Source: Haloferax marisrubri (GTDB taxonomy: Archaea > Halobacteriota > Halobacteria > Halobacteriales > Haloferacaceae). From it: a stretch of 64,000 nt of DNA. Shown in pieces: positions 1-64,000 of this stretch. A program made the translations under genes and the position numbers. A model generated the notes under the pieces. The model did not search any database, had not been told where the DNA came from, and saw nothing but the letters and a program-made list of their open reading frames with translations. The stretch covers positions 64,239 through 128,238 of the forward strand of contig NZ_LOPW02000018.1 of the NCBI RefSeq assembly GCF_001469875.2. Reading direction: 5' to 3'. How positions within the stretch are numbered: position 1 is the stretch's first letter; every line of letters begins with the position of its first letter.

Positions 1-205
1 TTCCCCCACCGATACTGCCGTCTCATTCCACTCCAAACCAGTTTCTCTATATCAGAACGGAGTTCCGCGGGTGGCTCCAGTAGAGATTACACTCGTAGAT
101 GTGTAATTTCTAGTCGCAGTCACACGCAGAGAGCTATGTTAACACGGCTCTACATCGAGAATTCGAGGGGTTCGCGCCCTGTTCCGAGATAGCGAACGGA
201 GAGCG

Positions 206-961
206 TCAGTAGTTGATGTTGAGTTCGACGACGTTCGCCGCGCTCAGGACGCGTTCGGGGAGCGCCCCGTGGAGGTCTTCGTCGCTGACCCGGCTGGCGG
301 GAGCGGAGACGCTGATGGCACCGAGCACCTCACCGGAGGACGACTTGATGGGTGCCGCGAGACAGCGCAGGCCTTCGAGACGCTCGCCGTCGTCGATGGC
401 GTAGCCGCGCTCCCGGACCGCTTCGAGCACCTGGAACAGTTCCTGTCGCGTGCCGATGCTCTTCGGCGTCTTCTGTTCGAGGCCGTGACGCTCGATTATC
501 TCGTCCACCCGAGACTCCGGGAGGTTCGCGAGAATCGCTTTCCCGAGCGCCGTCGTGTGCAGGTGCGTCCGCAGACCCGCGTAGGTGTCGAGGTCCACGG
601 CGTCGTCGCCTTTCGCCCGCATCAGGTAGACCCCCATCCCCTGTTCTTCGACGAGGAGGTTGGCGAGTTCGCCCGTGTCGGCGGCGAGCGATTTGACCTC
701 GGGTTCGGCGATTTGATACACCTCCATCGACTTCCGACTGTGGCCGCCGACTTCGAGGAACTTCAAACCGACGCGATAGTCGTCGCCGTCCTTGAGGACG
801 TACCCGTGTTTCTGGAGCGTCGTCAGGTGGTTATGCACCGCGCTCTTTCCCATCTGGAGGTCGCTGGCTAACTCCGTGACTCCACAGGGGCCTTTCTCCA
901 TCAACTCCTCGACGAGTGCTAGTGTCTTCTCGGTGGTTCGAACCGGGTGTTTGGCGTCCAT
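206..961 (-). CDS. IclR family transcriptional regulator
   Basis: Predicted DNA-binding regulator of 251 residues. A winged helix-turn-helix covers about residues 8-70, with the recognition segment [16 protein letters not shown] at 38-53. An IclR effector-binding domain follows, carrying [11 protein letters not shown] at 135-145 and LRCLAAPI at 198-205. Length is normal for the family. The ATG lies behind an A/T-rich stretch (about 965-990), consistent with a leaderless transcript. In Haloferax an IclR protein, XacR, is known to control oxidative pentose breakdown, and a second similar IclR gene closes this window beside a semialdehyde dehydrogenase. I infer that this one controls sugar-acid genes beyond the left edge; its ligand cannot be read from the sequence. 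Confidence 0.9.
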
Positions 962-1679
962 GATTATTCGTTATTAAGTATCTGAATAAGTGTTCTGGTC
1001 CCGAGAACGGTGATGCCGCGTGGCAGAACCGCTCCCTCGGCTCGAAAAATCGCTTTCGGTGGTTGATGCTGAGCGTGACGCGGGAACCGGAGCAGGCGTT
1101 CATGAGTTGGACTTGTCACGGCGTCCCCCACCGGCTCGCGCGAACTGGTATGACTGACACGTCACACGGTCGGATTGCTCACGCCGACCAAACGTGGTAT
1201 CGTGCCGGGCTATGATAGTTCTTGCCATGGGTGTAGAGCTTGCCCGCGAGAAGTTCCTCTGGTCCGGTCGAGTCCTCGGACATGACTCGTTCTGTTTTCT
1301 CTGCTACCACCGCCGGAACTAATACAAACATATCGTAATTGATGTACTAAATATACGAATTCATACATGTATATTTGGTCTATATTTTCTATTTCTTTGG
1401 CTTGACTAATAAACTTTCAATAAGCCTTAAAATGTGTAATACGACATTTTCTATATACGATCTACCTCTCACTTACTCAGCTCACTCTTGCACAAATTAT
1501 CATATAGTTGTTGTTAGAAATAACCTATTAGTGTTATTTTGTCGTCGCCTAACGAATCGTCTCTTGGCGACATCGAAGCACCGGTTTCCGCTGGCCGTGC
1601 TCACTCACGCCGATTCGAGCGCACCGCTCGGGTGGTACGACGAAACGGGGAAAAGCGGGGCCGGGTCGCTCGGGTCGAA
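962..1679. other. Long intergenic region, A/T-rich in its centre
   Basis: About 720 bp separate the start of the IclR gene from the end of the binding-protein gene. The stretch at roughly 1320-1540 is much richer in A/T than its surroundings. Reading frames crossing it lack haloarchaeal composition. One short frame (1179-1283, minus) has normal composition and is listed separately. I see no transposase fragment, tRNA or clear inverted repeat. Confidence 0.5.
1179..1283 (-). CDS. Small open frame, possible micro-protein or gene remnant
   Basis: A 34-codon frame opens with MSEDSTGPEELLAGKLYTHG and stops soon after. Its G/C-ended codons and acidic start resemble real haloarchaeal coding sequence, unlike the A/T-rich DNA just upstream. 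I do not recognise a family. It may be a very small protein, the surviving 5' end of a deleted gene, or chance. Confidence 0.2.
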   Translation of the reverse strand: MSEDSTGPEELLAGKLYTHGKNYHSPARYHVWSA

Positions 1680-2876
1680 CTACAGGTTGCCGTTGACGAT
1701 GTCGCTGACGCGCTGGGCGTCGAACAGGCGCTCGTCGGCGTCGTACAGGGTCTGTGCGAGGCGGTCCGTCACGACGAGGTTCGTGATGGGGCCCTGGTAG
1801 AGCGCGCCGGCGCGGTAGACGTCGCCGTTCTGGACGGCGGTGAGTTCGCTCGCCACTTCGTGGTTCTCCATGAACGAGATAACCGTGTTCTGGAACTCCT
1901 CGCGGTTTTTAGCTTCCTGTCCGCGCAGGAGGAGCACTTCGGGGTCGACCTCAAGGAGCGTCTCGAAGTCGACCGCGCCGCGGTTGCTGTAGAAGTCCTT
2001 CACCTCGGTCGTCGCGAGCGCGTCGTTGACCTTCAGGTCGTTGAGGTGCTTGAAGCTCGTCCCCTCGTCGATGATGTAGGGGTAGAACTCCTCGGGCTCG
2101 TCGCCGCCGCCCCAGACGACGGCGGCCGAGGGCCGCTCGCCCTGTGCGGGAACGACCGGCGCGAGGTTCGCCTGGAACTCCTCGTGGACCTGCTCGAACG
2201 CCTCGAAGCGGTCCTCGCGCTGGAACACCTGCGCGAGCTTTTCGAACGCCTCGTAGAGGCTGTAGTAGCGGTAGTCCTCGTGCCACGCGTAGCCGCGCGA
2301 GAAGATGCTGTTACCGAAGAACGGGCCGACCTGCGTGCTAATCTCCTCGACGTCGTCCTCGCTCCACTGGCCGCGGTTCAGGAGGAAGTTCGGGTCGGCG
2401 ACGTGCACGTCCGCGTTCAGCTCGTAGAACTGTTCCTTGCCGACGCCGCTGTCGCCCCACAGCTGGCGGATGGACGACTTGTCGACGCTCACGTCCGGAA
2501 TCTCGTCGTAGTACTGCGTGTGGTACCGACCGGGGAGCCAGACGCCCATCGGCGCGTCGAGGCCGAGCGCGACGCCCATGTCGGCCCAACTGCCGTTGTT
2601 CGCGACCCACGTCTCCGGGACCGAGTCGAACGTGACCTCGCCGACCGGCTCTATCGACACCGAGTAGGACTCCGACGCCTCGGTCGTCGTCTCGGTCTCG
2701 GTCTCCGTCGCTGTCTCGGTCGTCGCCGTGGTCGTCTCGGCCTCGGACTCCGTCGTCGTCTCCGACCCGCCACCGCCGGTACAGCCGGCGAGCAGGCCGC
2801 CCGCGATAACTGCACCGCCGTACTGCAGGTACTCACGCCGCGTCGATTCTCGACCGCTGTGTCCGTCGTTTGCCAT
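1680..2876 (-). CDS. Iron/siderophore-type ABC transporter substrate-binding lipoprotein
   Basis: Predicted extracytoplasmic binding protein of 398 residues, class III (FecB/BtuF-like). The N-terminus has a Tat-like signal (STRREYLQYGG) and a lipobox LLAGC with the cysteine near residue 31. A Thr/Glu-rich linker to about residue 65 is typical of haloarchaeal lipoproteins tethered to the cell surface. Two DtxR-type iron boxes flank its TATA element, so iron repression is likely and the cargo is probably a ferric siderophore. It lies 75 bp beyond cbiE on the same strand, and a corrinoid cargo is the main alternative. No permease or ATPase partner is present in the window, so it must work with components encoded elsewhere. 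Confidence 0.85.
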   Translation of the reverse strand: MANDGHSGRESTRREYLQYGGAVIAGGLLAGCTGGGGSETTTESEAETTTATTETATETETETTTEASESYSVSIEPVGEVTFDSVPETWVANNGSWADMGVALGLDAPMGVWLPGRYHTQYYDEIPDVSVDKSSIRQLWGDSGVGKEQFYELNADVHVADPNFLLNRGQWSEDDVEEISTQVGPFFGNSIFSRGYAWHEDYRYYSLYEAFEKLAQVFQREDRFEAFEQVHEEFQANLAPVVPAQGERPSAAVVWGGGDEPEEFYPYIIDEGTSFKHLNDLKVNDALATTEVKDFYSNRGAVDFETLLEVDPEVLLLRGQEAKNREEFQNTVISFMENHEVASELTAVQNGDVYRAGALYQGPITNLVVTDRLAQTLYDADERLFDAQRVSDIVNGNL

Positions 2877-2881
2877 GTCTT

Positions 2882-2895
2882 TTAGGCTTACCTAA
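2882..2895 (-). promoter_or_regulatory. DtxR/IdeR-type iron box, proximal
   Basis: The sequence TTAGGCTTACCTAA is a near-perfect palindrome matching the DtxR/IdeR consensus. It lies 6 bp before the ATG of the binding protein, over the expected transcription start. The TATA-like TTTTAA (2900-2905 on the minus strand) is 24-29 bp before the ATG, which suggests a leaderless mRNA. A bound repressor would block transcription directly. Confidence 0.8.
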
Positions 2896-2917
2896 ACGGT
2901 TAAAACGTCTTCGAAAT

Positions 2918-2931
2918 TTAGGCGAGCCTAA
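2918..2931 (-). promoter_or_regulatory. DtxR/IdeR-type iron box, distal
   Basis: The second palindrome, TTAGGCGAGCCTAA, starts 36 bp from the first, on the other side of the TATA element. It covers the region where the BRE and upstream promoter contacts would lie. Two boxes flanking one TATA suggest cooperative binding by an iron-dependent repressor of the Idr/SirR type. Confidence 0.8.
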
Positions 2932-2951
2932 CTACCGCCGTGCGAGGCGAC

Positions 2952-3755
2952 TCAGTCGGTCACCTCGACGGGCGCTCTGACGGCGAGGACCGAGAGGTCC
3001 GAGTACGGCGTCGAGTCGGGGCCGCTCCCGCCGGCCGAGTCGCGCAGGTCGCCGAGCGTCGTTCGAGTGATTCGCTCGTCGGCGTGGGTCAGGCGTTCGA
3101 GCACGAGCGCGTCTAGTGACGCGTCCGCGCCCGAGTCAAGGAGGAACTCGGCGATGTCGCCGGGCATCCAGTCGAACGGTCGCGGCAGGACGAGCAGGTG
3201 GCGCTCGCCGACCGCCTCGGCCAGTCGGTCGAGGTCGGCGTCGAGCGACCCGCTCTTGTGGAGCGTGACGAACCGCGTGTCCTCTATCGGCGTCCGGGCG
3301 CGACTCGCGGCTATCTGGAGCGACGAGATGCCCGGAATCACTCGCACCGGTCGCTCGACGGCCCGCTGAACCTTCCCGAGGAACTGGTAGCCCGAGTGGT
3401 TCGGGTCGCCCATGAGGACCGCGGCTCCCCGGTCGCCGGCCGCGACGCGCCGCCCGAACTCGGTCAGCGCGTCGGCCTCGTCGGCGTAGCCGCAGGTGAG
3501 CAGGTCGGCGTCGGTCTCGTCGGCCACGAAGTCGACGACCGTCTCGAAGCCGACGACTACGTCGGTCTCCCGAATCGCCCGCCGTCCGCGGGGCGTGAGG
3601 TACTCCGGGTTACCGGGGCCGACGCCGACCGCGTAGACCGGTGTGTCGGCGGCCTTGCCGTTCCCGTCGATTTTATCGATGCTCGGTTCGGGCGCGGCCG
3701 CGGCGAACGTCGCCGGGTCCGGCCCCGAATCGAGGTCGTACGGGTCGTCACTCAT
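2952..3755 (-). CDS. cbiE: Cobalt-precorrin-7 C5-methyltransferase CbiE
   Basis: SAM-dependent methyltransferase of the tetrapyrrole family, 267 residues, acting at C5 late in the anaerobic corrin route. The glycine-rich VGVGPGNPEYLTPRG lies at about 43-57, MGDPNHSGYQF at 115-125 and PGISSLQIAA at 141-150, all in the normal order. It is a stand-alone CbiE; the C15 enzyme CbiT is encoded separately 15 kb away rather than fused as in CobL. The first 35 residues are an acidic extension. Its start overlaps the end of cbiC by 8 bp, which implies translation coupled to cbiC and cobN. Confidence 0.92.
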   Translation of the reverse strand: MSDDPYDLDSGPDPATFAAAAPEPSIDKIDGNGKAADTPVYAVGVGPGNPEYLTPRGRRAIRETDVVVGFETVVDFVADETDADLLTCGYADEADALTEFGRRVAAGDRGAAVLMGDPNHSGYQFLGKVQRAVERPVRVIPGISSLQIAASRARTPIEDTRFVTLHKSGSLDADLDRLAEAVGERHLLVLPRPFDWMPGDIAEFLLDSGADASLDALVLERLTHADERITRTTLGDLRDSAGGSGPDSTPYSDLSVLAVRAPVEVTD

Positions 3756-4428
3756 GGCCTGAAAGGTCTACGTCGCCGTTGCGAACGTCGCTCGCGACGT
3801 GAATCAACTCGTTCGTGAGCGCGGCCGCGAGGCCGCTCCCGCCCCGCTTTCCGACGTTCGTCACCGCGGGCACGTCGTACTTGTCGGCGATGTCGCGGAC
3901 GCGTTTTCGGCTCTCTTCTGCCTTCACGAAGCCGACGGGCGTCGCCAGGACGGCCGCCGGTCGGGTGCCGTTCTCGATGCAGTCGCAGAGCGCTAACGCG
4001 GCGGTCGGCGCGTTGCCGACGACCGCGATTGCGCCGTCGTAGACGCCCTCCTTGTCGAGTTCGAGCACCGCGGCCGCGGTCCGGGTCATGCCCGTTTCGG
4101 CGGCGAGTTCGGCTCCGTTGCCGATTGCTTTCCGCACCGGGCAGTCGTGGCCGCGGCCCGTGATGCCGGCTTTCGCCATCGTGATGTCTGTCACGATGGG
4201 TCGCTCGTCGAGGACCGCCCTCGCGCCCGCGACGACCGGGTCGTTCTGGCACCGGACGAGGTGCTGGAACTCGATATCGCCGGTCGAGTGGACCGCCTTC
4301 TGTCGGAGTCTGTCGGTCAGCGTCTCGTCGGGGACGAACGTCCGGACGATGTCCATGCTCGTCTCCGCGATGTCCATCGCTTCCTGCGTCGTCGCGCCGA
4401 GGTCGGCGTAGGCGTCTCGTTCAGTCAT
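3748..4428 (-). CDS. cbiC: Cobalt-precorrin-8 methylmutase CbiC
   Basis: Moves the methyl group from C11 to C12 to give cobyrinate. The protein has 226 residues, normal for CbiC/CobH. A histidine in KAVHSTGDIEF (His47) matches the catalytic histidine of the family, followed by the conserved FQHLVRCQNDPV segment and the C-terminal GNAPTAAL and TPVGFVKAEESK-like motifs. It overlaps cobN upstream and cbiE downstream by 8 bp each, so the three genes form one translationally coupled unit. Confidence 0.94.
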   Translation of the reverse strand: MTERDAYADLGATTQEAMDIAETSMDIVRTFVPDETLTDRLRQKAVHSTGDIEFQHLVRCQNDPVVAGARAVLDERPIVTDITMAKAGITGRGHDCPVRKAIGNGAELAAETGMTRTAAAVLELDKEGVYDGAIAVVGNAPTAALALCDCIENGTRPAAVLATPVGFVKAEESRKRVRDIADKYDVPAVTNVGKRGGSGLAAALTNELIHVASDVRNGDVDLSGHE

Positions 4429-7400
4429 CGGATTGGGTCTGCGTCATCGCGTTCGTCGTGTTCGCTTCGAGGTCGCCCTCCACGGAGAGGTTGATGTCCT
4501 GCAGTCGCTCTCTCTCGTCGTCGTCGGCGTCCCACAGGTCGCGGTCGATGGCTTCGAGGAACGTCGCGGTGATGCTTTCGAGCGCCCACGGGTTCACGTC
4601 GCGCAGCCACTCCTGTCGGTCCTCGTCGAAGGCGTAGGCGTCGGCGAGACTCTCCCAGAGGGTGTCGCTGACGACGCCCGTCGTCGCGTCCCAGCCGAGC
4701 GCGACGTCGACCGTGGTCGAGAGGTCGCCCGCGCCCTTGTAGCCGTGTTCCTCCATGCTGTCGAGCCAGTCGGGGTTGAGGACGCGCGCCCGCATCGCCT
4801 TGCGGACCTTCTCCTCGTTCGTGTAGACGCTGACGTTGTCGGGGTCGCTGGAGTCGCCGACGTACGAGGCCGGGTCGCTCCCCGAAATCTCGCCGACTGC
4901 GGAGACGAACCCGCCGTGGAAGGCGTACCAGTCGGAGGAGTCGAACTCGTCCTGTTCGGCGGTGTCTTCGATTTTCACCGTGGCTTCGACCCCGCTCAAA
5001 CGGCGCTCGAAGGCGTCGCGGGCCTCGGTCACCTTGCCGCGACTCCCGAGGGCGTAGCCGCCCCACTGGACGAACACGTCCGCGAGGTCGCTCCGGTCGT
5101 CCCATTCGCCCTCGTCGACGGCCTTGTTCGTCCCCGCGCCGTAGCCGCCGGGCGTCGTCGTGAACACGCGGTGTTTGGCCAGTCTCTCGGCCTCGTCGGC
5201 GTCGACGCCCCCCGATTCGAACTCGGCGGCGTCCTCCTCGACGTGCTTTTTCACGTAGTTCAGCTCGTGGGGTTCGTCGAGTTCGACCACCGCGTCGACG
5301 GCGTCGTTGACGACGCTCGCGGCCTGCGGGAACGCGTCGCGGAACAGCCCCGAGACGCGGGTCGTCACGTCGATTCGCGGGCGGTCGAGTTCCTCCAGCG
5401 GAATCGGCTCCACGTCGTCGACGCGGCCCGCGTCGGTCCACACCGGTTCGACGCCCATAAACGCGAGCACTTGCGCGATGGTCTCGCCGCGGGTCCGAAC
5501 CGTCGGCGTCCCCCACGCGACGACCCCGAACTCCTCGGGGTACTCGCCGTGGTCGTCGTAGTGGCGGTCGAGGACGCCCTCGGCGACGCGCTCGCCGACG
5601 CTCCACGCCGGCTTGGCCGGGACTTTCCGCGGGTCGAGCGTGTAGAAGTTCCGCCCGGTCGGAAGCAGGTCCACTCCGCCGCGGGTCGGCGCGCCGGAGC
5701 CGCCGGGCCGGACGTACTCGCCGTCGAGGGCGTCGGCGGTCTGCGGAATCTCGGCTTCCGCGGCCGCGACCCGCGGGGCCGCCTCGTCGCAGATGAACGC
5801 GAGCACCTCGCGGAGGTCGTCGTGCGCGCCGCGTTTCGCCCGTGCATCGCCGAGTTGGTCGATATCGACCACGAGCAGGTTCATGTTCACTTCGTCGTCG
5901 GGGCCGGCGTCGACTTCCGACTCGGGCACGTCGAAGTCGCGTTCGGCGAGTGCCAACACCAGTTCGACGCATTGGTCGTAGACGCGGTCTGCGGCCTCCG
6001 AGAGGTACATCCCGAGGTCGTCGTCGTACGTCCCCGGCTCGTCTCGCATCCGGTCGTAGTCGACGCCCATGACGCCCGCGACGCTCTCGCGGAGGCTCGG
6101 CGTGTCGGCGTTCGGGAGGCGGGTGAGCGCGACGAGGTACTCCACGAGTCGGTCGCGCTCGGGCGGTTCGCCCATCGTGTGGAGGCCCATCCGAATCTGC
6201 GTCGTCTTCACGTCGGTCAGGTACTCGTGGACGCGCTCGACCAACTCGTCGAAATCGACCTGTTCGGTATCGACACCGGAGCCGGAACCGTCGTCGCCGA
6301 TGGCGTCGGCGTCTTCGAACCCGAGTTCGACCGCGAGGTCGAGGTCGTCGATTGCGTCAACGAGGAGTTCGCGGAGCTGGTCGCCGCGTTCGGGACGGGC
6401 CTCGTCCATGCCCGCCTCGCGGTACTCGCGGGCGAGTTCTTCGAGGTCCGCGAGGTCGTCGTACGTCCCCGCGGTGCGCATGACCGGCGTGAGGTAGTCC
6501 ACGATGGCCGCGTACGACCGGCGCTTTGCCTGCGTCCCCTCGCCGGGGTTGTTGATGATGTACGGGTAGACGTTCGGGAGGTCGGAGACCAGTTGGTCCG
6601 GCGCGCTCTCGCCGTTCAGGCCGACGGTCTTGCCGGGGAGCCATTCGAGGCTTCCGTGGGTGCCGAGGTGGACCACGGCGTCGGCCTCGAACGCCTCGCG
6701 GAGCCACGCGTAGAACGCCACGTAGTCGTGCGGCGGCTGGAGGTCCGAATCGTGGTACACCTTCGAGGGGTCCATCCCGAACCCGCGCGGGGGCTGGACG
6801 GTCACGAGGACGTTCTCGAACTCGACGCCCGGAATCGCAAACGGGCGCTCGGGCGGTTCGCCCCACTCCTCGACGACGTTGTCGCGGAAGCGGTCGTCGG
6901 CGTCGGCGAACCAGTCGGCGTACTGGTCGGGAGACACCACGTCGACGCTCAGGTCCCGCACGTCCTCGGGTGCGACCCAGCGGTCGTCCAGCGTCAACTG
7001 CGAGGTGAGGTCGTCGATGAGCGCCTGTCCGTCCGCGGGGAGGTCGCCGACGGCGTAGCCCCGACGCCGGAGTTCGGACAGGAGGTTGACCGTGCTCTCG
7101 GGGCTGTCCATCCCGAAGGCCGTCCCGATGCCGTCGTCGCTCGGCGGGTAGTTGTGGAGGACGACCGCGACGTTCTTCTCGTCGTTCGGCAGGTGGCGGA
7201 GTCGCGCCCAGTTGACCGCGAGGCGGGCGACGTGGTCCACGCGGTCATCGATGGGGAAGTGCTGCTTCGGCGCGCTCCCGACGCCGGCTTCGTCTTCCAT
7301 CCGCTCTTTCCCGCTTATCGGGTGAGTGATGACGTTGCCGTCGAACTCCGGGAGCGCGACCGACAGCGCGAGTTCGAAGCCCATCACGCCCGTGTCGCTC

Positions 7401-8275
7401 GACTCGTACCGGCTTCGAGAGCGCATGGTCGTAATCGCCTGCAACACGGGGACGCCGAGTTCGGTGAGGAACACGTCCTCGGCGTCAGCGCCCTCGTCGT
7501 CGGCGTCGCGGCCGCGCTCGCTCATCGACAGCGAGAACATGAAGGAGCTGACGACGGCGTCGACGACGGGGCCGTCGTCGTCCGAAAACCAGTTGCGGGC
7601 GACCCACTCGGCGTTCTCTTGGCCCTCTTCGTCGGTCGCGGGATTGCAGAACGCGGGTAAGACGTTCGCGCCGAGCGATTCCAGTCGCTCCACGAGCGCG
7701 TCCACGTACCGGGTGTTCGCGTGCGTCCAGTGAGACTCGTAGAACCAGACGCCGATGGTCGGCTTGTCGGAGTCGTGCGTATCGAGCAGTTCGTCGTACT
7801 CGACGCCGGGGTAGTCGGGATGGTAGACGCCCTCGGTCGGAAGTTCGACAGGGTCGTCAACCGCCGTCTCGACGCCGGCGTACTCGGCCGCGAGGAACCG
7901 GCAGAGGTTCTCGACGTTCACCGCGCCGCCGCGGTCGAGATACTCGCAGACGCGCTCACGGTCCGCGTCGGCGACGGTCGTGTCCCGGCGCGCGAAGGCG
8001 TCGCCGGTGGCCTTGACGACGAGCGGCACCCCCGCCGATTCGAGTCGTTCGACGGCGTGGTCGTAGCCGGGCATGCTGTCTTCGGCCCCGTGGAGCCAGA
8101 AGACGGCCGCCGTCGCCGACTCCAACTCGTCGACGAAGGCGTCCGCGTCGGTCACGTCGTCCAAATCGCTCGCGGAGCGGACGACGAGGTCGATTCCGTC
8201 GAGTCGGCGCGCGGCCCGCTGGACCGCGCCCAATTCGTTTTCGGTCGCTGTGTACAGTCCGATTGTCGGTGTCAT
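4421..8275 (-). CDS. cobN: Cobaltochelatase large subunit CobN
   Basis: Large catalytic subunit of an ATP-dependent cobalt chelatase of the CobN/ChlH family, 1284 residues, which is family-typical. Recognisable segments include THGSLEWLPGKTVGLNGESA (around 550-570), a CobN hallmark, and GRNFYTLDPRKVPAKPAW around 890, also conserved in ChlH. The protein is strongly acidic. It starts 44 bp from the divergent gene chlID, which encodes the matching AAA+/VWA subunit, and it heads the cobN-cbiC-cbiE unit. CobN classically inserts cobalt late into a,c-diamide, yet CbiX for early insertion is also encoded nearby, so its exact substrate here is open. Confidence 0.94.
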   Translation of the reverse strand: MTPTIGLYTATENELGAVQRAARRLDGIDLVVRSASDLDDVTDADAFVDELESATAAVFWLHGAEDSMPGYDHAVERLESAGVPLVVKATGDAFARRDTTVADADRERVCEYLDRGGAVNVENLCRFLAAEYAGVETAVDDPVELPTEGVYHPDYPGVEYDELLDTHDSDKPTIGVWFYESHWTHANTRYVDALVERLESLGANVLPAFCNPATDEEGQENAEWVARNWFSDDDGPVVDAVVSSFMFSLSMSERGRDADDEGADAEDVFLTELGVPVLQAITTMRSRSRYESSDTGVMGFELALSVALPEFDGNVITHPISGKERMEDEAGVGSAPKQHFPIDDRVDHVARLAVNWARLRHLPNDEKNVAVVLHNYPPSDDGIGTAFGMDSPESTVNLLSELRRRGYAVGDLPADGQALIDDLTSQLTLDDRWVAPEDVRDLSVDVVSPDQYADWFADADDRFRDNVVEEWGEPPERPFAIPGVEFENVLVTVQPPRGFGMDPSKVYHDSDLQPPHDYVAFYAWLREAFEADAVVHLGTHGSLEWLPGKTVGLNGESAPDQLVSDLPNVYPYIINNPGEGTQAKRRSYAAIVDYLTPVMRTAGTYDDLADLEELAREYREAGMDEARPERGDQLRELLVDAIDDLDLAVELGFEDADAIGDDGSGSGVDTEQVDFDELVERVHEYLTDVKTTQIRMGLHTMGEPPERDRLVEYLVALTRLPNADTPSLRESVAGVMGVDYDRMRDEPGTYDDDLGMYLSEAADRVYDQCVELVLALAERDFDVPESEVDAGPDDEVNMNLLVVDIDQLGDARAKRGAHDDLREVLAFICDEAAPRVAAAEAEIPQTADALDGEYVRPGGSGAPTRGGVDLLPTGRNFYTLDPRKVPAKPAWSVGERVAEGVLDRHYDDHGEYPEEFGVVAWGTPTVRTRGETIAQVLAFMGVEPVWTDAGRVDDVEPIPLEELDRPRIDVTTRVSGLFRDAFPQAASVVNDAVDAVVELDEPHELNYVKKHVEEDAAEFESGGVDADEAERLAKHRVFTTTPGGYGAGTNKAVDEGEWDDRSDLADVFVQWGGYALGSRGKVTEARDAFERRLSGVEATVKIEDTAEQDEFDSSDWYAFHGGFVSAVGEISGSDPASYVGDSSDPDNVSVYTNEEKVRKAMRARVLNPDWLDSMEEHGYKGAGDLSTTVDVALGWDATTGVVSDTLWESLADAYAFDEDRQEWLRDVNPWALESITATFLEAIDRDLWDADDDERERLQDINLSVEGDLEANTTNAMTQTQSDD

Positions 8276-8319
8276 TGATAAAGTGTTATTGTCTTACTGC
8301 AAGTACGATTTCTCATTCG
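8276..8319. promoter_or_regulatory. Divergent promoter region between cobN and chlID
   Basis: Only 44 bp separate the two start codons. The segment is A/T-richer than the genes, so promoter elements of the two sides must overlap or extend into the coding sequences. I do not see a strong palindrome. The arrangement would allow one factor to adjust both chelatase subunits together. Confidence 0.5.
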
Positions 8320-10461
8320 ATGACGACTCAGACGCTGCCGTTCTCGGCTATCGTCGGGCAAGACGAACTGAAACGGGCGTTGTTGGCCGTCGGAGCCAAC
8401 GACGACCTCGACGGACTCCTCGTTCGCGGCGAGAAGGGAACCGCGAAGTCGACCGCGGTCCGCGCCCTCGCCGACCTCCTGCCCGAACAGGAAGTCGTCG
8501 CTGGCTGTCCGTACGGCTGTCCGCCGGACCCGGACGCCCCGGCCCGCCAGTGCGACTCGTGTCGCGCCCGCGACGACCCCGCGGTCGAGCGCCGGTCGGT
8601 CCCGCTCGTGACGCTCCCGCTCGGCGCGACCCGCGACCGGGTCGCGGGCACGCTCTCGGTCGCCGACGCGCTCGACGGCGAGGCGTCGTTCGACCCCGGG
8701 CTCTTGGCCCGCGCGAACCGCGGCATCCTCTACGTGGACGAGGTGAACCTCCTCGACGACCACCTCGTCGACCTGCTTTTGGACGCGGCCGCGAGCGGCG
8801 TCAACCGCGTCGAGCGCGACGGAGTGAGCGTCGAACACCCCGCCGAGTTCACCCTCGTCGGGACGATGAACCCCGAGGAGGGCGACCTCCGCCCCCAACT
8901 CCGCGACCGCTTCGCCCTCCAGGCGACCGTCGTCGGCAGCCGCGACATCGACGACCGCGTGGAGATTATCGACCGGGCGCTGGCGGGCGACGACGACCCG
9001 GAAACGGTCGCCGACGCCCACCGCGAGGAGACCGCGGCACTCGAAGTCACGCTTCGCGAGGCGACGGACCGCCTCGACTCGGTTGCCCTCCCGGTCGAGT
9101 TCAAGCGCGATATCGCCGAACTCTGCGTCGACGCCGGCGTCGAGGGCCACCGCGCCGACATCGCCATCGCCCGCACGGCCCGCACCCTCGCTGCGCTCGA
9201 CGGCCGGACGAAGGTGCTCGAAGGCGATGTGCGCGAGGCGGCCGCGCTCGCGCTCCCCCACCGACTGCAGAGTCGCCCGTTCGACGACGACCCGGACGTC
9301 GATGACGTGCTCGACGACCACTTCGACGGGGAAGACGACCGGGACGACGCCGGCGACGGCGAAGAGGGTGAGAGCGGAAACGGTGGAGATGGCGGAAACG
9401 GTGAAGACGGCGAAGAACGCGGCGAGGGAGCCGGTTCCGACGCCGACGAGGACGGCGATGCCGCGGGAGAGGCTCCTGGCCCCGATACCGGAGATGATGA
9501 CGGCGGGGATGACGATACTGACGGCGACGACCGAGGTGGAGAAGTTGGCGGAGCCGACGAGAGTGCCCCCGAAGACGGCGACTCGGAAGACGGAGCGTCC
9601 GAAGACGGCGATACCGATGACTCCGGAGACGCCGACCCCGCCGACCCCGACGAAGCAACGCCGCTCCTCCCCGGACAGAGCCGGGCCGCCATCGGCGACG
9701 CCGAGCGACCGCCGGTCGAGGACGCGACCCTCGACGCGGAGACGCCCGGTGACGGGAGCCGTGCCGCAGTTCGGGAGTCGCGGCAGGGGCGAGGCTCGCG
9801 GGTGCGGACCGAATCGGCGACCGAGACCGACGACATCGACGTTCCCGCCTCGGTCCGGGCCGCGGCCTCGGCTGGCCGGTCCCGCGTCACCCGGTCGGAC
9901 CTTAAAACCGCGGTCGCCCGCGGGTCGGCCGCGACGCTCGTCGTGTTCGTCGTGGACGCGAGCGCGTCGATGCGCGCCGCCATGCGACGGGCGAAAGGCA
10001 CCGTGCTGTCGCTTCTCGAAGACGCCTACGAACAGCGCGACGAGGTCGCCTTCGTCGCGGTCGCGGGCGACGACGCCGAGGTGTTGCTCCCGCCGACCGA
10101 CAGCGTGACGCTGGCGGCGCGGCACCTGAAGGAACTCCCGACGGGCGACAGGACGCCGCTTCCGTCCGGGTTGGACGCCGCTCGCCGGGTTATCGACCGT
10201 TCGGACGCCGACGCCGCGCTCGTCGTCGTCGTGACCGACGGCCGGACCAACGTCGCGGACGGCAGCCCCACCGGGCAGACCCGCTCGGCGGCGCGGAACC
10301 TCGCCACCACAGACGCCTCGGTCGTCGTCGTCGACGCCGGCGACGACGGTATCGGCGTGACCGACATCCTCGTCTCCGAGACGGGCGCGCGGCGCATCCC
10401 GCTGTCCGACCTGTCGGCCGAGCGGGTCGCCGAGGCCGCGCGCTCGGCGGACGGGCAGTAG
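8320..10461 (+). CDS. ChlI/ChlD-type AAA+ and VWA chelatase subunit
   Basis: Predicted motor subunit for CobN, 713 residues, fusing the ChlI-like ATPase with the ChlD-like VWA domain. Walker A is GEKGTAKST (37-45) and Walker B is in ILYVDEVNLLDD. A four-cysteine segment, CPYGC then CDSC, lies near 65-86. Residues about 330-470 are a low-complexity Asp/Glu/Gly/Ser linker. The VWA domain begins near 545 and has the MIDAS motif DASAS. I chose the ATG at 8320: an earlier in-frame ATG at 8263 would overlap cobN, and conserved sequence begins just after 8320. Haloarchaeal annotations often call such genes chlID. It is the only plus-strand gene within the corrin block. Confidence 0.9.
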   Translation: MTTQTLPFSAIVGQDELKRALLAVGANDDLDGLLVRGEKGTAKSTAVRALADLLPEQEVVAGCPYGCPPDPDAPARQCDSCRARDDPAVERRSVPLVTLPLGATRDRVAGTLSVADALDGEASFDPGLLARANRGILYVDEVNLLDDHLVDLLLDAAASGVNRVERDGVSVEHPAEFTLVGTMNPEEGDLRPQLRDRFALQATVVGSRDIDDRVEIIDRALAGDDDPETVADAHREETAALEVTLREATDRLDSVALPVEFKRDIAELCVDAGVEGHRADIAIARTARTLAALDGRTKVLEGDVREAAALALPHRLQSRPFDDDPDVDDVLDDHFDGEDDRDDAGDGEEGESGNGGDGGNGEDGEERGEGAGSDADEDGDAAGEAPGPDTGDDDGGDDDTDGDDRGGEVGGADESAPEDGDSEDGASEDGDTDDSGDADPADPDEATPLLPGQSRAAIGDAERPPVEDATLDAETPGDGSRAAVRESRQGRGSRVRTESATETDDIDVPASVRAAASAGRSRVTRSDLKTAVARGSAATLVVFVVDASASMRAAMRRAKGTVLSLLEDAYEQRDEVAFVAVAGDDAEVLLPPTDSVTLAARHLKELPTGDRTPLPSGLDAARRVIDRSDADAALVVVVTDGRTNVADGSPTGQTRSAARNLATTDASVVVVDAGDDGIGVTDILVSETGARRIPLSDLSAERVAEAARSADGQ

Positions 10462-10497
10462 CCGGGGGTCGGTCGTCTCTTTTAGCATGGTGTGTTC

Positions 10498-11736
10498 CTA
10501 TCGAATCGGTCGCGTGCGGAGTCGGTACGCCCCGCGCGTGACGCTCTCGTCGTGGTACTCGACCGGTTCTTCGACCACCGCGAGGACGCTCCCGCCCGCG
10601 GCGATGGCGGTCGGGATGCCGGGGAGTCCCATCGTTTCGACGTGCCCCGCGTCGGGGGCGAAAACGTGGACGCCGTGGCGCTCGGCCTCCCGCTCCCGGA
10701 AGTGCTGGGCGGACGGCACGAATACCCGCGACTCGGCCGCGACGGTAGCGCGTGCGAATCCACCGGTGTCGCGGGTCCACAGACGGTCACCCCCGTCGAC
10801 CGAGACGCCGACCGCGGTGTGTTCGTCGGGGTGTCGCGCGTCCGGGTCGCGGGTCGATTCGGCGAACGTGTTCCCCGTGACGAAGACGGCGGTTTCGTCG
10901 GCGACGCAGACGTGGTTCGGGTAGGCGTAGACTGTCTCGTCGCCGACGCGGCGCTTGGTCGCGAGGTCGAGTTGCCACTGCGGCTCCCCGGCGAAATCGA
11001 GGAGGTAGCCGCGTTTGTCGCCGTGGCTGGCGACGGCCAACGCATCGCCCGCGAAGGCCACGTCGCCGACGCGTCGGTCCCCGTCGGTGCCGGGGTCCCA
11101 CGACGCGACTCGACCCCCGGTGTGGGCGTCGAGGAGAACGAGGCCGTCCTGTTCGGGGTTCGGGCAGCGGTTGTACGCGACGGCGACGCGGTCCCCTTCG
11201 GCGGCGACCGCGATGGGCGACGCGTAGACGTGTCTGCGCCACGCGAGCCGACCTCCCCGGTCGAACCCGAGGACGACGCTCCGCCAGACTCGCGCTTCGC
11301 CGTCCCGTTCGTAGCGCCGGGCGACGACGACGACCCTGTCGCCCGTCACCGCGAGGTCGACGACGTACGGTCGGAAGAACAGCGAGTCCTTCGTCGCCGT
11401 GCCCACGTCGTCGGCCGTCGCGTACGTCCAGCGGGCGACGCCCGTCTCGGCGTCGAGGACGCGAACCAGCCCGTCGCCGCCGCGCTCGCCGACGACGAGG
11501 AACTCGTCGGTGGCGGATATCGACACCACGGAGTGCTCGCCGCGCGCCTGCCAGCGTTCGCTGGCGTCGGGCGTGGAATCGGTAGCAGTCTCCAGCGCGA
11601 CGACGCGACCGTCCGCGGTCCCGACGAAGACGGCGTCGTCGGTCGCTTCGACCGCGGAGCGAGCCCAGTTGTGGCGGCTGCTCGCGGCCTCGACTTCCCC
11701 GAGGTCGCGGCGGGCCGTGAGTGGGGACGGTGCCAT
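10498..11736 (-). CDS. PQQ/WD40-like beta-propeller protein of the cobalamin operon
   Basis: Protein of 412 residues made of repeated beta-propeller blades such as VFVGTADGRVVALE, LVRVLDAETGVARW and LVLLDAHTGGRVASW, the pattern of PQQ-like and WD40-like repeats. There is no signal peptide or membrane helix, so it should be cytoplasmic. It is the last gene of the long corrin operon, 6 bp after the DUF3209 gene, and converges with chlID. Similar genes sit in other haloarchaeal cobalamin clusters as far as I recall. A scaffold or sensor role is inference; no catalytic residues are evident. Confidence 0.75.
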   Translation of the reverse strand: MAPSPLTARRDLGEVEAASSRHNWARSAVEATDDAVFVGTADGRVVALETATDSTPDASERWQARGEHSVVSISATDEFLVVGERGGDGLVRVLDAETGVARWTYATADDVGTATKDSLFFRPYVVDLAVTGDRVVVVARRYERDGEARVWRSVVLGFDRGGRLAWRRHVYASPIAVAAEGDRVAVAYNRCPNPEQDGLVLLDAHTGGRVASWDPGTDGDRRVGDVAFAGDALAVASHGDKRGYLLDFAGEPQWQLDLATKRRVGDETVYAYPNHVCVADETAVFVTGNTFAESTRDPDARHPDEHTAVGVSVDGGDRLWTRDTGGFARATVAAESRVFVPSAQHFREREAERHGVHVFAPDAGHVETMGLPGIPTAIAAGGSVLAVVEEPVEYHDESVTRGAYRLRTRPIR

Positions 11737-11742
11737 CGGGAG

Positions 11743-12126
11743 TCAGTCCTCGACGGGGAAGGCGTCGTGGAGCGTGTGGTGCGCCTCTCCGAGGTCGTCG
11801 AGGAACCCATCGGCTCCCTCGCGGATGCGGCGAAGCGACCGCTCTGCGTCGCGGACGGCGACGAGCCGTCCCCGAAGGTAGCCCGATTGCGGGTCGTCGT
11901 CGTCGATTCGCGTCGCCTCCGCTTCGAGGTCGACGAGCGCGGCGTCGAGGTGCCGCTGGGCCTCGTCGAGGCTGGTCGCGTTCGCGAGCGCCTGAATCGG
12001 GCCGGGGTCGGCGTCGCCGAGGTAGTCTTCGAGTTCGGCTTCGGCGTGTCGCTTCGCGTGTTCGTCGGTCGTTCCGGTGATGTTCAGGAGCGCCAGTCGG
12101 AGCGCTTCGAGTTCTGCACAGGCCAT
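11743..12126 (-). CDS. DUF3209 family protein
   Basis: Small acidic helical protein of 127 residues starting MACAELEALRLALLNI. It matches what I know of DUF3209, a haloarchaeal family of unknown function found in cobalamin clusters. The length and the repeated Glu/Asp/Arg/Leu heptad-like pattern suggest a helical bundle. The ATG at 12126 is supported by the 2-bp gap to the cbiX stop. A role as chaperone or adaptor for a corrin enzyme is only inference from position. Confidence 0.75.
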   Translation of the reverse strand: MACAELEALRLALLNITGTTDEHAKRHAEAELEDYLGDADPGPIQALANATSLDEAQRHLDAALVDLEAEATRIDDDDPQSGYLRGRLVAVRDAERSLRRIREGADGFLDDLGEAHHTLHDAFPVED

Positions 12127-12128
12127 GA

Positions 12129-13349
12129 TTAGAGTGATTGGTGGACGAGGTTCGAGACGATGCGGTCCCGCTCGAGATGGGACGAGACGATGCGGTCGGT
12201 GTCGTCGGGCGTCACGCCGCCGTACCAGACGCTGTCGGGGTAGACGGCGACGATTGGGCCGTCGCCGCACTGGCCGAGACACGAGCTTCGAGAGACGTGG
12301 ACATCGCAGTCGTCGGCGTCGCGCACGCCCTGTCTGAGTCGTTCGAGGACGGTCGCCGCGCCGCTCGCGGCGCAGGTCTGGTTCGTGCAGACCGCGACGT
12401 GTTTCTCGGGGGCGTCGTGGATGTGCGGGTCGTCGTCCACGTCGCTCCGGTCGGCGTGTTCGGCCTGATGGACGAGCGAGCGGAGCATCGCGCGAGCGCC
12501 GCCCTCGTCGTCCTCGTAACCGGCGAGTTCGACCTTGTACTTGCAGGTGTCGCAGGACATCTCGACGCTCCCGGAGCGCGCTTCTCGGTAGCGGTCAGCG
12601 AGGGTCTCGACCACCCGATCGTCCACGCCGAGCGGTCCGGACGCGCCGGCGTCGACGTATGGGTACTCCTCGTCGAACGTCTCGGCTTTGTCCACGATTC
12701 GCCCCGTCAGCACGCCGTCGCCGAGCATGTACGGGAGGACGACGACCGCGTCCGGGCGGTCCTTGGCGACGGTGTGGAGCGTCTCCTCCAACCGCGGCGT
12801 CGTGACGCCGATGAACGCCGATTCGACGCGGGTGAACCCGCGGCCCTCGTACAGCAGGCGGGCCAGTTTGTGCACGTCCCCGTTCGAGTCGGGGTCGCTC
12901 GACCCGCGAGCGCAGAGCACGACCGCCACGTCGTCGTCCTCGCGGTCGGCGCCGAGGTCGGACTCCACCGCCCGCGCCCGCTCGTCTAACAGGTCCACGA
13001 GCGAGGGGTGGATGCCGAGGTGCGAGCCGAACCGGAACTCGGTGTCGTCGTGGGTCGCGCGGGCCCGCTGGACCGCCAGCGGCACGTCGTTTTTGACGTG
13101 GCTCGCGGCGAAAAGCGAGAGGGGGACGACGGTCATCGTCCGGCAGGTCGGTGCCATCGACTCGATTGCGTCGTCTATCGAGGGCTCGGCGAGTTCGATG
13201 TACGCCGCGTCAACTGGGACCGACAGCCGGGACTCCAACTTCGCGGCGAGCGTCCGAACCTGCTCGTTGGACTCCTCGCGGCGCGAACCGTGGCCGACGA
13301 GGAGCACCGCGTCGTCGTCGAGCGTCGGGTCGGGCCGTTCGAGACTCAT
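12129..13349 (-). CDS. cbiX: Sirohydrochlorin cobaltochelatase CbiX fused to a 2Fe-2S ferredoxin domain
   Basis: Predicted to insert cobalt into sirohydrochlorin, the first committed anaerobic corrin step. The 406-residue protein has two CbiX halves followed by a redox domain. Half one has LLVGHGSRREESNEQV (17-32) and HVKNDVPLA. Half two begins VVLCARGSSDPDSN and lacks the GHG histidine, so only the first half looks catalytically complete. Near 280 is SCDTCKYK. The C-terminal thioredoxin-like ferredoxin has cysteines in VCTNQTCAASG and SSCLGQCGDG. I chose the ATG at 13349 because it overlaps the previous stop by 4 bp and directly precedes the CbiX domain. Confidence 0.9.
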   Translation of the reverse strand: MSLERPDPTLDDDAVLLVGHGSRREESNEQVRTLAAKLESRLSVPVDAAYIELAEPSIDDAIESMAPTCRTMTVVPLSLFAASHVKNDVPLAVQRARATHDDTEFRFGSHLGIHPSLVDLLDERARAVESDLGADREDDDVAVVLCARGSSDPDSNGDVHKLARLLYEGRGFTRVESAFIGVTTPRLEETLHTVAKDRPDAVVVLPYMLGDGVLTGRIVDKAETFDEEYPYVDAGASGPLGVDDRVVETLADRYREARSGSVEMSCDTCKYKVELAGYEDDEGGARAMLRSLVHQAEHADRSDVDDDPHIHDAPEKHVAVCTNQTCAASGAATVLERLRQGVRDADDCDVHVSRSSCLGQCGDGPIVAVYPDSVWYGGVTPDDTDRIVSSHLERDRIVSNLVHQSL

Positions 13350-14017
13350 GCGTTCTCCGCCTCTTCGAGGCTGCGGACGAGCTTTCGACGCCGCGTCGGC
13401 GCGAACAGGTTCGTCTCGTCGCTCCCCTCGTAGACCCACTCGCCGAAGCCGGCGGCCGCGTCGTCGTCGATGCCGAACCAGTAGCCGCCCGACGAGGTCT
13501 CGCCAATCTCGCCGGTCGGTGCGTCCACCGGGCAGGCGTCGAGCAGTCGGTCCACGGTTTCGAGGAGCGCCCGGTCGTCGTGGACGAACGAGATGCCGAC
13601 CGTCCCCGACGAGGACTTGAAACAGACCGTCCCGCAGGATTCGAGGAGTCCCCGAAGGAGCTGTTTTCGCCGGGCGTCGAACACGTCGAAGCGGTAGCCA
13701 CCGGCGTCGTCGCCGACCGGGAGGCCGAACGCGGCGCTCGCGCTTCTGACCACGTCGCCTTCGACCATGACGTGGTACTCGTCTTTGACGCGGGTGACGG
13801 CGGTGTTGTGGGCGTACTCTCGCTCCGTCTCCCGGCGGTCGATTTCGCCGCCGCCGGCGATGACCGCGAGGCGGTTCGCACAGGTCTCGTCGTTCGTCAG
13901 CGCCGTGAACTGTCCCGGCTCGACCGCTCCGCCGCCGGCGACGTGACCCCAGAGATAGGCCGTCTCGGGCGTGCTTTTCAGGAGGTCGTCCGCGGAGGCG
14001 ACGCGGGTGTCGCTCAC
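13346..14017 (-). CDS. Conserved cobalamin-operon protein with LAGLIDADG/WhiA-like segments
   Basis: Protein of 223 residues I cannot assign to a characterised enzyme. Two segments resemble the two halves of a LAGLIDADG/WhiA-type fold: LWGHVAGGGAVEPGQF near 22-37 and RGLLESCGTVCFKSSSGTVG near 120-140. The second has the helix-ending small-residue pattern and following beta strands of homing endonuclease domains. The acidic catalytic positions are not clearly preserved, and no intron or intein is present, so nuclease activity is doubtful. It is embedded in the operon with 4-bp overlaps on both sides, which argues for a corrin-related or regulatory job. The fold is my inference. Confidence 0.6.
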   Translation of the reverse strand: MSDTRVASADDLLKSTPETAYLWGHVAGGGAVEPGQFTALTNDETCANRLAVIAGGGEIDRRETEREYAHNTAVTRVKDEYHVMVEGDVVRSASAAFGLPVGDDAGGYRFDVFDARRKQLLRGLLESCGTVCFKSSSGTVGISFVHDDRALLETVDRLLDACPVDAPTGEIGETSSGGYWFGIDDDAAAGFGEWVYEGSDETNLFAPTRRRKLVRSLEEAENA

Positions 14018-14271
14018 GCGTCCACCTCCCGGACCGAAATCGCGCCCGGCGGACAGGCTCGCGCCGCGAGCGTCGCGTCGTCGCCGTCTGCTTCGGCATC
14101 TCCTTCGAGGAGGGCGACGACGCGCTCGCCCGTCTGCTCGACGCTCACGACGCCGGCCGCGTCGGGGTCGATTGTGGCGAGTCCGTCGTCGTCCTCGACG
14201 AACCGGCCGTCGCGGGCGAGGCAGGCGAAGATGCCGTCGCAGGCGTCTCGGTCGATTTCGATTTCGAACAT
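14014..14271 (-). CDS. Small ferredoxin, probably [3Fe-4S]
   Basis: Electron carrier of 85 residues. The three cysteines (Cys11 and Cys17 in ACDGIFACLARDG, Cys73 in ARACPPGAI) follow the CX5C...CP pattern of single-cluster [3Fe-4S] ferredoxins. A fourth cluster ligand is absent, so a [4Fe-4S] form would need another ligand. It sits one base after the stop of a cbiH gene and overlaps the next gene by 4 bp. A role supplying electrons for ring contraction or cobalt reduction in this pathway is plausible but inferred. Confidence 0.85.
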   Translation of the reverse strand: MFEIEIDRDACDGIFACLARDGRFVEDDDGLATIDPDAAGVVSVEQTGERVVALLEGDAEADGDDATLAARACPPGAISVREVDA

Positions 14272-14272
14272 C

Positions 14273-15253
14273 TCAGTACTCGTACTTCTGCTCGTAGCCC
14301 CGGGGCGTCACCATCCGGTCGTCCCAGACGTACGTCTCCTCGTTGCCGACCAGCAGCGTCGTCGTCATGTCCACGAGGTCGGTCTCGCCGAGGTCGGGCA
14401 GGTCGCCGAGTTCGACGATTTCGACTTCCTCGTCGTCGCGGCCCGCGCCGTGGACGACGCCGACCGGCGTGTCGGGCGCGCGGTGTTCGAGGAGAATCTC
14501 GCAGCACTTCTCGTAGTTCGACCGGCGCTTGCGGCTCCACGGGTTGTAGATTGCGATGGTGAAGCCCTCCTTGGCGGCCGCGTGAAGCCGCGACTCGATG
14601 GTCGGCATCGAGGTCAGGTGGTCCGAGAGGCTGATGGTCACGGTGTCGTTGACGAGCGGCGCGCCCAGCCGGGCCGCACAGGACTGCGCCGCCGGGACGC
14701 CCGCGACCACGTCGAAATCGACCATGCTCGCGGTCGAGCCCTTCGATTCGAGGATTTCGAGCGCGAGGCCGGCCAGCGCGTACACGTTGGGGTCGCCGCT
14801 CCCGACGATGGCCACGTCGTTGCCGGCGAGCGTTCGGTCGACTGCCTCCTCGGTCCGAGAGACCTCGCCGCACATCGGCGTCGAGTAGATGTCCTCGGCG
14901 TCCTCGACGATGTCGTCGGGGAGGAGTTCGATGTAGGTCGTGTAACCGACGATGTGGTCGGCCTCGCGGAGCGTGTCTTTCGCCAGCGTGGTCATCTCGC
15001 TCGCACGACCGGGACCGAGGCCGACGGCGACGAGTTGCCCCGGTTCGCCGTCGAAGTCCTCGATAGTCGCTTCGACCTTCTCGGCGGTCTGTTCTTTCTT
15101 CGACCCGCCCGAACTGCCGCCGCACTTCGAAGCCGAGTCGTCGCCGGGCTTCGAGGACGACGCGCCGCACTCCGATTCTGCGTCGGCCGAGTCGGTCGAT
15201 TCCGCCGTCGCTCCGCCGCACTTCGATTCGGTTGTCGTGTCTGATTCGCTCAT
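14273..15253 (-). CDS. cbiH: Cobalt-precorrin-3 C17-methyltransferase CbiH, with Cys-Gly N-terminal extension
   Basis: SAM-dependent C17 methylation and ring contraction enzyme of 326 residues. The methyltransferase core starts near residue 73 with VAVGLGPGRASEM, followed by GSGDPNVYALAGLALE, AGVPAAQSCAARLGAPL and IAIYNPWSRKRR. The first 70 residues are low-complexity Ser/Glu/Ala sequence with three KCGG/ECGA-type motifs (cysteines at 12, 29 and 44). This tail could bind cobalt or an Fe-S cluster, or simply tether the protein. A second cbiH lies directly upstream in the operon, 3 bp away. Confidence 0.9.
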   Translation of the reverse strand: MSESDTTTESKCGGATAESTDSADAESECGASSSKPGDDSASKCGGSSGGSKKEQTAEKVEATIEDFDGEPGQLVAVGLGPGRASEMTTLAKDTLREADHIVGYTTYIELLPDDIVEDAEDIYSTPMCGEVSRTEEAVDRTLAGNDVAIVGSGDPNVYALAGLALEILESKGSTASMVDFDVVAGVPAAQSCAARLGAPLVNDTVTISLSDHLTSMPTIESRLHAAAKEGFTIAIYNPWSRKRRSNYEKCCEILLEHRAPDTPVGVVHGAGRDDEEVEIVELGDLPDLGETDLVDMTTTLLVGNEETYVWDDRMVTPRGYEQKYEY

Positions 15254-15256
15254 GGG

Positions 15257-16135
15257 TTAGAAGTCGTCGACGTCGCGCCCGCCGCGGGGCGTGACGAGGT
15301 ACGTTTCGTAGTCGTTGCTCCAGGGTTCGGTCTCGTGGGTGCCGATGAGAATCGACGTGCCCATCCCGCCGACGTCTTCATCGTGGGCCGTCGCGTCACC
15401 GAGGGTCGTAATCGAGAACGTCTCGTCGTCCAGATTTCGGCCCGCTTCGCCCCGGCCGGCGTCGTTGAAGATGCCGACCGGCACGTCGTCGGCCCGCTCC
15501 TCGCGGACCACGTCGATGGCGCGTTCGTAGTTCCGCCAGCAGTTGTACAGGACGACGACGAAGCCGCTGATGGCCGCCGCGCGCAGTTTCTCCTCGATTT
15601 CGTCCCAGCCGCGCCACTTGTCGGACAGCGAGACCGTACAGAAGTCGTTCGACAGCGGCGCGCCCATCATGGCCGCGCCGCCGAGCGCCGCGGTGACGCC
15701 GGGGACGATTTCGACCGGCACGTCGGTCGCTTCGTCCGTCTCCGCCATCGTGAACACGAGGTCGGACTTCCCGTAGACGTTCGGGTCGCCGCCGGAGACG
15801 TGGACTACGTCCTCGCCGTCGCGGACGCGCTCGAACGCCTCGCGGGTCAGTTCGACCTGTTTTCCCATCGACGAGCGGACGACCTCCGGCCCCTCGTCGC
15901 TTCCTTCCGGGGGGAGCGTTCCGTCGTCTCGGAGGAACTCCTGATAGAGGTTCGAGGCGACCACGCAGTCCGAAGTCGAGACGAGTTCCGTCGCTCGCTT
16001 CGTCATGTGGTCGGGGAGACCGGGACCGATGCCGACGACGTAGAGGGTTCCGTAGTCGTCCGGGACCTCGTCACGGTCGCGGTTGCGGTCGCTGGAGCCG
16101 GACGCCGGTTCGGTCTGCTCGCCGCCGTCGCTCAT
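15257..16135 (-). CDS. cbiH: Cobalt-precorrin-3 C17-methyltransferase CbiH, second copy
   Basis: Paralogue of the following gene, 292 residues. The core includes YVVGIGPGLPDHMTKRA near 32-48, VSGGDPNVYGKSDLV, PGVTAALGGAAMMGAPLSND and VVLYNCWRNYERAIDV. The ATG at 16135 overlaps the cbiG stop in an ATGA, which settles the start against longer in-frame possibilities. It lacks the Cys-Gly tail of its neighbour. Two CbiH-type proteins are usual in haloarchaea; whether one has another methylation target or they form a heteromer cannot be decided here. Confidence 0.88.
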   Translation of the reverse strand: MSDGGEQTEPASGSSDRNRDRDEVPDDYGTLYVVGIGPGLPDHMTKRATELVSTSDCVVASNLYQEFLRDDGTLPPEGSDEGPEVVRSSMGKQVELTREAFERVRDGEDVVHVSGGDPNVYGKSDLVFTMAETDEATDVPVEIVPGVTAALGGAAMMGAPLSNDFCTVSLSDKWRGWDEIEEKLRAAAISGFVVVLYNCWRNYERAIDVVREERADDVPVGIFNDAGRGEAGRNLDDETFSITTLGDATAHDEDVGGMGTSILIGTHETEPWSNDYETYLVTPRGGRDVDDF

Positions 16136-17112
16136 CGTCCCACCGCCACAGTCACGGCGTCGTCGTAGCGTCGCTTTTCGACGACCAGTTCGTGGTCGCG
16201 GCCGCCGGCGATGGCGCTCGCCTCGGCGATGCCGGGCCAGCCGATGAGTTCCTTCGACCGCGAGGGCGTCGGCCCCTCGAACTCGGTGAGGGTCTCCTTT
16301 TCGAAGTAGACGACGCCCGCGTCGATTTCCTCGGCGGCGTCGAGCATGCCGGGTTCGTCCGCCTTTCGCGTGCCGGTCGCGACGAACTCCACGTCGTCCC
16401 AGTCCCAGTCGGCGTCGTCGAGCGCGCGCTCCCACGCCGTCAGGAACTGCGCTTTCTTCGCGCCGGAGACGCTCCCGGTTCCGAGGACGACGCCGTCGTC
16501 GCCGTTGCGCTTCAGGACCGTCACGTCGTCGCCGACGAGAACCGCCTTCGGGCCGTCGAGTCGGGCGACGGGACCGAGTTCGTCGTTGAGGACGGCGAGG
16601 TTCGTCGCCACGGTCGAATCGCCGTTGACGACGTGGGAGTCGAGCGCCTTCGCCTTGCTCTCGACGCCCTGCTTGCCCGCGGCCTCCGAAGCGGTCGTCA
16701 TCGCCGGGACGGCCCCGAGTTTCGAGAGGTCGTGGGCGACCTGATTCGCGCCGTGGTGGCCGCCGGTGAGTGGAATCGCCCACGTCAGTTCCTCGTCGAC
16801 GACGACGACCGCCGGGTCCTCCCACTTGTCGTCGAGGAGGCCGGCGGTCTTCCGCATGGCGATGCCGCTGGCCATGAGGCCGACGAAGCAGTCGTACTCG
16901 CCCCAGTGGTCGGCGAACACGTCGCCGTGGTAGGTGAGTACGTCTATCCGGTCGTAGTCGTCCGCGAGGTCGCGTTTGATTTCCTCCGCCGTGTCGAGCT
17001 TTCGTTCGAAGGTGACGATGGCGATTTCGTCCGCCACCTCGCCATCGCTGTCGGGAGTGCTACAGTGGCCGCTTCCGGAGTCGGTTTCGGAGTTAGCGTC
17101 TGCGTCGCTCAT
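16132..17112 (-). CDS. cbiG: Cobalt-precorrin-5A hydrolase CbiG
   Basis: Opens the delta-lactone of cobalt-precorrin-5A and releases acetaldehyde. The 326-residue protein shows the CbiG order: an N-terminal domain with FVGLMASGIAMRKTAGLL (about 77-94), the central LTGGHHGANQVAHDLS (about 115-130) and a C-terminal domain ending ELIGWPGIAEASAIAGG. It is the marker of the cobalt-early pathway. Four-base overlaps join it to cbiF before it and cbiH after it. Confidence 0.93.
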   Translation of the reverse strand: MSDADANSETDSGSGHCSTPDSDGEVADEIAIVTFERKLDTAEEIKRDLADDYDRIDVLTYHGDVFADHWGEYDCFVGLMASGIAMRKTAGLLDDKWEDPAVVVVDEELTWAIPLTGGHHGANQVAHDLSKLGAVPAMTTASEAAGKQGVESKAKALDSHVVNGDSTVATNLAVLNDELGPVARLDGPKAVLVGDDVTVLKRNGDDGVVLGTGSVSGAKKAQFLTAWERALDDADWDWDDVEFVATGTRKADEPGMLDAAEEIDAGVVYFEKETLTEFEGPTPSRSKELIGWPGIAEASAIAGGRDHELVVEKRRYDDAVTVAVGR

Positions 17113-17960
17113 TTCGCATCACGCTCCTGCGGGTCGGAATCGGAATCAGAATCGGGTTCGTCGTTCGGCGCGTCGCCGCCGCGGGCCCAATCGCCGTAGA
17201 GGAACGACCGCTCGTAGTCCGAGCCGTTCACCGCCTCGCCGATGATGACGAGCGCCGAGGCGCGGTAGCCGGCGTCTTCGACCCGCTCACCCATGGTTTC
17301 GATGGTGCCCTCGATGACGTCTTCGTCCGGCCACGAGGCGTGGTAGACGACTGCGACGGGCGTGTCGGGGTCGTGGCCCTCGTCCAGCAGTCGGTCCATC
17401 GTCTCGGCGACGGCGTGGGTCCCGAGGTAGATGCAGACCGTGGTGTCGCCGAAGCCGACGAAGTCGCTGATGTGGTCCTCCTCGGCCGAGAGTGTCCGGC
17501 CCTGCGGCCGGGTGAAGACGACGTGGTTCGAGACCTCGTTCAGCGTCAACTGAGTTCGGAGCGTCGCGCTCGCGGCGAACGCCGAGGTGACGCCGGGGAC
17601 GAGGTAGCTCGGAACGCCCGCCTCGGCCAGCGCGTCCATCTGCTCTAAGGCGGCCCCGTAAATCGCCGGGTCGCCGCTGTGGAGTCGGACGACGGTCCGA
17701 CCCGACTCGTAGGCGTCCGCCATCAGCGGAATCAGCTCTTCGAGGTCCTTGCCGACGCTGTTGACCTGCTCGGCGTCGGCGCAGAACTCGTCTAGGAGTT
17801 CGCTGTTGACGAGCGACCCCGCGTGAACCACGAGGTCGGCGTCCTCGACGAGTTTTCTCCCGGCGACGGTGAGCAGGTCCGGGTCGCCCGGTCCCGCGCC
17901 GACGAAGGGGATTCCCTCGTCGTCGGTGAAGCCGGTGTCGGCCTCGCCGTCTGCGCTCAC
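17109..17960 (-). CDS. cbiF: Cobalt-precorrin-4 C11-methyltransferase CbiF
   Basis: SAM-dependent methyltransferase of 283 residues. It has FVGAGPGDPDLLTVAG at about 19-34, VVHAGSLVNSELL, RLHSGDPAIYGAALEQ and YLVPGVTSAFAASA, matching CbiF/CobM, and the C-terminal VIIGEAVNGSDYERSFLY. I selected the GTG at 17960 because it overlaps the cbiL stop in a GTGA and no suitable ATG precedes the conserved core. The last 20 residues are an Asp/Ser-rich tail. Confidence 0.93.
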   Translation of the reverse strand: MSADGEADTGFTDDEGIPFVGAGPGDPDLLTVAGRKLVEDADLVVHAGSLVNSELLDEFCADAEQVNSVGKDLEELIPLMADAYESGRTVVRLHSGDPAIYGAALEQMDALAEAGVPSYLVPGVTSAFAASATLRTQLTLNEVSNHVVFTRPQGRTLSAEEDHISDFVGFGDTTVCIYLGTHAVAETMDRLLDEGHDPDTPVAVVYHASWPDEDVIEGTIETMGERVEDAGYRASALVIIGEAVNGSDYERSFLYGDWARGGDAPNDEPDSDSDSDPQERDAK

Positions 17961-18664
17961 GCCGACCCCCCCGATTCGACGCCGTCGAACGCGGCGGTCG
18001 CCACGTCGCGCTCGACGCCCTCGCGCTCCGCGTAGGCCAGCGTGTAGTAGTCGCGCTCCGCGAGTTCGTCGGGGTCGTCGGTGACGACTGTCTCGCCTTG
18101 CTCCATGAACAGGCGGCGGCCGAACCGAACGTCGTAGCCCGCCTCGGTCAGTTTCTCGTGGGTCGCGGGCGCGTCGGTGACCTTGAACAGCACCATTCGG
18201 TCGGGACCGGTCGGCGCGGAGCCGTTCGCGGCCTCGCGGAGCGCGAGTCCGGTTCCAGACTCGATTTCGACGCCGAGCGCGGTCGTGAAGGCCGTCATCG
18301 CGCTCACGCCGGGGACGACTTCGAGGTCGACCTCGGGGTGGAACGCGTCGAGGGTGCGGCGGAGATGTCCGAACGTCGAGTAGACGTTGGGGTCGCCGAG
18401 GGTCACGAACGCCACGTCCTCGGACTCGGCGCGGGCGGCCACCTCGGCGGCGGCCTCCTTCCACGCGCGGCGGAGTTCGTCGGGGTCGCGCGTCATCGGG
18501 AAGTCGAGGTCGCCGATGCGCTCCTCGGGGACGTGGTTCAGCGCGACCGTCCGCGAGAGCCGACCGGGCGAGTAGACTACCGCCGCAGATTCGAGCAGGC
18601 GTTTCCCTTTGACGGTCACGAGGTCGGCGTCGCCGGGGCCGAGGCCGATGCCGTAGACGGTCAT
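17957..18664 (-). CDS. cbiL: Cobalt-precorrin-2 C20-methyltransferase CbiL
   Basis: Methylates C20 of cobalt-precorrin-2. The protein has 235 residues, typical of CbiL. It begins with YGIGLGPGDADLVTVKG, then ALNHVPEERIGDLDFPMTRD, VTLGDPNVYSTFGHL and VPGVSAMTAFTTALG. The position between cbiT and cbiF with 4-bp overlaps on both sides shows it is part of the same polycistronic unit. Confidence 0.93.
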   Translation of the reverse strand: MTVYGIGLGPGDADLVTVKGKRLLESAAVVYSPGRLSRTVALNHVPEERIGDLDFPMTRDPDELRRAWKEAAAEVAARAESEDVAFVTLGDPNVYSTFGHLRRTLDAFHPEVDLEVVPGVSAMTAFTTALGVEIESGTGLALREAANGSAPTGPDRMVLFKVTDAPATHEKLTEAGYDVRFGRRLFMEQGETVVTDDPDELAERDYYTLAYAEREGVERDVATAAFDGVESGGSA

Positions 18665-19215
18665 AGCCCCTCCGCGTCGCGTCGACCGACGACGACGAAC
18701 ACCGGGTTGTTCGACCGGAAACTCGTCGCGCCGGCGAGTTCGTAGCCGTGGCTCACCTGTAACTGAACGACCTCCGAGAGCAGGTCGCGCTCGCGGAACG
18801 CCTCGATTGCGTCGCCGGCGGGTTCGACCCGCGAGACGTTCATGACGACTCGGTCCACGCCGGTCTCGACGGCGTGGTCGAGGACGGCCTCGAAGTTCCG
18901 ACTCCCGCCGACGAACATCGCGTCGGCGTCGGTCGGAAGGCCGTCGGGAGCCTCCGCCTCGCGGAGCGTCACGTCAGCGTCGTACTCGTTCGCCGCGAGG
19001 TTCTTTCGCGTCACGTCCAGCCGCTTCGGTTTGCGCTCGACGGCGGTCACGCGCTCGACCCGCCGGGCCGCCTCGATGGTGACGGAGCCGGTACAGGAGC
19101 CGACGTCGACGAAGTGGTCCGTCGGCCGCAAGCCGAGTTTGTCGAGCGTGACCGCTCTCACCTCCGGTTTCGTTGGTCCCGCCTTGGCGTCGTGCGGGAG
19201 CGTTACCTGTGACAT
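18661..19215 (-). CDS. cbiT: Cobalt-precorrin-6B C15-methyltransferase (decarboxylating) CbiT
   Basis: Class I SAM methyltransferase of 184 residues. It has the entry motif DAKAGPTKPEVRAVTLDKL near 8-26, motif I FVDVGSCTGSVTIEAAR near 34-50, VTAVERKP, and AMFVGGSRN for motif II. I placed the start at 19215: the sequence further upstream is A/T-rich promoter DNA and the preceding in-frame codons do not resemble the family. It heads the eleven-gene corrin operon running to 10498. Confidence 0.92.
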   Translation of the reverse strand: MSQVTLPHDAKAGPTKPEVRAVTLDKLGLRPTDHFVDVGSCTGSVTIEAARRVERVTAVERKPKRLDVTRKNLAANEYDADVTLREAEAPDGLPTDADAMFVGGSRNFEAVLDHAVETGVDRVVMNVSRVEPAGDAIEAFRERDLLSEVVQLQVSHGYELAGATSFRSNNPVFVVVGRRDAEGL

Positions 19216-19385
19216 TCGACTCGACAATCCCGGCGCGGTTTGAAAACAATTGTGCTTGTAGTACAACAATCTAACTTTCATAAAATACGCCCGCCGAGTT
19301 ATTAAATCGAAATTGGTAAAACACAATCTCACTTGTCTTCGAAAGTTTTACAAACAGACTTGGTTTTCATCAATTTGAATTTACC
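19216..19385. promoter_or_regulatory. Divergent promoter region of the corrin operon and cbtBA
   Basis: This 170-bp A/T-rich segment lies between cbiT (minus) and cbtB (plus). It contains the perfect inverted repeat TTGTAGTACAA at 19256-19266, about 41-51 bp before the cbiT start, a plausible operator. A TTTTAC element at 19347-19352 could serve as the cbtB TATA box. I see nothing like a cobalamin riboswitch. Coordinated cobalt or B12 control of both directions is inference. Confidence 0.5.
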
Positions 19386-19571
19386 ATGGCTACGGCGAAC
19401 ACCGTCAACGGTCGTATCGAACGCGCTCGCACCGAGTTGTCTCCCACGCAGATGGCCGCGGGAGCCCTCTTTATCGCCGCACTGGGATTTACGCTCCTGT
19501 TCGTGCAGGACCCGCTCGTCCACGACTCACTCCATAACTTCCGCCACGCGGCCGGCATCGCCTGCCACTGA
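19386..19571 (+). CDS. cbtB: Cobalt transporter subunit CbtB
   Basis: Membrane protein of 61 residues with one hydrophobic helix (about 22-41, MAAGALFIAALGFTLLFV). The C-terminal tail has four histidines in HDSLHNFRHAAGIACH, the usual CbtB mark for metal binding. It is directly followed, after 2 bp, by cbtA. Length and layout match known CbtB proteins, so the call is firm despite the size. Confidence 0.85.
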   Translation: MATANTVNGRIERARTELSPTQMAAGALFIAALGFTLLFVQDPLVHDSLHNFRHAAGIACH

Positions 19572-19573
19572 CG

Positions 19574-20482
19574 ATGTTCGCCGAGTACCTGACGCGGGGG
19601 GTGAAGGCGGGGTTGGTCGCCGGACTGGTGTTCGGTCTGTTCATGGCCGTCGTCGCCAACCCCCTCGTCGCCTACGCGGACGAACTGAACCACGCCGCCG
19701 TCGAGGAAAGCGGTCACAGTCACGAGGCGGAGAGCGCCCACAGCCACGACTCCGAGGGGACTCACAGCCACGACTCCGAGGAGACTCACAGCCACGACTC
19801 CGAGGAGACTCACAGCCACGACTCCGAGGAGACTCACAGCCACGACTCCGGTGACTCCCACGCCGGCGAAGGCGGCGGTCATCACGACTCCGCGGTATCG
19901 ATGGCGGTTACGAAGGCCGTGAGCGTCGCGGCCGGCGGACTCTGGGGCGTCGTGCTCGGCGGCGCGTTCTTCGGGGTCGCGTTCTTCTTCCTCGAACCGG
20001 CGATTCCGGCCCCCGACGCCGCGAAGAGCTACCTGATGGGACTCGCGGGATTCGTCACCGTCTCGGGCGCGCCGTGGCTGGTCCTCCCGCCTGTCGCGCC
20101 GGGCGCGGAACAGTCGCTTTCGGCGGCGACGCGCCTCCCGCTCTACGCCGGGATGATGCTCGCCGGCGCACTCGCTTGCCTCTCGGCGGGGTACGCCTAC
20201 ACCCGCTTGCGCGAATCGAGCGGCCCCGTCCCGGCCGTCATCGGCGCGGCCGTTCCGTTCGCTCTGCTCGCGGTGCTCGCCGTCTTCGCTCCCGAAAACG
20301 CGGTTCACGGTGCGCTGTCGCCGACGCTCGAAACCGGACTCACCGGACTGTTCGCGTTCGGGCAGGTCCTCCTGTGGCTGGTCCTCGCGGCGGCGCACGC
20401 GCGGTTCCGGCCGTCGAGTGAGTCCGAGTCCGAATCGGCGATTCCGACCGCAGGCCGGGACTCGGCCCCCATGGCCGACTGA
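19574..20482 (+). CDS. cbtA: Cobalt transporter subunit CbtA with expanded His-rich loop
   Basis: Predicted cobalt channel or transporter of 302 residues with about five to six hydrophobic helices (near 12-33, 115-145, 157-177, 190-215, 225-245 and 255-275). Between the first and second helices, about residues 40-105, it carries a Gly/Glu/Asp/His segment in which HSHDSEET recurs. Such histidines usually capture divalent metal, and the tandem copying suggests recent expansion. It overlaps the following ferredoxin gene by one base. Position next to the corrin operon supports cobalt as the cargo. Confidence 0.87.
   Translation: MFAEYLTRGVKAGLVAGLVFGLFMAVVANPLVAYADELNHAAVEESGHSHEAESAHSHDSEGTHSHDSEETHSHDSEETHSHDSEETHSHDSGDSHAGEGGGHHDSAVSMAVTKAVSVAAGGLWGVVLGGAFFGVAFFFLEPAIPAPDAAKSYLMGLAGFVTVSGAPWLVLPPVAPGAEQSLSAATRLPLYAGMMLAGALACLSAGYAYTRLRESSGPVPAVIGAAVPFALLAVLAVFAPENAVHGALSPTLETGLTGLFAFGQVLLWLVLAAAHARFRPSSESESESAIPTAGRDSAPMAD
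19739..19850 (+). repeat. In-frame 24-bp tandem repeat within cbtA
   Basis: Four full copies of a 24-bp unit start at 19739, 19763, 19787 and 19811, and a partial fifth starts at 19835. The copies are almost identical at DNA level, the first differing by one base in the Glu/Gly codon. Each encodes His-Ser-His-Asp-Ser-Glu-Glu/Gly-Thr. The identity points to slippage or unequal exchange, so copy number may vary between strains. Confidence 0.9.
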
Positions 20483-20823
20483 TGCGCGACCGAACCGACG
20501 AGGTCCGCGAGCACGGCTTTACGGACCACGTGTTGGTCTGTACGAACGGCCGAGAGTCCGAGTACGCCGACTGCGCCGAGGCCGACGGCCCGGCGGTGTA
20601 CGACGCGGTGACCTCGTGGTTGCGCGACCGTGGCGTCTTCTGGTCGCGGGTTCAGGTCGCCGAAACGAGCTGTCTCGGGCTCTGTAGCGCCGACGGGGCC
20701 GCGGTCGCCATCCACCCGCGAAACCGGTGGTACTCGGACGTTCGCCCCGAGGACGTGCCGGCGCTGTTGGCCGACGAGTTCGGTCCCGACGCGTCGAACC
20801 TCGGCGTTCGACCCACTCGCTGA
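20482..20823 (+). CDS. Thioredoxin-like [2Fe-2S] ferredoxin
   Basis: Soluble redox protein of 113 residues related to the C-terminal domain of CbiX in this window: both have VCTN near the start, a central SCLGLC/SCLGQC motif and a V(A)xxPxxxWY segment. The cysteines are in VLVCTNGRESEYADC (19-32) and ETSCLGLCSADG (61-72). It is translationally coupled to cbtA. It may support cobalt reduction or the chelation step; that is inferred from context. Its final residues are an unstructured tail. Confidence 0.82.
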   Translation: MRDRTDEVREHGFTDHVLVCTNGRESEYADCAEADGPAVYDAVTSWLRDRGVFWSRVQVAETSCLGLCSADGAAVAIHPRNRWYSDVRPEDVPALLADEFGPDASNLGVRPTR

Positions 20824-20907
20824 CCCCCGACTCACCGACGCCGGCGTCTGCGCCGCGCCCGTCTCACCACCGTTTTGCCGGTTTCTCCCCGACGCAGACG
20901 GGGTTGG

Positions 20908-20919
20908 ACACAGAACAAT
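20908..20919 (+). promoter_or_regulatory. ACACAG element and TATA box before the Lrp-type gene
   Basis: The sequence ACACAGAACAAT is immediately followed by the TATA-like AATAATAT (20917-20924), about 27 bp before the ATG at 20948. The same 12 bases occur at the equivalent position before the aminotransferase gene at 24785. This suggests an operator or activator site used by a shared regulator, possibly the Lrp protein itself. Confidence 0.5.
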
Positions 20920-20947
20920 AATATCGTTGCACTTCTGATTACGGTTC

Positions 20948-21442
20948 ATGGACGAGAAGGACCTTCGAATCCTCAAAGCCATCGGGACGCTCGAATCGGG
21001 GAGCCCCGACCGGATAACCGAGGAGACCGGCATCCCGAAGTCGACCGTTCACTACCGCCTCGAACGGCTCCAAGAACAGGGCATCATCAAAAACGACATC
21101 TTCGACATCGACTTCGAGAAGGCCGGGCTGAACCTCACGCTCATCACCGAAGTCTGGGCGGAGTACGGTTCAGAGTACCACAAAGAGGTCGGCGACAAAC
21201 TCGGCGAGGTGCCCGGCGTCAATCAGGTGTACTTCACGCTCGGCGACACCGACTTCGTCCTGATTTCGCACCTCGCCTCGCGCGCGATGGTCGAGGACCT
21301 CATCTCCGAGTTCGAGGAGATTGACGAGATTTCGCGGACGAGTTCGACGTTCGTCATCACGACCATCAAAGACGAGCCGAACCCGCTGAACGACTACGAA
21401 CTCGAAGAACTGAAAGACGCCCTCCTCCCCGACGTGTCGTAA
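20948..21442 (+). CDS. Lrp/AsnC family transcriptional regulator
   Basis: Regulator of 164 residues. The N-terminal helix-turn-helix (about 4-55) includes ILKAIGTLESGSPDRITEET and the recognition helix PKSTVHYRLERLQEQG. An Lrp-like effector/dimerisation domain follows (about 65-145). The promoter has a TATA box at leaderless distance and an ACACAG element shared with nearby catabolic genes. With an APC permease, an aminotransferase and a semialdehyde dehydrogenase next door, it probably senses an amino acid and controls that group; the effector is unknown. Confidence 0.9.
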   Translation: MDEKDLRILKAIGTLESGSPDRITEETGIPKSTVHYRLERLQEQGIIKNDIFDIDFEKAGLNLTLITEVWAEYGSEYHKEVGDKLGEVPGVNQVYFTLGDTDFVLISHLASRAMVEDLISEFEEIDEISRTSSTFVITTIKDEPNPLNDYELEELKDALLPDVS

Positions 21443-21505
21443 CGCGGCCCGCGCCGCATCCGAACGCTATCGCACCCGCACCGCGCTTCGACCGCCGGAA
21501 GCGGC

Positions 21506-22924
21506 TCAGTCTTCGAGTTGCTGGGCGCTCAGGTGCGCTTTGGCCTCCGTCCGAGTCGGAAGCCCGCCGGCGACGGCCAGCAGGACGACGCCGAGCAGGC
21601 ACCAGCCGCCGACCATCGCCCACTCGTAGGGCCACGCCAGCGCCGAGGGCGAGCCGGGGAGGTAGAGGCCGACGAAGAACACGGTCAACAGCAGGCCGAG
21701 CGCGCCGACCGCGTAGCCCGCGGGGAGCTTGAACGGCCGGTCGAAGTCGGGGTCGCGGTAGCGGAGCACGAGGAACGAGACGACGACGAGGAGCCACGCC
21801 GTCACCATCCCGAGGCCGCCGGCGTTGACGACCCACACGAGCATCTGCTCGCCGAACAGGGGCGCGAGCGCGGCGAGTCCGCCGACGAGCACGATTGCGG
21901 TCGAGGGCGTGTCGTGGTCGTCGTGAATCGTCGCGAGCCTCTCGGGGAGCATGTTCGAGTCGGCCATCGCGTAGATGGCGCGGCTGGCACCGAGGACGAA
22001 ACCGTTCCAACTCGTGAGGATGCCCGCGAGGCCGGCCAGCGCCATGATGCGGCCGATGGTCACGCTGTCGAACGCGATTTCCATCGCCGTCGCGGCGGGG
22101 AGCGAACTCTCGACGAGCGTCGCGCCCGTGGCGACCTGTCCGGCCGCCCAGATGACGGCGATGTAGAACGCGGCGGCGCAGGCGACAGAGAGCCCGATGA
22201 GTCCGCCGAGGAGCTTCGGCGACACGTCGGCCTCGCCCGCGGCCTGCGGAATCACGTCGAAGCCGACGAACATGAACGGCGTCATGATGGCGACCGTGAA
22301 CACGCCGCCGATGCCGGCCCCCGCGAGCGGCGGCGAGGACGGCGACGTGCCGTTGAACAGCGCGCCGAGGAGGAGCGTCAAGCCGGCCAGCGTGATGACG
22401 AGCGCGAGAATCGCCTGGAACTGCGCGGCCGGGCGGACCCCCCGGTAATTGAGGTACGTGATAACCACGGAGCCGATGACGCCCGTCGCGACCCACGTGC
22501 CGTAGACCGGTTGGCCGGCGACCGTCCAGAGTTCGAACACGTTGAAGCCGGGGACGATGTACGCGAGGGCGCTCGGGAGCGCAACCGCCTCGAACGCGAC
22601 GACGCTGATGTAGCCGAAGATTATCGCCCACGTGCAGACGAACGAGCCGGCCGGCCCCAACGCCCGCATGCTGTAGACGTGCTCGCCGCCGACGAAGGGC
22701 ATCGCCGAGGCGAGTTCGCCGTAGATGAGCGAGACGACGCTCACCATGAACCCGCCGAGGACGAACGCCGAGATAGCGCCGGTGACGCCGCTTTGGTCGA
22801 TGAAGTACCCCGTCTGTACGATCCAACCCCATCCGATCATCGCCCCGAGCGCGAGCACGAACACGTCGCGCTTCGAGAGGACGCGTGAGAGTTCTCCTGT
22901 CATGGTTGTGATTGACATCATCAC
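21506..22924 (-). CDS. APC family amino-acid/amine permease
   Basis: Integral membrane transporter of 472 residues with about twelve hydrophobic helices. The first contains the APC signature ALGAMIGWGWI near 26-36, and YGELASAMPFVGGEHVY is near 68-84. The start at 22924 fits a TATA box (22941-22950) at leaderless spacing; a second ATG at 22903 is possible. It ends with a short hydrophilic tail. Its promoter holds an inverted repeat of the ACACAG motif. With the adjacent aminotransferase and aldehyde dehydrogenase it likely imports their amino substrate, such as GABA or another omega-amino acid (inference). Confidence 0.88.
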   Translation of the reverse strand: MMMSITTMTGELSRVLSKRDVFVLALGAMIGWGWIVQTGYFIDQSGVTGAISAFVLGGFMVSVVSLIYGELASAMPFVGGEHVYSMRALGPAGSFVCTWAIIFGYISVVAFEAVALPSALAYIVPGFNVFELWTVAGQPVYGTWVATGVIGSVVITYLNYRGVRPAAQFQAILALVITLAGLTLLLGALFNGTSPSSPPLAGAGIGGVFTVAIMTPFMFVGFDVIPQAAGEADVSPKLLGGLIGLSVACAAAFYIAVIWAAGQVATGATLVESSLPAATAMEIAFDSVTIGRIMALAGLAGILTSWNGFVLGASRAIYAMADSNMLPERLATIHDDHDTPSTAIVLVGGLAALAPLFGEQMLVWVVNAGGLGMVTAWLLVVVSFLVLRYRDPDFDRPFKLPAGYAVGALGLLLTVFFVGLYLPGSPSALAWPYEWAMVGGWCLLGVVLLAVAGGLPTRTEAKAHLSAQQLED

Positions 22925-22950
22925 ATTCTAACTTACCCACTATATATCTT

Positions 22951-22987
22951 ACTGTGTTCAATTTTTGGTGGCTAATAGGAACACAGT
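22951..22987 (-). promoter_or_regulatory. Inverted repeat ACTGTGTTC/GAACACAGT before the permease
   Basis: A perfect 9-bp inverted repeat occupies 22951-22959 and 22979-22987 with 19 bases between. The proximal arm directly adjoins the TATA box at 22941-22950, so bound protein would cover the BRE. The core matches elements before the Lrp, aldehyde dehydrogenase and aminotransferase genes. Confidence 0.55.
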
Positions 22988-23146
22988 CCAATAGAGAATG
23001 ATGGTATGGAACGACAAACTGGCCGACGATTCACCGGAAAATCGCCAAACGGGCGGCGGTTCGAATGGTAGTCAACTCGTCGAAAAGAAAGAAAGGACGT
23101 GAACGTTCGATTCACCTTCCGGGCGTCGCTCCGGGAGTCGGAGCGC

Positions 23147-24526
23147 TTACTCGTCGGCGGGCGCGTCCTCGACCCAGACCGTCTTCGTGTTGACGAACTC
23201 CCGAATCCCGTGCCGGGAGAGTTCGGTCCCGTAGCCCGAGTCTTTCGTCCCGCTGAAGGGGACTCGCGGGTCCGACGCGACGATGTGGTTGACGGCGACG
23301 TTGCCCGCGGTGAGTTTCGTCGTGAGCGCCTCGCCGCGCTCGGCGTCGGCCGTCCAGACGCTCGCGCCGAGGCCGTAGGGCGTGTCGTTCGCCACGCGGA
23401 CCGCCTCCGTCTCGTCTTCGACCTCGATGACGGTGGCGACGGGGCCGAACAGTTCCTCGGTCCTCGCGGGCGCGTCTTCGGGCACGTCGGTCAGCACCGT
23501 CGGCGGGTAGTAGTGGCCCGGTCGGTCCAGCGGTTCGCCGCCGAGGCGGAGCGTCGCGCCGGCCTCGACGGACGCCGTGACCTGCTCGTGGAGCGTCTCC
23601 ATGAGGTCCGCCCGCGCCTGCGGCCCCACGTCAGTCTCGGGGTCGGTGGGGTCGCCGACGGTCAGCGACCGCATCTCCTCGGTGAAGCGCTCGACGAACT
23701 CGTCGTAGACGGCCTCGTGGACGAGGAAGCGCTTCGCGGCGATACACGACTGGCCGTTGTTCTGCGTTCGCGCCCGCGCGGCCTGCTTCGCGGTCGCTTC
23801 GAGCGGCGCGTCGTCGAGGACGACAAAGGGGTCGCTCCCGCCGAGTTCGAGCACCGTCGGCTTGAGTTCGCGGCCGCTCGTCTCCGCGACGGCCCGCCCG
23901 GCGCGGGTGCTTCCGGTCAGGCTGACGCCGCGGACCCGGTCGTCTTCGATGACGCCGGCGACGCGCTCGGCTGGAATCTGCAGCGAGGTGAACACGTCGT
24001 CCGGATAGCCCGCCCGCTCGAAGACGGAGGCGATGGCGTCGGCGCACCCGAAGACGTTCGGCGCGTGCTTGAGCACCGCGACGTTCCCGGCGGTGATGTG
24101 CGGGGCCGCGAACCGGAACACCTGCCAGAACGGGAAGTTCCACGGCATCACCGCGAGCACCGGGCCGATGGGTTCGTAGGAGACGTACGTTTTCGACCCC
24201 GGCACGGTGCCGATGTGCTCGTCTTGCAGGAACTCGGAGGCGTGTTCGGCGTAGTAGTCACAGACCCACGCGCACTTTTCGACCTCGGAGACCGCCTGTT
24301 CGACGGGTTTGCCCATCTCCTCGGTCATCAGCGTCGCGTACTCCTCGCTGTTCTCGCGCAGCACGTCGGCCGCGGCCGCGAGCAACTTCTCGCGCCGCGA
24401 AATCGGCGTCTCGCGCCACGATTCGAACCGGTCCCACGCGGCGTCCAAGCGCGCGTCGACCGTCGCTTCGTCGTGTTCCTCGTGCGTCTCGATGACCTCC
24501 TCGGTCGCGGGGTTGATGGATTTCAT
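23147..24526 (-). CDS. NAD(P)-dependent aldehyde dehydrogenase, succinate-semialdehyde type
   Basis: Oxidises an aldehyde to its acid in the cytosol. The protein has 459 residues from the ATG at 24526, where family similarity begins (MKSINPATEEVIETHEEHD); a GTG at 24577 is an alternative start. The general base lies in LELGGSDPFVV and the catalytic cysteine in NNGQSCIAAKRF. PWNFPFWQVFRF and the C-terminal FSGTKDSGYGTELSRHG fit the short GabD/SSADH group. It is divergent from the aminotransferase gene, with which it would complete conversion of an omega-amino acid to a dicarboxylate. Confidence 0.88.
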   Translation of the reverse strand: MKSINPATEEVIETHEEHDEATVDARLDAAWDRFESWRETPISRREKLLAAAADVLRENSEEYATLMTEEMGKPVEQAVSEVEKCAWVCDYYAEHASEFLQDEHIGTVPGSKTYVSYEPIGPVLAVMPWNFPFWQVFRFAAPHITAGNVAVLKHAPNVFGCADAIASVFERAGYPDDVFTSLQIPAERVAGVIEDDRVRGVSLTGSTRAGRAVAETSGRELKPTVLELGGSDPFVVLDDAPLEATAKQAARARTQNNGQSCIAAKRFLVHEAVYDEFVERFTEEMRSLTVGDPTDPETDVGPQARADLMETLHEQVTASVEAGATLRLGGEPLDRPGHYYPPTVLTDVPEDAPARTEELFGPVATVIEVEDETEAVRVANDTPYGLGASVWTADAERGEALTTKLTAGNVAVNHIVASDPRVPFSGTKDSGYGTELSRHGIREFVNTKTVWVEDAPADE

Positions 24527-24625
24527 GGTCGGCTCTCGGGAGCGCGGCGGTCGCTCGTGGCTCCCGCTTGGCTCCACCGTCGCCCCATATGTTGATAAAT
24601 GTTCCAGTAGACGACGATTATTCGG

Positions 24626-24634
24626 ACTGTGTTC
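24626..24634 (-). promoter_or_regulatory. GAACACAGT element before the aldehyde dehydrogenase
   Basis: The minus strand reads GAACACAGTCCGAATAATCG, placing the motif just before a TATA-like GAATAAT (about 24615-24623). A weaker inverted arm, GAACGCAGC, lies at 24651-24659. The predicted transcript would have a short leader before the ATG at 24526, or almost none before the GTG at 24577. Confidence 0.45.
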
Positions 24635-24742
24635 AAAAAACGCCGGTGGCGAACGCAGCCGAGTACGGGGTCACTAGCTACGTTCGAGTCTGAAGCGACC
24701 GTTTATGTCTCGACACACCCGGTTAATTCTGGACTTTGTCCC

Positions 24743-24754
24743 ACACAGAACAAT
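24743..24754 (+). promoter_or_regulatory. ACACAG element and TATA box before the aminotransferase
   Basis: ACACAGAACAAT runs into the TATA box TTTATTA (24754-24760), which is about 28 bp before the ATG at 24785. The 12-base match with 20908-20919 and the equal spacing to the start codon make a common regulator likely. Confidence 0.5.
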
Positions 24755-24784
24755 TTATTAGGATTCAGTTTAGAACTTGTGTCT

Positions 24785-26095
24785 ATGAGAGAACGGAAGA
24801 CGAATTCGTCGGTCGAGGCGGCGTACGACGACTACCTCATGCCGATTTGGAAATCGCTGAACGTCCCGGTCGAGCGGGCGTCGGGATGCACGCTCGAAGA
24901 CTTCGACGGCAACGAGTACCTCGACGTGTTCTCGGGTATCTCGGTGACCAACGTCGGACACAACAACGAGGCCGTCGTCGAGGCCGCGACCGAGCAGTTA
25001 GAGGAGTTCGTCCACGGCTGTTCGTACGTCCATCCGAACCGGCCGGTGGCCGACCTCGCAGAAACCATCGCCGAGGTGACGCCCGGCGACCTCCAGAAGA
25101 CGTTCTTCTGTAACTCCGGCACCGAAGCCGTCGAGGGCGCTATCAAACTCGCCCGGAAGTACACCGGCTCGAAGGAGGTCATCTCGCTGGAGATGGGCTT
25201 CCACGGCCGCACGCTCGGCAGCCTCGCGCTCACCGGCAACAGGGCCTACAAGCAGGACATGGCCCCGACGATTAACGACGTGGCTCACACCGCGCCGCCG
25301 TACGCCTACCGGTGTCCCCGCTGTGACGGCGACACCTGCGGCGCGGACTGCGCCGACGCGCTCGAACGAGTCATCGGCTCGCACACCAGCGGCGACCTCG
25401 CGGCGGTCGTCGTCGAACCCGTCATGGGAGAGGCCGGCATCGTCGTCCCCTCGGAGGCGTGGCTCAAGCGCGTTCGGGACATCGCCCACGACCACGGCGC
25501 GCTCCTCATCGCCGACGAGGTCCAGACCGGCTACGGCCGCACCGGCGAACTGTTCGCCAGCGAGCACTTCGGGGTCGAACCCGACATCCTGACGCAGGCG
25601 AAGGGCATCGCCAACGGCCTGCCCCTCGGCGCGTTCACGGCCCCCGCGGAAATCGCGGACGCGTTCGGCTCCGGCGACCACCTCTCGACGTTCGGCGGCA
25701 ACCCCGTCGCCTGCGCTGCCGCGCTGGCGACCATCGAGGAACTGCAGAACGGTATCATCGACAACGCCCGCGAGAACGGCGAATGGCTCTCCGACGAACT
25801 CGCCACGCTCGAATCCGACTACGACGCGGTCGGCGAGGCCCGCGGCCTCGGACTGATGCAGGGCATCGAACTCGTCGACCCGGAAAAGCCGGGCCCGCAA
25901 CACGTCGCGCCCGCCCCGGACAAGGAACTCGCGGCCGCGGTCGGCGAGCACCTCCGCGAGGAGTCCAACGTCGTCATGGGCGTCGGCGGCTACTACAAGA
26001 ACGTCATGCGCTTCCAGCCCCCGCTGACGATTTCGCAGGCGCAACTCGGCGAGGCCGTCGACGCGCTCAGGGTCGCGCTGGACGACCTGGCCTGA
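24785..26095 (+). CDS. Class III PLP-dependent aminotransferase
   Basis: Transfers an amino group from an omega-amino acid or similar donor; 436 residues, normal for the family. PLP-site motifs are CNSGTEAVEGAIKLARKYTG (about 98-117), MGFHGRTLGS, ADEVQTGYGRTG with the ring-stacking Asp, and the Schiff-base lysine in TQAKGIANGLPLG. A segment with four cysteines, RCPRCDGDTCGADC near 177-190, is reminiscent of AGXT2-like enzymes and may bind metal. The ATG at 24785 is at leaderless distance from its TATA box. Divergent pairing with a semialdehyde dehydrogenase suggests a GABA or beta-alanine type role; exact substrate unknown. Confidence 0.88.
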   Translation: MRERKTNSSVEAAYDDYLMPIWKSLNVPVERASGCTLEDFDGNEYLDVFSGISVTNVGHNNEAVVEAATEQLEEFVHGCSYVHPNRPVADLAETIAEVTPGDLQKTFFCNSGTEAVEGAIKLARKYTGSKEVISLEMGFHGRTLGSLALTGNRAYKQDMAPTINDVAHTAPPYAYRCPRCDGDTCGADCADALERVIGSHTSGDLAAVVVEPVMGEAGIVVPSEAWLKRVRDIAHDHGALLIADEVQTGYGRTGELFASEHFGVEPDILTQAKGIANGLPLGAFTAPAEIADAFGSGDHLSTFGGNPVACAAALATIEELQNGIIDNARENGEWLSDELATLESDYDAVGEARGLGLMQGIELVDPEKPGPQHVAPAPDKELAAAVGEHLREESNVVMGVGGYYKNVMRFQPPLTISQAQLGEAVDALRVALDDLA

Positions 26096-26158
26096 TTCGC
26101 CTGCTTCGACCGCGGCACCCGCTCACGCCCCCGTTTCGGTTTCCCTCAGTCTCCCGGC

Positions 26159-26371
26159 TTACTCGTGGCCCGCGCCCGGGAGCGGTTCGTTGGGTCCTTC
26201 GAAAGAGTCGGATTCCGACTCGGAGCGGTCGATAGCTCGCTCGATGATTTCGCGGCTGTCGCCCTCGTCGAGAATCCAGTCGTGCATCTCGTTTTCGACG
26301 CCGAAACTCGTACAGCCGAGGCAGATGCGGCTGACCTCCATTCCGGTCGAACCGAGTGTCGTGTATTCCAC
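26159..26371 (-). pseudogene. Aldo/keto reductase remnant with internal deletion
   Basis: A 70-codon frame with a GTG start. The first 48 residues match the N-terminus of AKR proteins: MEYTTLGSTGMEVSRICLGC, then REIIERAID, which normally leads into the first barrel helix. The sequence then changes to a Ser/Glu stretch and ends EGPNEPLPGAGHE, which resembles the usual C-terminal tail of haloarchaeal AKRs. The barrel core of some 250 residues, including the catalytic Tyr and Lys, is missing. It cannot be an active reductase. It ends 63 bp from the convergent aminotransferase gene. Confidence 0.6.
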
Positions 26372-26418
26372 GGTCGTACTCGGTCAGAAAGACGACGGTC
26401 ACTCCCTTGGGTGTGACA

Positions 26419-27093
26419 CTACTTGGAGAGCGTATTTATGTACCCGCGCGAGTCGAGCGTGGCCGTCAGCAGTTGGCGTTCGCCCCGTCGAAGGAGGTCC
26501 GACATCGAGGGCTGTGAGATATCCAACTCCTCGGCGAGTTCGGCCGCGGTGACCCGTCGCGGTCGCTCGTAGTAGCCGCGCGAGAGCGCGAGCGTCAGCG
26601 CCTCGTGCTGGCGCTTGGTCAGCCCGTACGGGGAATCGTCTTCGAACGACGTCCGGTCGTGGTTGAGCGAGATAATCTCGACGTCGATATCGCCTCCCTG
26701 GCACGCCGTCTGGAACTCGCTGAGCGCGGCGTAGTCCTTGAACAGCTTCTCTTCGTACCACCCCGCGGGCGTGACGAGTATCGAGTCCATCAACGCCGCG
26801 TCCGTACTCCCGTCGAAGGCGTCGGACACCGCCTCGTCGAGTTCGACGGTGAGCTTGAAAATCGTCTTCCCGCTCGACCGACCGAGCGCCGTCGCCTCCA
26901 CCACTTCGTCGAACGCCGAGAGGCGCGCTTCGGACACGTCCTCGTCGGCGTCGATGCCGACGATGAACAGTTGGAGCCCCGGCTGTAGGCTGAGCCCGTG
27001 TATGCACTCTATCTCGCCCGCTCGGGTCGATTCGGCAATGCTAACGAGGGGGAGCGACGGGGATCTGAGGTGCAGGTTCGTGATGATGGTCAT
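26419..27093 (-). CDS. HTH-10 (bacterio-opsin activator type) regulator
   Basis: Predicted transcription factor of 224 residues. The C-terminal HTH-10 domain includes LTKRQHEALTLALSRGYYE (about 165-183) and the helix-turn-helix AAELAEELDISQPSMSDLLR (about 190-209). The N-terminal two thirds are a sensor-like domain common to haloarchaeal Bat-type proteins. It is a paralogue of the protein at 29222-29893. The aldo/keto reductase remnant at 27131 lies 37 bp upstream on the same strand. Confidence 0.85.
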   Translation of the reverse strand: MTIITNLHLRSPSLPLVSIAESTRAGEIECIHGLSLQPGLQLFIVGIDADEDVSEARLSAFDEVVEATALGRSSGKTIFKLTVELDEAVSDAFDGSTDAALMDSILVTPAGWYEEKLFKDYAALSEFQTACQGGDIDVEIISLNHDRTSFEDDSPYGLTKRQHEALTLALSRGYYERPRRVTAAELAEELDISQPSMSDLLRRGERQLLTATLDSRGYINTLSK

Positions 27094-27130
27094 GGTGGTG
27101 GCGTGTCTCTCGGCGGGTGCGGCGGTGCGG

Positions 27131-27286
27131 TTAGCTGTCGTACTCGATCTCGCTCGGTTGTCTCACCATCTCCGGGCCGCGGTGACTGAAGAACTGGCTC
27201 TCGTCTCCGTCGAGGTCGTCTGTCTGGCACGTGCCGAATCCGAGACTCGGCATCTCCACGCCGTTGTTGAGGTCGGTTGTTTTCAT
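27131..27286 (-). pseudogene. Second aldo/keto reductase remnant with internal deletion
   Basis: A 51-codon frame beginning MKTTDLNNGVEMPSLGFGTC, the classic first strand of AKR enzymes (NGVEMPxLGFGT). After a short bridge it continues QFFSHRGPEMVRQ, which recalls the C-terminal F(D/S)HRDPEMV tail of several AKRs. The intervening barrel is absent. Like its neighbour at 26159 it looks like a gene reduced to its two ends by an in-frame deletion. The tail identification comes from memory of the family and needs an alignment. Confidence 0.5.
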
Positions 27287-27625
27287 CGTTCGAGAGTCGG
27301 GTGTCGCGTTCGGTGCCGTGTTGCGTCCGTCTTGGGTCGTCGTTTGGGTCTTGCCTCGTTTGGTCGTGATGCTGTTCACAAAGCCCATTTAAGCCGGACC
27401 CGGCGGCGGGCCCCTGCTGTACGACGACAGCGGTGTCCGTCACTCCCCGGCGACTGCGCGTCGAACGTCCGAACAGTACCTCCGAAAAGGGGAGCGAGAC
27501 CCAGTTGGCGTGCCTCTGACAGCGTGGTGGTGATGGTGGTGGATTGGATTTGGGGAGGTGGGGGATAGGCCCCGCTGGAACGGACGCCTATCCGGGCGCG
27601 TCCCGGATTCGGTGTGGAGTGTGGC
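27287..27625. other. Intergenic region
   Basis: About 340 bp between the second aldo/keto reductase remnant and the end of the alcohol dehydrogenase gene. Composition is mixed, with a run of TGG-rich sequence at about 27525-27565. No frame in it looks like a real gene, and I see no clear repeat or RNA. Confidence 0.4.
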
Positions 27626-28675
27626 TTACTCGCCGACTTTCACCATGACCTTGATGGCCTCTCGGTCGTCCATCGCCTGATAGCCTTCCGGGACGCCGTC
27701 GAGGTCGACGGTCTTCGTCAGGATGGGCGACGGGTCGAGGGTCCCCTGCAGCACGTCGTCCATGAGTTCCTCGATGTAGTTCCGGACGGGAGCGCCGCCG
27801 GCGGAGAACGAGAGGTTCTTGAAGAATATCGGCTGGAGGAAGTCGGCGGACTCGACGTGCGGGACGCCGACCGCGCCGATGGAGCCGCCGGGGCGGGCGA
27901 CCTGTGCGGCGGTTTCGAGCGCCGACGCCGCGCCGACGCATTCGAGGACGTGGTTCGCGCCGCCGTTGGTGAGTTCGAGGACTTCCTCGACGGCCTCCTG
28001 CCCGCGGGACGAGACGGTGTCGGTCGCGCCGAGTTCCCGGGCGACTTCCAGGCGGTCTTCGTGGTGGCCGACCGCGATGATGCGCTCTGCGCCGATGCGC
28101 TTCGCCGCGAGGACGCCGCACAGTCCGACCGCGCCGTCGCCGATGACGACCGCGGTGTCACCGGCTTCGAGGTCCGCCAAGACGGCGGCGTGGTGGCCGG
28201 TCGACATCACGTCCGTGAGCGGGAGGAGCGATTTGAGCGTTTCTTCGTCGTCGGCGTATCGCTCGGGAACCCGAACGGCCGTCCCGTCGGCGTGGGGGAC
28301 GCGGACCTTCTCGGCCTGCGCGCCGTTGTCGTCGCCGCCGTGCGGACCGAAGAACCCGCCGTCTACACACGCGGTGTGGATGCCTTTGCGACAGAACTCG
28401 CACTCCCCGCAACTGTACGCGAAGGGGACGAGTACGCGGTCGCCCGGCTGGACGCTCGTGACGTCCTCGCCGACTTCCTCGACGATTCCCATCGGCTCGT
28501 GCCCGACGGCGGAGCCCTCCTCGTGTTCCTCGTGGCCGCGGTAGAACCAGAGGTCGGACCCGCAGATGGCGGTGTGGGTGACGCGGATGACCGCGTCGGT
28601 CGGTTCTTGAATCTCGGGTTCGGGTTTCTCCTCGATTCGAATGTCGCCCGGACCTCGATAGACTGCTGTTTTCAT
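27626..28675 (-). CDS. Zinc-dependent alcohol dehydrogenase (MDR family)
   Basis: Medium-chain dehydrogenase of 349 residues. Catalytic-zinc ligands are in CGSDLWFYRGHEEHE (about 38-52) and VGHEPMGIVEEVG. The structural-zinc lobe is CGECEFCRKGIHTAC near 93-107. The nucleotide-binding site is VVIGDGAVGLCGVLAA near 175-190. The family oxidises alcohols or polyols or reduces aldehydes; substrate cannot be read. It stands alone between two regulatory genes, so control by the neighbouring HTH-10 proteins is possible. Confidence 0.9.
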   Translation of the reverse strand: MKTAVYRGPGDIRIEEKPEPEIQEPTDAVIRVTHTAICGSDLWFYRGHEEHEEGSAVGHEPMGIVEEVGEDVTSVQPGDRVLVPFAYSCGECEFCRKGIHTACVDGGFFGPHGGDDNGAQAEKVRVPHADGTAVRVPERYADDEETLKSLLPLTDVMSTGHHAAVLADLEAGDTAVVIGDGAVGLCGVLAAKRIGAERIIAVGHHEDRLEVARELGATDTVSSRGQEAVEEVLELTNGGANHVLECVGAASALETAAQVARPGGSIGAVGVPHVESADFLQPIFFKNLSFSAGGAPVRNYIEELMDDVLQGTLDPSPILTKTVDLDGVPEGYQAMDDREAIKVMVKVGE

Positions 28676-28815
28676 GAGTGAGCTACGATGTACACTGCGG
28701 GCGCTACCACCATGGGCTCGATGCTATCTTGATAGTGCACTTAAGTACCTCCGCGGCGAGCGAAGCGAGTTGTCACCTTCCTCAGCGGTGCAAGTCGCCT
28801 TCGAATCTCGTCGGG

Positions 28816-28974
28816 TCAGCCTGACCGGCTGAGCCACAGCGTCGCCGAGAGGGCGAGCAGCGGTACGACGTACACGGTGCTCATCGCGACGCCCAACTGG
28901 AGGGGGTGTTCCGGCGGGAGCGCCATTCGCGCGACACCGATGAGCGTCAGTATCAGGACGGCTTCTGCCGTCAT
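28816..28974 (-). CDS. Small two-helix membrane protein
   Basis: A 52-residue frame starting MTAEAVLILTLIGVARMA with two hydrophobic helices (about 3-20 and 28-47) joined by PPEHPLQLG. The final LSRSG is a charged tail. A longer in-frame start at 29145 gives an atypical Arg-rich N-terminus and is less likely. I do not recognise a family; it may be a short membrane protein or the end of a lost gene. Confidence 0.4.
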   Translation of the reverse strand: MTAEAVLILTLIGVARMALPPEHPLQLGVAMSTVYVVPLLALSATLWLSRSG

Positions 28975-29221
28975 CCGTCTCCACGGGGTGGTTCGCGTTG
29001 CTCCCGGTCGTTCGCCCGCTCGCCCGTCGAGGCACGTTGACCGCGATTCGATTCTGCCGACCAGTTCGCACGGCCCGTCTCCTGAATCTGCTGCCACTAG
29101 TCTGAACGACGGGACCGAACGGGTTCGCTTCGACGCTATACCCAAAGCGCAGTTAAGTACTCGAACCAGTCAGGCCCGTGTCTGTGTCCGGGTGGCGAGT
29201 GAGGTCCGCGCCGCTCTGTGG
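28975..29221. other. Spacer between small membrane gene and HTH-10 gene
   Basis: The whole interval 28676-29221 between the alcohol dehydrogenase and the second HTH-10 gene is over 500 bp, and only the 52-residue membrane frame inside it looks coding. Around 28720-28745 and 29145-29160 there are short A/T-rich tracts that could be promoters. Nothing else is recognisable. Confidence 0.35.
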
Positions 29222-29893
29222 CTACCGAGTGGGGGTTTGGGCCCGCGCTTGCGTGTCGAGCGTGGACGTAATCAGTTGCCGCTCGCCGCGCCGGAGCAGG
29301 CTCGACAGCGACGGTTGCGAGATGCCGAGTTCGGCCGCCAGCTCCTCGGCCGTGACCTGCCGCGGACTCTCGTAGTAGCCGCGCTCGGCGGCGAGCGTGA
29401 GGGCCTCCCGCTGGCGGTCGGTGAGGCTGTCCGACGACCCGCCGGACGGGGACCCCTCCGAGGTGATGGACACGAGGTCGAGCGAGATACCGTGGTTCTC
29501 ACAGCTCTGTCGGAACTCGTTGAACCCCTCGTACTGCTTGAACACCTTCGTCTCGTACCAGCCGTCGGCGGTGACGACCGTCGGTTCGAGCTGTGCGCCC
29601 TCGAAGTCGGGCTCGAACGCCTTCGAGACTGACTCCGCCAGTTCGACGGTGAGCTTGTAGACGTCCTTGTCGGCGGTCTCTCCGATTGCGTCGGCCGCGG
29701 CAATCTCGTCGAGCGACAGGAGGTCCGCCTTAGTGACGCCGTCTTCTCTCTCGAACTGCACGGTGAATATCTGCACGTCCGGCTGTAGACAGAGGGCGTG
29801 AACGCACTCGACCTCGTCCGGCTGTAGCGCGGTCGGAATACTGACCAGCGGAAGCGAGGTCGACCGAAGGACGAATTCCGTGGTGATAGCCAT
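29222..29893 (-). CDS. HTH-10 (bacterio-opsin activator type) regulator, paralogue
   Basis: Transcription factor of 223 residues, alignable over its full length with the protein at 26419-27093; both open RSxSLPLVSI and share the VYKLTVEL/IFKLTVEL, DGWYETKVFK/AGWYEEKLFK and LRRGERQLITSTLD/LRRGERQLLTATLD segments. The helix-turn-helix is AEELAAELGISQPSLSSLLR near 187-206. The pair probably arose by duplication and now brackets the alcohol dehydrogenase. Confidence 0.86.
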   Translation of the reverse strand: MAITTEFVLRSTSLPLVSIPTALQPDEVECVHALCLQPDVQIFTVQFEREDGVTKADLLSLDEIAAADAIGETADKDVYKLTVELAESVSKAFEPDFEGAQLEPTVVTADGWYETKVFKQYEGFNEFRQSCENHGISLDLVSITSEGSPSGGSSDSLTDRQREALTLAAERGYYESPRQVTAEELAAELGISQPSLSSLLRRGERQLITSTLDTQARAQTPTR

Positions 29894-29966
29894 TGTGAGG
29901 TATCACGCCGTCCGGCGAGTTAACGTTCTGGGTCTCTCCGGAGCGGGGGCGACTCGACCCCTCGAA

Positions 29967-30497
29967 TCAGGGGCGGTCCAGCTCTTTGTCCCACGCTTTC
30001 CACGTCTTCAGAAGCGGGATGATGGTGTAGTCATCGACGATTTCCTCGCCGTCGAAGAGGTCCCAGACGTACTCCTTCAGCGCGTTCAGGTCGGTGTGCC
30101 ACGCGCTGAAGATGAGGTCGTACTCGCCGAGACAGGAACTCGTGTTGTAGACGAGCCCCTCGTCGATGAGCATCGTGATGAACTCGGTCCGCACCTCGGA
30201 GGAGACGTGCTGGTTGAACGAGACGAGTATCTGCGCGTCGGCGAGGTCGGCCTCTTGGAGGACGATGACCGCGAGGATTTCGAGCACGTCGCTCTCTTGG
30301 AGTTTCTCGCGTCGGCGACGGACCGCGGTCCGGGAGAGGCCGACGCGCTCGGCGAGTTCGGTGTCGGAGATGCGGCCGTTCTCGTTGAGCGCGCGGAATA
30401 TCTCGTAGTCGTGCTCGTCGAGGTAGTTTTCGAGGACCGCCTCCGGCGTGTTCGGGTCGGACGGGGTGTCGGCGGACGTGAGTTCGGGGTTTTCCAT
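29967..30497 (-). CDS. Lrp/AsnC family transcriptional regulator
   Basis: Regulator of 176 residues with an acidic 25-residue leader. The helix-turn-helix is at about 28-75 (DYEIFRALNENGRISDTELA, then GLSRTAVRRRREKLQES). An Lrp-type effector domain follows with ADAQILVSFN and CLGEYDLIFSAWHTDLNALK. It lies 213 bp from the end of the DUF917 operon on the same strand and could control that operon, although it has its own A/T-rich promoter. The effector is unknown. Confidence 0.88.
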   Translation of the reverse strand: MENPELTSADTPSDPNTPEAVLENYLDEHDYEIFRALNENGRISDTELAERVGLSRTAVRRRREKLQESDVLEILAVIVLQEADLADAQILVSFNQHVSSEVRTEFITMLIDEGLVYNTSSCLGEYDLIFSAWHTDLNALKEYVWDLFDGEEIVDDYTIIPLLKTWKAWDKELDRP

Positions 30498-30710
30498 GGT
30501 CGGTTATATTTGCGGGGTTCGATTTGAAACTGCTGGTGGCGCAAACGAATCAAAACGACACATGAGTTGTGTCGAATCGGCTAGTTCACGCGTCGGGGAC
30601 TGGGTGGTGGTACGAGTTGGTTCTGGTTCGGTCGCGGGACGCCGCGCGAAACGCGGCTTCGAGGGCGATTCAGCGGTTAGGACGGCGGTGGGACTGCGGC
30701 GACCGCGGCG

Positions 30711-31826
30711 TCACCACCCGGTCTCGTCCCGCGGAAGCGGGTCGTAGGGGACGTCGTACCCGAACGCCTCGGGACCGATGACGTCGAGCGCTTCGGGCGT
30801 CGTGAGCAGTTCGGGCGCGGGCACGCCGAGGACGCGGACGCGCTGGCCGTACCGCAGGGCGTCGGTCATGACCGGCGCGCCGGTGTCGGTGTCGACGAGG
30901 CAGATGAGGTCGGGGACGGTCGTGAGAAGGTCGCCGTCGTCGTCCCGCGCGACGAGGAACTCGTTTTGGAACTCGATTTCGAGGGTCGCGTCCTCGTCTA
31001 ACCCGGTGAGGGTGACGCTCCCGAGCGCGAAGCCGTCGCGGTTGCGGCGGTGCACGTCAACGATTTTCCCGGCGAATAACTCCTCGCCGCCGAGGAGTTC
31101 GCGGCCGGCGTCGACGGGGTCGGTGCCGGCGTCGCGGGCGCGTTCGACCGCCCGACCGAGTTCGGTGGCGAGCGAGACGGTGTGGGGAACCGCGTACTCC
31201 GAGACGAACTCACCGGTCATGAGCGGGAAGGCGTAGCCCGAGCGGCCGCCCATCTGGACGGTGATGGCCCGCGCGAGGTCTTCGAGGCGCTTGGCCGAGT
31301 CGATGTCCCGGTAGACGACCTGATTGCCGCGCTCGTCGGTCGTCGCCGCGTAGTTCACGGGCGTCCCGTAGATGAAGAACGTGTCCATCTGGAGTTCGGG
31401 GAACGCCCGGCCCATGCCGTCGGCGTCGACCACGGGGAGGTCGGTCATCGCCGCCACGCACAGCGGGGCCATGCTGTTCGCGCCGCCGATTTCGCCGGGG
31501 ATGAGCGCGTCGACCGTCTCGCCGGAGAGGTCCTCGATGGCCCGAAGCGACTGCACCTCCTCGTCGCCGCCGGCGAACTTCTCGACGCTGATGGTGGGCG
31601 CGCCCATGCCGCCGACGCTCGCCACGGTGGCGTCGGCCGGCAGGTCCCGCGGGTCGACCAGTTCGACCGAGTCGGGGTAGGCGTCGTCTTCGAGGAGCGT
31701 CTGCAGGCGCAGTCGGCCGAGGCGGGGGTTGCCCCCGCCGCCGGTGCCGAGGATGCCCGCGCCGATGCCGAGCGCTTCGAGGTCGTCGAGCGTTACCTCC
31801 GTCAGGTGTGGGATGTCGAAACTCAT
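30711..31826 (-). CDS. DUF917 family protein, copy A
   Basis: Protein of 371 residues. The DUF917 hallmarks are GILGTGGGGNPRLG near 20-33, MGAPTISVEKF, GEIGGANSMAPL and VVDADGMGRAFPELQ. The family accompanies hydantoinase A proteins; some members are described as S-methyl-thiohydantoin desulfurases, as I recall. It is the last gene of the nine-gene operon. It has Asn where the other two copies have Asp after GTGGGG, and GEIGGANS instead of (E)CGGINS/EAGGLNS, so it may have a different role. The ATG at 31826 overlaps the preceding stop by 4 bp. Confidence 0.85.
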   Translation of the reverse strand: MSFDIPHLTEVTLDDLEALGIGAGILGTGGGGNPRLGRLRLQTLLEDDAYPDSVELVDPRDLPADATVASVGGMGAPTISVEKFAGGDEEVQSLRAIEDLSGETVDALIPGEIGGANSMAPLCVAAMTDLPVVDADGMGRAFPELQMDTFFIYGTPVNYAATTDERGNQVVYRDIDSAKRLEDLARAITVQMGGRSGYAFPLMTGEFVSEYAVPHTVSLATELGRAVERARDAGTDPVDAGRELLGGEELFAGKIVDVHRRNRDGFALGSVTLTGLDEDATLEIEFQNEFLVARDDDGDLLTTVPDLICLVDTDTGAPVMTDALRYGQRVRVLGVPAPELLTTPEALDVIGPEAFGYDVPYDPLPRDETGW

Positions 31827-32911
31827 GGGTGGTCCGCGAGTGGTTCGTAGGTCGCGTCGAGGCCGAACGACCCCGGCCCCCACACGTCGAGCGCGGCGGG
31901 CGTCCGCATTATCTCGGGCGTTCGGATACCGAGCACGCGGACTCGCGCCCCGTACCGGAGGCTCTCGGTCGGAATCGGGCCGCCCGTCTCGCGGTCGAGG
32001 ACGGTGATGAGGTCGGGGACGGTCGCCACGTAGCTTCCGTCGACGGCCGCGCCGAGGTTCTCGTTTTGGAACTCGATGCGCATCGCCGCCCCCTCGTCGG
32101 CGTCGAGGCCGTCGATATCGACGTGGCCGAAGACGAACCCGCGCTCGGTGCGGCGCTGGACGTCAACGATTTTCCCCTCGAACAGCGACCGCGCCTCGCC
32201 GTAAATCGACTCGCGGGTCACTTCGCGAATGGCGTCCATCGCGTCGTCCTCGGCGAGTCGGAGCGCGCGGCCGAGGTCTCGGGCGAGCGACATCGTGCCG
32301 GGGATGGCCGTCTCTTTGACCTGCGCCCCGGTCATCGGGTAGTCGGAGACGTAGGCGACGCCGCCCATCCTGACCGTGACGCCGCGGGCCAGCCACTCCA
32401 ACTGGTCGTTGTCGTCCGTCTCGATGAGACAGGAGTTCCCCCGCTCGTCGCTGACGGCGGCGGGCGTCCCGCTGACGCCGTAGATGTTGAACGTCTCGTG
32501 TTGGAGTTCGGGGAACGCCCGACCCATGCCGTCGGCGTCGACCACGGGGAGCCCGCGGCGGGCCGCGACGGCGAAGGGGAACGTCGAGTTGATGCCGCCG
32601 CACTCGATTGGCATCGTCGCGTCGGCGGTCTTCCCGAGTTCGCGCTCGATGCGCTCCATCGAGGCGACGGCCTCCTGCCCGCCCGGAAGCTTCTCGACCG
32701 AGACGGTCGGTGCGCCCATCTGGGCGGTCGGGATGACGAAGTCGTCCGCGTCCAGGTCGTCCGGGGGAAGGAGTTCGACGGGCCCGAACTCCTCGATGGC
32801 CTGCTTCGCGACGAGTTTGCCGACGTGGGGGTCGCCCCCGCCGCCCGTGCCGAGGACGGTCGCCCCGAGCGCGATGTCTTCTATCTCCTCGACGCCGATT
32901 TCGACCGTCAT
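31823..32911 (-). CDS. DUF917 family protein, copy B
   Basis: Protein of 362 residues. It starts MTVEIGVEEIEDIALGATVL, then GTGGGGDPHVGK, MGAPTVSVEKLPGGQEA, PIECGGINSTFPF and VVDADGMGRAFPELQ. The start shares one base with the stop of the hydantoinase gene (TAATG) and its stop overlaps copy A, so translation is coupled on both sides. It is closer to copy C than to copy A by eye. Function within the operon is presumably on the same substrate as the hydantoinase partner. Confidence 0.86.
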   Translation of the reverse strand: MTVEIGVEEIEDIALGATVLGTGGGGDPHVGKLVAKQAIEEFGPVELLPPDDLDADDFVIPTAQMGAPTVSVEKLPGGQEAVASMERIERELGKTADATMPIECGGINSTFPFAVAARRGLPVVDADGMGRAFPELQHETFNIYGVSGTPAAVSDERGNSCLIETDDNDQLEWLARGVTVRMGGVAYVSDYPMTGAQVKETAIPGTMSLARDLGRALRLAEDDAMDAIREVTRESIYGEARSLFEGKIVDVQRRTERGFVFGHVDIDGLDADEGAAMRIEFQNENLGAAVDGSYVATVPDLITVLDRETGGPIPTESLRYGARVRVLGIRTPEIMRTPAALDVWGPGSFGLDATYEPLADHP

Positions 32912-34455
32912 TAGTGGTCGAGCGCCCCGGCGGCTTTCACCTTGATTCGCACCGCGTTGCCGGGCAGGTACGAAAGCGGGACCTCCTCGACGTCGACGAT
33001 GTCCACGCTGTCGGCGTCCGCCCCGGCGGCGAGCGCGTTGTCCGTGGCCTCGTCTTTCGCGTGTTGGATGGCTTCCTCGCGGTCCATCTCGTCGAGGCTG
33101 TAGATGCGGTCGACCTCGCCGGAGACCTGCGCGATGGCGACGCCGACGGCGTTTGCGACCTCGTAGTGGTCGGGCTTGTGGACCTCGCTCGCGCCCGCGA
33201 TGTCGTCGGGGACGAGGATGCTCCCGCCGCCGACGATGACCACGGGGACGGGTTCGGCGCTGGTCTTCATGCGGTCGACCTCGCGCTCGACGCGCTCTCT
33301 GACGTACTCGCGGGCGGCCTCGACGATTTCCGCGTCCACGTCCGGCGTCTCGGAGCCGATGTCGATGGTGCCCGCGGCGACTTCGAGGTCGGTCGCGGTC
33401 AGCGTCTCGCCGCCGAAACACCTCGCCTCCTCGGTCAGTTTGTAGCCGACGCTCTGGGGGCCGACGGTGACGCCGTCGTCGGTCGAGACGATGGAGCCGC
33501 CGCCGATGCCGATGGCGATGATGTCGGGCATGCGGAAGTTGGTCTTCACCTCGCCGATTTCGACGGCGACACTGCTCTCGCGGGGGAATCCCTCGGTGAC
33601 CGCGCCCACGTCGGTCGTCGTGCCGCCGACGTCGACGATGATGCCGTTTTCGACCGCAGAGAGGTACGCCGCGCCCCGGACCGAGTTCGAGGGGCCGCTG
33701 GCGACGGTGAAGATGGGGTAGCGGATGGCGTAGTCGACGCTCATCAGCGTCCCGTCGTTCTGGCCGAAGTAGAGGTTCGCGTCGATACCGCGTTCGTCCA
33801 TCGCCTCGACGAAGGCGTTCGCGGCCTCCGAGGCGACGCTGGTGAGCGCGGCGTTGAGCGCCGTCGCGTTCTCGCGTTCGAGCAGGCCGACGCTCCCGAT
33901 TTCGTTCGAGACGGAGATGGGTACGTCGTCGCCGACCTCCTCGCGGATGAGTTCGGCGACCCGCGTCTCGTGGTCGTCGCGGACGGGCGAGAAGACGCTC
34001 GTCACGGCGAAGGCGTCCACGTCAGCGAACTCGCGAATCTGCGCTCTGACCTGCTCCTCGTTGAGGTCGTTGAGGAGGCGGCCGTCGAACTCGTGGCCGC
34101 CGTCGAGGATGGCGACGTTGTTGCCGATTGCCTCGGCGAGGTCGTCGGGCCATTCGAGAAGCGGGCGGATGCTCTGGGTCGCGGGCGCGCCGATGCGGAT
34201 GACGCCGACCTCGTTGAGGCCGCGCCGCTCCGTGATGGCGTTCGTCGCGTGGGTCGTGCCGAGCATCACGTAGTCCAGTTCGTCCTCGGAGACGCCGCTG
34301 TCGTCGAGGACCACGTCGAGGGCGCTGAGGATGCCCGAGGTGATGTCTTCGGTCGTGGGGGTCTTCGTCTTCGCGAGGAGGTTGTCGTCGCCGTCCATGA
34401 CGACGGCGTCCGTGTTGGTGCCGCCGACGTCGATTCCGATTCGGTAGTCAGTCAT
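32911..34455 (-). CDS. hyuA: Hydantoinase/oxoprolinase A family protein
   Basis: ATP-dependent hydantoinase-type subunit of 514 residues, which is the shorter form usually paired with DUF917 rather than with a HyuB protein. The N-terminal Hydant_A_N domain has GIDVGGTNTDAVVMDG near 6-21 and LGTTHATNAITERRGL near 67-82. The ASKHA-type core includes GIIVDVGGTTTDVGAV near 266-281 and IAIGIGGGSIV. The C-terminus ends in a thioredoxin-unrelated alpha/beta region. Its 5' end overlaps copy C by 8 bp. No HyuB is encoded here; the DUF917 proteins take its place. Confidence 0.88.
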   Translation of the reverse strand: MTDYRIGIDVGGTNTDAVVMDGDDNLLAKTKTPTTEDITSGILSALDVVLDDSGVSEDELDYVMLGTTHATNAITERRGLNEVGVIRIGAPATQSIRPLLEWPDDLAEAIGNNVAILDGGHEFDGRLLNDLNEEQVRAQIREFADVDAFAVTSVFSPVRDDHETRVAELIREEVGDDVPISVSNEIGSVGLLERENATALNAALTSVASEAANAFVEAMDERGIDANLYFGQNDGTLMSVDYAIRYPIFTVASGPSNSVRGAAYLSAVENGIIVDVGGTTTDVGAVTEGFPRESSVAVEIGEVKTNFRMPDIIAIGIGGGSIVSTDDGVTVGPQSVGYKLTEEARCFGGETLTATDLEVAAGTIDIGSETPDVDAEIVEAAREYVRERVEREVDRMKTSAEPVPVVIVGGGSILVPDDIAGASEVHKPDHYEVANAVGVAIAQVSGEVDRIYSLDEMDREEAIQHAKDEATDNALAAGADADSVDIVDVEEVPLSYLPGNAVRIKVKAAGALDH

Positions 34456-35539
34456 TCGTGGGTTGCTGGAGAGTTTCGATTGGTTCGTAGTCGATGCTGT
34501 AGTCGAAGTACGCCGGGCCGACGAGGTCGAGTCCCTCGTCCGTCCGCCACTTCGGCGAACACGGCATCCCGATGACCCGCACCCGGTGGCCGTAGGCGAG
34601 TCGCTCGGTGGTGACGGGGTCGCCCGTCTCGGCGTCCACGACCGTAATCAGGTCGGGGGTGCTCGCCACGACGCCGCGCTCGGAGTCGCGGGCGACGAGG
34701 TTCTCGTTCTGGAAGTCGAGGGTGAACGTCCGTCCCTCGCAGTCGTCGATGCCGTCGAGGGTCGCCTCGCCGACCGCGAAGCCGCCTTCGGTCCGGCGCT
34801 CCACGTCGGTTATCTTCCCCGCGAACAGCTCGTAGCCGTCCGTGAGTTCGAGGACCGACTCGACAGGGTCCCGCGAGTGGTGCTTCGCGGTGCGAATCGC
34901 CTCGCCGATGTCGTGGGCGAGGGACATCGAGTCGAGAATCGCGTGCTCGCGGACCTCCGCGCCGGAGAGCGCGTAGGTACCGATCATGCACGCGCCGCCC
35001 ATCTCGATGCTCGTCACGCGGGCGAACGCCTCGGCGTACTCGTTGCTGACGGTGTTCACGAGAAGCGAGTTGCCCTTCTCGTCGGCGATGCTCATCGGGG
35101 TGGCGCTGACGCCGCCCATCGTGAGCGTCACCATCTGCACCTCGGGGAACGCCCGGCCCATGCCGTCGGCGTCCACGAGGGGAAGTCCGAGCGCGGCGGC
35201 GACGGCGATGGGGACGGTGCTGTTCAGCCCGCCCGCCTCGATACTCATCGTCGCGTAGGCCTCCTGTCCGAGGTGCGTTTCGAGCGCCTCGAACGCGGAG
35301 AGCGCCTCGGTTCCCTTCGGCATCTTTTCGACCATCACGGTCGGCGCGCCGAGCATCGCGCTCGGGATGACGAGCGCGTCGTCGGGCACGTCTCGCGGGT
35401 CGATGAGGTCGACGGGACCGTGCTCTTCGATTGCCTGCTGTGCCATCAGCTTCCCGATGTAGGGGTCGCCCCCGCCGCCCGTCCCGAGGACGGTCGCGCC
35501 GGTTGCGAAGTCGTCGATGTTGTCTGTGGTTATCTTCAT
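34448..35539 (-). CDS. DUF917 family protein, copy C
   Basis: Protein of 363 residues, starting MKITTDNIDDFATGATVL with GTGGGGDPYIGK, LGAPTVMVEKMPKGTEAL, SIEAGGLNSTVPIA and LVDADGMGRAFPEVQ. The ATG at 35539 overlaps the ATPase stop by 4 bp. It lies directly upstream of hyuA and is probably the closest partner of that protein. A heteromeric assembly of the three copies is possible but cannot be seen from sequence alone. Confidence 0.86.
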   Translation of the reverse strand: MKITTDNIDDFATGATVLGTGGGGDPYIGKLMAQQAIEEHGPVDLIDPRDVPDDALVIPSAMLGAPTVMVEKMPKGTEALSAFEALETHLGQEAYATMSIEAGGLNSTVPIAVAAALGLPLVDADGMGRAFPEVQMVTLTMGGVSATPMSIADEKGNSLLVNTVSNEYAEAFARVTSIEMGGACMIGTYALSGAEVREHAILDSMSLAHDIGEAIRTAKHHSRDPVESVLELTDGYELFAGKITDVERRTEGGFAVGEATLDGIDDCEGRTFTLDFQNENLVARDSERGVVASTPDLITVVDAETGDPVTTERLAYGHRVRVIGMPCSPKWRTDEGLDLVGPAYFDYSIDYEPIETLQQPTND

Positions 35540-36609
35540 GGCTCGTTGGTGTTCGATGCGACCCTCTCGTCGGCTACCGCCGCGACGGCCACCTCGGGCA
35601 CGTCGTCGAACGTGTCGGCGTACGCCTCGTCGTAGATGTGACACCGGACGCTGGGGCCGGCGTCGACCGCGACGAACTGCGGTTCGTCGGCCGAACACGC
35701 GTCGGTCGCGTAGGGACACCGCGTGTGGAACCGACAGCCCGTGGGCACGTCCCGCGGGCTGGGGATTTCGCCCCGGAGCGGTTCGTGCCGCGGCTTGTAC
35801 GCCTCTTCCTCGTCGGTGGTGACCGGAATCGCGGAGAGGAGCGCCCGGGAGTAGGGGTGTCGCGGCCGCTGGAAGACCTCCTCCGTGGGGCCGCGTTCCT
35901 GAATCTCGCCGAGGTACATCACGGCCGTCTCGTCGGCGAAGTTGCGGACCAAAGAGAGGTCGTGGGTGATGAACAGGTAGGTGAGTCCGAACTCCTCCTG
36001 TAAGTCCTCGAGGAGCGCGATAATCTTCGCCTGCACGCTCACGTCGAGGGCGCTCGTCGGCTCGTCGAGCAAGAGCAGTTCCGGCTCGACCGCGAGCGCG
36101 CGGGCGATGTTCACCCGCTGTTTCTGCCCGCCCGAGAGCTCGTGGGGGTACTTGTTCCAGTACTCGTCGTTCAACTCGACGCGTTCGAGCAGTTCGACCA
36201 CGCGCTCCCGGAGGTCGGACGTCGGCACGCCGCGGGCCTTCAGCGGGACCGCGAGCGACTTGCCGATGGTCCGCCGGGGATTCAGACTCGACGTGGGGTC
36301 CTGAAACACCATCTGGACGCGCGACCGGAGGCGAGCCAGTTGCTCGTCGGTCGCGTTCGTGATATCTTCGCCGTCGAATCTGACGGTCCCGCCGGTCGCG
36401 CCGGTCAGGCCGATAATCGTCCGGGCGACCGTACTCTTTCCGGACCCGGACTCGCCGATGAGCGCGAGGGTCTCCCCGCGGTCGATGTCGAACGAGACGC
36501 CGTCGACCGCTTTCACGTAGTCGGACGTGCGCTTGATGATGCCGCTTTTGACGGGGAAGTACTTCTCGAGGTCGTCGACGTCGAGCAGGGGTTCGGACAC
36601 GTCAGTCAC
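35536..36609 (-). CDS. Oligopeptide-type ABC transporter ATP-binding protein (DppF-like)
   Basis: Nucleotide-binding subunit of 357 residues. Walker A is GESGSGKST (about 53-61), the signature is LSGGQKQR and Walker B is LLLDEPTSALD. The C-terminal oligopeptide/dipeptide transporter extension has GCRFHTRCPYATDAC with conserved cysteines, which can carry an Fe-S cluster in some homologues. It energises the permease pair encoded upstream. Overlaps of 4 and 8 bp link it to its neighbours. Confidence 0.9.
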   Translation of the reverse strand: MTDVSEPLLDVDDLEKYFPVKSGIIKRTSDYVKAVDGVSFDIDRGETLALIGESGSGKSTVARTIIGLTGATGGTVRFDGEDITNATDEQLARLRSRVQMVFQDPTSSLNPRRTIGKSLAVPLKARGVPTSDLRERVVELLERVELNDEYWNKYPHELSGGQKQRVNIARALAVEPELLLLDEPTSALDVSVQAKIIALLEDLQEEFGLTYLFITHDLSLVRNFADETAVMYLGEIQERGPTEEVFQRPRHPYSRALLSAIPVTTDEEEAYKPRHEPLRGEIPSPRDVPTGCRFHTRCPYATDACSADEPQFVAVDAGPSVRCHIYDEAYADTFDDVPEVAVAAVADERVASNTNEP

Positions 36610-37714
36610 CCCCCGTTTGCTTGCCCGGTCGCCGGGTCATGTGACTCCGGGTCTCCTCGACGGTCGGCCGCTCGGACGCCGGGACGGCCTCGTCGTAGAG
36701 GACGCACTCGACGCCGGTCTGGGGGCCGCGCTCGTACATCTCCGGGCGGGCCTCCTCGCACTCGGCGGTGGCGTAGGGACACCGCGGCGCGAACCGACAG
36801 CCCGGCGGCGGGTCGAGGTACTCGGGAATCGAGCCGTCGATACCGGTCGCCATCTCGTCGCCCGTCAGGCGCGGAATCGACGCGATGAGCCCCTGCGTGT
36901 AGGGGTGTTTCGGGTTCTCGAACAGCTCTTCTGTCGGTGCGGTCTCGACGATGCGGCCGCCGTACATGACGTACACGCGGTCGCTCACCTGTCGGGCGAC
37001 GCCGAGGTTGTGGGTGATCATCAGGACGCTCAGGTCGTGGTTCTCGATGAGGTCCTTCAGCAGGTCGAGAATCTGGTCGTGAATCGTCACGTCCAGCGCG
37101 GTGCCGATTTCGTCGGCGATGAGCAGGTCCGGCTCGTTCAGCAGGGCCTGCGCGATGAGCGCGCGCTGGCGCATCCCGCCGGACAGCTGGGTGGGATACG
37201 AGTCCATGATGTTCTCGGGGTCCGGCATCTGGACCTCGCGGAGCATCTCCAAGACGCGCTCGCGCGCCTCGTCGCGCTCGCCGCTGAAGCGGCGGCGGAA
37301 GAACTCCACGACGCCCGTGTCGCTGTCGCCGCCGAACTGCGCGGTGTCGGTGAGCTGTTCCCCGATGGTGAACGTCGGGTTCAGACTCGACATCGGGTCC
37401 TGGAAGACGAGGCTCATCCGCTGGCCCTTGACGCGCTCGAACTCGCGGTCCGAAAGCGACAGCAGTTCCGTCCCGTCGAACGTGATTTCGCCGTTCACGC
37501 GGGCCGGTGGCTGATTCAGCAGGCGGAGGATGGACTTCATCGTCACCGACTTGCCGCAGCCGGTCTCGCCGGCGATGGTGACGACCTCGCCTTTCCCGAT
37601 AGAGAGGTTGACGCCGTCGATGACCTCCGCGAGGCCGTCGAACGACTCGAACCCGACTTCGAGGTCTTCGACGGTCAAAAGCGGGTTCTCGGCGACCGGC
37701 TCGTCGAGTTTCAT
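36602..37714 (-). CDS. Oligopeptide-type ABC transporter ATP-binding protein (DppD-like)
   Basis: Second ATPase of 370 residues. It has Walker A GETGCGKS (about 50-57), signature LSGGMRQRALIAQALLN, Walker B LLIADEIGTALDV, and the C-terminal GCRFAPRCPYATAECEEARP typical of the Dpp/Opp group. In place of the usual Asp-Glu-Pro-Thr sequence after Walker B it reads ADEIGT. It pairs with the DppF-like subunit to form a heterodimeric motor. Confidence 0.9.
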   Translation of the reverse strand: MKLDEPVAENPLLTVEDLEVGFESFDGLAEVIDGVNLSIGKGEVVTIAGETGCGKSVTMKSILRLLNQPPARVNGEITFDGTELLSLSDREFERVKGQRMSLVFQDPMSSLNPTFTIGEQLTDTAQFGGDSDTGVVEFFRRRFSGERDEARERVLEMLREVQMPDPENIMDSYPTQLSGGMRQRALIAQALLNEPDLLIADEIGTALDVTIHDQILDLLKDLIENHDLSVLMITHNLGVARQVSDRVYVMYGGRIVETAPTEELFENPKHPYTQGLIASIPRLTGDEMATGIDGSIPEYLDPPPGCRFAPRCPYATAECEEARPEMYERGPQTGVECVLYDEAVPASERPTVEETRSHMTRRPGKQTGGD

Positions 37715-38610
37715 CGGTTCACCTCCACGTCGAAGAGGTCACGCAGGCCGTCGCCGAGCATGTTGAACCCCATCACGAGGACGAAGATGGCGAGCCCGGA
37801 GAAGACGCTCACCCACCACGAATCGGGCAGGTAGGAGGTCCCCTGACTGACCATCGTCCCGAGGCCGGGCTGGGGCGGTTGGACGCCGACGCCGATGAAC
37901 GACAGGCCCGCGCCGATGAGGATGACGAAGCCCGCGTCGAGGGTCACCTTGACCAGAATCGGCGACAGCGTGTTCGGGAGAATCTCCCGAAAGAGGATGT
38001 GCGGCGTGCTCGCGCCGGCGAGCTTGGCGGCCTGCACGTACTCCTCGCTGCGCTCGCTGGCGACGATGCTCTGGACGAGGCGGGCGTGCCACGTCCACCA
38101 CAGCGCCGCGATGGCTATCATCGCGTTCGTCAGCGTCGGCTCCAAGGCCGACGTGATTGCCAACGCCATCACGAGCGGCGGTAAGGCGAGCGCCGTGTCG
38201 GTCGCCCGCATGATAATCGTCTCAGTCCAGCCGCCGTAGTAGCCGGCGACGAGGCCGAGGAGCACGCCCACGGGGACGCCGAAGCCGAGGACGACGGCCA
38301 CGAGCATGAGCGACAGCCGGTAGCCGAAGAGGATGCGCGAGAGCACGTCGCGGCCGACGTGGTCGGTCCCCAGCGGGTGGTCGAGGCTCGGCGGCTGGAG
38401 CGTGTTCGAGAAGTCGGTGAACTTCCCGGCGTGTTCGGGGTACGGCGCGACGACGGGCGCGAAGACGGCGAGCAGGACGATGGCGACGATGATGCCGAGA
38501 CCGACGACGCTCATCGGCCTGCTGGTAAAGCGCTTCCACGACCGCTGCCAGAGTTCGCGGCGCTCGGCCGAGACGACCCGGTCGAGGACGCTCGCTGACT
38601 CGGCGCTCAT
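37711..38610 (-). CDS. Dpp-type ABC transporter permease (DppC-like)
   Basis: Inner-membrane permease of 299 residues with about six helices; the first is VVGLGIIVAIVLLAVFAPVV near 34-53. HPLGTDHVGRDVLSRILFG near 77-95 and the EAA-like loop EYVQAAKLAGASTPHILFRE are typical of DppC. Overlaps 4 bp with the gene on each side. It forms the channel together with the DppB-like protein. Confidence 0.9.
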   Translation of the reverse strand: MSAESASVLDRVVSAERRELWQRSWKRFTSRPMSVVGLGIIVAIVLLAVFAPVVAPYPEHAGKFTDFSNTLQPPSLDHPLGTDHVGRDVLSRILFGYRLSLMLVAVVLGFGVPVGVLLGLVAGYYGGWTETIIMRATDTALALPPLVMALAITSALEPTLTNAMIAIAALWWTWHARLVQSIVASERSEEYVQAAKLAGASTPHILFREILPNTLSPILVKVTLDAGFVILIGAGLSFIGVGVQPPQPGLGTMVSQGTSYLPDSWWVSVFSGLAIFVLVMGFNMLGDGLRDLFDVEVNR

Positions 38611-39638
38611 GTCGCCTCCTCCATCGCCAGTCTGATGCGGGGGTCAACGCGACCCAGCAGCACGTCGACGAGGAAGTTGATGCTCACGAACGCGACGCCG
38701 ATGGTCATCGTGACGCCGACGACGGCGTTGAAGTCGTTGTTCAGCACCGCGGTGACGCCGTAGGACGCCAGTCCGGGCCACGAGTAGACGAGTTCGATGA
38801 GGAACGCGTTCCCCAGAAGCGAGGCGTACAGGAGTCCCAGAATCGTGAGCGTCGGGATGAACGCGTTCTTGAGCGTGTACTTGTACGTGACGAGCCACGA
38901 GGGGAGGCCGAAGCCGCGTTCGGCCTCGACGTAGTCCTGGTCTTTCACGTCTATCATGCTCGACCGAGTGATGCGCATCACCTGTCCGATGCCGGCGAGC
39001 GAGAGCGCGAGCGCCGGGAGGATGATGTGCGCCCACGCGTCGACGTGGGCCGCGAGGTTCCCCGACAGCAGGGTGTCCACGAGCAGGAAGCCCGTGAACC
39101 GCGACACGCCCGAGCCGAACTCCGAGCCGAGCCGCCCCGTGATGGGGAGCCATTCGAGGAGGTAGCCGAATATCAGCTGGAACATGATCGCGATGAAGAA
39201 GCCGGGCACGCTCACGCTGAAGAACGCGACGAGCCGCGTCGCGTTGTCCGCGAACCCGTCTTTGTTCTGCGCGGCGATGACGCCGAGCGGAATCCCGATG
39301 ACGATGGTGAGGAACATCGACACCGTGATGAGTTCGAGCGTCGCCGGCAGGTAGTAGACGATGTCGGTGCTGACCGCGCGCTTCGTCTCGAGGCTCGTCC
39401 CGAGGTCGCCGACGAGCAGGCCCCGCATGTAGTCGAGGTACTGGATGGGAATCGGCTCGTTCAGCCCCATCTCGGCGGCGAGTGCCTGCACCTGTTCTTC
39501 CGACGCGAGCGCGCCGAGGGCCATTCGCGCGGGGTTCCCGGGGAGCACTCGTGACGTGGTGAAGATGATTATCGACAGGCCGATGAGACTCACGAGGATG
39601 CCCGCGAGCCGGCGCACGAGATACTGCCAGTACTTCAT
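38607..39638 (-). CDS. Dpp-type ABC transporter permease (DppB-like)
   Basis: Membrane permease of 343 residues, starting MKYWQYLVRRLAGILVSLIG, the usual first helix of DppB. It has about six helices, the family segment LPGNPARMALG, and the EAA loop DYVEAERGFGLPSWLVTYKY. I set the start at 39638, 4 bp inside the end of the binding-protein gene; longer frames upstream are not protein-like. Confidence 0.9.
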   Translation of the reverse strand: MKYWQYLVRRLAGILVSLIGLSIIIFTTSRVLPGNPARMALGALASEEQVQALAAEMGLNEPIPIQYLDYMRGLLVGDLGTSLETKRAVSTDIVYYLPATLELITVSMFLTIVIGIPLGVIAAQNKDGFADNATRLVAFFSVSVPGFFIAIMFQLIFGYLLEWLPITGRLGSEFGSGVSRFTGFLLVDTLLSGNLAAHVDAWAHIILPALALSLAGIGQVMRITRSSMIDVKDQDYVEAERGFGLPSWLVTYKYTLKNAFIPTLTILGLLYASLLGNAFLIELVYSWPGLASYGVTAVLNNDFNAVVGVTMTIGVAFVSINFLVDVLLGRVDPRIRLAMEEAT

Positions 39639-41374
39639 TCTTGGTAGAAGTCGGGGAACCAGTAGTCGAAGCTCATCGACGGCCGGAAGGTGTAGCCCCG
39701 CACGTCGTCGGCGAAGGCGTGCTTCTTCGACTGGACGAAGATGAACAGGTCGGGGTACTGGTTCGCGATGCGCGCTTGCACCTCGGCGTACAGTTCGGCG
39801 CGGGTGTCGGCGTCGACCGTCGAGCGCGCCTCGTCGATGAGGGCGTCGACGTTCTCGTCTTCGAGGTGTTCCATGCTCATCCACGTCGAGGCCGCCTCGG
39901 AGTGGTACTGGTTGTAGAACACCGTGTCGGGCGAGGGATACACCGGCCCGTAGAACACCTGGTTGATGTGGGGCGTCCCCTCGACGCTCGTCGCGAGTTC
40001 GGTCATCGTCCCCCACGTCTGCGGGTTCAACTCGACGTTGATGCCGATTTCGTCCATGTTCTGCTGGAACAGCAGGCCCATCTTCTCTTCGAGGCCGTAG
40101 TCCTTCACGTAGGTGTTCTGGACGGTGATGTCACCTTCCTCGTACCCGGCGTCGGCGAGAATCTGCCGCGCGCGCTCCGGGTCGTAGGTCGGCTGGACGA
40201 TGTCGTCGTTGTGGACGCCGAACGACGTCGGGAGCGGCCCCTGCGCGGGGAGCGACCCCGGCGCGATTTCGTTGCGCGCCGTCTCGTAGTCGAAGCCGTA
40301 GGCCATCGCCTCGCGGACGGCGGGGTCGTCGGTCGGGGCTTTCTGGGTGTTGATTTTGAAGTAGAACGTCGTCACCGTCGGCACCGACTCGACGCGGATG
40401 TCGTCTTCGGCCGCGAGCGCCTCGTAGGTCTCCTCGCTTTGGTACTGGCTCGACATGTCGAGTTCGCCCGTTTTCATCAGCGAGCGAACCGTCGGGTCGT
40501 TGGTGATGATTTGGACGACGACGTTGTCGTACGCGCCGTCTTTGAACGACCCCCAGTAGTCGGCGTAGCGGCTGAACGAAATCTGCGCCTGCCGCTCGAA
40601 GCCCGCGAGTTCGTACGGGCCGGAGCCGGCGTCGTTGTCGTTGAGGAACGACTGGCCGTAGTCGCCGCGGTCGCCGAAGTCGCCGTCCTCGGCGTTGTCG
40701 AGGACCAACTGCTTGTCGACGACGAACAGGAGCACGAGCGTCGCGAGGAACGGCGAGTGGACGCGGTCGAGCGTGAACGACACCGTCCGCTCGTCTTCGA
40801 CGGTCACGTTCTCCTTCGAGAGCACGTTCCCGAGCAGCGACGAGTAGCCCTGGTTGATATCGAGGAAGCGCTCGGCCGAGAACTGCACGTCCTCCGCCGT
40901 GACGGGGTTGCCGCTGTGGAACGTCGCGCCCTCGCGGAGCGTGAACGTGTAGGTCTGGTTGTCGTCCGAGACGGTCCAGTCCTCGGCGAGGTGTCCCTGT
41001 AGGTTCCCCTCCGTGTCGGGGAACACGAGCGGGTCGTAGAGGTTGACCAACGCGAGCACCTGCGTGTAGTCGGTCCCCTTCGCGGGGTCGACGGTCCCGA
41101 AGCGCTGGGTCGCGCTCATGCGGAGCGTCGAACTGCCCGAGTCGCCGCCGGACGACGTCTCCGTCTCCGTGCTCTCGTCGTCCCCACCCGAGGCCGTGGT
41201 CTGTTCTTGGCCGTCATAGCTCTCGCCGCCGCCGGAACAACCGGCGAGACCTGCGATTCCGGCCGTCCCGAGGGCCTTGAGGAAGTTCCGCCGACTCGCC
41301 GCGTCTCCGAACCGTGCGCGGACAGATTCCGACCCCACCTGCGACCGCATCTGTGTGATGTCTTTTCTCGACAT
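39635..41374 (-). CDS. Dpp-type ABC transporter substrate-binding lipoprotein
   Basis: Extracytoplasmic solute-binding protein (SBP_bac_5 family) of 579 residues and first gene of the nine-gene operon. A Tat signal SRRNFLKALG and the lipobox LAGCSGG (Cys about 46) direct it to the outer membrane surface. An acidic Ser/Thr linker runs to about residue 80. Family segments include DPAKGTDYTQVLALVNLYDPL, TFTLREGATFHSGNPVTAED and REAMAYGFDYETA. TATA-like sequence (about 41403-41414) lies some 30 bp before the ATG. The cargo may be a peptide, a hydantoin precursor or another oligomer. Confidence 0.9.
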   Translation of the reverse strand: MSRKDITQMRSQVGSESVRARFGDAASRRNFLKALGTAGIAGLAGCSGGGESYDGQEQTTASGGDDESTETETSSGGDSGSSTLRMSATQRFGTVDPAKGTDYTQVLALVNLYDPLVFPDTEGNLQGHLAEDWTVSDDNQTYTFTLREGATFHSGNPVTAEDVQFSAERFLDINQGYSSLLGNVLSKENVTVEDERTVSFTLDRVHSPFLATLVLLFVVDKQLVLDNAEDGDFGDRGDYGQSFLNDNDAGSGPYELAGFERQAQISFSRYADYWGSFKDGAYDNVVVQIITNDPTVRSLMKTGELDMSSQYQSEETYEALAAEDDIRVESVPTVTTFYFKINTQKAPTDDPAVREAMAYGFDYETARNEIAPGSLPAQGPLPTSFGVHNDDIVQPTYDPERARQILADAGYEEGDITVQNTYVKDYGLEEKMGLLFQQNMDEIGINVELNPQTWGTMTELATSVEGTPHINQVFYGPVYPSPDTVFYNQYHSEAASTWMSMEHLEDENVDALIDEARSTVDADTRAELYAEVQARIANQYPDLFIFVQSKKHAFADDVRGYTFRPSMSFDYWFPDFYQE

Positions 41375-42086
41375 ACGTTACTCATTCTCACAGAGGTGCA
41401 ATGGAACATAAAGGTACCGTATAGTAACCTAAAACAATATTCTCGGTTCAAATCGGAATACTCTGTGAACAATATGGAACAATGTGGTTGTCTGTCGTCT
41501 GCCACACGACCGGTCGCGGCTCCGCAATCGATAGACTGCACGACCTTCCGCAGCACTTCGCCGGCTGTCGTAGACGACTGGCGGATTAGTTTCCCGCCCG
41601 CTGGCGCTCGTTCGCCGCTCTCGACCGCACTTCCCCCGTTACTGCGACGAGAGCCCGTTCCCGGCTATACAGTTGTCGGTCGCTCAAACACGAACTACTC
41701 TCAGAAAACAACTGTATATTGAGATTTGATGAGTTTTAATCACGGCATCTCGATACACTCTATTTGTGTTCACAAAAAAGAATTTAAACTCCGACAGCGG
41801 GCAATTATTTGAAAATCACTCTATACGAGAGCTATTTGTTGGGTATTGTAGTTTAGCAATCGGTCACTCAAAAATACTTGATAGTTTATATTTTTCTAAA
41901 GCTATCTTTCAATTGATATTCTGATTTCCCACTGTTCCGACCCGTGTCTCCGGCGTAGCTTCGACCGAGCTGTTCGCCCCGTTCCATCTCACAGAAGTGA
42001 TTCTAAAATCGGAAATTCAGTTGACAATTTGGCACGTGAACTGAGTCGGACGACGTTTAAGCCCCCGTGGGAAGAACGACCAGTCG
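41375..42086. other. Long A/T-rich intergenic region
   Basis: About 710 bp between the divergent binding-protein and lactonase genes. The stretch 41690-41930 is strongly A/T-rich compared with the genome background. It contains two similar short sequences, CGGTCGCTCAAACA (near 41679) and CGGTCACTCAAAAA (near 41860), which could be operator-like repeats. The promoters of both flanking genes lie at its ends. I see no gene, RNA or transposon. Confidence 0.45.
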
Positions 42087-42956
42087 ATGGCATGGGAGTT
42101 CGAGCGAGTCGCGGGTCCGTTCCGGGCGACCGAGGGTCCGATTTGGACCGGCGACGCGGTTCGATTCACGGAAATCAAGGAGCATCAGGTTCTCGAATAC
42201 GACCCCGAGACGGGAGAGACGAGCGTCTACATCGACTCGACCGCCGGCGCGGTCGGCCTCCACGAGGGACTCGACGGCGAACTGTACGCCTGCGAGGCCG
42301 AGGGCCACCGAATCGCCGTGCTGGCCCCGGACGAACCCGCGTCGGTCGTCGTCGACGAGTTCGAGGGGACGCCGCTCAACGGGCCGAACGACCTCGAAAT
42401 CGACCGCGCCGGCGACGTCTGGTTCACCGACCCCGACGACAAGGACCGTGGACTGCTCGGCCACACCTCCGTCTTCCGCGCCGAGCGGGTGGATGCGGAC
42501 GCGGGCGACGACTGGCGACTCGTCCACCTCACCGACGAGATGGACCGCCCGAACGGCATCCTCCTCTCGCCGGACGAATCGCGACTGTACGTCGCAGAAT
42601 GCACCTACGGCCCGGACCAAGAGACCGACCTGCGGGCCTACCCGATTCGGGACGACGGGTCGCTCGGCCCCCGCGAGATACTGCACGACTTCGGCGACCA
42701 CCGCGGCATCGACGGCATGACGCTCGCGGAGTCGGGCGATATCGTCGCCTGCGCCGGCTGGGAAAAAAGCGGTCCGGGGCCATCGATTTACGTGTTCTCC
42801 CCGTCGGGCGAGGTGCTCGAACGTCACCCGTTCCCCGAGAACCGCCCGACGAACTGCACGCTCGGCGGGCCGGACGGCTCGACGCTCTACGTCGCGGACA
42901 TGACGGGGTGCCTCTACGCGGCCGAGACCGACCGCTCGGCGTACGTTCGGTTCTGA
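42087..42956 (+). CDS. SMP-30/gluconolactonase family protein
   Basis: Predicted sugar-acid lactonase of 289 residues with a six-bladed propeller. Metal-site residues typical of the family are visible: Glu near 15 in RATEGPIWTGD, Asn in LNGPNDLEIDRAGDVWFTDP (about 94-113), Asn in MDRPNGILLSPDESRLYVAE and Asp in RGIDGMTLAESGDIVAC. It opens a 1,4- or 1,5-lactone to the open acid. A TATA-like GTTTAA lies about 30 bp upstream. In a uronate or pentose oxidation route it would follow the dehydrogenase step. Confidence 0.88.
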   Translation: MAWEFERVAGPFRATEGPIWTGDAVRFTEIKEHQVLEYDPETGETSVYIDSTAGAVGLHEGLDGELYACEAEGHRIAVLAPDEPASVVVDEFEGTPLNGPNDLEIDRAGDVWFTDPDDKDRGLLGHTSVFRAERVDADAGDDWRLVHLTDEMDRPNGILLSPDESRLYVAECTYGPDQETDLRAYPIRDDGSLGPREILHDFGDHRGIDGMTLAESGDIVACAGWEKSGPGPSIYVFSPSGEVLERHPFPENRPTNCTLGGPDGSTLYVADMTGCLYAAETDRSAYVRF

Positions 42957-43046
42957 CCGAAAAGGGACCGTGAGGACAGATACGCTGGATTGGATGTCGT
43001 CGGAACCGAAACCGAAACCGAACTCGGCGACTCCGACGCGGTCGTC

Positions 43047-43463
43047 TCAGCGGAGCGGTTCGAACGCGTCGAGCCCCGCTTGGGACGCTTCCATGTCTTC
43101 GGACACCGCGCCGCCGCTCGCGCCGACCGCGCCGACGACGACGCCGTCGTGTTCGACCGGGAACCCGCCGCCGAAGACGACGACGCGACCGTTGTCGGTC
43201 GTGTGGAGGCCGTACACGTCGCCGCCGGGTTCGGCTCCTTCCTTCAGTTCGTGGGTCGGCTTCTTGACCGCGGCCGCGGTGTAGGCCTTGTTCTGTGCGA
43301 TGTTGCTCGCGACGAGCTTCGCGCCGTCCATCCGGCGGAAGCCGAGGAGGTTGCCCTCGCTGTTCGTCACCGCGAGGTTCAGCGGGACGCCGAGTTCCTC
43401 GGCTTTCTCCTCCATCGCGTCGAGAATCGTCTTGGCTTCGGCTAGCGTCAGCTCTTGTACCAT
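43047..43463 (-). CDS. HbpS/GlcG/PduO-C family protein
   Basis: Small protein of 138 residues, MVQELTLAEAKTILDAMEEK, then PLNLAVTNSEGNLLGFRRMDG, NKAYTAAAVKKPTHEL and FGGGFPVEHDGVVVGAVGASGG. The family is called GlcG or haem-degrading/HbpS-like; some members bind haem or corrinoid fragments and many are encoded next to sugar-acid and glycolate genes. The start was set at 43463 where family similarity begins. It converges on the lactonase gene. The specific role is not predictable. Confidence 0.85.
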   Translation of the reverse strand: MVQELTLAEAKTILDAMEEKAEELGVPLNLAVTNSEGNLLGFRRMDGAKLVASNIAQNKAYTAAAVKKPTHELKEGAEPGGDVYGLHTTDNGRVVVFGGGFPVEHDGVVVGAVGASGGAVSEDMEASQAGLDAFEPLR

Positions 43464-43632
43464 CGACTCGACCGTCGGCGGCTCGGAGCAAAAACCCACC
43501 GTTCACGGGGAGAAACGCCGCTGGAACGGCCACAGACGGCGATACGGCTATTCGAACCGAATCGAACGCCGCGGGCTCGACTGCGCGTTTTCGCGTTCGT
43601 CCGTCGTGGTCGCGTCGGCTTGAACGTACGGG

Positions 43633-45249
43633 TTATCGCGGGAGGGCGTTCCCCGACCGCTCGAACGACTCCACGTCGCCTGCGGCGTCCGCGTCGATGA
43701 GGTCGTTGTTCACGAACAGGCGTTCGCCGTCCGTGTTCGAAAGCGAGAGGAACGTCCCCGTTCCCTCGGTCGCCCGCGAGTTCCGAACCGTGATGTCCGT
43801 CGTGTCGGCGAGCGAAATCGCCGCCGCGTCGTCGCCGCGGTGGGCCTGTCGGCCGACGAAGCCGTCGACGAGCAGGCCGTCTACGTCTTCGCAGGCCAGC
43901 CCGCTCCGGTAGTAGTCGGGCAGGTCGTCGCCTTCGTTCCACTCGACGGTCACGTCGCGCATCGTCACGTCGCGGGCGTTCTCGACGTGGACGCCGGCGA
44001 TGTCGTTGGCGAAGATTGGCGTGACGACCGAACTCGGCTGGAGGTCGAAGTTGCCGCCTACCTCGTCGGCGTGCTCGCTCCCGGTGAGTTCGATGCGGAC
44101 GTTGTCGAACTCGATGGTCTCGATATCGGACTCCTCGGAACCGTAGACGAGCGCCCCGTTTTCGCTGCGCGCGACGATGTTCGAGAAGCGAACGTTCCGA
44201 ATCCCGCCGAGGTCGGTGTCGTCGTCCCGCGGGACCGACGTGACGTAGATGGGCTCGCCCTTGCCCCACCACGGGCCGGGGAGCATGTTGGAGTTGACGA
44301 CGATGTCGGTGAAAAGCACGTTCTCGACGACGCCCGAGTCGCGGTGCTGGATGCCGAGGCCGCGGTTCGACTCCTGCACGACGATGTTCTGGAACAGGCA
44401 GTCGCGAATCGTGTCGTCGGTGCCCGACCCGAACTTGATTGCGCAGGCGCTCGACCGGAGCGTGCAGTTCGTCACGACGATGCCCTCGCAGGTCACCGGC
44501 TCGTCGGGCCGCGCGCCGAAGGTGATGCTGTCGTCGCACGACTGGATGGTGCAGTCGGAGATGTGGACGTTCTTCGTGTCGCCGAGCGCGATGCCGTCGC
44601 AGTTCGGGATGAGCAGGTGGTTGAGGATGTCGACGCCGCGGATATCGACCTCCTCGGTCCCGTGGAACGACAGCGTCCACGCGGGCATGTCGCGGATGGT
44701 CACGTCGCGGATGCGGACGTTCGTGCAGTTGTTGAACCGGAACATCGGGCCGGGGCGGAAGTCGGGCTTGGCGACCGGCCAGCCGTCCGTTCCCTTCGTC
44801 CGCGAGAGGTAGGCGTCGCCCTGTCTCGCCTCGTGGGGGCCGTTCGAGATGAGCGGGTGGGACGCGCTCTCGTTGGAGTGGCCCTGAATAGGCGTGTCCA
44901 TCCGCATGAACTCGGTCCCGAGGCCGTCGAACTCGCCCTCGCCGGCGATGGTGACGTTCTCAACGTCCTCGGCGAGGAAGAAGATGCGCTCGTTGTCGGG
45001 GCCGATGAACTTGTCCGTGTACTCGGCCTCGTCTTTCGCGGGGCTGACGACTGCGCCGGCTTCCAGATAGAGCGTCACGTCGCTTCGGAGGTGAACGGTT
45101 CCGACGGTGTACGTTCCGCTGGGGACGGTGACGGTTCCGCCGCCGGACTCCGAGCAGTCGTCGATGGCGGTCTGGAACGCCTCGGTCTGGAGGTCGTCCG
45201 TCTCGTCGGCGTAGGCTGTCACGTCGAAGGCACTCGCTGCGGGTGGCAT
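43633..45249 (-). CDS. GH28-like parallel beta-helix glycoside hydrolase
   Basis: Protein of 538 residues with no signal peptide. The start FDVTAYADETDDLQTEAFQT and the long series of short beta strands fit a right-handed parallel beta helix of the pectin-hydrolase type. Polygalacturonase-like acidic residues occur as NCDGI (216-220) and SCDDSITFG (237-245). Where GH28 enzymes normally have a GHG histidine, this protein has RSSACAIKFGSG (265-276), so a different specificity or mechanism is likely. It starts 57 bp from the divergent sulfatase gene. Likely intracellular cleavage of short acidic oligosaccharides. Confidence 0.78.
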   Translation of the reverse strand: MPPAASAFDVTAYADETDDLQTEAFQTAIDDCSESGGGTVTVPSGTYTVGTVHLRSDVTLYLEAGAVVSPAKDEAEYTDKFIGPDNERIFFLAEDVENVTIAGEGEFDGLGTEFMRMDTPIQGHSNESASHPLISNGPHEARQGDAYLSRTKGTDGWPVAKPDFRPGPMFRFNNCTNVRIRDVTIRDMPAWTLSFHGTEEVDIRGVDILNHLLIPNCDGIALGDTKNVHISDCTIQSCDDSITFGARPDEPVTCEGIVVTNCTLRSSACAIKFGSGTDDTIRDCLFQNIVVQESNRGLGIQHRDSGVVENVLFTDIVVNSNMLPGPWWGKGEPIYVTSVPRDDDTDLGGIRNVRFSNIVARSENGALVYGSEESDIETIEFDNVRIELTGSEHADEVGGNFDLQPSSVVTPIFANDIAGVHVENARDVTMRDVTVEWNEGDDLPDYYRSGLACEDVDGLLVDGFVGRQAHRGDDAAAISLADTTDITVRNSRATEGTGTFLSLSNTDGERLFVNNDLIDADAAGDVESFERSGNALPR

Positions 45250-45274
45250 GTACCCGTACCGTCGCGGTGGCCTA

Positions 45275-45282
45275 TCTTTATA
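45275..45282. promoter_or_regulatory. Shared TATA element for two back-to-back leaderless genes
   Basis: The sequence TCTTTATA (TATAAAGA on the minus strand) lies about 27 bp from both the minus ATG at 45249 and the plus GTG at 45306. Both starts fit leaderless transcripts using overlapping TATA sequences, so the glycosidase-like and sulfatase genes are probably controlled together. Confidence 0.6.
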
Positions 45283-45305
45283 CTACTGGTGGTCGGAGTT
45301 CGGCC

Positions 45306-46733
45306 GTGAGTGATGCTCGCCCAAACGTCCTGTTCGTGATGACTGACCAGCAACGGTCGGACACGATTCAGGCGCTCGGAAACAGTCGAATCCACACCCC
45401 GAACATCGACCGACTGGTCGACCGCGGCGTCTCCTTCACCAACGCCTACTCGCCGGACCCAATCTGCATCCCGGCGCGGCACACGATTCGAACCGGCTGT
45501 GAGGCCGTCTCGACGGGCTATCTCGGGAACGAAAAGCGCGACGCGCGACACCTCGAAGACCGGTGCGGCCCCTTCCTCGCCCGAAGCATGCGCGAGCGGG
45601 GCTACCGGACGTTCCTCGTCGGGAAGTACCACGCCCACCCGCGCGACATCGACCTCGGCTACGACCACCACCTGAGCTTCGAGGCGTTCCGCGAGGAGAC
45701 CGGCCACGAGGTCAAGACGACTGCCCGACAGGGCGCGATGGTCCACCTCCCCCAACAGAACCGGCTCCCGCCGGACGACAACTACGAGGCCTGGATGACC
45801 GACCGCGCGGTCGACCTCATCGGCCGCGACACCGACGAGCCGTTTTTCGGCCTCGTCTCGTACGAACCGCCGCACCCGCCGTTCGCGCCGTCGCCGCCCT
45901 TCGACCGGATGTACGACCCCGAGCGGCTCGAAAACCCGGTGAAAGGCGACCTCGAAACCGACCACATGGACGAGAAGATACCCACCCAGAACCACCACTT
46001 CTGGACGACCCGCGAGGGCGGCATCGACGACACCACCGTCCGGGTCATCAAGGCGTACTACTACGGGATGATTTCGGAGGTCGACCGCCGAATCGGTCGC
46101 CTGCTTGACGCGGTCGAAGCCCGCGACGACGCGGACAACACGCTCATCTGTTTCTTCTCGGACCACGGCGAACTCCTCGGCGACCACCGCGGCTGGGAGA
46201 AGTCGTCGTTCTTCGAGTCGTCGTGTCGCGTCCCGTTCCTCGTGAGTTGGCCCGCGGAGCTACCGGAGGGCGACCGCCGCGACGACCTCGTGTCGCTCAC
46301 CGACCTGTTCGGCATCGCGACGACCGCCGCGGGCGACCAGGAACTCCGCGACGGCGTGGACGTGCTCGGGACGATTCGGGGCGACGCGGAGCCGAGAGAG
46401 CGGCTGTTCGGCTACCATCGGACGCCGCGGCTCCCGCCGAACTTCACCGGGATGGTCCGCGAGGGTCGCTGGAAGTACGTGTTCATGCGCAACGGCGGCC
46501 GCGAACAGTTGTTCGACCTCGCGGCCGACCCGAACGAACTCGACGAATGCGCCGCCGACAACCCCGAGGTCGTCGCCGAACTCCGCGACGCGCTGGCGGC
46601 GAAACTGACCGACGCGGGCGCGGACGAGTTCGTCGAGAACGGGACGCTCCGACGCGCGCCGTACCAGGAAATCGACATGGGTCGGCTCGTCCGCGAGCCG
46701 TATCCCGAGCAGCCGGCGGACGTGCTGGACTGA
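45306..46733 (+). CDS. Type I sulfatase
   Basis: Hydrolyses a sulfate ester, probably on a sugar. The protein has 475 residues from the GTG at 45306. The formylglycine motif is CIPAR (Cys54-Arg58), which needs a separate maturation enzyme. Metal-binding and family segments are VLFVMTDQQR (8-17), GYRTFLVGKYH and FFSDHGELLGDHRGWEKSSF. An upstream ATG at 45243 is in frame, but it overlaps the opposite gene and its promoter, whereas the GTG is 24-29 bp after a TATA box. No signal peptide is present, so it should act inside the cell on imported oligomers. Confidence 0.87.
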   Translation: MSDARPNVLFVMTDQQRSDTIQALGNSRIHTPNIDRLVDRGVSFTNAYSPDPICIPARHTIRTGCEAVSTGYLGNEKRDARHLEDRCGPFLARSMRERGYRTFLVGKYHAHPRDIDLGYDHHLSFEAFREETGHEVKTTARQGAMVHLPQQNRLPPDDNYEAWMTDRAVDLIGRDTDEPFFGLVSYEPPHPPFAPSPPFDRMYDPERLENPVKGDLETDHMDEKIPTQNHHFWTTREGGIDDTTVRVIKAYYYGMISEVDRRIGRLLDAVEARDDADNTLICFFSDHGELLGDHRGWEKSSFFESSCRVPFLVSWPAELPEGDRRDDLVSLTDLFGIATTAAGDQELRDGVDVLGTIRGDAEPRERLFGYHRTPRLPPNFTGMVREGRWKYVFMRNGGREQLFDLAADPNELDECAADNPEVVAELRDALAAKLTDAGADEFVENGTLRRAPYQEIDMGRLVREPYPEQPADVLD

Positions 46734-46840
46734 CGGACCGGTGTCTCCGGGTTCTCTTCCCACTCTTTCCGCCGTCCGGTCCCCGAAATCGCCGGTCCCG
46801 CCGTACTTTTATGACCGTTCCGCGTAACCGACTACCACGA

Positions 46841-47971
46841 ATGGAGATCAGCGACATCCGTACCATCCGGTTCAGCTGTGAGTCCCACATCGACCCCGAC
46901 GAGAAGGGCCACGGCCACCCCGGCGAGCCGAGGGAGTCGACGCGGACCATCACGCACGTCGTCGTCGACGGCGGCCCCGACGGCTACTGCCGCGGCGGCC
47001 ACGAGGCGGCCAACGAGTTCGCCAAGAAGCACCTCGTCGGCGAGAACCCGCTGTACCGCGAGAAGCTCTGGCAACTGCTCTGCCGCGCCGAGCGACTGAA
47101 CAAGGGAACGCTCACCGACAAGCGCGTCGCGCCCATCGACTGCGCGCTCTGGGACATCGCTGGCAAGGACGCCGGTCTCCCGGTCTACCAACTCATCGGC
47201 GCGGCCCGCGATTCGGTCCCGGCGTACGGCAGTACGATGGTCGGCGACGACGACCCCGACGGACTCGGCTCGCCCGAGGCGTACGCCGACTTCGCCGAGG
47301 AACTCGTCGAGGAGGGCTATCAGGCCGTCAAGCTCCACACGTGGATGCCGCCGTTCGGCGACGACCCCGAACAGGACATCGCCGCCTGTCGGGCGGTCCG
47401 CGAGCGCGTCGGCGACGACATCGACCTCATGCTCGACGCCCACCACTTCTACAGCCGGAGCGAGGCCAAGAAAATCGGGAAGGCGCTCGAAGACCTCGAC
47501 TTCCGCTGGATCGAGGAGCCGATGGACGAACACTCGATGTCCTCCTACGAGTGGCTCTCGAACGAACTCGACATCGCCGTCGTCGGCCCCGAGACCGCCG
47601 AGGGTCGGATGCACACCCGCGCGGAGTGGATTAAGCGGGACATCGCCGATATCATCCGCGTCGGCGTCTACGACGTGGGCGGCATCACGCCGGCGCTGAA
47701 GGCGGTCGGCCTCTGTGAGTCGTTCAACATCGAGTGCGAGATTCACGGCCGCGACGCGCCCAACCTCCAACTGCTCGGGACGATGGCGTTCCCCGGCCGG
47801 TACTACGAGCGCGGCCTCCTGCACCCGAAACACGACTACGAGACGTACTTCCCCGGCCTCGAACACCCGCCGGACGAAATCGACGAGAACGGCGTGGTCG
47901 AACTGCCGCAGACGCCCGGCCTCGGCTACGCGTTCGACTGGGACTACATCGACGCCAACCGCGTCGAGTAA
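46841..47971 (+). CDS. Enolase-superfamily (mandelate racemase type) sugar-acid dehydratase
   Basis: Enzyme of 376 residues that should abstract the proton alpha to a carboxylate and dehydrate a sugar acid. The candidate bases and metal ligands are Lys164 and His166 in VKLHTW, Asp199 and His201 in MLDAHH, Glu225 in WIEEPMDE, Glu251 in GPETAEG and His302 in EIHGRDAP. I chose the ATG at 46841, which follows a TTTTAT promoter element at leaderless distance; an earlier in-frame ATG exists at 46811. It lies next to the sulfatase on the same strand. An aldarate or uronate-derived substrate is inferred from the surrounding genes. Confidence 0.87.
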   Translation: MEISDIRTIRFSCESHIDPDEKGHGHPGEPRESTRTITHVVVDGGPDGYCRGGHEAANEFAKKHLVGENPLYREKLWQLLCRAERLNKGTLTDKRVAPIDCALWDIAGKDAGLPVYQLIGAARDSVPAYGSTMVGDDDPDGLGSPEAYADFAEELVEEGYQAVKLHTWMPPFGDDPEQDIAACRAVRERVGDDIDLMLDAHHFYSRSEAKKIGKALEDLDFRWIEEPMDEHSMSSYEWLSNELDIAVVGPETAEGRMHTRAEWIKRDIADIIRVGVYDVGGITPALKAVGLCESFNIECEIHGRDAPNLQLLGTMAFPGRYYERGLLHPKHDYETYFPGLEHPPDEIDENGVVELPQTPGLGYAFDWDYIDANRVE

Positions 47972-48100
47972 CCGCGTCGGGCGGCGAGACGAGACGGGAG
48001 AGAAACGAGGCGCGACGGCGGTCGCTTGCGGGACGCTGCACGCTGTTTTTCGGGTCGGTGATTCAGTTCGACGGTCGGTGCTGGTGTCGGAACTCCGCGG

Positions 48101-48319
48101 TCAATTGTACGAGCCCCAGAGCCGGAGCAGCAGGAAGCCGCCGATGCCGACGCCGACGAGCGAGATGCCCCAGACGCCGAACATCCCCGCGAGCGTCCCG
48201 TCGAGGACGAACCGCGCGAGGAGGACCATGAAGACGCCGGAGAGCACAGTTATGATGAAGTTCCGGTTCGACGACGCGACCTTCCGGAGCGAAGGCACGC
48301 GCGATGCGTTGACTGACAT
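48101..48319 (-). CDS. Small two-helix membrane protein
   Basis: A 72-residue protein with an N-terminal charged segment (SVNASRVPSLRKVASSNRN) and two hydrophobic helices at about 21-41 and 45-67. It lies just downstream of the second Dpp importer operon on the same strand, 144 bp away, and has an A/T-rich upstream stretch that could be its own promoter. No family recognised. Confidence 0.6.
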   Translation of the reverse strand: MSVNASRVPSLRKVASSNRNFIITVLSGVFMVLLARFVLDGTLAGMFGVWGISLVGVGIGGFLLLRLWGSYN

Positions 48320-48463
48320 ACGTACTCACACGGTAGCTCTCCGCACACAAATAGATACTGTTCGTGCGGGCGTCGTTCGACCTGCTCGCACGGCTCTGCG
48401 GGGCGAAAACGGGGCGGTCGGAAAACGGGCTGAGCGGTTGCGGCGGTTGCGGACGGGTGTGGT

Positions 48464-49525
48464 TCAGTCGTCGACGATGCTCGGACTGTCCCAGTACTCG
48501 TGGGTGTCGTCGGCGCGGAAACACCGCGCGGCGTGGCCGTTCTCGTCTTCGAACGCGCCCGGGTCGTTCGTCTTGCAGACCTCGCGCGCCTTCGGACAGC
48601 GCGGGTGGAAGTGACAGCCGCTGGGCCGGTTCGTCGGGTCGGGGATGTCGATTTTCCGAATCGGGAGGTCGTCGTCCTCGTCGCCCTCGTAGAGGTTCGG
48701 CGTCGCCCACTTCAGCGCCTGCGTGTAGGGGTGTTGGGGGTCGCCGATGACCTGCTCTATCGGCCCGACTTCGACGATGCGGCCGAGGTACATGACGGCG
48801 ATGCGGCCGCCGGACTTCTCGGCGATGTACCGTGCGTTCGAGAGGTCGTGGCTGATGAAGACGTAGGACGTGTTGAACAGGTCCTGCAGTTCGAGCATCA
48901 GGTCCATCATCTCCACCCGAAGGCTCACGTCGAGGGCGCTGATGGCCTCGTCGGCGAGGATGACGTCCGGGTTCAACAGCAGCGACCGAACCAGCACGAC
49001 GCGCTGTTTCTCGCCGCCCGAAAGTTGGTGGGGGAACCGCTCGACGAAGTCCTCGGCGGGCGTGAGTCCGACGCGTTCGAGGAGCGCGTAGATGCGCTTT
49101 CGGCGCTCCTCCTCGCCGAGGTTCGGGTTCCACTTCTTCAGCGGGAGCATCAGCGAGGTGAGGATGCGCTGGTTCGGGTTCAGCGCGCTGCCGGGGTCCT
49201 GGTGGATAATCTGGAGCGACCGCCGAATCTCCGAGAACGGGATGTCGGGGTCGCGGCTGTTTTTCGCCTCCCAGATGTCCTGTCCGCGGTAGGTAATCGA
49301 GCCGTGGGTCGGCTCCTGCGCGCCGATGATGGTCTTCCCGAGCGTCGATTTGCCGCAGCCGGACTCGCCGATGAGCGTGACCACGTCGTTTTCGCCGATG
49401 TCGAGCGAGATACCGTCGACGGCGCGGACCGTCTGTCGCTCGCCGAATAGGCCGAGGAAGCCGCTGCTGTCGGTGAAGTGGACCGACACGTCGTCCACCG
49501 AGAGGATGGAGTTGTCGACGCTCAT
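48464..49525 (-). CDS. Dpp-type ABC transporter ATP-binding protein (DppF-like), second system
   Basis: ATPase of 353 residues. Walker A is GESGCGKST near 54-62, signature LSGGEKQRVVLVRSLLLN, Walker B VILADEAISALDV, and the C-terminal GCHFHPRCPKAREVCK cysteine segment. The Walker B region is ADEAIS rather than the canonical DEPTS. Its start overlaps the end of the next ATPase gene by 4 bp. Subunit of the second importer in this window. Confidence 0.9.
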   Translation of the reverse strand: MSVDNSILSVDDVSVHFTDSSGFLGLFGERQTVRAVDGISLDIGENDVVTLIGESGCGKSTLGKTIIGAQEPTHGSITYRGQDIWEAKNSRDPDIPFSEIRRSLQIIHQDPGSALNPNQRILTSLMLPLKKWNPNLGEEERRKRIYALLERVGLTPAEDFVERFPHQLSGGEKQRVVLVRSLLLNPDVILADEAISALDVSLRVEMMDLMLELQDLFNTSYVFISHDLSNARYIAEKSGGRIAVMYLGRIVEVGPIEQVIGDPQHPYTQALKWATPNLYEGDEDDDLPIRKIDIPDPTNRPSGCHFHPRCPKAREVCKTNDPGAFEDENGHAARCFRADDTHEYWDSPSIVDD

Positions 49526-50610
49526 TCCGACTCACCGCCCTCTTCGGCCGCTTCCATCGCGGGAATCGGAATCTCGTCGGCCACGTCGTCGTGGTAGAAA
49601 CACGCGGTTCGGTGGCCGCTTCCGCGGTCTGCCATCGGCGGCTCCGCCTCCGCGCAGGACTCGTCGGCCATCGGGCACCGCGGCCGGTACGAACAGCCCG
49701 GGATGTTGGTCACCGGGTCGGGCTTCGCCCCCGAGATGGACTGCATCTCCTCGATGGGCGCGTTCAGGTCCGGCGTCGCGTTGAGGAGCGACCGCGTGTA
49801 GGGGTGCGCCGCGTCGTAGAGAATCTCCTCCGTCGAGCCGATTTCGACGATGTCGAACGCGTACATCACGACGAGCCGGTCGGCGAGCTTGGTGAGAAGC
49901 GGCAGGTCGTGCGTGATGAAGATAATCGTCAGGTCGTACTCCTCTTTGAGCTCCTTGAGCAGCGAGACGATAGAGCGCTGCATCAGGAGGTCGAGCGCGG
50001 CGGTCGGCTCGTCCATCACGAGCACCTCCGGTTCGAGGATGAGCGCGAGCGCGACGAGCGCGCGCTGTTTCATCCCGCCCGAGAGCTCGTAGGGGTACGA
50101 GTCGAGGACGCGGTCGGGGTCTAAGTAGAGGTCGCCCAGAATCTGGTGGGCGCGTTCGAGCCCCGCTTCCACGTCGCGGTTGTGGTCTTCGAGGGTCTCC
50201 CGGAAGTGGCCGCGGACCTTCTTGACGGGGTTGAACGAGCTCATCGCGCCCTGGAACACCATGGCGACTTCGCCCCAGCGGAACTTCCGAAGCTCCTCTT
50301 CGTCGAGGTCGAGCACGGAAATCGGCTCGCCGCCGTCGGGCGGGTAGTAGGTGACCTCGCCGGAGGTCTCGCCCGGGCTGACGACCGCGTTCATCAACGC
50401 GGACGACGTCATCGACTTTCCGCTGCCGCTTTCGCCGACCATGCCGAGCGTCTCGTTTCGGTAGATATCGAAGTCGACGTTGCGGACGACTCTCGATTCG
50501 CCTCGGTTGGTCCCGAAGGTGACCTCCAGGTCGCGGACTTCGAACACGACGTCTTGGTCCGGGTCCGAGTCGTTCTGATTCGACGTTCGCATTGCTTGGT
50601 TGGTAGTCAT
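49522..50610 (-). CDS. Dpp-type ABC transporter ATP-binding protein (DppD-like), second system
   Basis: ATPase of 362 residues, with Walker A GESGSGKSMTSSAL near 55-68, signature LSGGMKQRALVALALIL, Walker B VLVMDEPTAALDLL and the C-terminal GCSYRPRCPMADESCAEAEP. The first 20 residues are poorly conserved, so the downstream ATG that begins MRTSNQ could be the true start. It completes the heterodimeric motor of the second importer. Confidence 0.88.
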   Translation of the reverse strand: MTTNQAMRTSNQNDSDPDQDVVFEVRDLEVTFGTNRGESRVVRNVDFDIYRNETLGMVGESGSGKSMTSSALMNAVVSPGETSGEVTYYPPDGGEPISVLDLDEEELRKFRWGEVAMVFQGAMSSFNPVKKVRGHFRETLEDHNRDVEAGLERAHQILGDLYLDPDRVLDSYPYELSGGMKQRALVALALILEPEVLVMDEPTAALDLLMQRSIVSLLKELKEEYDLTIIFITHDLPLLTKLADRLVVMYAFDIVEIGSTEEILYDAAHPYTRSLLNATPDLNAPIEEMQSISGAKPDPVTNIPGCSYRPRCPMADESCAEAEPPMADRGSGHRTACFYHDDVADEIPIPAMEAAEEGGESE

Positions 50611-50637
50611 CGTCTGGTAATAGGTGTTGGCACGGGG

Positions 50638-51660
50638 TCAGTCCCCGCCGGTCGCCTGCGATTGGTTGTTCTTCGAGGTGCCTTTCTTCGAGGTTTTCGC
50701 GTGGCGGGCCCGGAGGCGGACGTTGAACAGGCTGTCGAGCCCCTGCGACAGGAGCACGAGCCCGAACGACAGCAGGAAGATGCAGACCATGGGCGCGACC
50801 ATCCACGGGAGCATGTCCGGGCGGGTGAGCGCGTTGCCCTCGTACGCGAGGTTCATCATCACGCCCCAGTTGAACGTGGTGAACGGCAGGATGCCGAGGA
50901 AGTACAGGCCCACGGACTCGAAGATGATGCGTCGAGAGGTGAGCGCCCCGTTTATCATCACGTACGGCATGAGCTGCGAGAGGATGTCCCGCCGGAGAAT
51001 CGACGACAGCGGGATGCCCATGATTTCGGACGCCTCGACGTAGGACTCCTCGCGGATGCTCAGAACCTGGGAGCGGACGGTCCGCGCCAGTCCCGGCCAG
51101 TTGTCGATGCCGAGGAAGACCCCGACGATGTAGGGGTTCTCGGGCTGGAAGATGGCCGTGATGACGATGATGAGCGGCAGGCCCGGAATCGTGATGACCA
51201 CGTCGGTGATGGTCATCAGGAACGAGTCGATACGCGTGCCGTGTTCGAAGCCGGCGACGACGCCCACGAGGGCGGCGAAGCCGACGCTCACGACCGCGCC
51301 CGCGAAGATCATCTTGAACATGCCCGGCGTCGCGTGGATGAGCTGGGCGTGAATCGGCTGGCCGAACACGTCGGTGCCGAGCGGGTACGCGAGCGATTCG
51401 AACGGCGCGGCGAGAACGGGAGCGTCACCGCTTGTCGGCCGCTCGACGAGCCAGACGCCGACGGTTCCCATGAGGAGGAAGAACGCGAGAATCGCGCCGC
51501 CGACGAGCGCGCGCCAGTCATCGACCGCGATGCGCGCGGGTGCGACGACGTTCATCTCGAGGAACCGCTTTGCGCGGTCGGCCCGCGATTCCGGGTCCGG
51601 GTCGATGTCTTCGTCGTAGAGGTCCTTCAGGTCGAACGAGTCGGAATGTGCTTCGCTCAT
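50638..51660 (-). CDS. Dpp-type ABC transporter permease (DppC-like), second system
   Basis: Permease of 340 residues with an N-terminal acidic cytosolic segment and about six helices; the first is ALVGGAILAFFLLMGTVGVW near 49-68. YPLGTDVFGQPIHAQLIH and the EAA loop ESYVEASEIMGIPLSSILRR are DppC-like. A C-terminal basic tail is Lys/Ser-rich. It stops 2 bp before the DppB-like start on the same strand, so the two are co-translated. Confidence 0.88.
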   Translation of the reverse strand: MSEAHSDSFDLKDLYDEDIDPDPESRADRAKRFLEMNVVAPARIAVDDWRALVGGAILAFFLLMGTVGVWLVERPTSGDAPVLAAPFESLAYPLGTDVFGQPIHAQLIHATPGMFKMIFAGAVVSVGFAALVGVVAGFEHGTRIDSFLMTITDVVITIPGLPLIIVITAIFQPENPYIVGVFLGIDNWPGLARTVRSQVLSIREESYVEASEIMGIPLSSILRRDILSQLMPYVMINGALTSRRIIFESVGLYFLGILPFTTFNWGVMMNLAYEGNALTRPDMLPWMVAPMVCIFLLSFGLVLLSQGLDSLFNVRLRARHAKTSKKGTSKNNQSQATGGD

Positions 51661-51662
51661 GA

Positions 51663-52667
51663 TTACTCTTCACCCACCGAGATGCGCGGGTCGATGAGCG
51701 TGTACGTGAGGTCGGCGATGAAGATGGCGGTCAGCGAAATCGCCGTGAACACGATGAGCGTGCCCATCAACAGCGGGTAGTCTTGCGTCTTGACCGCCTC
51801 GAACATCAGGAGGCCCATGCCCGGGTACGCGAAGACCTCCTCGACGATGACGGCGCTACTGAAGACGCCGGCGATGCCGATCATGAACTGCGTGTACATC
51901 GGGAGGATGGAGTTGTGCCCGAGGTACTGCGTGGCGATGCGGGTCTCGCGGAGCCCGCGGAGCTGTGCCACGCGGATGTAGTCCTCACCGAGGACGCGAA
52001 TCGCGTTGCCGCGCATGGCGAGCGCCCCGGAGGTCGCGAGCGCGCCCATCGAAATCGCCGGGAGCGCCGCGTGCTTCACGAGGCTGAGCATGAACTCGGG
52101 GTTGTACCCCGCCGCGATTCCCGAGCCAATGCGGCCGCCCGTCGGGAAGTAGTTGTTCTGGATGGCGAGGAAGTAGATGAGCACGACGCCGACGATGTAG
52201 TACGGAATCGAGTTGAGTCCGATGATGAGAGATGACACCGTGGAGTCGAACCGCGACTTCTCTCGGTAGGCCGTCATCACGCCGAGGAAGATACTCAGCG
52301 AGTAGCCCAGCGCGAGCGCGTAGACGCTGATGAACATCGACCACGGGATGCGCTGCATGATGAGCGTCGTGACCTTCTCGTTTTTGAAGAACGAGGTGCC
52401 CAGGTCCTGCCGGAGAATCACGTCAGACGCGTAGTTGAAGTACTGTACGTGCATCGGCTGGTCCGGGTTCACGTTCGTGTAGAGCTGTATCATCCTGTTC
52501 AGTCGGTCGATGTCGACGCTCCCGCCGCTCTGCGAGAGAATCACGCTCCGCATCGCTTCCGTCGGGCCACCGGGCATGGCCTGGTACAGCAGAAACGAGA
52601 CCGTCATCGTGACGAGAAACGTCAGTATCGCTTGCCCGAGACGCTTCAACAAATACTTTGGTGTCAT
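51663..52667 (-). CDS. Dpp-type ABC transporter permease (DppB-like), second system
   Basis: Permease of 334 residues starting MTPKYLLKRLGQAILTFLVT with about six helices. It has the DppB motif YQAMPGGPTEAMR and the EAA loop EDYIRVAQLRGLRETRIATQ. It is separated from the binding-protein gene by 73 bp that hold a perfect stem-loop; the other genes of this operon are closely spaced. Confidence 0.88.
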   Translation of the reverse strand: MTPKYLLKRLGQAILTFLVTMTVSFLLYQAMPGGPTEAMRSVILSQSGGSVDIDRLNRMIQLYTNVNPDQPMHVQYFNYASDVILRQDLGTSFFKNEKVTTLIMQRIPWSMFISVYALALGYSLSIFLGVMTAYREKSRFDSTVSSLIIGLNSIPYYIVGVVLIYFLAIQNNYFPTGGRIGSGIAAGYNPEFMLSLVKHAALPAISMGALATSGALAMRGNAIRVLGEDYIRVAQLRGLRETRIATQYLGHNSILPMYTQFMIGIAGVFSSAVIVEEVFAYPGMGLLMFEAVKTQDYPLLMGTLIVFTAISLTAIFIADLTYTLIDPRISVGEE

Positions 52668-52695
52668 TATTAATAGTTTGGCTTCTAGCGTGAGA

Positions 52696-52720
52696 GGGCT
52701 TAATTGTGGTGGTTAAGCCC
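52696..52720 (-). terminator. Intercistronic stem-loop between binding protein and permease
   Basis: GGGCTTAA and TTAAGCCC form a perfect 8-bp inverted repeat with a 9-base loop. It lies 21 bp after the binding-protein stop (52741) and before the permease start (52667). Stem-loops here commonly protect the binding-protein mRNA or reduce read-through, giving more binding protein than permease. The structure is visible; the function is inferred. Confidence 0.6.
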
Positions 52721-52740
52721 GTTGGGGGTGCCGTCTCACC

Positions 52741-54597
52741 TTACTGCGAGTTCGAGCTAATCCATCCGTTCTTGAAGGAGAACTCGCCCGGCCGGTTCGT
52801 GTTGAGTTCGTAGTCGTCGCCCGTCGGCATGGAGAAGTCCTGCGTGTCGCCCCAGTAGCCGGAGTCTTCCTCGACGAAGACGAAGTCGGGAAGCGCGTAG
52901 TTGAACCACTGGACGAGGTCGCGGGTCCGTTCTCTGACCTGCTCTGCGGACTCGGAGTTCGGCAGGTCGTTCATCAGCTGTGCGGGCTGAATTTCCTTGC
53001 CGCTGCCCGAAATCTCGGTCGCGCCGACCTCGCTCGGGATGGTCGTCGTAAAGGGCTTGCCCGTCGGGCCGGTCTCGTTCCCGCTGGAGGGGTCGCCGAC
53101 CTCGATGCCGTAGAAGTTGTTCGAGAAGTACGCCGTCGGGTGCCACAGCGCCTTCGCGACGTGCCATATCCAGAAGATGTCCGCCTCGTACGTTTGGAGG
53201 CGCTGGTAGTAGTCGGTCGAACTGACCGTGCTGATCTTCGTCTGGATGCCGAACGCGTTGAGCTGGTCGTTGAAGACCTTCGTCGCCTGCACCTGGGTGT
53301 TGTTGTTCTGCGTGAGGACGGTGAACGTGAACGACTCGCCGTCGGGGTCGACCCACGTGCCGTTCTCCTTGGTGTAGCCGGCGTCTTCGAGCAGTTGCGT
53401 CGCGGCTTCGAGGTCCTTGCCGACCGGGTAGTCGATGAGCTGGTCGACGAAGTCCGACCCGAGGTACTCCTCGTGAATCGTCGAGCGCAGGGCCGTCTGG
53501 TTCTCGGCGGGCTCGCCGACGGTTCCGGCCTGTCGCATCGCGGCGACCATCGACTCGAAGTCCACCGCGTTGACGATGGCGCGTCGGACGGGGAGCTTCG
53601 CGATGTGCTCGTTCTTGAAGTTGAACGTGAACTTCTGGGTGCGGAACCAGTTGAGCCGGTAGACGTTCTCGATGTTGTCCGGGTATCGGGACTGCTGGGA
53701 CTCCGACATGAGCACGTCGGGGTTCATGTCGAGCTGGTCGTTCACCGACAGCGACTCCACGTCGGAGGTTGTCTCGGGGATGATGCGCACGTTCGGGATG
53801 TCCGTGCGGCTCGCGTACGGGTGGTCTTCGAACTTCTCGAGGATGGTCTCCGAGGAGTTGAAGCCGGTGACGCGGTACAGCGCGTTGCCGAGCCCCTCGT
53901 CGATGAGCTGTTGGGTGGTGATGCTCATGTCGAGGAGGTCGCTCGTCACGCTCTCGCGCTCGCTGTCACTCGATGCCTCCTCGTAGCGGGTGAGGTACTC
54001 GCGGTAGACCGACCGCGGGGTGTTGACGAACGTCTCTGCGACGTTCGCCTTCATGAGGTTGGGCGAGACGGCGGTCTTGAACGTCCGCTCGATGGTGTAG
54101 TCGTCCACGAGCGTGTTGCTCTCGATGGGCGACTGCTCGGGCGACTGCAGGCGGTCGATTTCGAGGCCGATGTAGTAGTCTTCGGCCGTCAGGTCGTCGC
54201 CGTTCCACCACTTGAACCCCTCGGGGAACGTCAGCGTGAGCGTCCGCCCGTCGACGCTCATGTCCTCGAGCAGGTCGGGTCGGACCGTCCCGTCGGCGTA
54301 GCCGCGCGCGACTTCCTCGAACAGTTGGTCCTGCAGGGTGTGCGCGTAGTTGCCGAGGCTGTATCGGTTGAACTGCACGTCTGTCGCGGGTCGGCCCGCG
54401 GGGTAGTCGAGCGTGTCGTCGGCGAGCGTCGGGCCGCCCTCGGTGCCCGTGCCGCCGTCCGTGCCGTCTTCGGTGCTGCCGTCTTCGGTCGTCTGCCCCG
54501 AGCTATCGAAGCAGCCCGCCAGTCCGGCCGTGCCAGCGACTGCCCCGTATTTGATAAGGTCTCGTCTACTCCAGTTGGTTGAACTCTTTCCAGCCAT
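52741..54597 (-). CDS. Dpp-type ABC transporter substrate-binding lipoprotein, second system
   Basis: Solute-binding protein (SBP_bac_5) of 618 residues. It has the Tat-like signal SRRDLIKYG and lipobox LAGCFDSS (Cys about 29), then an acidic Thr/Gly linker to about residue 60. Family segments include TLTFPEGFKWWNGDDLTAED and RRAIVNAVDFESMV. The promoter has a TATA box TATATTAA and a 7-bp palindrome over the transcription start. Cargo unknown; Dpp-type systems in archaea and thermophiles often import oligosaccharides, and the neighbourhood of glycan genes favours that. Confidence 0.9.
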   Translation of the reverse strand: MAGKSSTNWSRRDLIKYGAVAGTAGLAGCFDSSGQTTEDGSTEDGTDGGTGTEGGPTLADDTLDYPAGRPATDVQFNRYSLGNYAHTLQDQLFEEVARGYADGTVRPDLLEDMSVDGRTLTLTFPEGFKWWNGDDLTAEDYYIGLEIDRLQSPEQSPIESNTLVDDYTIERTFKTAVSPNLMKANVAETFVNTPRSVYREYLTRYEEASSDSERESVTSDLLDMSITTQQLIDEGLGNALYRVTGFNSSETILEKFEDHPYASRTDIPNVRIIPETTSDVESLSVNDQLDMNPDVLMSESQQSRYPDNIENVYRLNWFRTQKFTFNFKNEHIAKLPVRRAIVNAVDFESMVAAMRQAGTVGEPAENQTALRSTIHEEYLGSDFVDQLIDYPVGKDLEAATQLLEDAGYTKENGTWVDPDGESFTFTVLTQNNNTQVQATKVFNDQLNAFGIQTKISTVSSTDYYQRLQTYEADIFWIWHVAKALWHPTAYFSNNFYGIEVGDPSSGNETGPTGKPFTTTIPSEVGATEISGSGKEIQPAQLMNDLPNSESAEQVRERTRDLVQWFNYALPDFVFVEEDSGYWGDTQDFSMPTGDDYELNTNRPGEFSFKNGWISSNSQ

Positions 54598-54600
54598 GCG

Positions 54601-54619
54601 GTATCATCTATCATGATAC
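54601..54619 (-). promoter_or_regulatory. GTATCAT-N5-ATGATAC operator-like palindrome
   Basis: A perfect 7-bp inverted repeat lies 4 bp before the ATG of the binding-protein gene. The TATA box TATATTAA (54626-54633 on the minus strand) puts the transcription start within the repeat, the position expected for a repressor operator. Confidence 0.6.
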
Positions 54620-54719
54620 TCCCTGTTAATATAGATACTGGATTAGTCCATACTCACCATGATAGAGAAAATTACTATTATTGTTGTAGTTCCTGACTGT
54701 CAGGGTTTAACGCGCGTTT

Positions 54720-54941
54720 CTACGCCTTTCTCGCCGTCCACAAAAGCAGTCCCAGCATCGCGACCGCCAGCCCGCCGAACGTCGTCAGTTGGAGGTAGAC
54801 GAGCGCGTGAGTCGTCGTCCCCGGTTCGATAGACGGGAGCGAGACGAGAAGCAGGGCGATAGAGGCCAGCGAGATGACGAGGACGAACTTCATCCGGGTC
54901 TCGTAATCGCGAAGCACGTCGGCGAGACTCGTTTCGGGCAT
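54720..54941 (-). CDS. Small two-helix membrane protein
   Basis: A 73-residue protein with an N-terminal amphipathic segment (ETSLADVLRDYETRM) and hydrophobic helices near 18-36 and 48-68. It lies upstream of the second importer on the same strand but has a clear A/T-rich promoter gap after it. No family recognised. Confidence 0.6.
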   Translation of the reverse strand: MPETSLADVLRDYETRMKFVLVISLASIALLLVSLPSIEPGTTTHALVYLQLTTFGGLAVAMLGLLLWTARKA

Positions 54942-55048
54942 GCCTACGTAGAGTACCGCGGTGTATTTCAGTGTACTGCCCCGCCCGTCGCCCTCGCGCC
55001 GTCCGTTCCTGCGGTAGACTTAGATAAGACGAGGCGAAATGCAGGGGC

Positions 55049-55510
55049 ATGGACAGAGGATTAGTACTCATCGAGAACACCGACTCGCACGCCGACCTCC
55101 TCCGAGAGGCCAGAGAACACGCGCTCGGCGCGGACGCCGACCTCGTCCTCCTCGTCACGCTCACCGAAGACGAGTTCGAGGAGACCCAGGAGGTCCTCGA
55201 CACCATCGGCGACGTCGAACACACGTCGTACACGGAACAGGACGCGTTCCAGGGCGCGATGAACGACGCCGAGGAGGTCGCCCGCGAGGTCTTCGGGACC
55301 GACGACGAGGTGTCCTACGACATCGTCCCGCGAATCGCCAGCGAGAAAGAGCGCGCTGAGACGGTCATCGAAGTCGCGGAAGAGGAGGGCGCAGACCACG
55401 TGTTCATCCTCGGCCGGAACCGCTCGCCGACCGGGAAGGCGCTGTTCGGCGACCTCGCGCAGTACGTGATTCTCAACTTCGACGGCTACGTCACGCTTCA
55501 CACCGAGTGA
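55049..55510 (+). CDS. Universal stress protein (UspA family)
   Basis: Soluble protein of 153 residues with the UspA fold pattern. It opens with GLVLIENTDSHADLLREA and has the C-terminal ATP-binding motif GRNRSPTGKALFGDLAQYV (about 126-144). The family binds nucleotides and helps stress survival. It is a single-gene unit between a small membrane protein and a convergent beta-helix gene. Confidence 0.9.
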   Translation: MDRGLVLIENTDSHADLLREAREHALGADADLVLLVTLTEDEFEETQEVLDTIGDVEHTSYTEQDAFQGAMNDAEEVAREVFGTDDEVSYDIVPRIASEKERAETVIEVAEEEGADHVFILGRNRSPTGKALFGDLAQYVILNFDGYVTLHTE

Positions 55511-55543
55511 GCGTCGTCGCGGCAGTCTGAACCGTCACCCTCG

Positions 55544-55549
55544 TTTTTT
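55544..55549 (+). terminator. Oligo-T terminator after the universal stress gene
   Basis: A run of six T bases lies 34 bp after the stop codon in otherwise G/C-rich DNA. Archaeal RNA polymerase commonly stops at such tracts. The assignment rests on position and composition only. Confidence 0.4.
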
Positions 55550-55636
55550 CGGACTCATCGACCGCGCAGTACGTACTACGTCAGTCACCAGCCGCCAACA
55601 GCGAGCCGACAGCAAGTCGCCGGTTCGACGCCCGCT

Positions 55637-57295
55637 TCAGCGCGTCTTGTCAACGACGTAGTCGAGCGTCACGTCGACGCCGGGGTCGGTGCGCCACTCG
55701 AAGACGAGGTCCCAACTCCCGGCGGAGCCGTTCCACTCCACGTAGCTCTCCCACGCGTACGTCTCCGACGACCCCGTCGCCGCGGGCTTCGCGCGGACGG
55801 CGAGCGCCGACGCCTCGAAGTCCTCCGGTTCGTCGACGCTCCCCGGGATGGTCACGTCGGGGAACTCGCTGACGCCCTCGACGCGGGCCGCGGGCGACTC
55901 GCCGGCCGAGAGCGTCACCTCGCCGTCGGCGAAGCCGCCGCCGACGTTGTCCCGCACGACCGTCGTGTTCGAGAAAATCCCGATGTTCCGGGTCGTCCCG
56001 CCGCCCCGCACGTCGTTGTTGACGATGCGGTTGTGGTTGCACGCCGGCCCGGTTTCGAGGATGCCCCACGTCTGTTTCGGCTCGTCGCGGTCGTCGTAGA
56101 CGCGGAGGTTGCTGATGGAGATACCCTCCGCCGGAAGTTGTTCGCCGTCGTTCCGCGAGTCGATGCGGACGCCGTCGCCGTTCGTGTTCTTGACGACGCC
56201 GCCCTGCACGGTGACGTCCCGGCAGTTCTGGATGAGAATGCCCTGGTCCTCCGCGCCCTCGATGTTGACGTGGCCGATGGTGATGTCGTAACACTCGGAG
56301 ACGCCGAAGACGCCTCGGTTGCCGCCGCGGCTGACGACCTCGCCGACCGTCACGTCGTGCGCGCCGTTGGCGACGCGGAACGTCGCGTAGCCCGCGGGAC
56401 CGCCCGGTTCGAGGCCGACGACGCTGTTCACCGTCGCATCGACGGTGTCGTTGAGGAGGACGACGCAGCTCGCGGGGTCGTTGCCGACGACCTGCTCGAT
56501 TTGGATGCGGTCGACGCCGTAGGTCTCGACGCCGTGGTGGCCGTTCCCCTCGACGTATATCTGCCCCATCTGGATGTCGGTGGACCGGGGCGCGTCGCCC
56601 CGGCCGTCGATGCGGATGCCGTCGCTGGTCACGCCCGTGATGCGGATGTCGCCGAGGCGGACGTTCGAACAGCTGGTGAGTCGGACACCCATCGCCGCCG
56701 GTCCCTCGACGACGAGCGATTCCACTTCGACGTGTTCCGCGCCGACGGCCCGAACGACCGGCGGCACCGACTCCCCGTCGGGAATCGAGAGCGTGGCCGG
56801 CGCGTCGAGGGTCGTGTAGCTCGGGAGTTCGAGGCTGCCGTCCCCGCCCGCAATCTCGCCGGGCGAGGCGATGAGCACCTTCTCGTTCCACGTCCGCCCC
56901 TCGGTGAGGCTGTCGATGGCCGCCTGCGCGACCGGAACGACGCCGTCGCCCGACGCGATCTCGCCGTCCGCGCCGTCCGCGTGGAACGTCCCGTCGTCGT
57001 CCTTCCAGACGATGACGTCGGCGTCGCGCGCCGAGGTGTAGACGCGGTCCACGTCGAGCGACGCGAGGTTATACAGACTGTTGCCATTCGCGTCGACGTC
57101 CCGGTTCCACGGCTTTCCATCGTTTCCGCGGCCGTTCCCGCGTCCCTCTTCGCCGTCGTCCTCGCGTTCGTCGTCGGACTGGGCGGCCGCGGTTCCGGAC
57201 AGCGCCGCGACGCCGGTCCCGCCGAGGAGCGCGAGCGCGGTTCGTCTGGTGAGCGAGGCTCCGTTCGAATCGCTGGCTGTGGGTGTGTCTTTCAT
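55637..57295 (-). CDS. Secreted right-handed parallel beta-helix protein (Tat signal)
   Basis: Exported protein of 552 residues. The N-terminus has a twin-arginine signal (SLTRRTALALLGGTG) and a likely cleavage after TAAAQS, about residue 40. The mature part is a chain of short beta strands such as VEVESLVVEG, NVRLGDIRITG and DITIGHVNIEG, typical of parallel beta helices of the pectate-lyase superfamily. No lyase-specific catalytic Arg or Ca2+ cluster could be assigned. I chose the ATG at 57295 because a TATA box lies 27 bp before it; a GTG two codons earlier is possible. It may bind or cleave an extracellular polysaccharide. Confidence 0.75.
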   Translation of the reverse strand: MKDTPTASDSNGASLTRRTALALLGGTGVAALSGTAAAQSDDEREDDGEEGRGNGRGNDGKPWNRDVDANGNSLYNLASLDVDRVYTSARDADVIVWKDDDGTFHADGADGEIASGDGVVPVAQAAIDSLTEGRTWNEKVLIASPGEIAGGDGSLELPSYTTLDAPATLSIPDGESVPPVVRAVGAEHVEVESLVVEGPAAMGVRLTSCSNVRLGDIRITGVTSDGIRIDGRGDAPRSTDIQMGQIYVEGNGHHGVETYGVDRIQIEQVVGNDPASCVVLLNDTVDATVNSVVGLEPGGPAGYATFRVANGAHDVTVGEVVSRGGNRGVFGVSECYDITIGHVNIEGAEDQGILIQNCRDVTVQGGVVKNTNGDGVRIDSRNDGEQLPAEGISISNLRVYDDRDEPKQTWGILETGPACNHNRIVNNDVRGGGTTRNIGIFSNTTVVRDNVGGGFADGEVTLSAGESPAARVEGVSEFPDVTIPGSVDEPEDFEASALAVRAKPAATGSSETYAWESYVEWNGSAGSWDLVFEWRTDPGVDVTLDYVVDKTR

Positions 57296-57442
57296 ACCCA
57301 CGAACCCATTCCTAACAAATATACATAAAGTTAATTGCAGAATCAGGTTCGCTTGGGTCAGCAGTAGCGCGTCGTTGCAAAAATGAAAACGGGACAGGCG
57401 GAACAGACGGGACAGACAGCGGGACGTGGCTCGGACTTCGGA

Positions 57443-58282
57443 CTACTCCGGCGGGCTGTCCCACTCCTCGCCGTCGTCCTGCGGGTGGTACCCGATTTGC
57501 GAGCGGGCGTGTTCGAGGTCGTACCACCGGCGCTGGTTGTCGCTCACGCCGCTGAAGATGCCGAACTCGACGTCGTCGTCCTGCAGACAGCAGTCGATTT
57601 CGTGGGCGAAGTCGCGGCGGGACTGCCACATCGCCTTCATGCGGCCGACGGTCTCCTCGTACTCGGCGCTCCCGCGCTCGAACTCGCCGTTCTCGACGGC
57701 CTGCTCGGCGTCGCCGTACGGGTGGTCGTACTCGGGCATCCGGACACTGCACACCCGGAGGGCGTAGAACTGCTTGGGGTATTCGTAGTTCTCGACGTAG
57801 TACCGGCCCATGTCCTCGCCGTAGGCCTTCGACGCGCCGTAGAACGAGTCGGGGCGGACGGGGTCCTCGTGTCCGATGACGAGTCCGTGGCCCGGTTCGT
57901 AAATCTCGGGGGAGAACTCGTCCTCGTAGCCGCCCATGACGTGGTTGGTCGAGAGGAAGACGAACGACTCGATTTCGTTCTCGCGGGCGACTTCGAGCGC
58001 GTTGTACATCCCGATGATGTTGGGCTCGAAGATGTCTTCCCACGTGCCGTCGGTGTAGGGGTACGCCGCCATGTGGACCATCGCGTCCTGTCCCTCCGCG
58101 GCCTCGTTGAGGGCGTCGTAGTCGGACACGTCGCCGACGACGGTGTCGTAGCCGCCGTATGGGTGGTCGTCGGGGCGGTCGGAGCGGTTGAAGTACGTGA
58201 AGTCGTAGGCGTCGTCGTCGTGCAGGTGGTCTATGACTGCGGTGCCGCACCGGCCATAGACGCCGGTCATCAAGACGTCCAT
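57443..58282 (-). CDS. NAD-dependent epimerase/dehydratase family, uronate-dehydrogenase-like
   Basis: Short-chain dehydrogenase of 279 residues. The nucleotide motif is MTGVYGRCGTAVIDHL (5-20) and the catalytic Tyr-Lys pair lies in SFYGASKAYGEDMGRYY (around 143-159). The overall pattern recalls uronate dehydrogenases and the related Haloferax glucose-6-phosphate dehydrogenase (Azf). It would oxidise hexuronate to an aldarolactone with NAD. The TATA-like AATTTATTA is about 26 bp upstream. It is divergent from the DHDPS-family gene of the same presumed pathway. Other sugar dehydrogenase roles are possible. Confidence 0.75.
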   Translation of the reverse strand: MDVLMTGVYGRCGTAVIDHLHDDDAYDFTYFNRSDRPDDHPYGGYDTVVGDVSDYDALNEAAEGQDAMVHMAAYPYTDGTWEDIFEPNIIGMYNALEVARENEIESFVFLSTNHVMGGYEDEFSPEIYEPGHGLVIGHEDPVRPDSFYGASKAYGEDMGRYYVENYEYPKQFYALRVCSVRMPEYDHPYGDAEQAVENGEFERGSAEYEETVGRMKAMWQSRRDFAHEIDCCLQDDDVEFGIFSGVSDNQRRWYDLEHARSQIGYHPQDDGEEWDSPPE

Positions 58283-58489
58283 ACGAATCCACTCTGACCA
58301 AATCGTAATAAATTGATGGGTGACCGCGAAATCAGACCTCGCCTCGGGTGCCGCCCCGGCCCGCTCGTTCGGTTCACAAAGCCTGAATGTCGCGTCCCAG
58401 ATGGACGACTCACGGGCGCTCTCGCGCGCGAACGCCGGATTTAGGGGTTGACGATGGCTTTATCACGGTTGACTCAGATTGACTGTACC

Positions 58490-59428
58490 ATGCCACTCGA
58501 AGACGACCGTGTACGTAGTCGTCTCCGTGGCGTCGCCGTCGGCTTGCTCACGCCGTTCGACGACGACCTGGAGATTCAACACGACAAACTCGAAGCGAAC
58601 GCGAAGTCGCTGTCCGGCGACGGTATCTCGTCGTTCCTCGCGGCCGCGAACATCAGCGAATATCACTCCCTGTCCCAACAGGAGCGCGTCGACGTGACGG
58701 AGACGAGCGTCGAAGCGCTCCCCGACAGCGCCTGCGTCCTCGCCGGCGTCGGCGGGTCGACGAAGGCCGCGACGGACCTGATGGAAGCCTACGACCGCGT
58801 CGGCGTGGACGCCATGATGGTCATGCCGCCGGACCACACCTACGTCCACGAGCGGGGACTCATCCGCTACTACGAGAAACTCGACGCCGCGACCGACACG
58901 CCGCTCGTTCCCTACGTCCGCGGCTTCGACCCCTCGGTCTCCTTCCTCCGCGACCTCTCGCGCGTCGAGGGCGTCGTCGGCGTCAAGTACGCCATCGAGG
59001 ACCCGGTCAAACTCGGCTCCGCCGTCGCCGCCGCGGACGACGACGTGGTCTGGGTAGACGGCCTCGCGGAACCGTACGCCGTCTCGTTCTGGAACGAGGG
59101 CATCGAGGGCTTCTCGGCCGGCGTCAGTAACTTCCGCCCGGAAATCGGCCTCTCGCTGTTCGAGGCGCTCTCCGAGGAGAACTGGGCGCTCGCCCGCGAG
59201 ATTCGCGACCTGACGCTCCCCTTCCAAGACTTCCGCGGCGAGACGGGCCAGGACAACGACCTGCCCGGCGCAATCAGCGTCTCCGCCGTGAAGAAAGGCC
59301 TCGAACTGGCCGGCCTGCACGGCGGGTCGGTCCGCGAGCCGATTCGGCCCCTGTCGGCCGAAGACGAGCGCCGCGCCGAGGAACTGTACGAGGAACTCGA
59401 CGACGGTATCGCCCGCGTCATCGACTGA
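58490..59428 (+). CDS. DHDPS/N-acetylneuraminate lyase family keto-deoxy sugar-acid dehydratase or aldolase
   Basis: TIM-barrel enzyme of 312 residues. The Schiff-base lysine is in GVVGVKYAIEDP (around 177) and a family tyrosine in PLVPYVRGFDPS. The usual GTTGE motif region reads AANISEYHSLSQQERVDV. I chose the ATG at 58490 on the basis of a CTTTATC promoter element about 27 bp before it; earlier in-frame codons are not conserved. In oxidative uronate or pentose routes a member of this family makes 2-oxoglutarate semialdehyde from a keto-deoxy acid, which the dehydrogenase at 62275 could take further. Confidence 0.8.
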   Translation: MPLEDDRVRSRLRGVAVGLLTPFDDDLEIQHDKLEANAKSLSGDGISSFLAAANISEYHSLSQQERVDVTETSVEALPDSACVLAGVGGSTKAATDLMEAYDRVGVDAMMVMPPDHTYVHERGLIRYYEKLDAATDTPLVPYVRGFDPSVSFLRDLSRVEGVVGVKYAIEDPVKLGSAVAAADDDVVWVDGLAEPYAVSFWNEGIEGFSAGVSNFRPEIGLSLFEALSEENWALAREIRDLTLPFQDFRGETGQDNDLPGAISVSAVKKGLELAGLHGGSVREPIRPLSAEDERRAEELYEELDDGIARVID

Positions 59429-60091
59429 CTCGGCGACCTCGACCCGAGCGCGCACCGCCGACTCGGACCGCACCGACACCGACTGACCACCACCCACACT
59501 GCCTGACGCTCCCCGACTGTGCCGGTCGGGGCCCCACCTCCTCCTTTTGCCGTCTCACCGCCGAGTCGTCTCTGAACCGCTGTTCTTCTCTCCTCTTTTC
59601 CTCACCTCGCTTCTTCCGTCTTGTCCGGTATCGTGTCGTTCTCCCGGCCGTGAGAGTAGCCAAACTCGCTTGCTGACTTCCGACACCGGCGGGTGACCCG
59701 GACGAACCGACCATCACGGCGTCGTCACATTCCTGCGCGACGTTCGCGGGTGGGGAACGGACTCCCGGCGAATTGTGCCCGATTATTCATCTGCAATGGT
59801 TTCCCTGTTCCCTTCTTACGAACGAGCTTGTTAGGGGCTTGTAACGCCGGAATTTGAGAGAATAGCTGATTTATCGATTCCGGGCAATCCTCCGACATTG
59901 GGGCCCAACGCTCGAATTCGGAGTCACAGTAGGCAGAATATTACAAGCATATGGCTGTAATTTTCCCGCCTCGGGAACCAGACTGGCCGAATCGGAACTT
60001 CCCTCGCGCCGAGTCCCGCCGCGCTCGTCGCCGCACGTCGGCGGTCGGAGGTAGCAATAAGTAGGTGCGGAGTGTGCGTGACTCACACGGT
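59429..60091. other. Long intergenic region
   Basis: About 660 bp. The first half is C/T-rich (59500-59640) and the second A/T-rich (59780-59980). No frame looks coding. Short T tracts near 59535 and 59595 could terminate the upstream gene. An A/T-rich element near 60050 may be the promoter of the SGNH hydrolase gene. I see no repeat or RNA. Confidence 0.4.
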
Positions 60092-61126
60092 ATGCAGCAC
60101 GACGATATCCAGCACGACGACGTTCAGTTCCACAACGTCAGGGCGCTCCAGCGGGTCAGACCGCACGAGGGACTTCGACTGCTCCGCGTCCCGGAGGCCG
60201 TCAGGAGCGGTCTGAACACCGGCGCGCAGACGCGGATGTCCCACCCCGCGGGGACCGAGATTCGGTTCGTCCCCGAGGAGACGGTCCGCATCACGCTCTC
60301 CTCCGAGGAGCGCGACAGCCTCGTTCGACCGTTCTGGGGGGACTTTCAGGCGACGGGCGATGAGTTCACGCTCGGGCCGGAACCGAAGACGGTCGAACTG
60401 TCTCCCCCGGAGTCGCTGTCCGACCTCGACCCGGCGGCGACCGGCGAGATGCGTTACGCGCCCGAGGTGTGCCGACTCGTCTTCCCCGGCGACCACCGCG
60501 GCGGCCACATCTACTACCACGACGTCGAGGGCGCGCGGCGGCCGCCGACCGACGACGAAGTGCCGAGCCTCCGGTACCTCGCGTACGGCACGTCGATTAC
60601 CGAGGGCGAGGACCCATCGGCAGAGATGCTCACGTACGTCAACCAGACGGCCCGGAGACTCGGCGCGGACCCGATAAACCTCGGCTCCTGCGGGACCGCC
60701 TACTGCGACCCCGCGATGGCCGAGCACATCGCCGCCCGCGACGACTGGGACGTGGCGACGCTCTCGCTGTCGGTGAACATGGTCGGTCGATTCTCGCCCG
60801 ACGAGTTCCGCGAGCGGGCCGCGGACATGGTCGAGACCGTCGCCGCGGCGAACCCGACCAAACCCGTCGCCTGCATCACGCTGTTCCCGCACGTGCGCGA
60901 GTACAAACGAGACCACGAGGAGGCGACGCTCTCCGAGACGTTCCGCGAACACCTCCGCGACGTGGTCGCCGAGTGCGGCTACGACAACGTCCACCTCGTC
61001 GAGGGTCCCGACCTCCTGCCGACCGCCAGCGGGATGACGACCGACCTCGTCCACCCCGGCGACGACGCGATGATTCGCATCGGCGAGCGCCTCGCGCGCG
61101 AGCTCGAATCTCTCATGGACGATTAA
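60092..61126 (+). CDS. SGNH/GDSL family hydrolase
   Basis: Esterase-like protein of 344 residues with an N-terminal beta-sandwich-like region and a C-terminal SGNH domain. The nucleophile block is YLAYGTSITEG (about 169-179), the Gly block LGSCGTAYC, the Asn block SLSVNMVGRF and the catalytic Asp-His block TDLVHPGDDAM (near 322-332). No signal peptide. The family removes acetyl or acyl esters from carbohydrates. With pectin-type genes around, a sugar acetylesterase is a fair guess, but not proven. I started at the ATG at 60092 just before the conserved region. Confidence 0.82.
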   Translation: MQHDDIQHDDVQFHNVRALQRVRPHEGLRLLRVPEAVRSGLNTGAQTRMSHPAGTEIRFVPEETVRITLSSEERDSLVRPFWGDFQATGDEFTLGPEPKTVELSPPESLSDLDPAATGEMRYAPEVCRLVFPGDHRGGHIYYHDVEGARRPPTDDEVPSLRYLAYGTSITEGEDPSAEMLTYVNQTARRLGADPINLGSCGTAYCDPAMAEHIAARDDWDVATLSLSVNMVGRFSPDEFRERAADMVETVAAANPTKPVACITLFPHVREYKRDHEEATLSETFREHLRDVVAECGYDNVHLVEGPDLLPTASGMTTDLVHPGDDAMIRIGERLARELESLMDD

Positions 61127-61224
61127 CTGGAATACCTGCGACTCAGGCGCTCTCGTGCTCGAATTACCCGAACGAAATCTCCGCGAGCGTAACACCGAAG
61201 GACCCCCCTGTTCGATGGAAGGGT

Positions 61225-62133
61225 ATGACCGTCGCCGCAAATCTGGGCTACATGCTCGGGGTGCTCTGCCTCGGGGCGCTAGCGAAGCGTCTCGGCCTCC
61301 TCGACAGTAGCCGTCGCGACAAGCTCACGTTCTTCGCGTTCGCCTTCGCGCTCCCCGCGCTCGTGTTCACCTCGACGTACGACCAGCCGATTCGCGAGGT
61401 TATCGAGCCGACGCTCCTCTTGGGCTTCTGGCTCGTCCTCTTCACGATGCTCGCCGTCGGCTGGGTCGTCCACCGTCGGGTGTCGCCCGACTCGGTCCGG
61501 AGCGTCGCAATCGTCCAGTCGTACTACTCGAACCTCGGCTTCCTCGGCCTGCCGCTCGTCGCCTCGACGTTCGGCTCGCTGACGACGGCGAAGGCGAGCG
61601 TCATCCTCGGTGTCGGCGCGCTCACTCACGTCCCGCTCACTATCACCGTCCTCGTGCTCGTCAACGGCGCTGACGTGTCGTTCAAAGAGGAGTTCATCGG
61701 CGTGCTCAAGACCCCGGTCATCCCGTCGCTCGTGCTGGGACTCGCCTTCTCCGGGCTCGGCCTCGGCGTCCCCGGCGTTCTCGTGACGGGTCTCGACGCG
61801 CTCGCCTCGCTCGCCCTCCCCGTGGCGTTGCTCTCTATCGGCGCGTCGCTCACCGTCTCCACCGAGTCGTTCGACTTCCGCACCGTCGGGGCCGTCGTCG
61901 GCAGCAAGGTCATCCTGATGCCGCTCGTCGCCTTCGCGGTGTTCTCGACGCTCGCGTCGAGTTGGACGACGGTCCAAGCCGGCGTGACGATGCTCGCGAC
62001 GCCGACCGCCGTCTCCTCGTTCATCTATGCGAACGAACTCGGGGGCGACGCCGACCTCGCGTCGATGAACGTGTTCGCCACCACCGCCGTCTCGGTCGCG
62101 ACGCTCTTCGTCGTCCTCCAGTTCCTGCTCTGA
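61225..62133 (+). CDS. AEC family transporter (auxin efflux carrier type)
   Basis: Membrane carrier of 302 residues with about ten helices. LGYMLGVLCLGALAKRLGLL opens the first, SYYSNLGFLGLPLVASTFG lies near 94-112, and the C-terminal MLATPTAVSSFIYANELGG (about 252-270) is typical of AEC proteins. They export or exchange organic acids. The start at 61225 follows the 3' end of the SGNH gene by 98 bp. Its place between sugar-acid genes suggests transport of a carboxylate intermediate (inference). Confidence 0.85.
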   Translation: MTVAANLGYMLGVLCLGALAKRLGLLDSSRRDKLTFFAFAFALPALVFTSTYDQPIREVIEPTLLLGFWLVLFTMLAVGWVVHRRVSPDSVRSVAIVQSYYSNLGFLGLPLVASTFGSLTTAKASVILGVGALTHVPLTITVLVLVNGADVSFKEEFIGVLKTPVIPSLVLGLAFSGLGLGVPGVLVTGLDALASLALPVALLSIGASLTVSTESFDFRTVGAVVGSKVILMPLVAFAVFSTLASSWTTVQAGVTMLATPTAVSSFIYANELGGDADLASMNVFATTAVSVATLFVVLQFLL

Positions 62134-62274
62134 GTCGGCGGCGCACCGTCGGTATCCCTTCCGAATCTCACGAATTCGCTTCTCTCACGCCTTGGGACGG
62201 TCACGAGCGCGCGCCGAGCGTCGCCGTTCGGCATGAGAAGCTTACTTAGTGATGGGTGTGCATGGCTAGGTCGA

Positions 62275-63726
62275 ATGTCGAGAACTTACGGTAACTTCAT
62301 CGACGGCGAATGGACCGACTCCCAGTCGGGAGAGACGTTCGAAGTGACGAACCCCGCGGCGGCCGACGAAGTCGTCAGCGTTCACCCGGCGTCCTCCGAA
62401 GCGGACGTCGAGGCGGCGCTCGACGCGGCCGTCGCCGCACAGGACGAGTGGGCGTCGACGCCCGGTCCGTCCCGCGGCGCGATTCTCCGCGAGGCCGGCA
62501 ACAACCTCGAAGCTCGGAAGGAGGAGGCGACCGAAGTACTCGTCCGCGAGGAGGGCAAGACGCGCTCCGAGGCGGGCGGCGAGGTACAGCGCGCCATCGA
62601 CATCTTCCACTACTACGGCGCGAAGGCGCGTGACTTCGGCGGCACCGTCAAGTCCGCGAGCGCCCCCGGGAAGGACCTCTACACGAAGCACGAACCCCTC
62701 GGCACGGTCGCGCTCATCACGCCGTGGAACTACCCCATCGCCATCCCGGTCTGGAAGCTCGCCCCGGCGCTCGCCGCCGGCAACACGGTCGTCCTCAAGC
62801 CGGCGTCCGAGGCACCGGCCGTCGTCTCCATCGTCCTCGAATGCCTCGACGACGCGGGCCTCCCGGCCGGCGTGGCGAACACCATCACCGGCTCCGGGAG
62901 CGAGGTCGGCGGCCCGCTCATCGAGAGCGAGCGCATCGACGGCGTCTCCTTCACCGGCAGCACCGCCGTGGGGACGATGGTCGCCGAGACGGCCGCGGTC
63001 GACCTCAAGCGCGTCCAGTGTGAGATGGGCGGGAAGAACCCGACCGTCGTGATGCCCAGCGCGGACATCGAAGACGCCGCCGAGACCGTCGGCGTCGGCG
63101 CGTTCGGCACGACCGGCCAGTCGTGTACGGCCACCTCGCGCGCCATCGTCCACGAGGACGTGTACGACGAGTTCGTCGCGGCCGTCTCCGACTACGCAGA
63201 CTCGCTCGTCGTCGGCGACGGCCTCGACGACTCCGACATGGGCCCGCACGTCTCCGAGAACGAACTCTCTTCGACGCTCGAATACATCGACATCGGTGCC
63301 TCGGAGGGCGCGACGCTCGAAGCCGGCGGGAGCCGGCTCTCCGGCGACGACTACGACGACGGCTACTTCGTCGAGCCGACCGTGTTCTCCGGCGTCGAAA
63401 ACGACGCTCGCATCGCCCAAGAGGAGATTTTCGGCCCCGTGCTCGCGGTCGTCAAGGCCGACTCCTTCGAGGACGCGCTCGACCTCGCCAACGACGTTGA
63501 CTACGGCCTGTCGGCCAGCATCGTCACGCAGGACCTCAGCGAGGGCAAGCGCTTCGTCAACGAGGTCGAAGCGGGCGTCGCGAAAATCAACGAGAAGACG
63601 ACCGGCCTCGAACTCCACGTCCCCTTCGGCGGCTACAAGGACTCGTCCACCAATACGTACCGCGAGCAGGGCGACGCCGGCCTCGACTTCTTCTCGTCTG
63701 TGAAGACCATCTACGAGAACTACTGA
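62275..63726 (+). CDS. Aldehyde dehydrogenase, probably 2-oxoglutarate semialdehyde dehydrogenase
   Basis: NAD(P)-dependent dehydrogenase of 483 residues. The general base is in CEMGGKNPTVVMP (around 250) and the catalytic cysteine in TTGQSCTATSR (around 285). The PWNYPIAIPVWKLAPAL and PFGGYKDSSTNTYREQG segments match the KGSADH group acting at the end of oxidative pentose and uronate routes (XacF-like in Haloferax). An IclR gene adjoins its 3' end, as next to the haloarchaeal pentose cluster. Other semialdehydes are possible substrates. I took the ATG at 62275 where family similarity starts; an upstream in-frame ATG at 62233 is less likely. Confidence 0.88.
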   Translation: MSRTYGNFIDGEWTDSQSGETFEVTNPAAADEVVSVHPASSEADVEAALDAAVAAQDEWASTPGPSRGAILREAGNNLEARKEEATEVLVREEGKTRSEAGGEVQRAIDIFHYYGAKARDFGGTVKSASAPGKDLYTKHEPLGTVALITPWNYPIAIPVWKLAPALAAGNTVVLKPASEAPAVVSIVLECLDDAGLPAGVANTITGSGSEVGGPLIESERIDGVSFTGSTAVGTMVAETAAVDLKRVQCEMGGKNPTVVMPSADIEDAAETVGVGAFGTTGQSCTATSRAIVHEDVYDEFVAAVSDYADSLVVGDGLDDSDMGPHVSENELSSTLEYIDIGASEGATLEAGGSRLSGDDYDDGYFVEPTVFSGVENDARIAQEEIFGPVLAVVKADSFEDALDLANDVDYGLSASIVTQDLSEGKRFVNEVEAGVAKINEKTTGLELHVPFGGYKDSSTNTYREQGDAGLDFFSSVKTIYENY

Positions 63727-63745
63727 GCCGCGGGCCCCTCCGCGC

Positions 63746-64000
63746 TCAGGAGAACTTCGTGTTCAGTTCGATGACGTTCGCGGCGCTCTGGACGTAGTCC
63801 GCGAGTTCGCCGTGCAGGCGGTCCTCGGTGAACCGGCTCGACGGACCGGTGATGCTAATCGCGCCGAGGATGGTCTCGTCGTTCTTGACGGGTGCGGAGA
63901 CACAGCGCAGGCCGTTGATGTTCTCCTCGTCGTCGATGCCGTACCCCCGCTCGCGAATCGCTTCGAGTTCCTCGAACAGCTCCTCGGGACCGGTGATGGT
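63746..64000 (-). CDS. IclR family transcriptional regulator, C-terminal part
   Basis: The last 84 codons of an IclR regulator run off the right edge of the window. The readable part is the end of the effector domain, with EAIRERGYGIDDEENINGLR, VSAPVKNDETILGAISITGP and the final SAANVIELNTKFS. These align residue by residue with the C-terminus of the IclR protein at 206-961. It stands beside, and converges with, the semialdehyde dehydrogenase gene and is a good candidate for its regulator. Confidence 0.85.
   Translation of the reverse strand, partial: TITGPEELFEELEAIRERGYGIDDEENINGLRCVSAPVKNDETILGAISITGPSSRFTEDRLHGELADYVQSAANVIELNTKFS

Follow-up and report, generated by a model that had tools for sequence, protein, structure and literature searches.

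The domesticated LAGLIDADG proteins that we know of, WhiA and HO, act on DNA. WhiA has an HTH domain, as described in the available part of PMC11701221. On the side of vitamin B12, the available part of PMC8305020 leaves HVO_B0052, HVO_B0053, HVO_B0055 and HVO_B0056 of the Hfx. volcanii cobalamin cluster without function, and reports two consecutive gaps in the haloarchaeal pathway, EC 2.1.1.195 and EC 1.3.1.106. For the cobalt chelatase, a role in metal storage and delivery has been proposed for a His-rich region of CbiX-L, and cobalt insertion was unaffected by deleting that region (PMC7689651, in the part available). Here we describe the HVO_B0055-like protein of Haloferax marisrubri, its predicted fold, and its distribution relative to the types of CbiX.

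Gene and Operon Layout

The window (the whole stretch of 64,000 nucleotides of Hfx. marisrubri DNA that was analysed) harbors a run of genes on the minus strand in the order cbiT-L-F-G-H1-H2-ferredoxin-HVO_B0055-like gene-cbiX-DUF3209-PQQ protein. The features are listed below in the direction of the run; where a name was taken from PMC8305020, the available part of that text was used.

18661..19332, minus strand: CbiT, first gene of the run (name by gene order and PMC8305020)
17957..18664, minus strand: CbiL (name by gene order and PMC8305020)
17109..17966, minus strand: CbiF (name by gene order and PMC8305020)
16132..17112, minus strand: CbiG (CbiG_N match at G000:C18:80922-81158)
15257..16135, minus strand: CbiH1-like methyltransferase, start codon inferred (name by gene order and PMC8305020)
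14273..15253, minus strand: CbiH2 (precorrin-3B C17-methyltransferase family)
14014..14271, minus strand: small ferredoxin (Fer4_15), HVO_B0056-like, directly upstream of the HVO_B0055-like gene, 4-bp overlap
13346..14017, minus strand: LAGLIDADG-fold cobalamin-operon protein (HVO_B0055-like), 223 aa, GTG start
12129..13349, minus strand: CbiX cobalt chelatase, HVO_B0054-like, directly downstream, 4-bp overlap
12183..12410, minus strand: C-terminal 2Fe-2S thioredoxin-like domain of CbiX, residues 314-389, located where other CbiX proteins have the His-rich tail
11743..12126, minus strand: DUF3209 protein (HVO_B0053-like), helical, with the fold of Thermus TTHB059 (2ehw)
10498..11736, minus strand: PQQ-repeat beta-propeller protein (HVO_B0052-like)

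The gene at 13346-14017 is present as a single copy in the Hfx. marisrubri genome and, by gene order, is likely the ortholog of Hfx. volcanii HVO_B0055. The initial annotation had it coupled to its neighbours by ATGA overlaps. Overlaps of 4 bp are indeed found on both sides; the one with the downstream cbiX is ATGA and the one with the upstream ferredoxin is GTGA. The gene is under purifying selection, with dN/dS values of 0.22-0.34 against ten relatives. No Rfam match was found in the window between 3000 and 22000.

Several neighbours were looked at in their own right. The DUF3209 protein (11743-12126, minus strand) gave a helical model with a pLDDT of 93.6 that superposes on TTHB059 (2ehw) with a Z of 16.3 and 35% identity, and a metal or cluster site is suggested by its C3, H27, H59, H116 and H120, which do not vary among 38 members. 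Tandems of CbiX and DUF3209 are also found in the B12 clusters of Thermus and Leptospira. Divergent from cbiT, the stretch 19386-20823 (plus strand) carries a 61-aa ORF whose position alone suggests CbtB, a gene for a CbtA cobalt transporter (PF09490, E 1.6e-43) in which a 24-bp tandem repeat encodes His-rich units, and a gene for a 113-aa protein that resembles by eye the 2Fe-2S end of CbiX.

Predicted Fold

The HVO_B0055-like protein was modelled with AlphaFold from an alignment of 42 relatives, out of the 72 then at hand. The model (pLDDT 87.7, pTM 0.87) runs helix-strand-strand-helix-strand-strand-helix twice, the order of a duplicated LAGLIDADG fold. A Foldseek search of the PDB gave 31 matches below E 0.001, rows 1 to 34 of the output were all LAGLIDADG proteins, and the top match was I-Tsp061I (E 1.4e-7). 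With VIA-align, the model was superposed on I-DmoI with a Z of 15.6 (rmsd 3.1, 167 residues aligned), on I-Tsp061I with a Z of 15.5, and on WhiA with Z values of 14.5 (8dy7_I; rmsd 3.4, 181 aligned) and 13.4, so that the WhiA match lies about one Z unit below those of the two endonucleases. Judged by this predicted fold, the protein belongs to the LAGLIDADG superfamily over its whole chain length. The initial annotation had read two segments, RGLLESCGTV (residues 122-131) and LWGHVAGGG (residues 22-30), as the core motifs of such a fold, and had named structure prediction and comparison with WhiA and homing endonucleases, before any was run, as the test on which that claim would stand or fall; the folds came out related and the claim stands. 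Both motifs end helices of the model (residues 17-29 and 110-128), and each is followed by a pair of strands.

The sequence itself gave much fainter signals. In a Pfam scan of the window protein with E up to 5, LAGLIDADG_3 was the only family reported, at residues 120-160 with 12.7 bits against a cut-off of 22.5 (E 0.16). The same family matched 22 of 42 members at E up to 1, the best at 6.1e-5, and was found, each time under the cut-off, in three of six members that were scanned separately. Taken alone, the sequence thus points weakly to the second motif. For the first motif there were weak Hom_end matches only, in 4 of 42 members, in one of them over residues 19-83. The internal duplication was not detected by sequence, since hhalign of the two halves gave 0.2%, inside the range of 20 shuffles (0.07-1.7%). 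No solved structure was found with the single sequence, and the profile gave chance-level matches only. The protein had no match in NCBIfam, and in PHROGs only weak ones, to families without known function.

Conserved Residues and the Nuclease Centre

Conservation was counted over 89 members; one copy split over two frames (L092, from genome G183) was left out. The positions that the counts concern are the following.

13928..13951, minus strand: degenerate motif 1, residues 23-30 (WGHVAGGG), with residue 29 at the catalytic position
13808..13810, minus strand: invariant His70 (89/89)
13628..13660, minus strand: degenerate motif 2, residues 120-130 (LLRGLLESCGT), with residue 128 at the catalytic position and E126 invariant
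13622..13624, minus strand: invariant Cys132 (89/89)

By mapping from I-CreI, we take residues 29 and 128 to be the catalytic positions. In an active enzyme, each motif helix ends in one acidic residue that binds metal. The 89 members include near-copies, as some genomes repeat others; the loci L074 and L021, for example, are on contigs of equal length. Residue 29 is S in 51, D in 19, G in 13, N in 5 and E in 1, that is, acidic in 20; residue 128 is C in 87, S in 1 and T in 1, and acidic in none. By these residues the catalytic acid of motif 2 is lost, and the HVO_B0055-like protein is predicted not to be an active nuclease. Seventeen residues are invariant in 89/89: A20, Y21, W23, G24, A47, H70, R122, G123, E126, G129, C132, G141, S143, F181, Y196, R209 and K212. 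H146 differs in two members.

Distribution and Synteny

In a draw of 194 Halobacteria genomes (given G numbers below, and their loci L numbers), the protein was found in 101 at E below 1e-20 and CbiG in 105, and no genome had the protein without CbiG; nine genomes with weak matches (E 0.008 or more) were not scored as present. In a draw of 351 Halobacteria, CbiG was found in 184 and the protein in 179, with both in 177 and neither in 165. CbiG alone was found in seven genomes (G001, G007, G051, G128, G268, G317 and G318), the absence of the protein from G268, G317 and G318 having been tested genome-wide at E 1e-5 only, and leniently in their cluster stretches. Two genomes had the protein alone, G316 and G339, the latter 88% complete. 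Fourteen of the 196 genomes of a phylum draw matched, none of them outside the class Halobacteria, and no relative was found in viral contigs.

The order ferredoxin, protein, CbiX on one strand is kept in 71 of 71 loci of named genomes; an intron, an intein or a sporadic insertion, any of which would mark a mobile element, is not what this synteny shows. The proposal in the initial annotation that the gene is a working, domesticated member of the operon and not an inserted homing gene is borne out by the synteny, the co-occurrence with CbiG, the purifying selection and the lost acid of motif 2.

The most divergent member, that of G021, has 198 aa, no LAGLIDADG match in Pfam, and keeps W23, G24, H70, E126, C128 and C132. 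It lies off the corrin cluster of its genome (L087:5445-8454, minus strand), in the order Cation_efflux, protein, rhodanese, Cation_efflux; the two efflux genes match PF01545 with E values of 6e-38 and 3e-46. Two other loci were irregular. The copy in G183 (L092:8088-8628, plus strand) is split over two frames by either a broken gene or a sequencing error, and G014 has two partial corrin clusters (L091 and L093), in one of which both CbiG and the copy of the LAGLIDADG protein are diverged.

A link to oxygen, in which the protein would be missing where the heme-copper oxidase is missing, was considered and rejected, since G268, G317 and G318 lack the protein yet have COX1. Among the 194 genomes, COX1 was absent from G092 and from G001, G007 and G128, and the last three are among the four that have CbiG and no protein; the link amounts to a partial tendency.

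Two Types of CbiX

Five of the genomes without the protein (G001, G007, G128, G268 and G318; L083, L084, L086, L094 and L095) have a compact cluster of cbiT-L-F-G-H1-H2-X alone. The ferredoxin, the HVO_B0055-like protein and DUF3209 were absent from these five clusters in a lenient profile search, and tblastn did not detect the PQQ gene in them. Their CbiX has no 2Fe-2S end and finishes in a His-rich tail, with 12-15 His in the last 45 residues. In G317, a His-tailed CbiX is encoded elsewhere in the genome. In G051, the ferredoxin is followed by a His-tailed CbiX of 313 aa (L085:12703-13644, plus strand), which takes the slot of the protein, and then by a 2Fe-2S CbiX. A His-rich CbiX tail is thus present in 7 of 7 genomes that have CbiG and lack the HVO_B0055-like protein. 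Among 71 loci with the protein, 69 encode a cluster CbiX with the 2Fe-2S end, and none that could be assessed has a His-rich tail (L011 and L040 were left out of the count, one having a fused ORF and one being cut by a contig end). Eight further loci with the protein agree (L089-L092, L101, L102, L104 and L106), and CbiX2 paralogs (n=16) have no His tail. The protein and the His-tailed CbiX show an exclusive pattern in haloarchaea.

Trees of CbiX and CbiG were used to place the exceptions. The 2Fe-2S forms of CbiX make up one clade (98/93) and the His-tailed copy of G051 falls outside it, so that it is not a copy of the 2Fe-2S CbiX of the same genome. In the CbiG tree, G051 is nested among clusters that bear the protein (97/93), and for this reason G051 looks like a secondary replacement of the protein by a His-tailed CbiX. 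The other clusters without the protein are basal in the CbiG and the CbiX trees, some of them on long branches whose placement is unsure. Since all are basal except G051, only two independent changes may lie behind the contrast. In addition, the five compact clusters lack, besides the protein, also the ferredoxin, DUF3209, the PQQ gene and the 2Fe-2S end of CbiX, and therefore only in G051 does the pattern single out the protein. Outside the haloarchaea, a 2Fe-2S CbiX together with DUF3209 is encoded on Thermus thermophilus pTT27 and in a Leptospira plasmid record, with neither a His-rich tail on this CbiX nor a relative of the HVO_B0055-like protein nearby. The 2Fe-2S CbiX therefore does not generally need the protein, which argues against an obligatory role.

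Proposed Role

The constant neighbours, ferredoxin and CbiX, together with the exclusion of the His-rich CbiX tail, lead us to prefer, tentatively and with more doubt than confidence, a role in the handling of cobalt as a partner of CbiX: the protein would be a domesticated LAGLIDADG protein, no longer catalytic, that is accessory to early cobalt insertion. It would be made together with the ferredoxin and CbiX through the overlapping start and stop codons, and would act on or with CbiX, perhaps as a physical partner. Co(II) or Co-sirohydrochlorin might be held at the rebuilt former metal and DNA face, where the invariant C132, E126 and S143 and the near-invariant C128 and H146 would be placed on the concave side, and cobalt or the product would be passed to or from the chelatase. 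The protein would then do the job of the His-rich CbiX tail of the minority of haloarchaea that lack it. A metal role is suggested indirectly by the genomic context, namely the cation-efflux neighbours in G021, the slot in G051 and the CbiX-tail pattern. This reading is weakened by variation at two of the residues named, C128 being T or S in 2 of 89 members and H146 differing in 2, and by two published observations. Early insertion by CbiK is described as needing no metallochaperone (PMC10206600, in the part available), which counts against the handling of cobalt. Since deletion of the CbiX-L tail was without effect according to the available part of PMC7689651, a substitute for that tail need not be important. 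A narrower version, in which the Mg-binding nuclease centre was rebuilt as a thiol-containing metal site (C128/C132, E126, H146 and H70) and the protein became a dedicated metallochaperone for cobalt delivery, we consider doubtful.

The protein could instead be a putative carrier of a corrinoid or of sirohydrochlorin between CbiX and the next enzymes, with no free metal involved. Y21, W23, R122, W180, F181, Y196, R209 and K212, conserved in 88 or 89 of 89 members, would suit a large acidic ligand, and the gene sits between cbiH2-ferredoxin and cbiX. We found no paper that pairs LAGLIDADG with a cobaltochelatase, LAGLIDADG was not found in the cobalamin and haloarchaeal literature searched, and the exclusion of the His tail and the cation-efflux neighbours in G021 fit a metal better than a corrinoid; such a carrier seems to us rather unlikely.

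In the available part of PMC8305020, the four unassigned cluster genes, HVO_B0055 included, are the obvious candidates for the pathway gaps, and the protein might thus fill that of CbiD (C1-methylation) or CbiJ (precorrin-6A reduction), perhaps with the adjoining ferredoxin as electron donor. In agreement with a gap, none of 194 Halobacteria, the present genome among them, had CbiD, and none had a CbiJ match above the cut-off. The five compact clusters run without all four unassigned genes, however, and in G001, G007 and G128, which were part of the CbiD/CbiJ draw, neither enzyme was found; none of the four can therefore be a universal gap filler, unless these pathways are incomplete or use another enzyme. 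The family models of CbiD (PF01888) and CbiJ (PF02571) did not match the HVO_B0055-like protein, and the LAGLIDADG fold, which spans its whole chain, also speaks against a gap filler. We know of no methyltransferase or reductase with this fold. That the protein stands in for CbiD or CbiJ appears quite unlikely.

A WhiA-like role, in which the protein would bind DNA or RNA polymerase and control the corrin operon, is similarly improbable. WhiA regulates with the aid of its LAGLIDADG domain, the structural matches of the model include WhiA chains, and a regulator within its own operon would be unremarkable. Against this, no HTH family matched at E up to 5 and the LAGLIDADG fold extends to the end of the 223 aa; the protein is acidic (net charge -17, pI 4.6; family median -26), as haloarchaeal proteins are in general; and the eight strand segments carry about 4.5 K/R against 10.4 D/E per sequence, residues of the core face and the DNA face being pooled. 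The constant place of the gene beside CbiX and the ferredoxin (71/71) likewise does not suit a regulator. Of the two functions suggested in the initial annotation, DNA binding thus finds little support and tetrapyrrole binding is conjectural; the data point to cobalt insertion by CbiX, a step that the annotation did not name. An active or recently inserted homing endonuclease, favoured by the fold alone, is extremely improbable: the second catalytic position is acidic in 0 of 89 members and the first in 20 of 89, the gene keeps the same place in 71 of 71 loci, with overlapping neighbours and purifying selection, and no relative was found in viral contigs.

Significance and Comparison with Known Systems

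A domesticated LAGLIDADG protein fixed in a coenzyme pathway, here in about half of the Halobacteria sampled (179/351), would represent a new use of this fold. The proposed role offers a testable hypothesis for one of the four unassigned haloarchaeal B12 cluster genes, and the clusters that do without all four weaken the published idea that these fill the CbiD and CbiJ gaps. If the narrower version with a rebuilt metal site is true, a fold known from DNA-cutting parasites was turned into a metallochaperone in a vitamin route described as having none. In the literature searched, no report of the HVO_B0055 fold or of the CbiX-tail pattern was found.

HVO_B0055 itself, by gene order of the same family, is named "cobalamin biosynthesis protein" in the plasmid annotation and is given no function in the available part of PMC8305020. 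The His-rich C-terminal region of CbiX-L, the proposed metal store, appears to be the haloarchaeal alternative to the HVO_B0055-like protein, with the difference that the tail is a low-complexity part of the chelatase and the protein is a separate folded one. Like the archaeal single-chain homing endonucleases I-DmoI and I-Tsp061I, the protein has over its whole length the duplicated alpha-beta-beta-alpha-beta-beta-alpha fold. Unlike these enzymes, it has Cys in place of the second catalytic acid (87/89) and mostly Ser, Gly or Asn in place of the first, is acidic, and is fixed in an operon and not found in an intron or intein. With WhiA (DUF199) it shares the presence of a LAGLIDADG domain in a cellular, non-homing protein, but it has no HTH, is haloarchaeal and is tied to corrin genes. 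The description that suits it best is that of a domesticated LAGLIDADG protein put to a new type of use.
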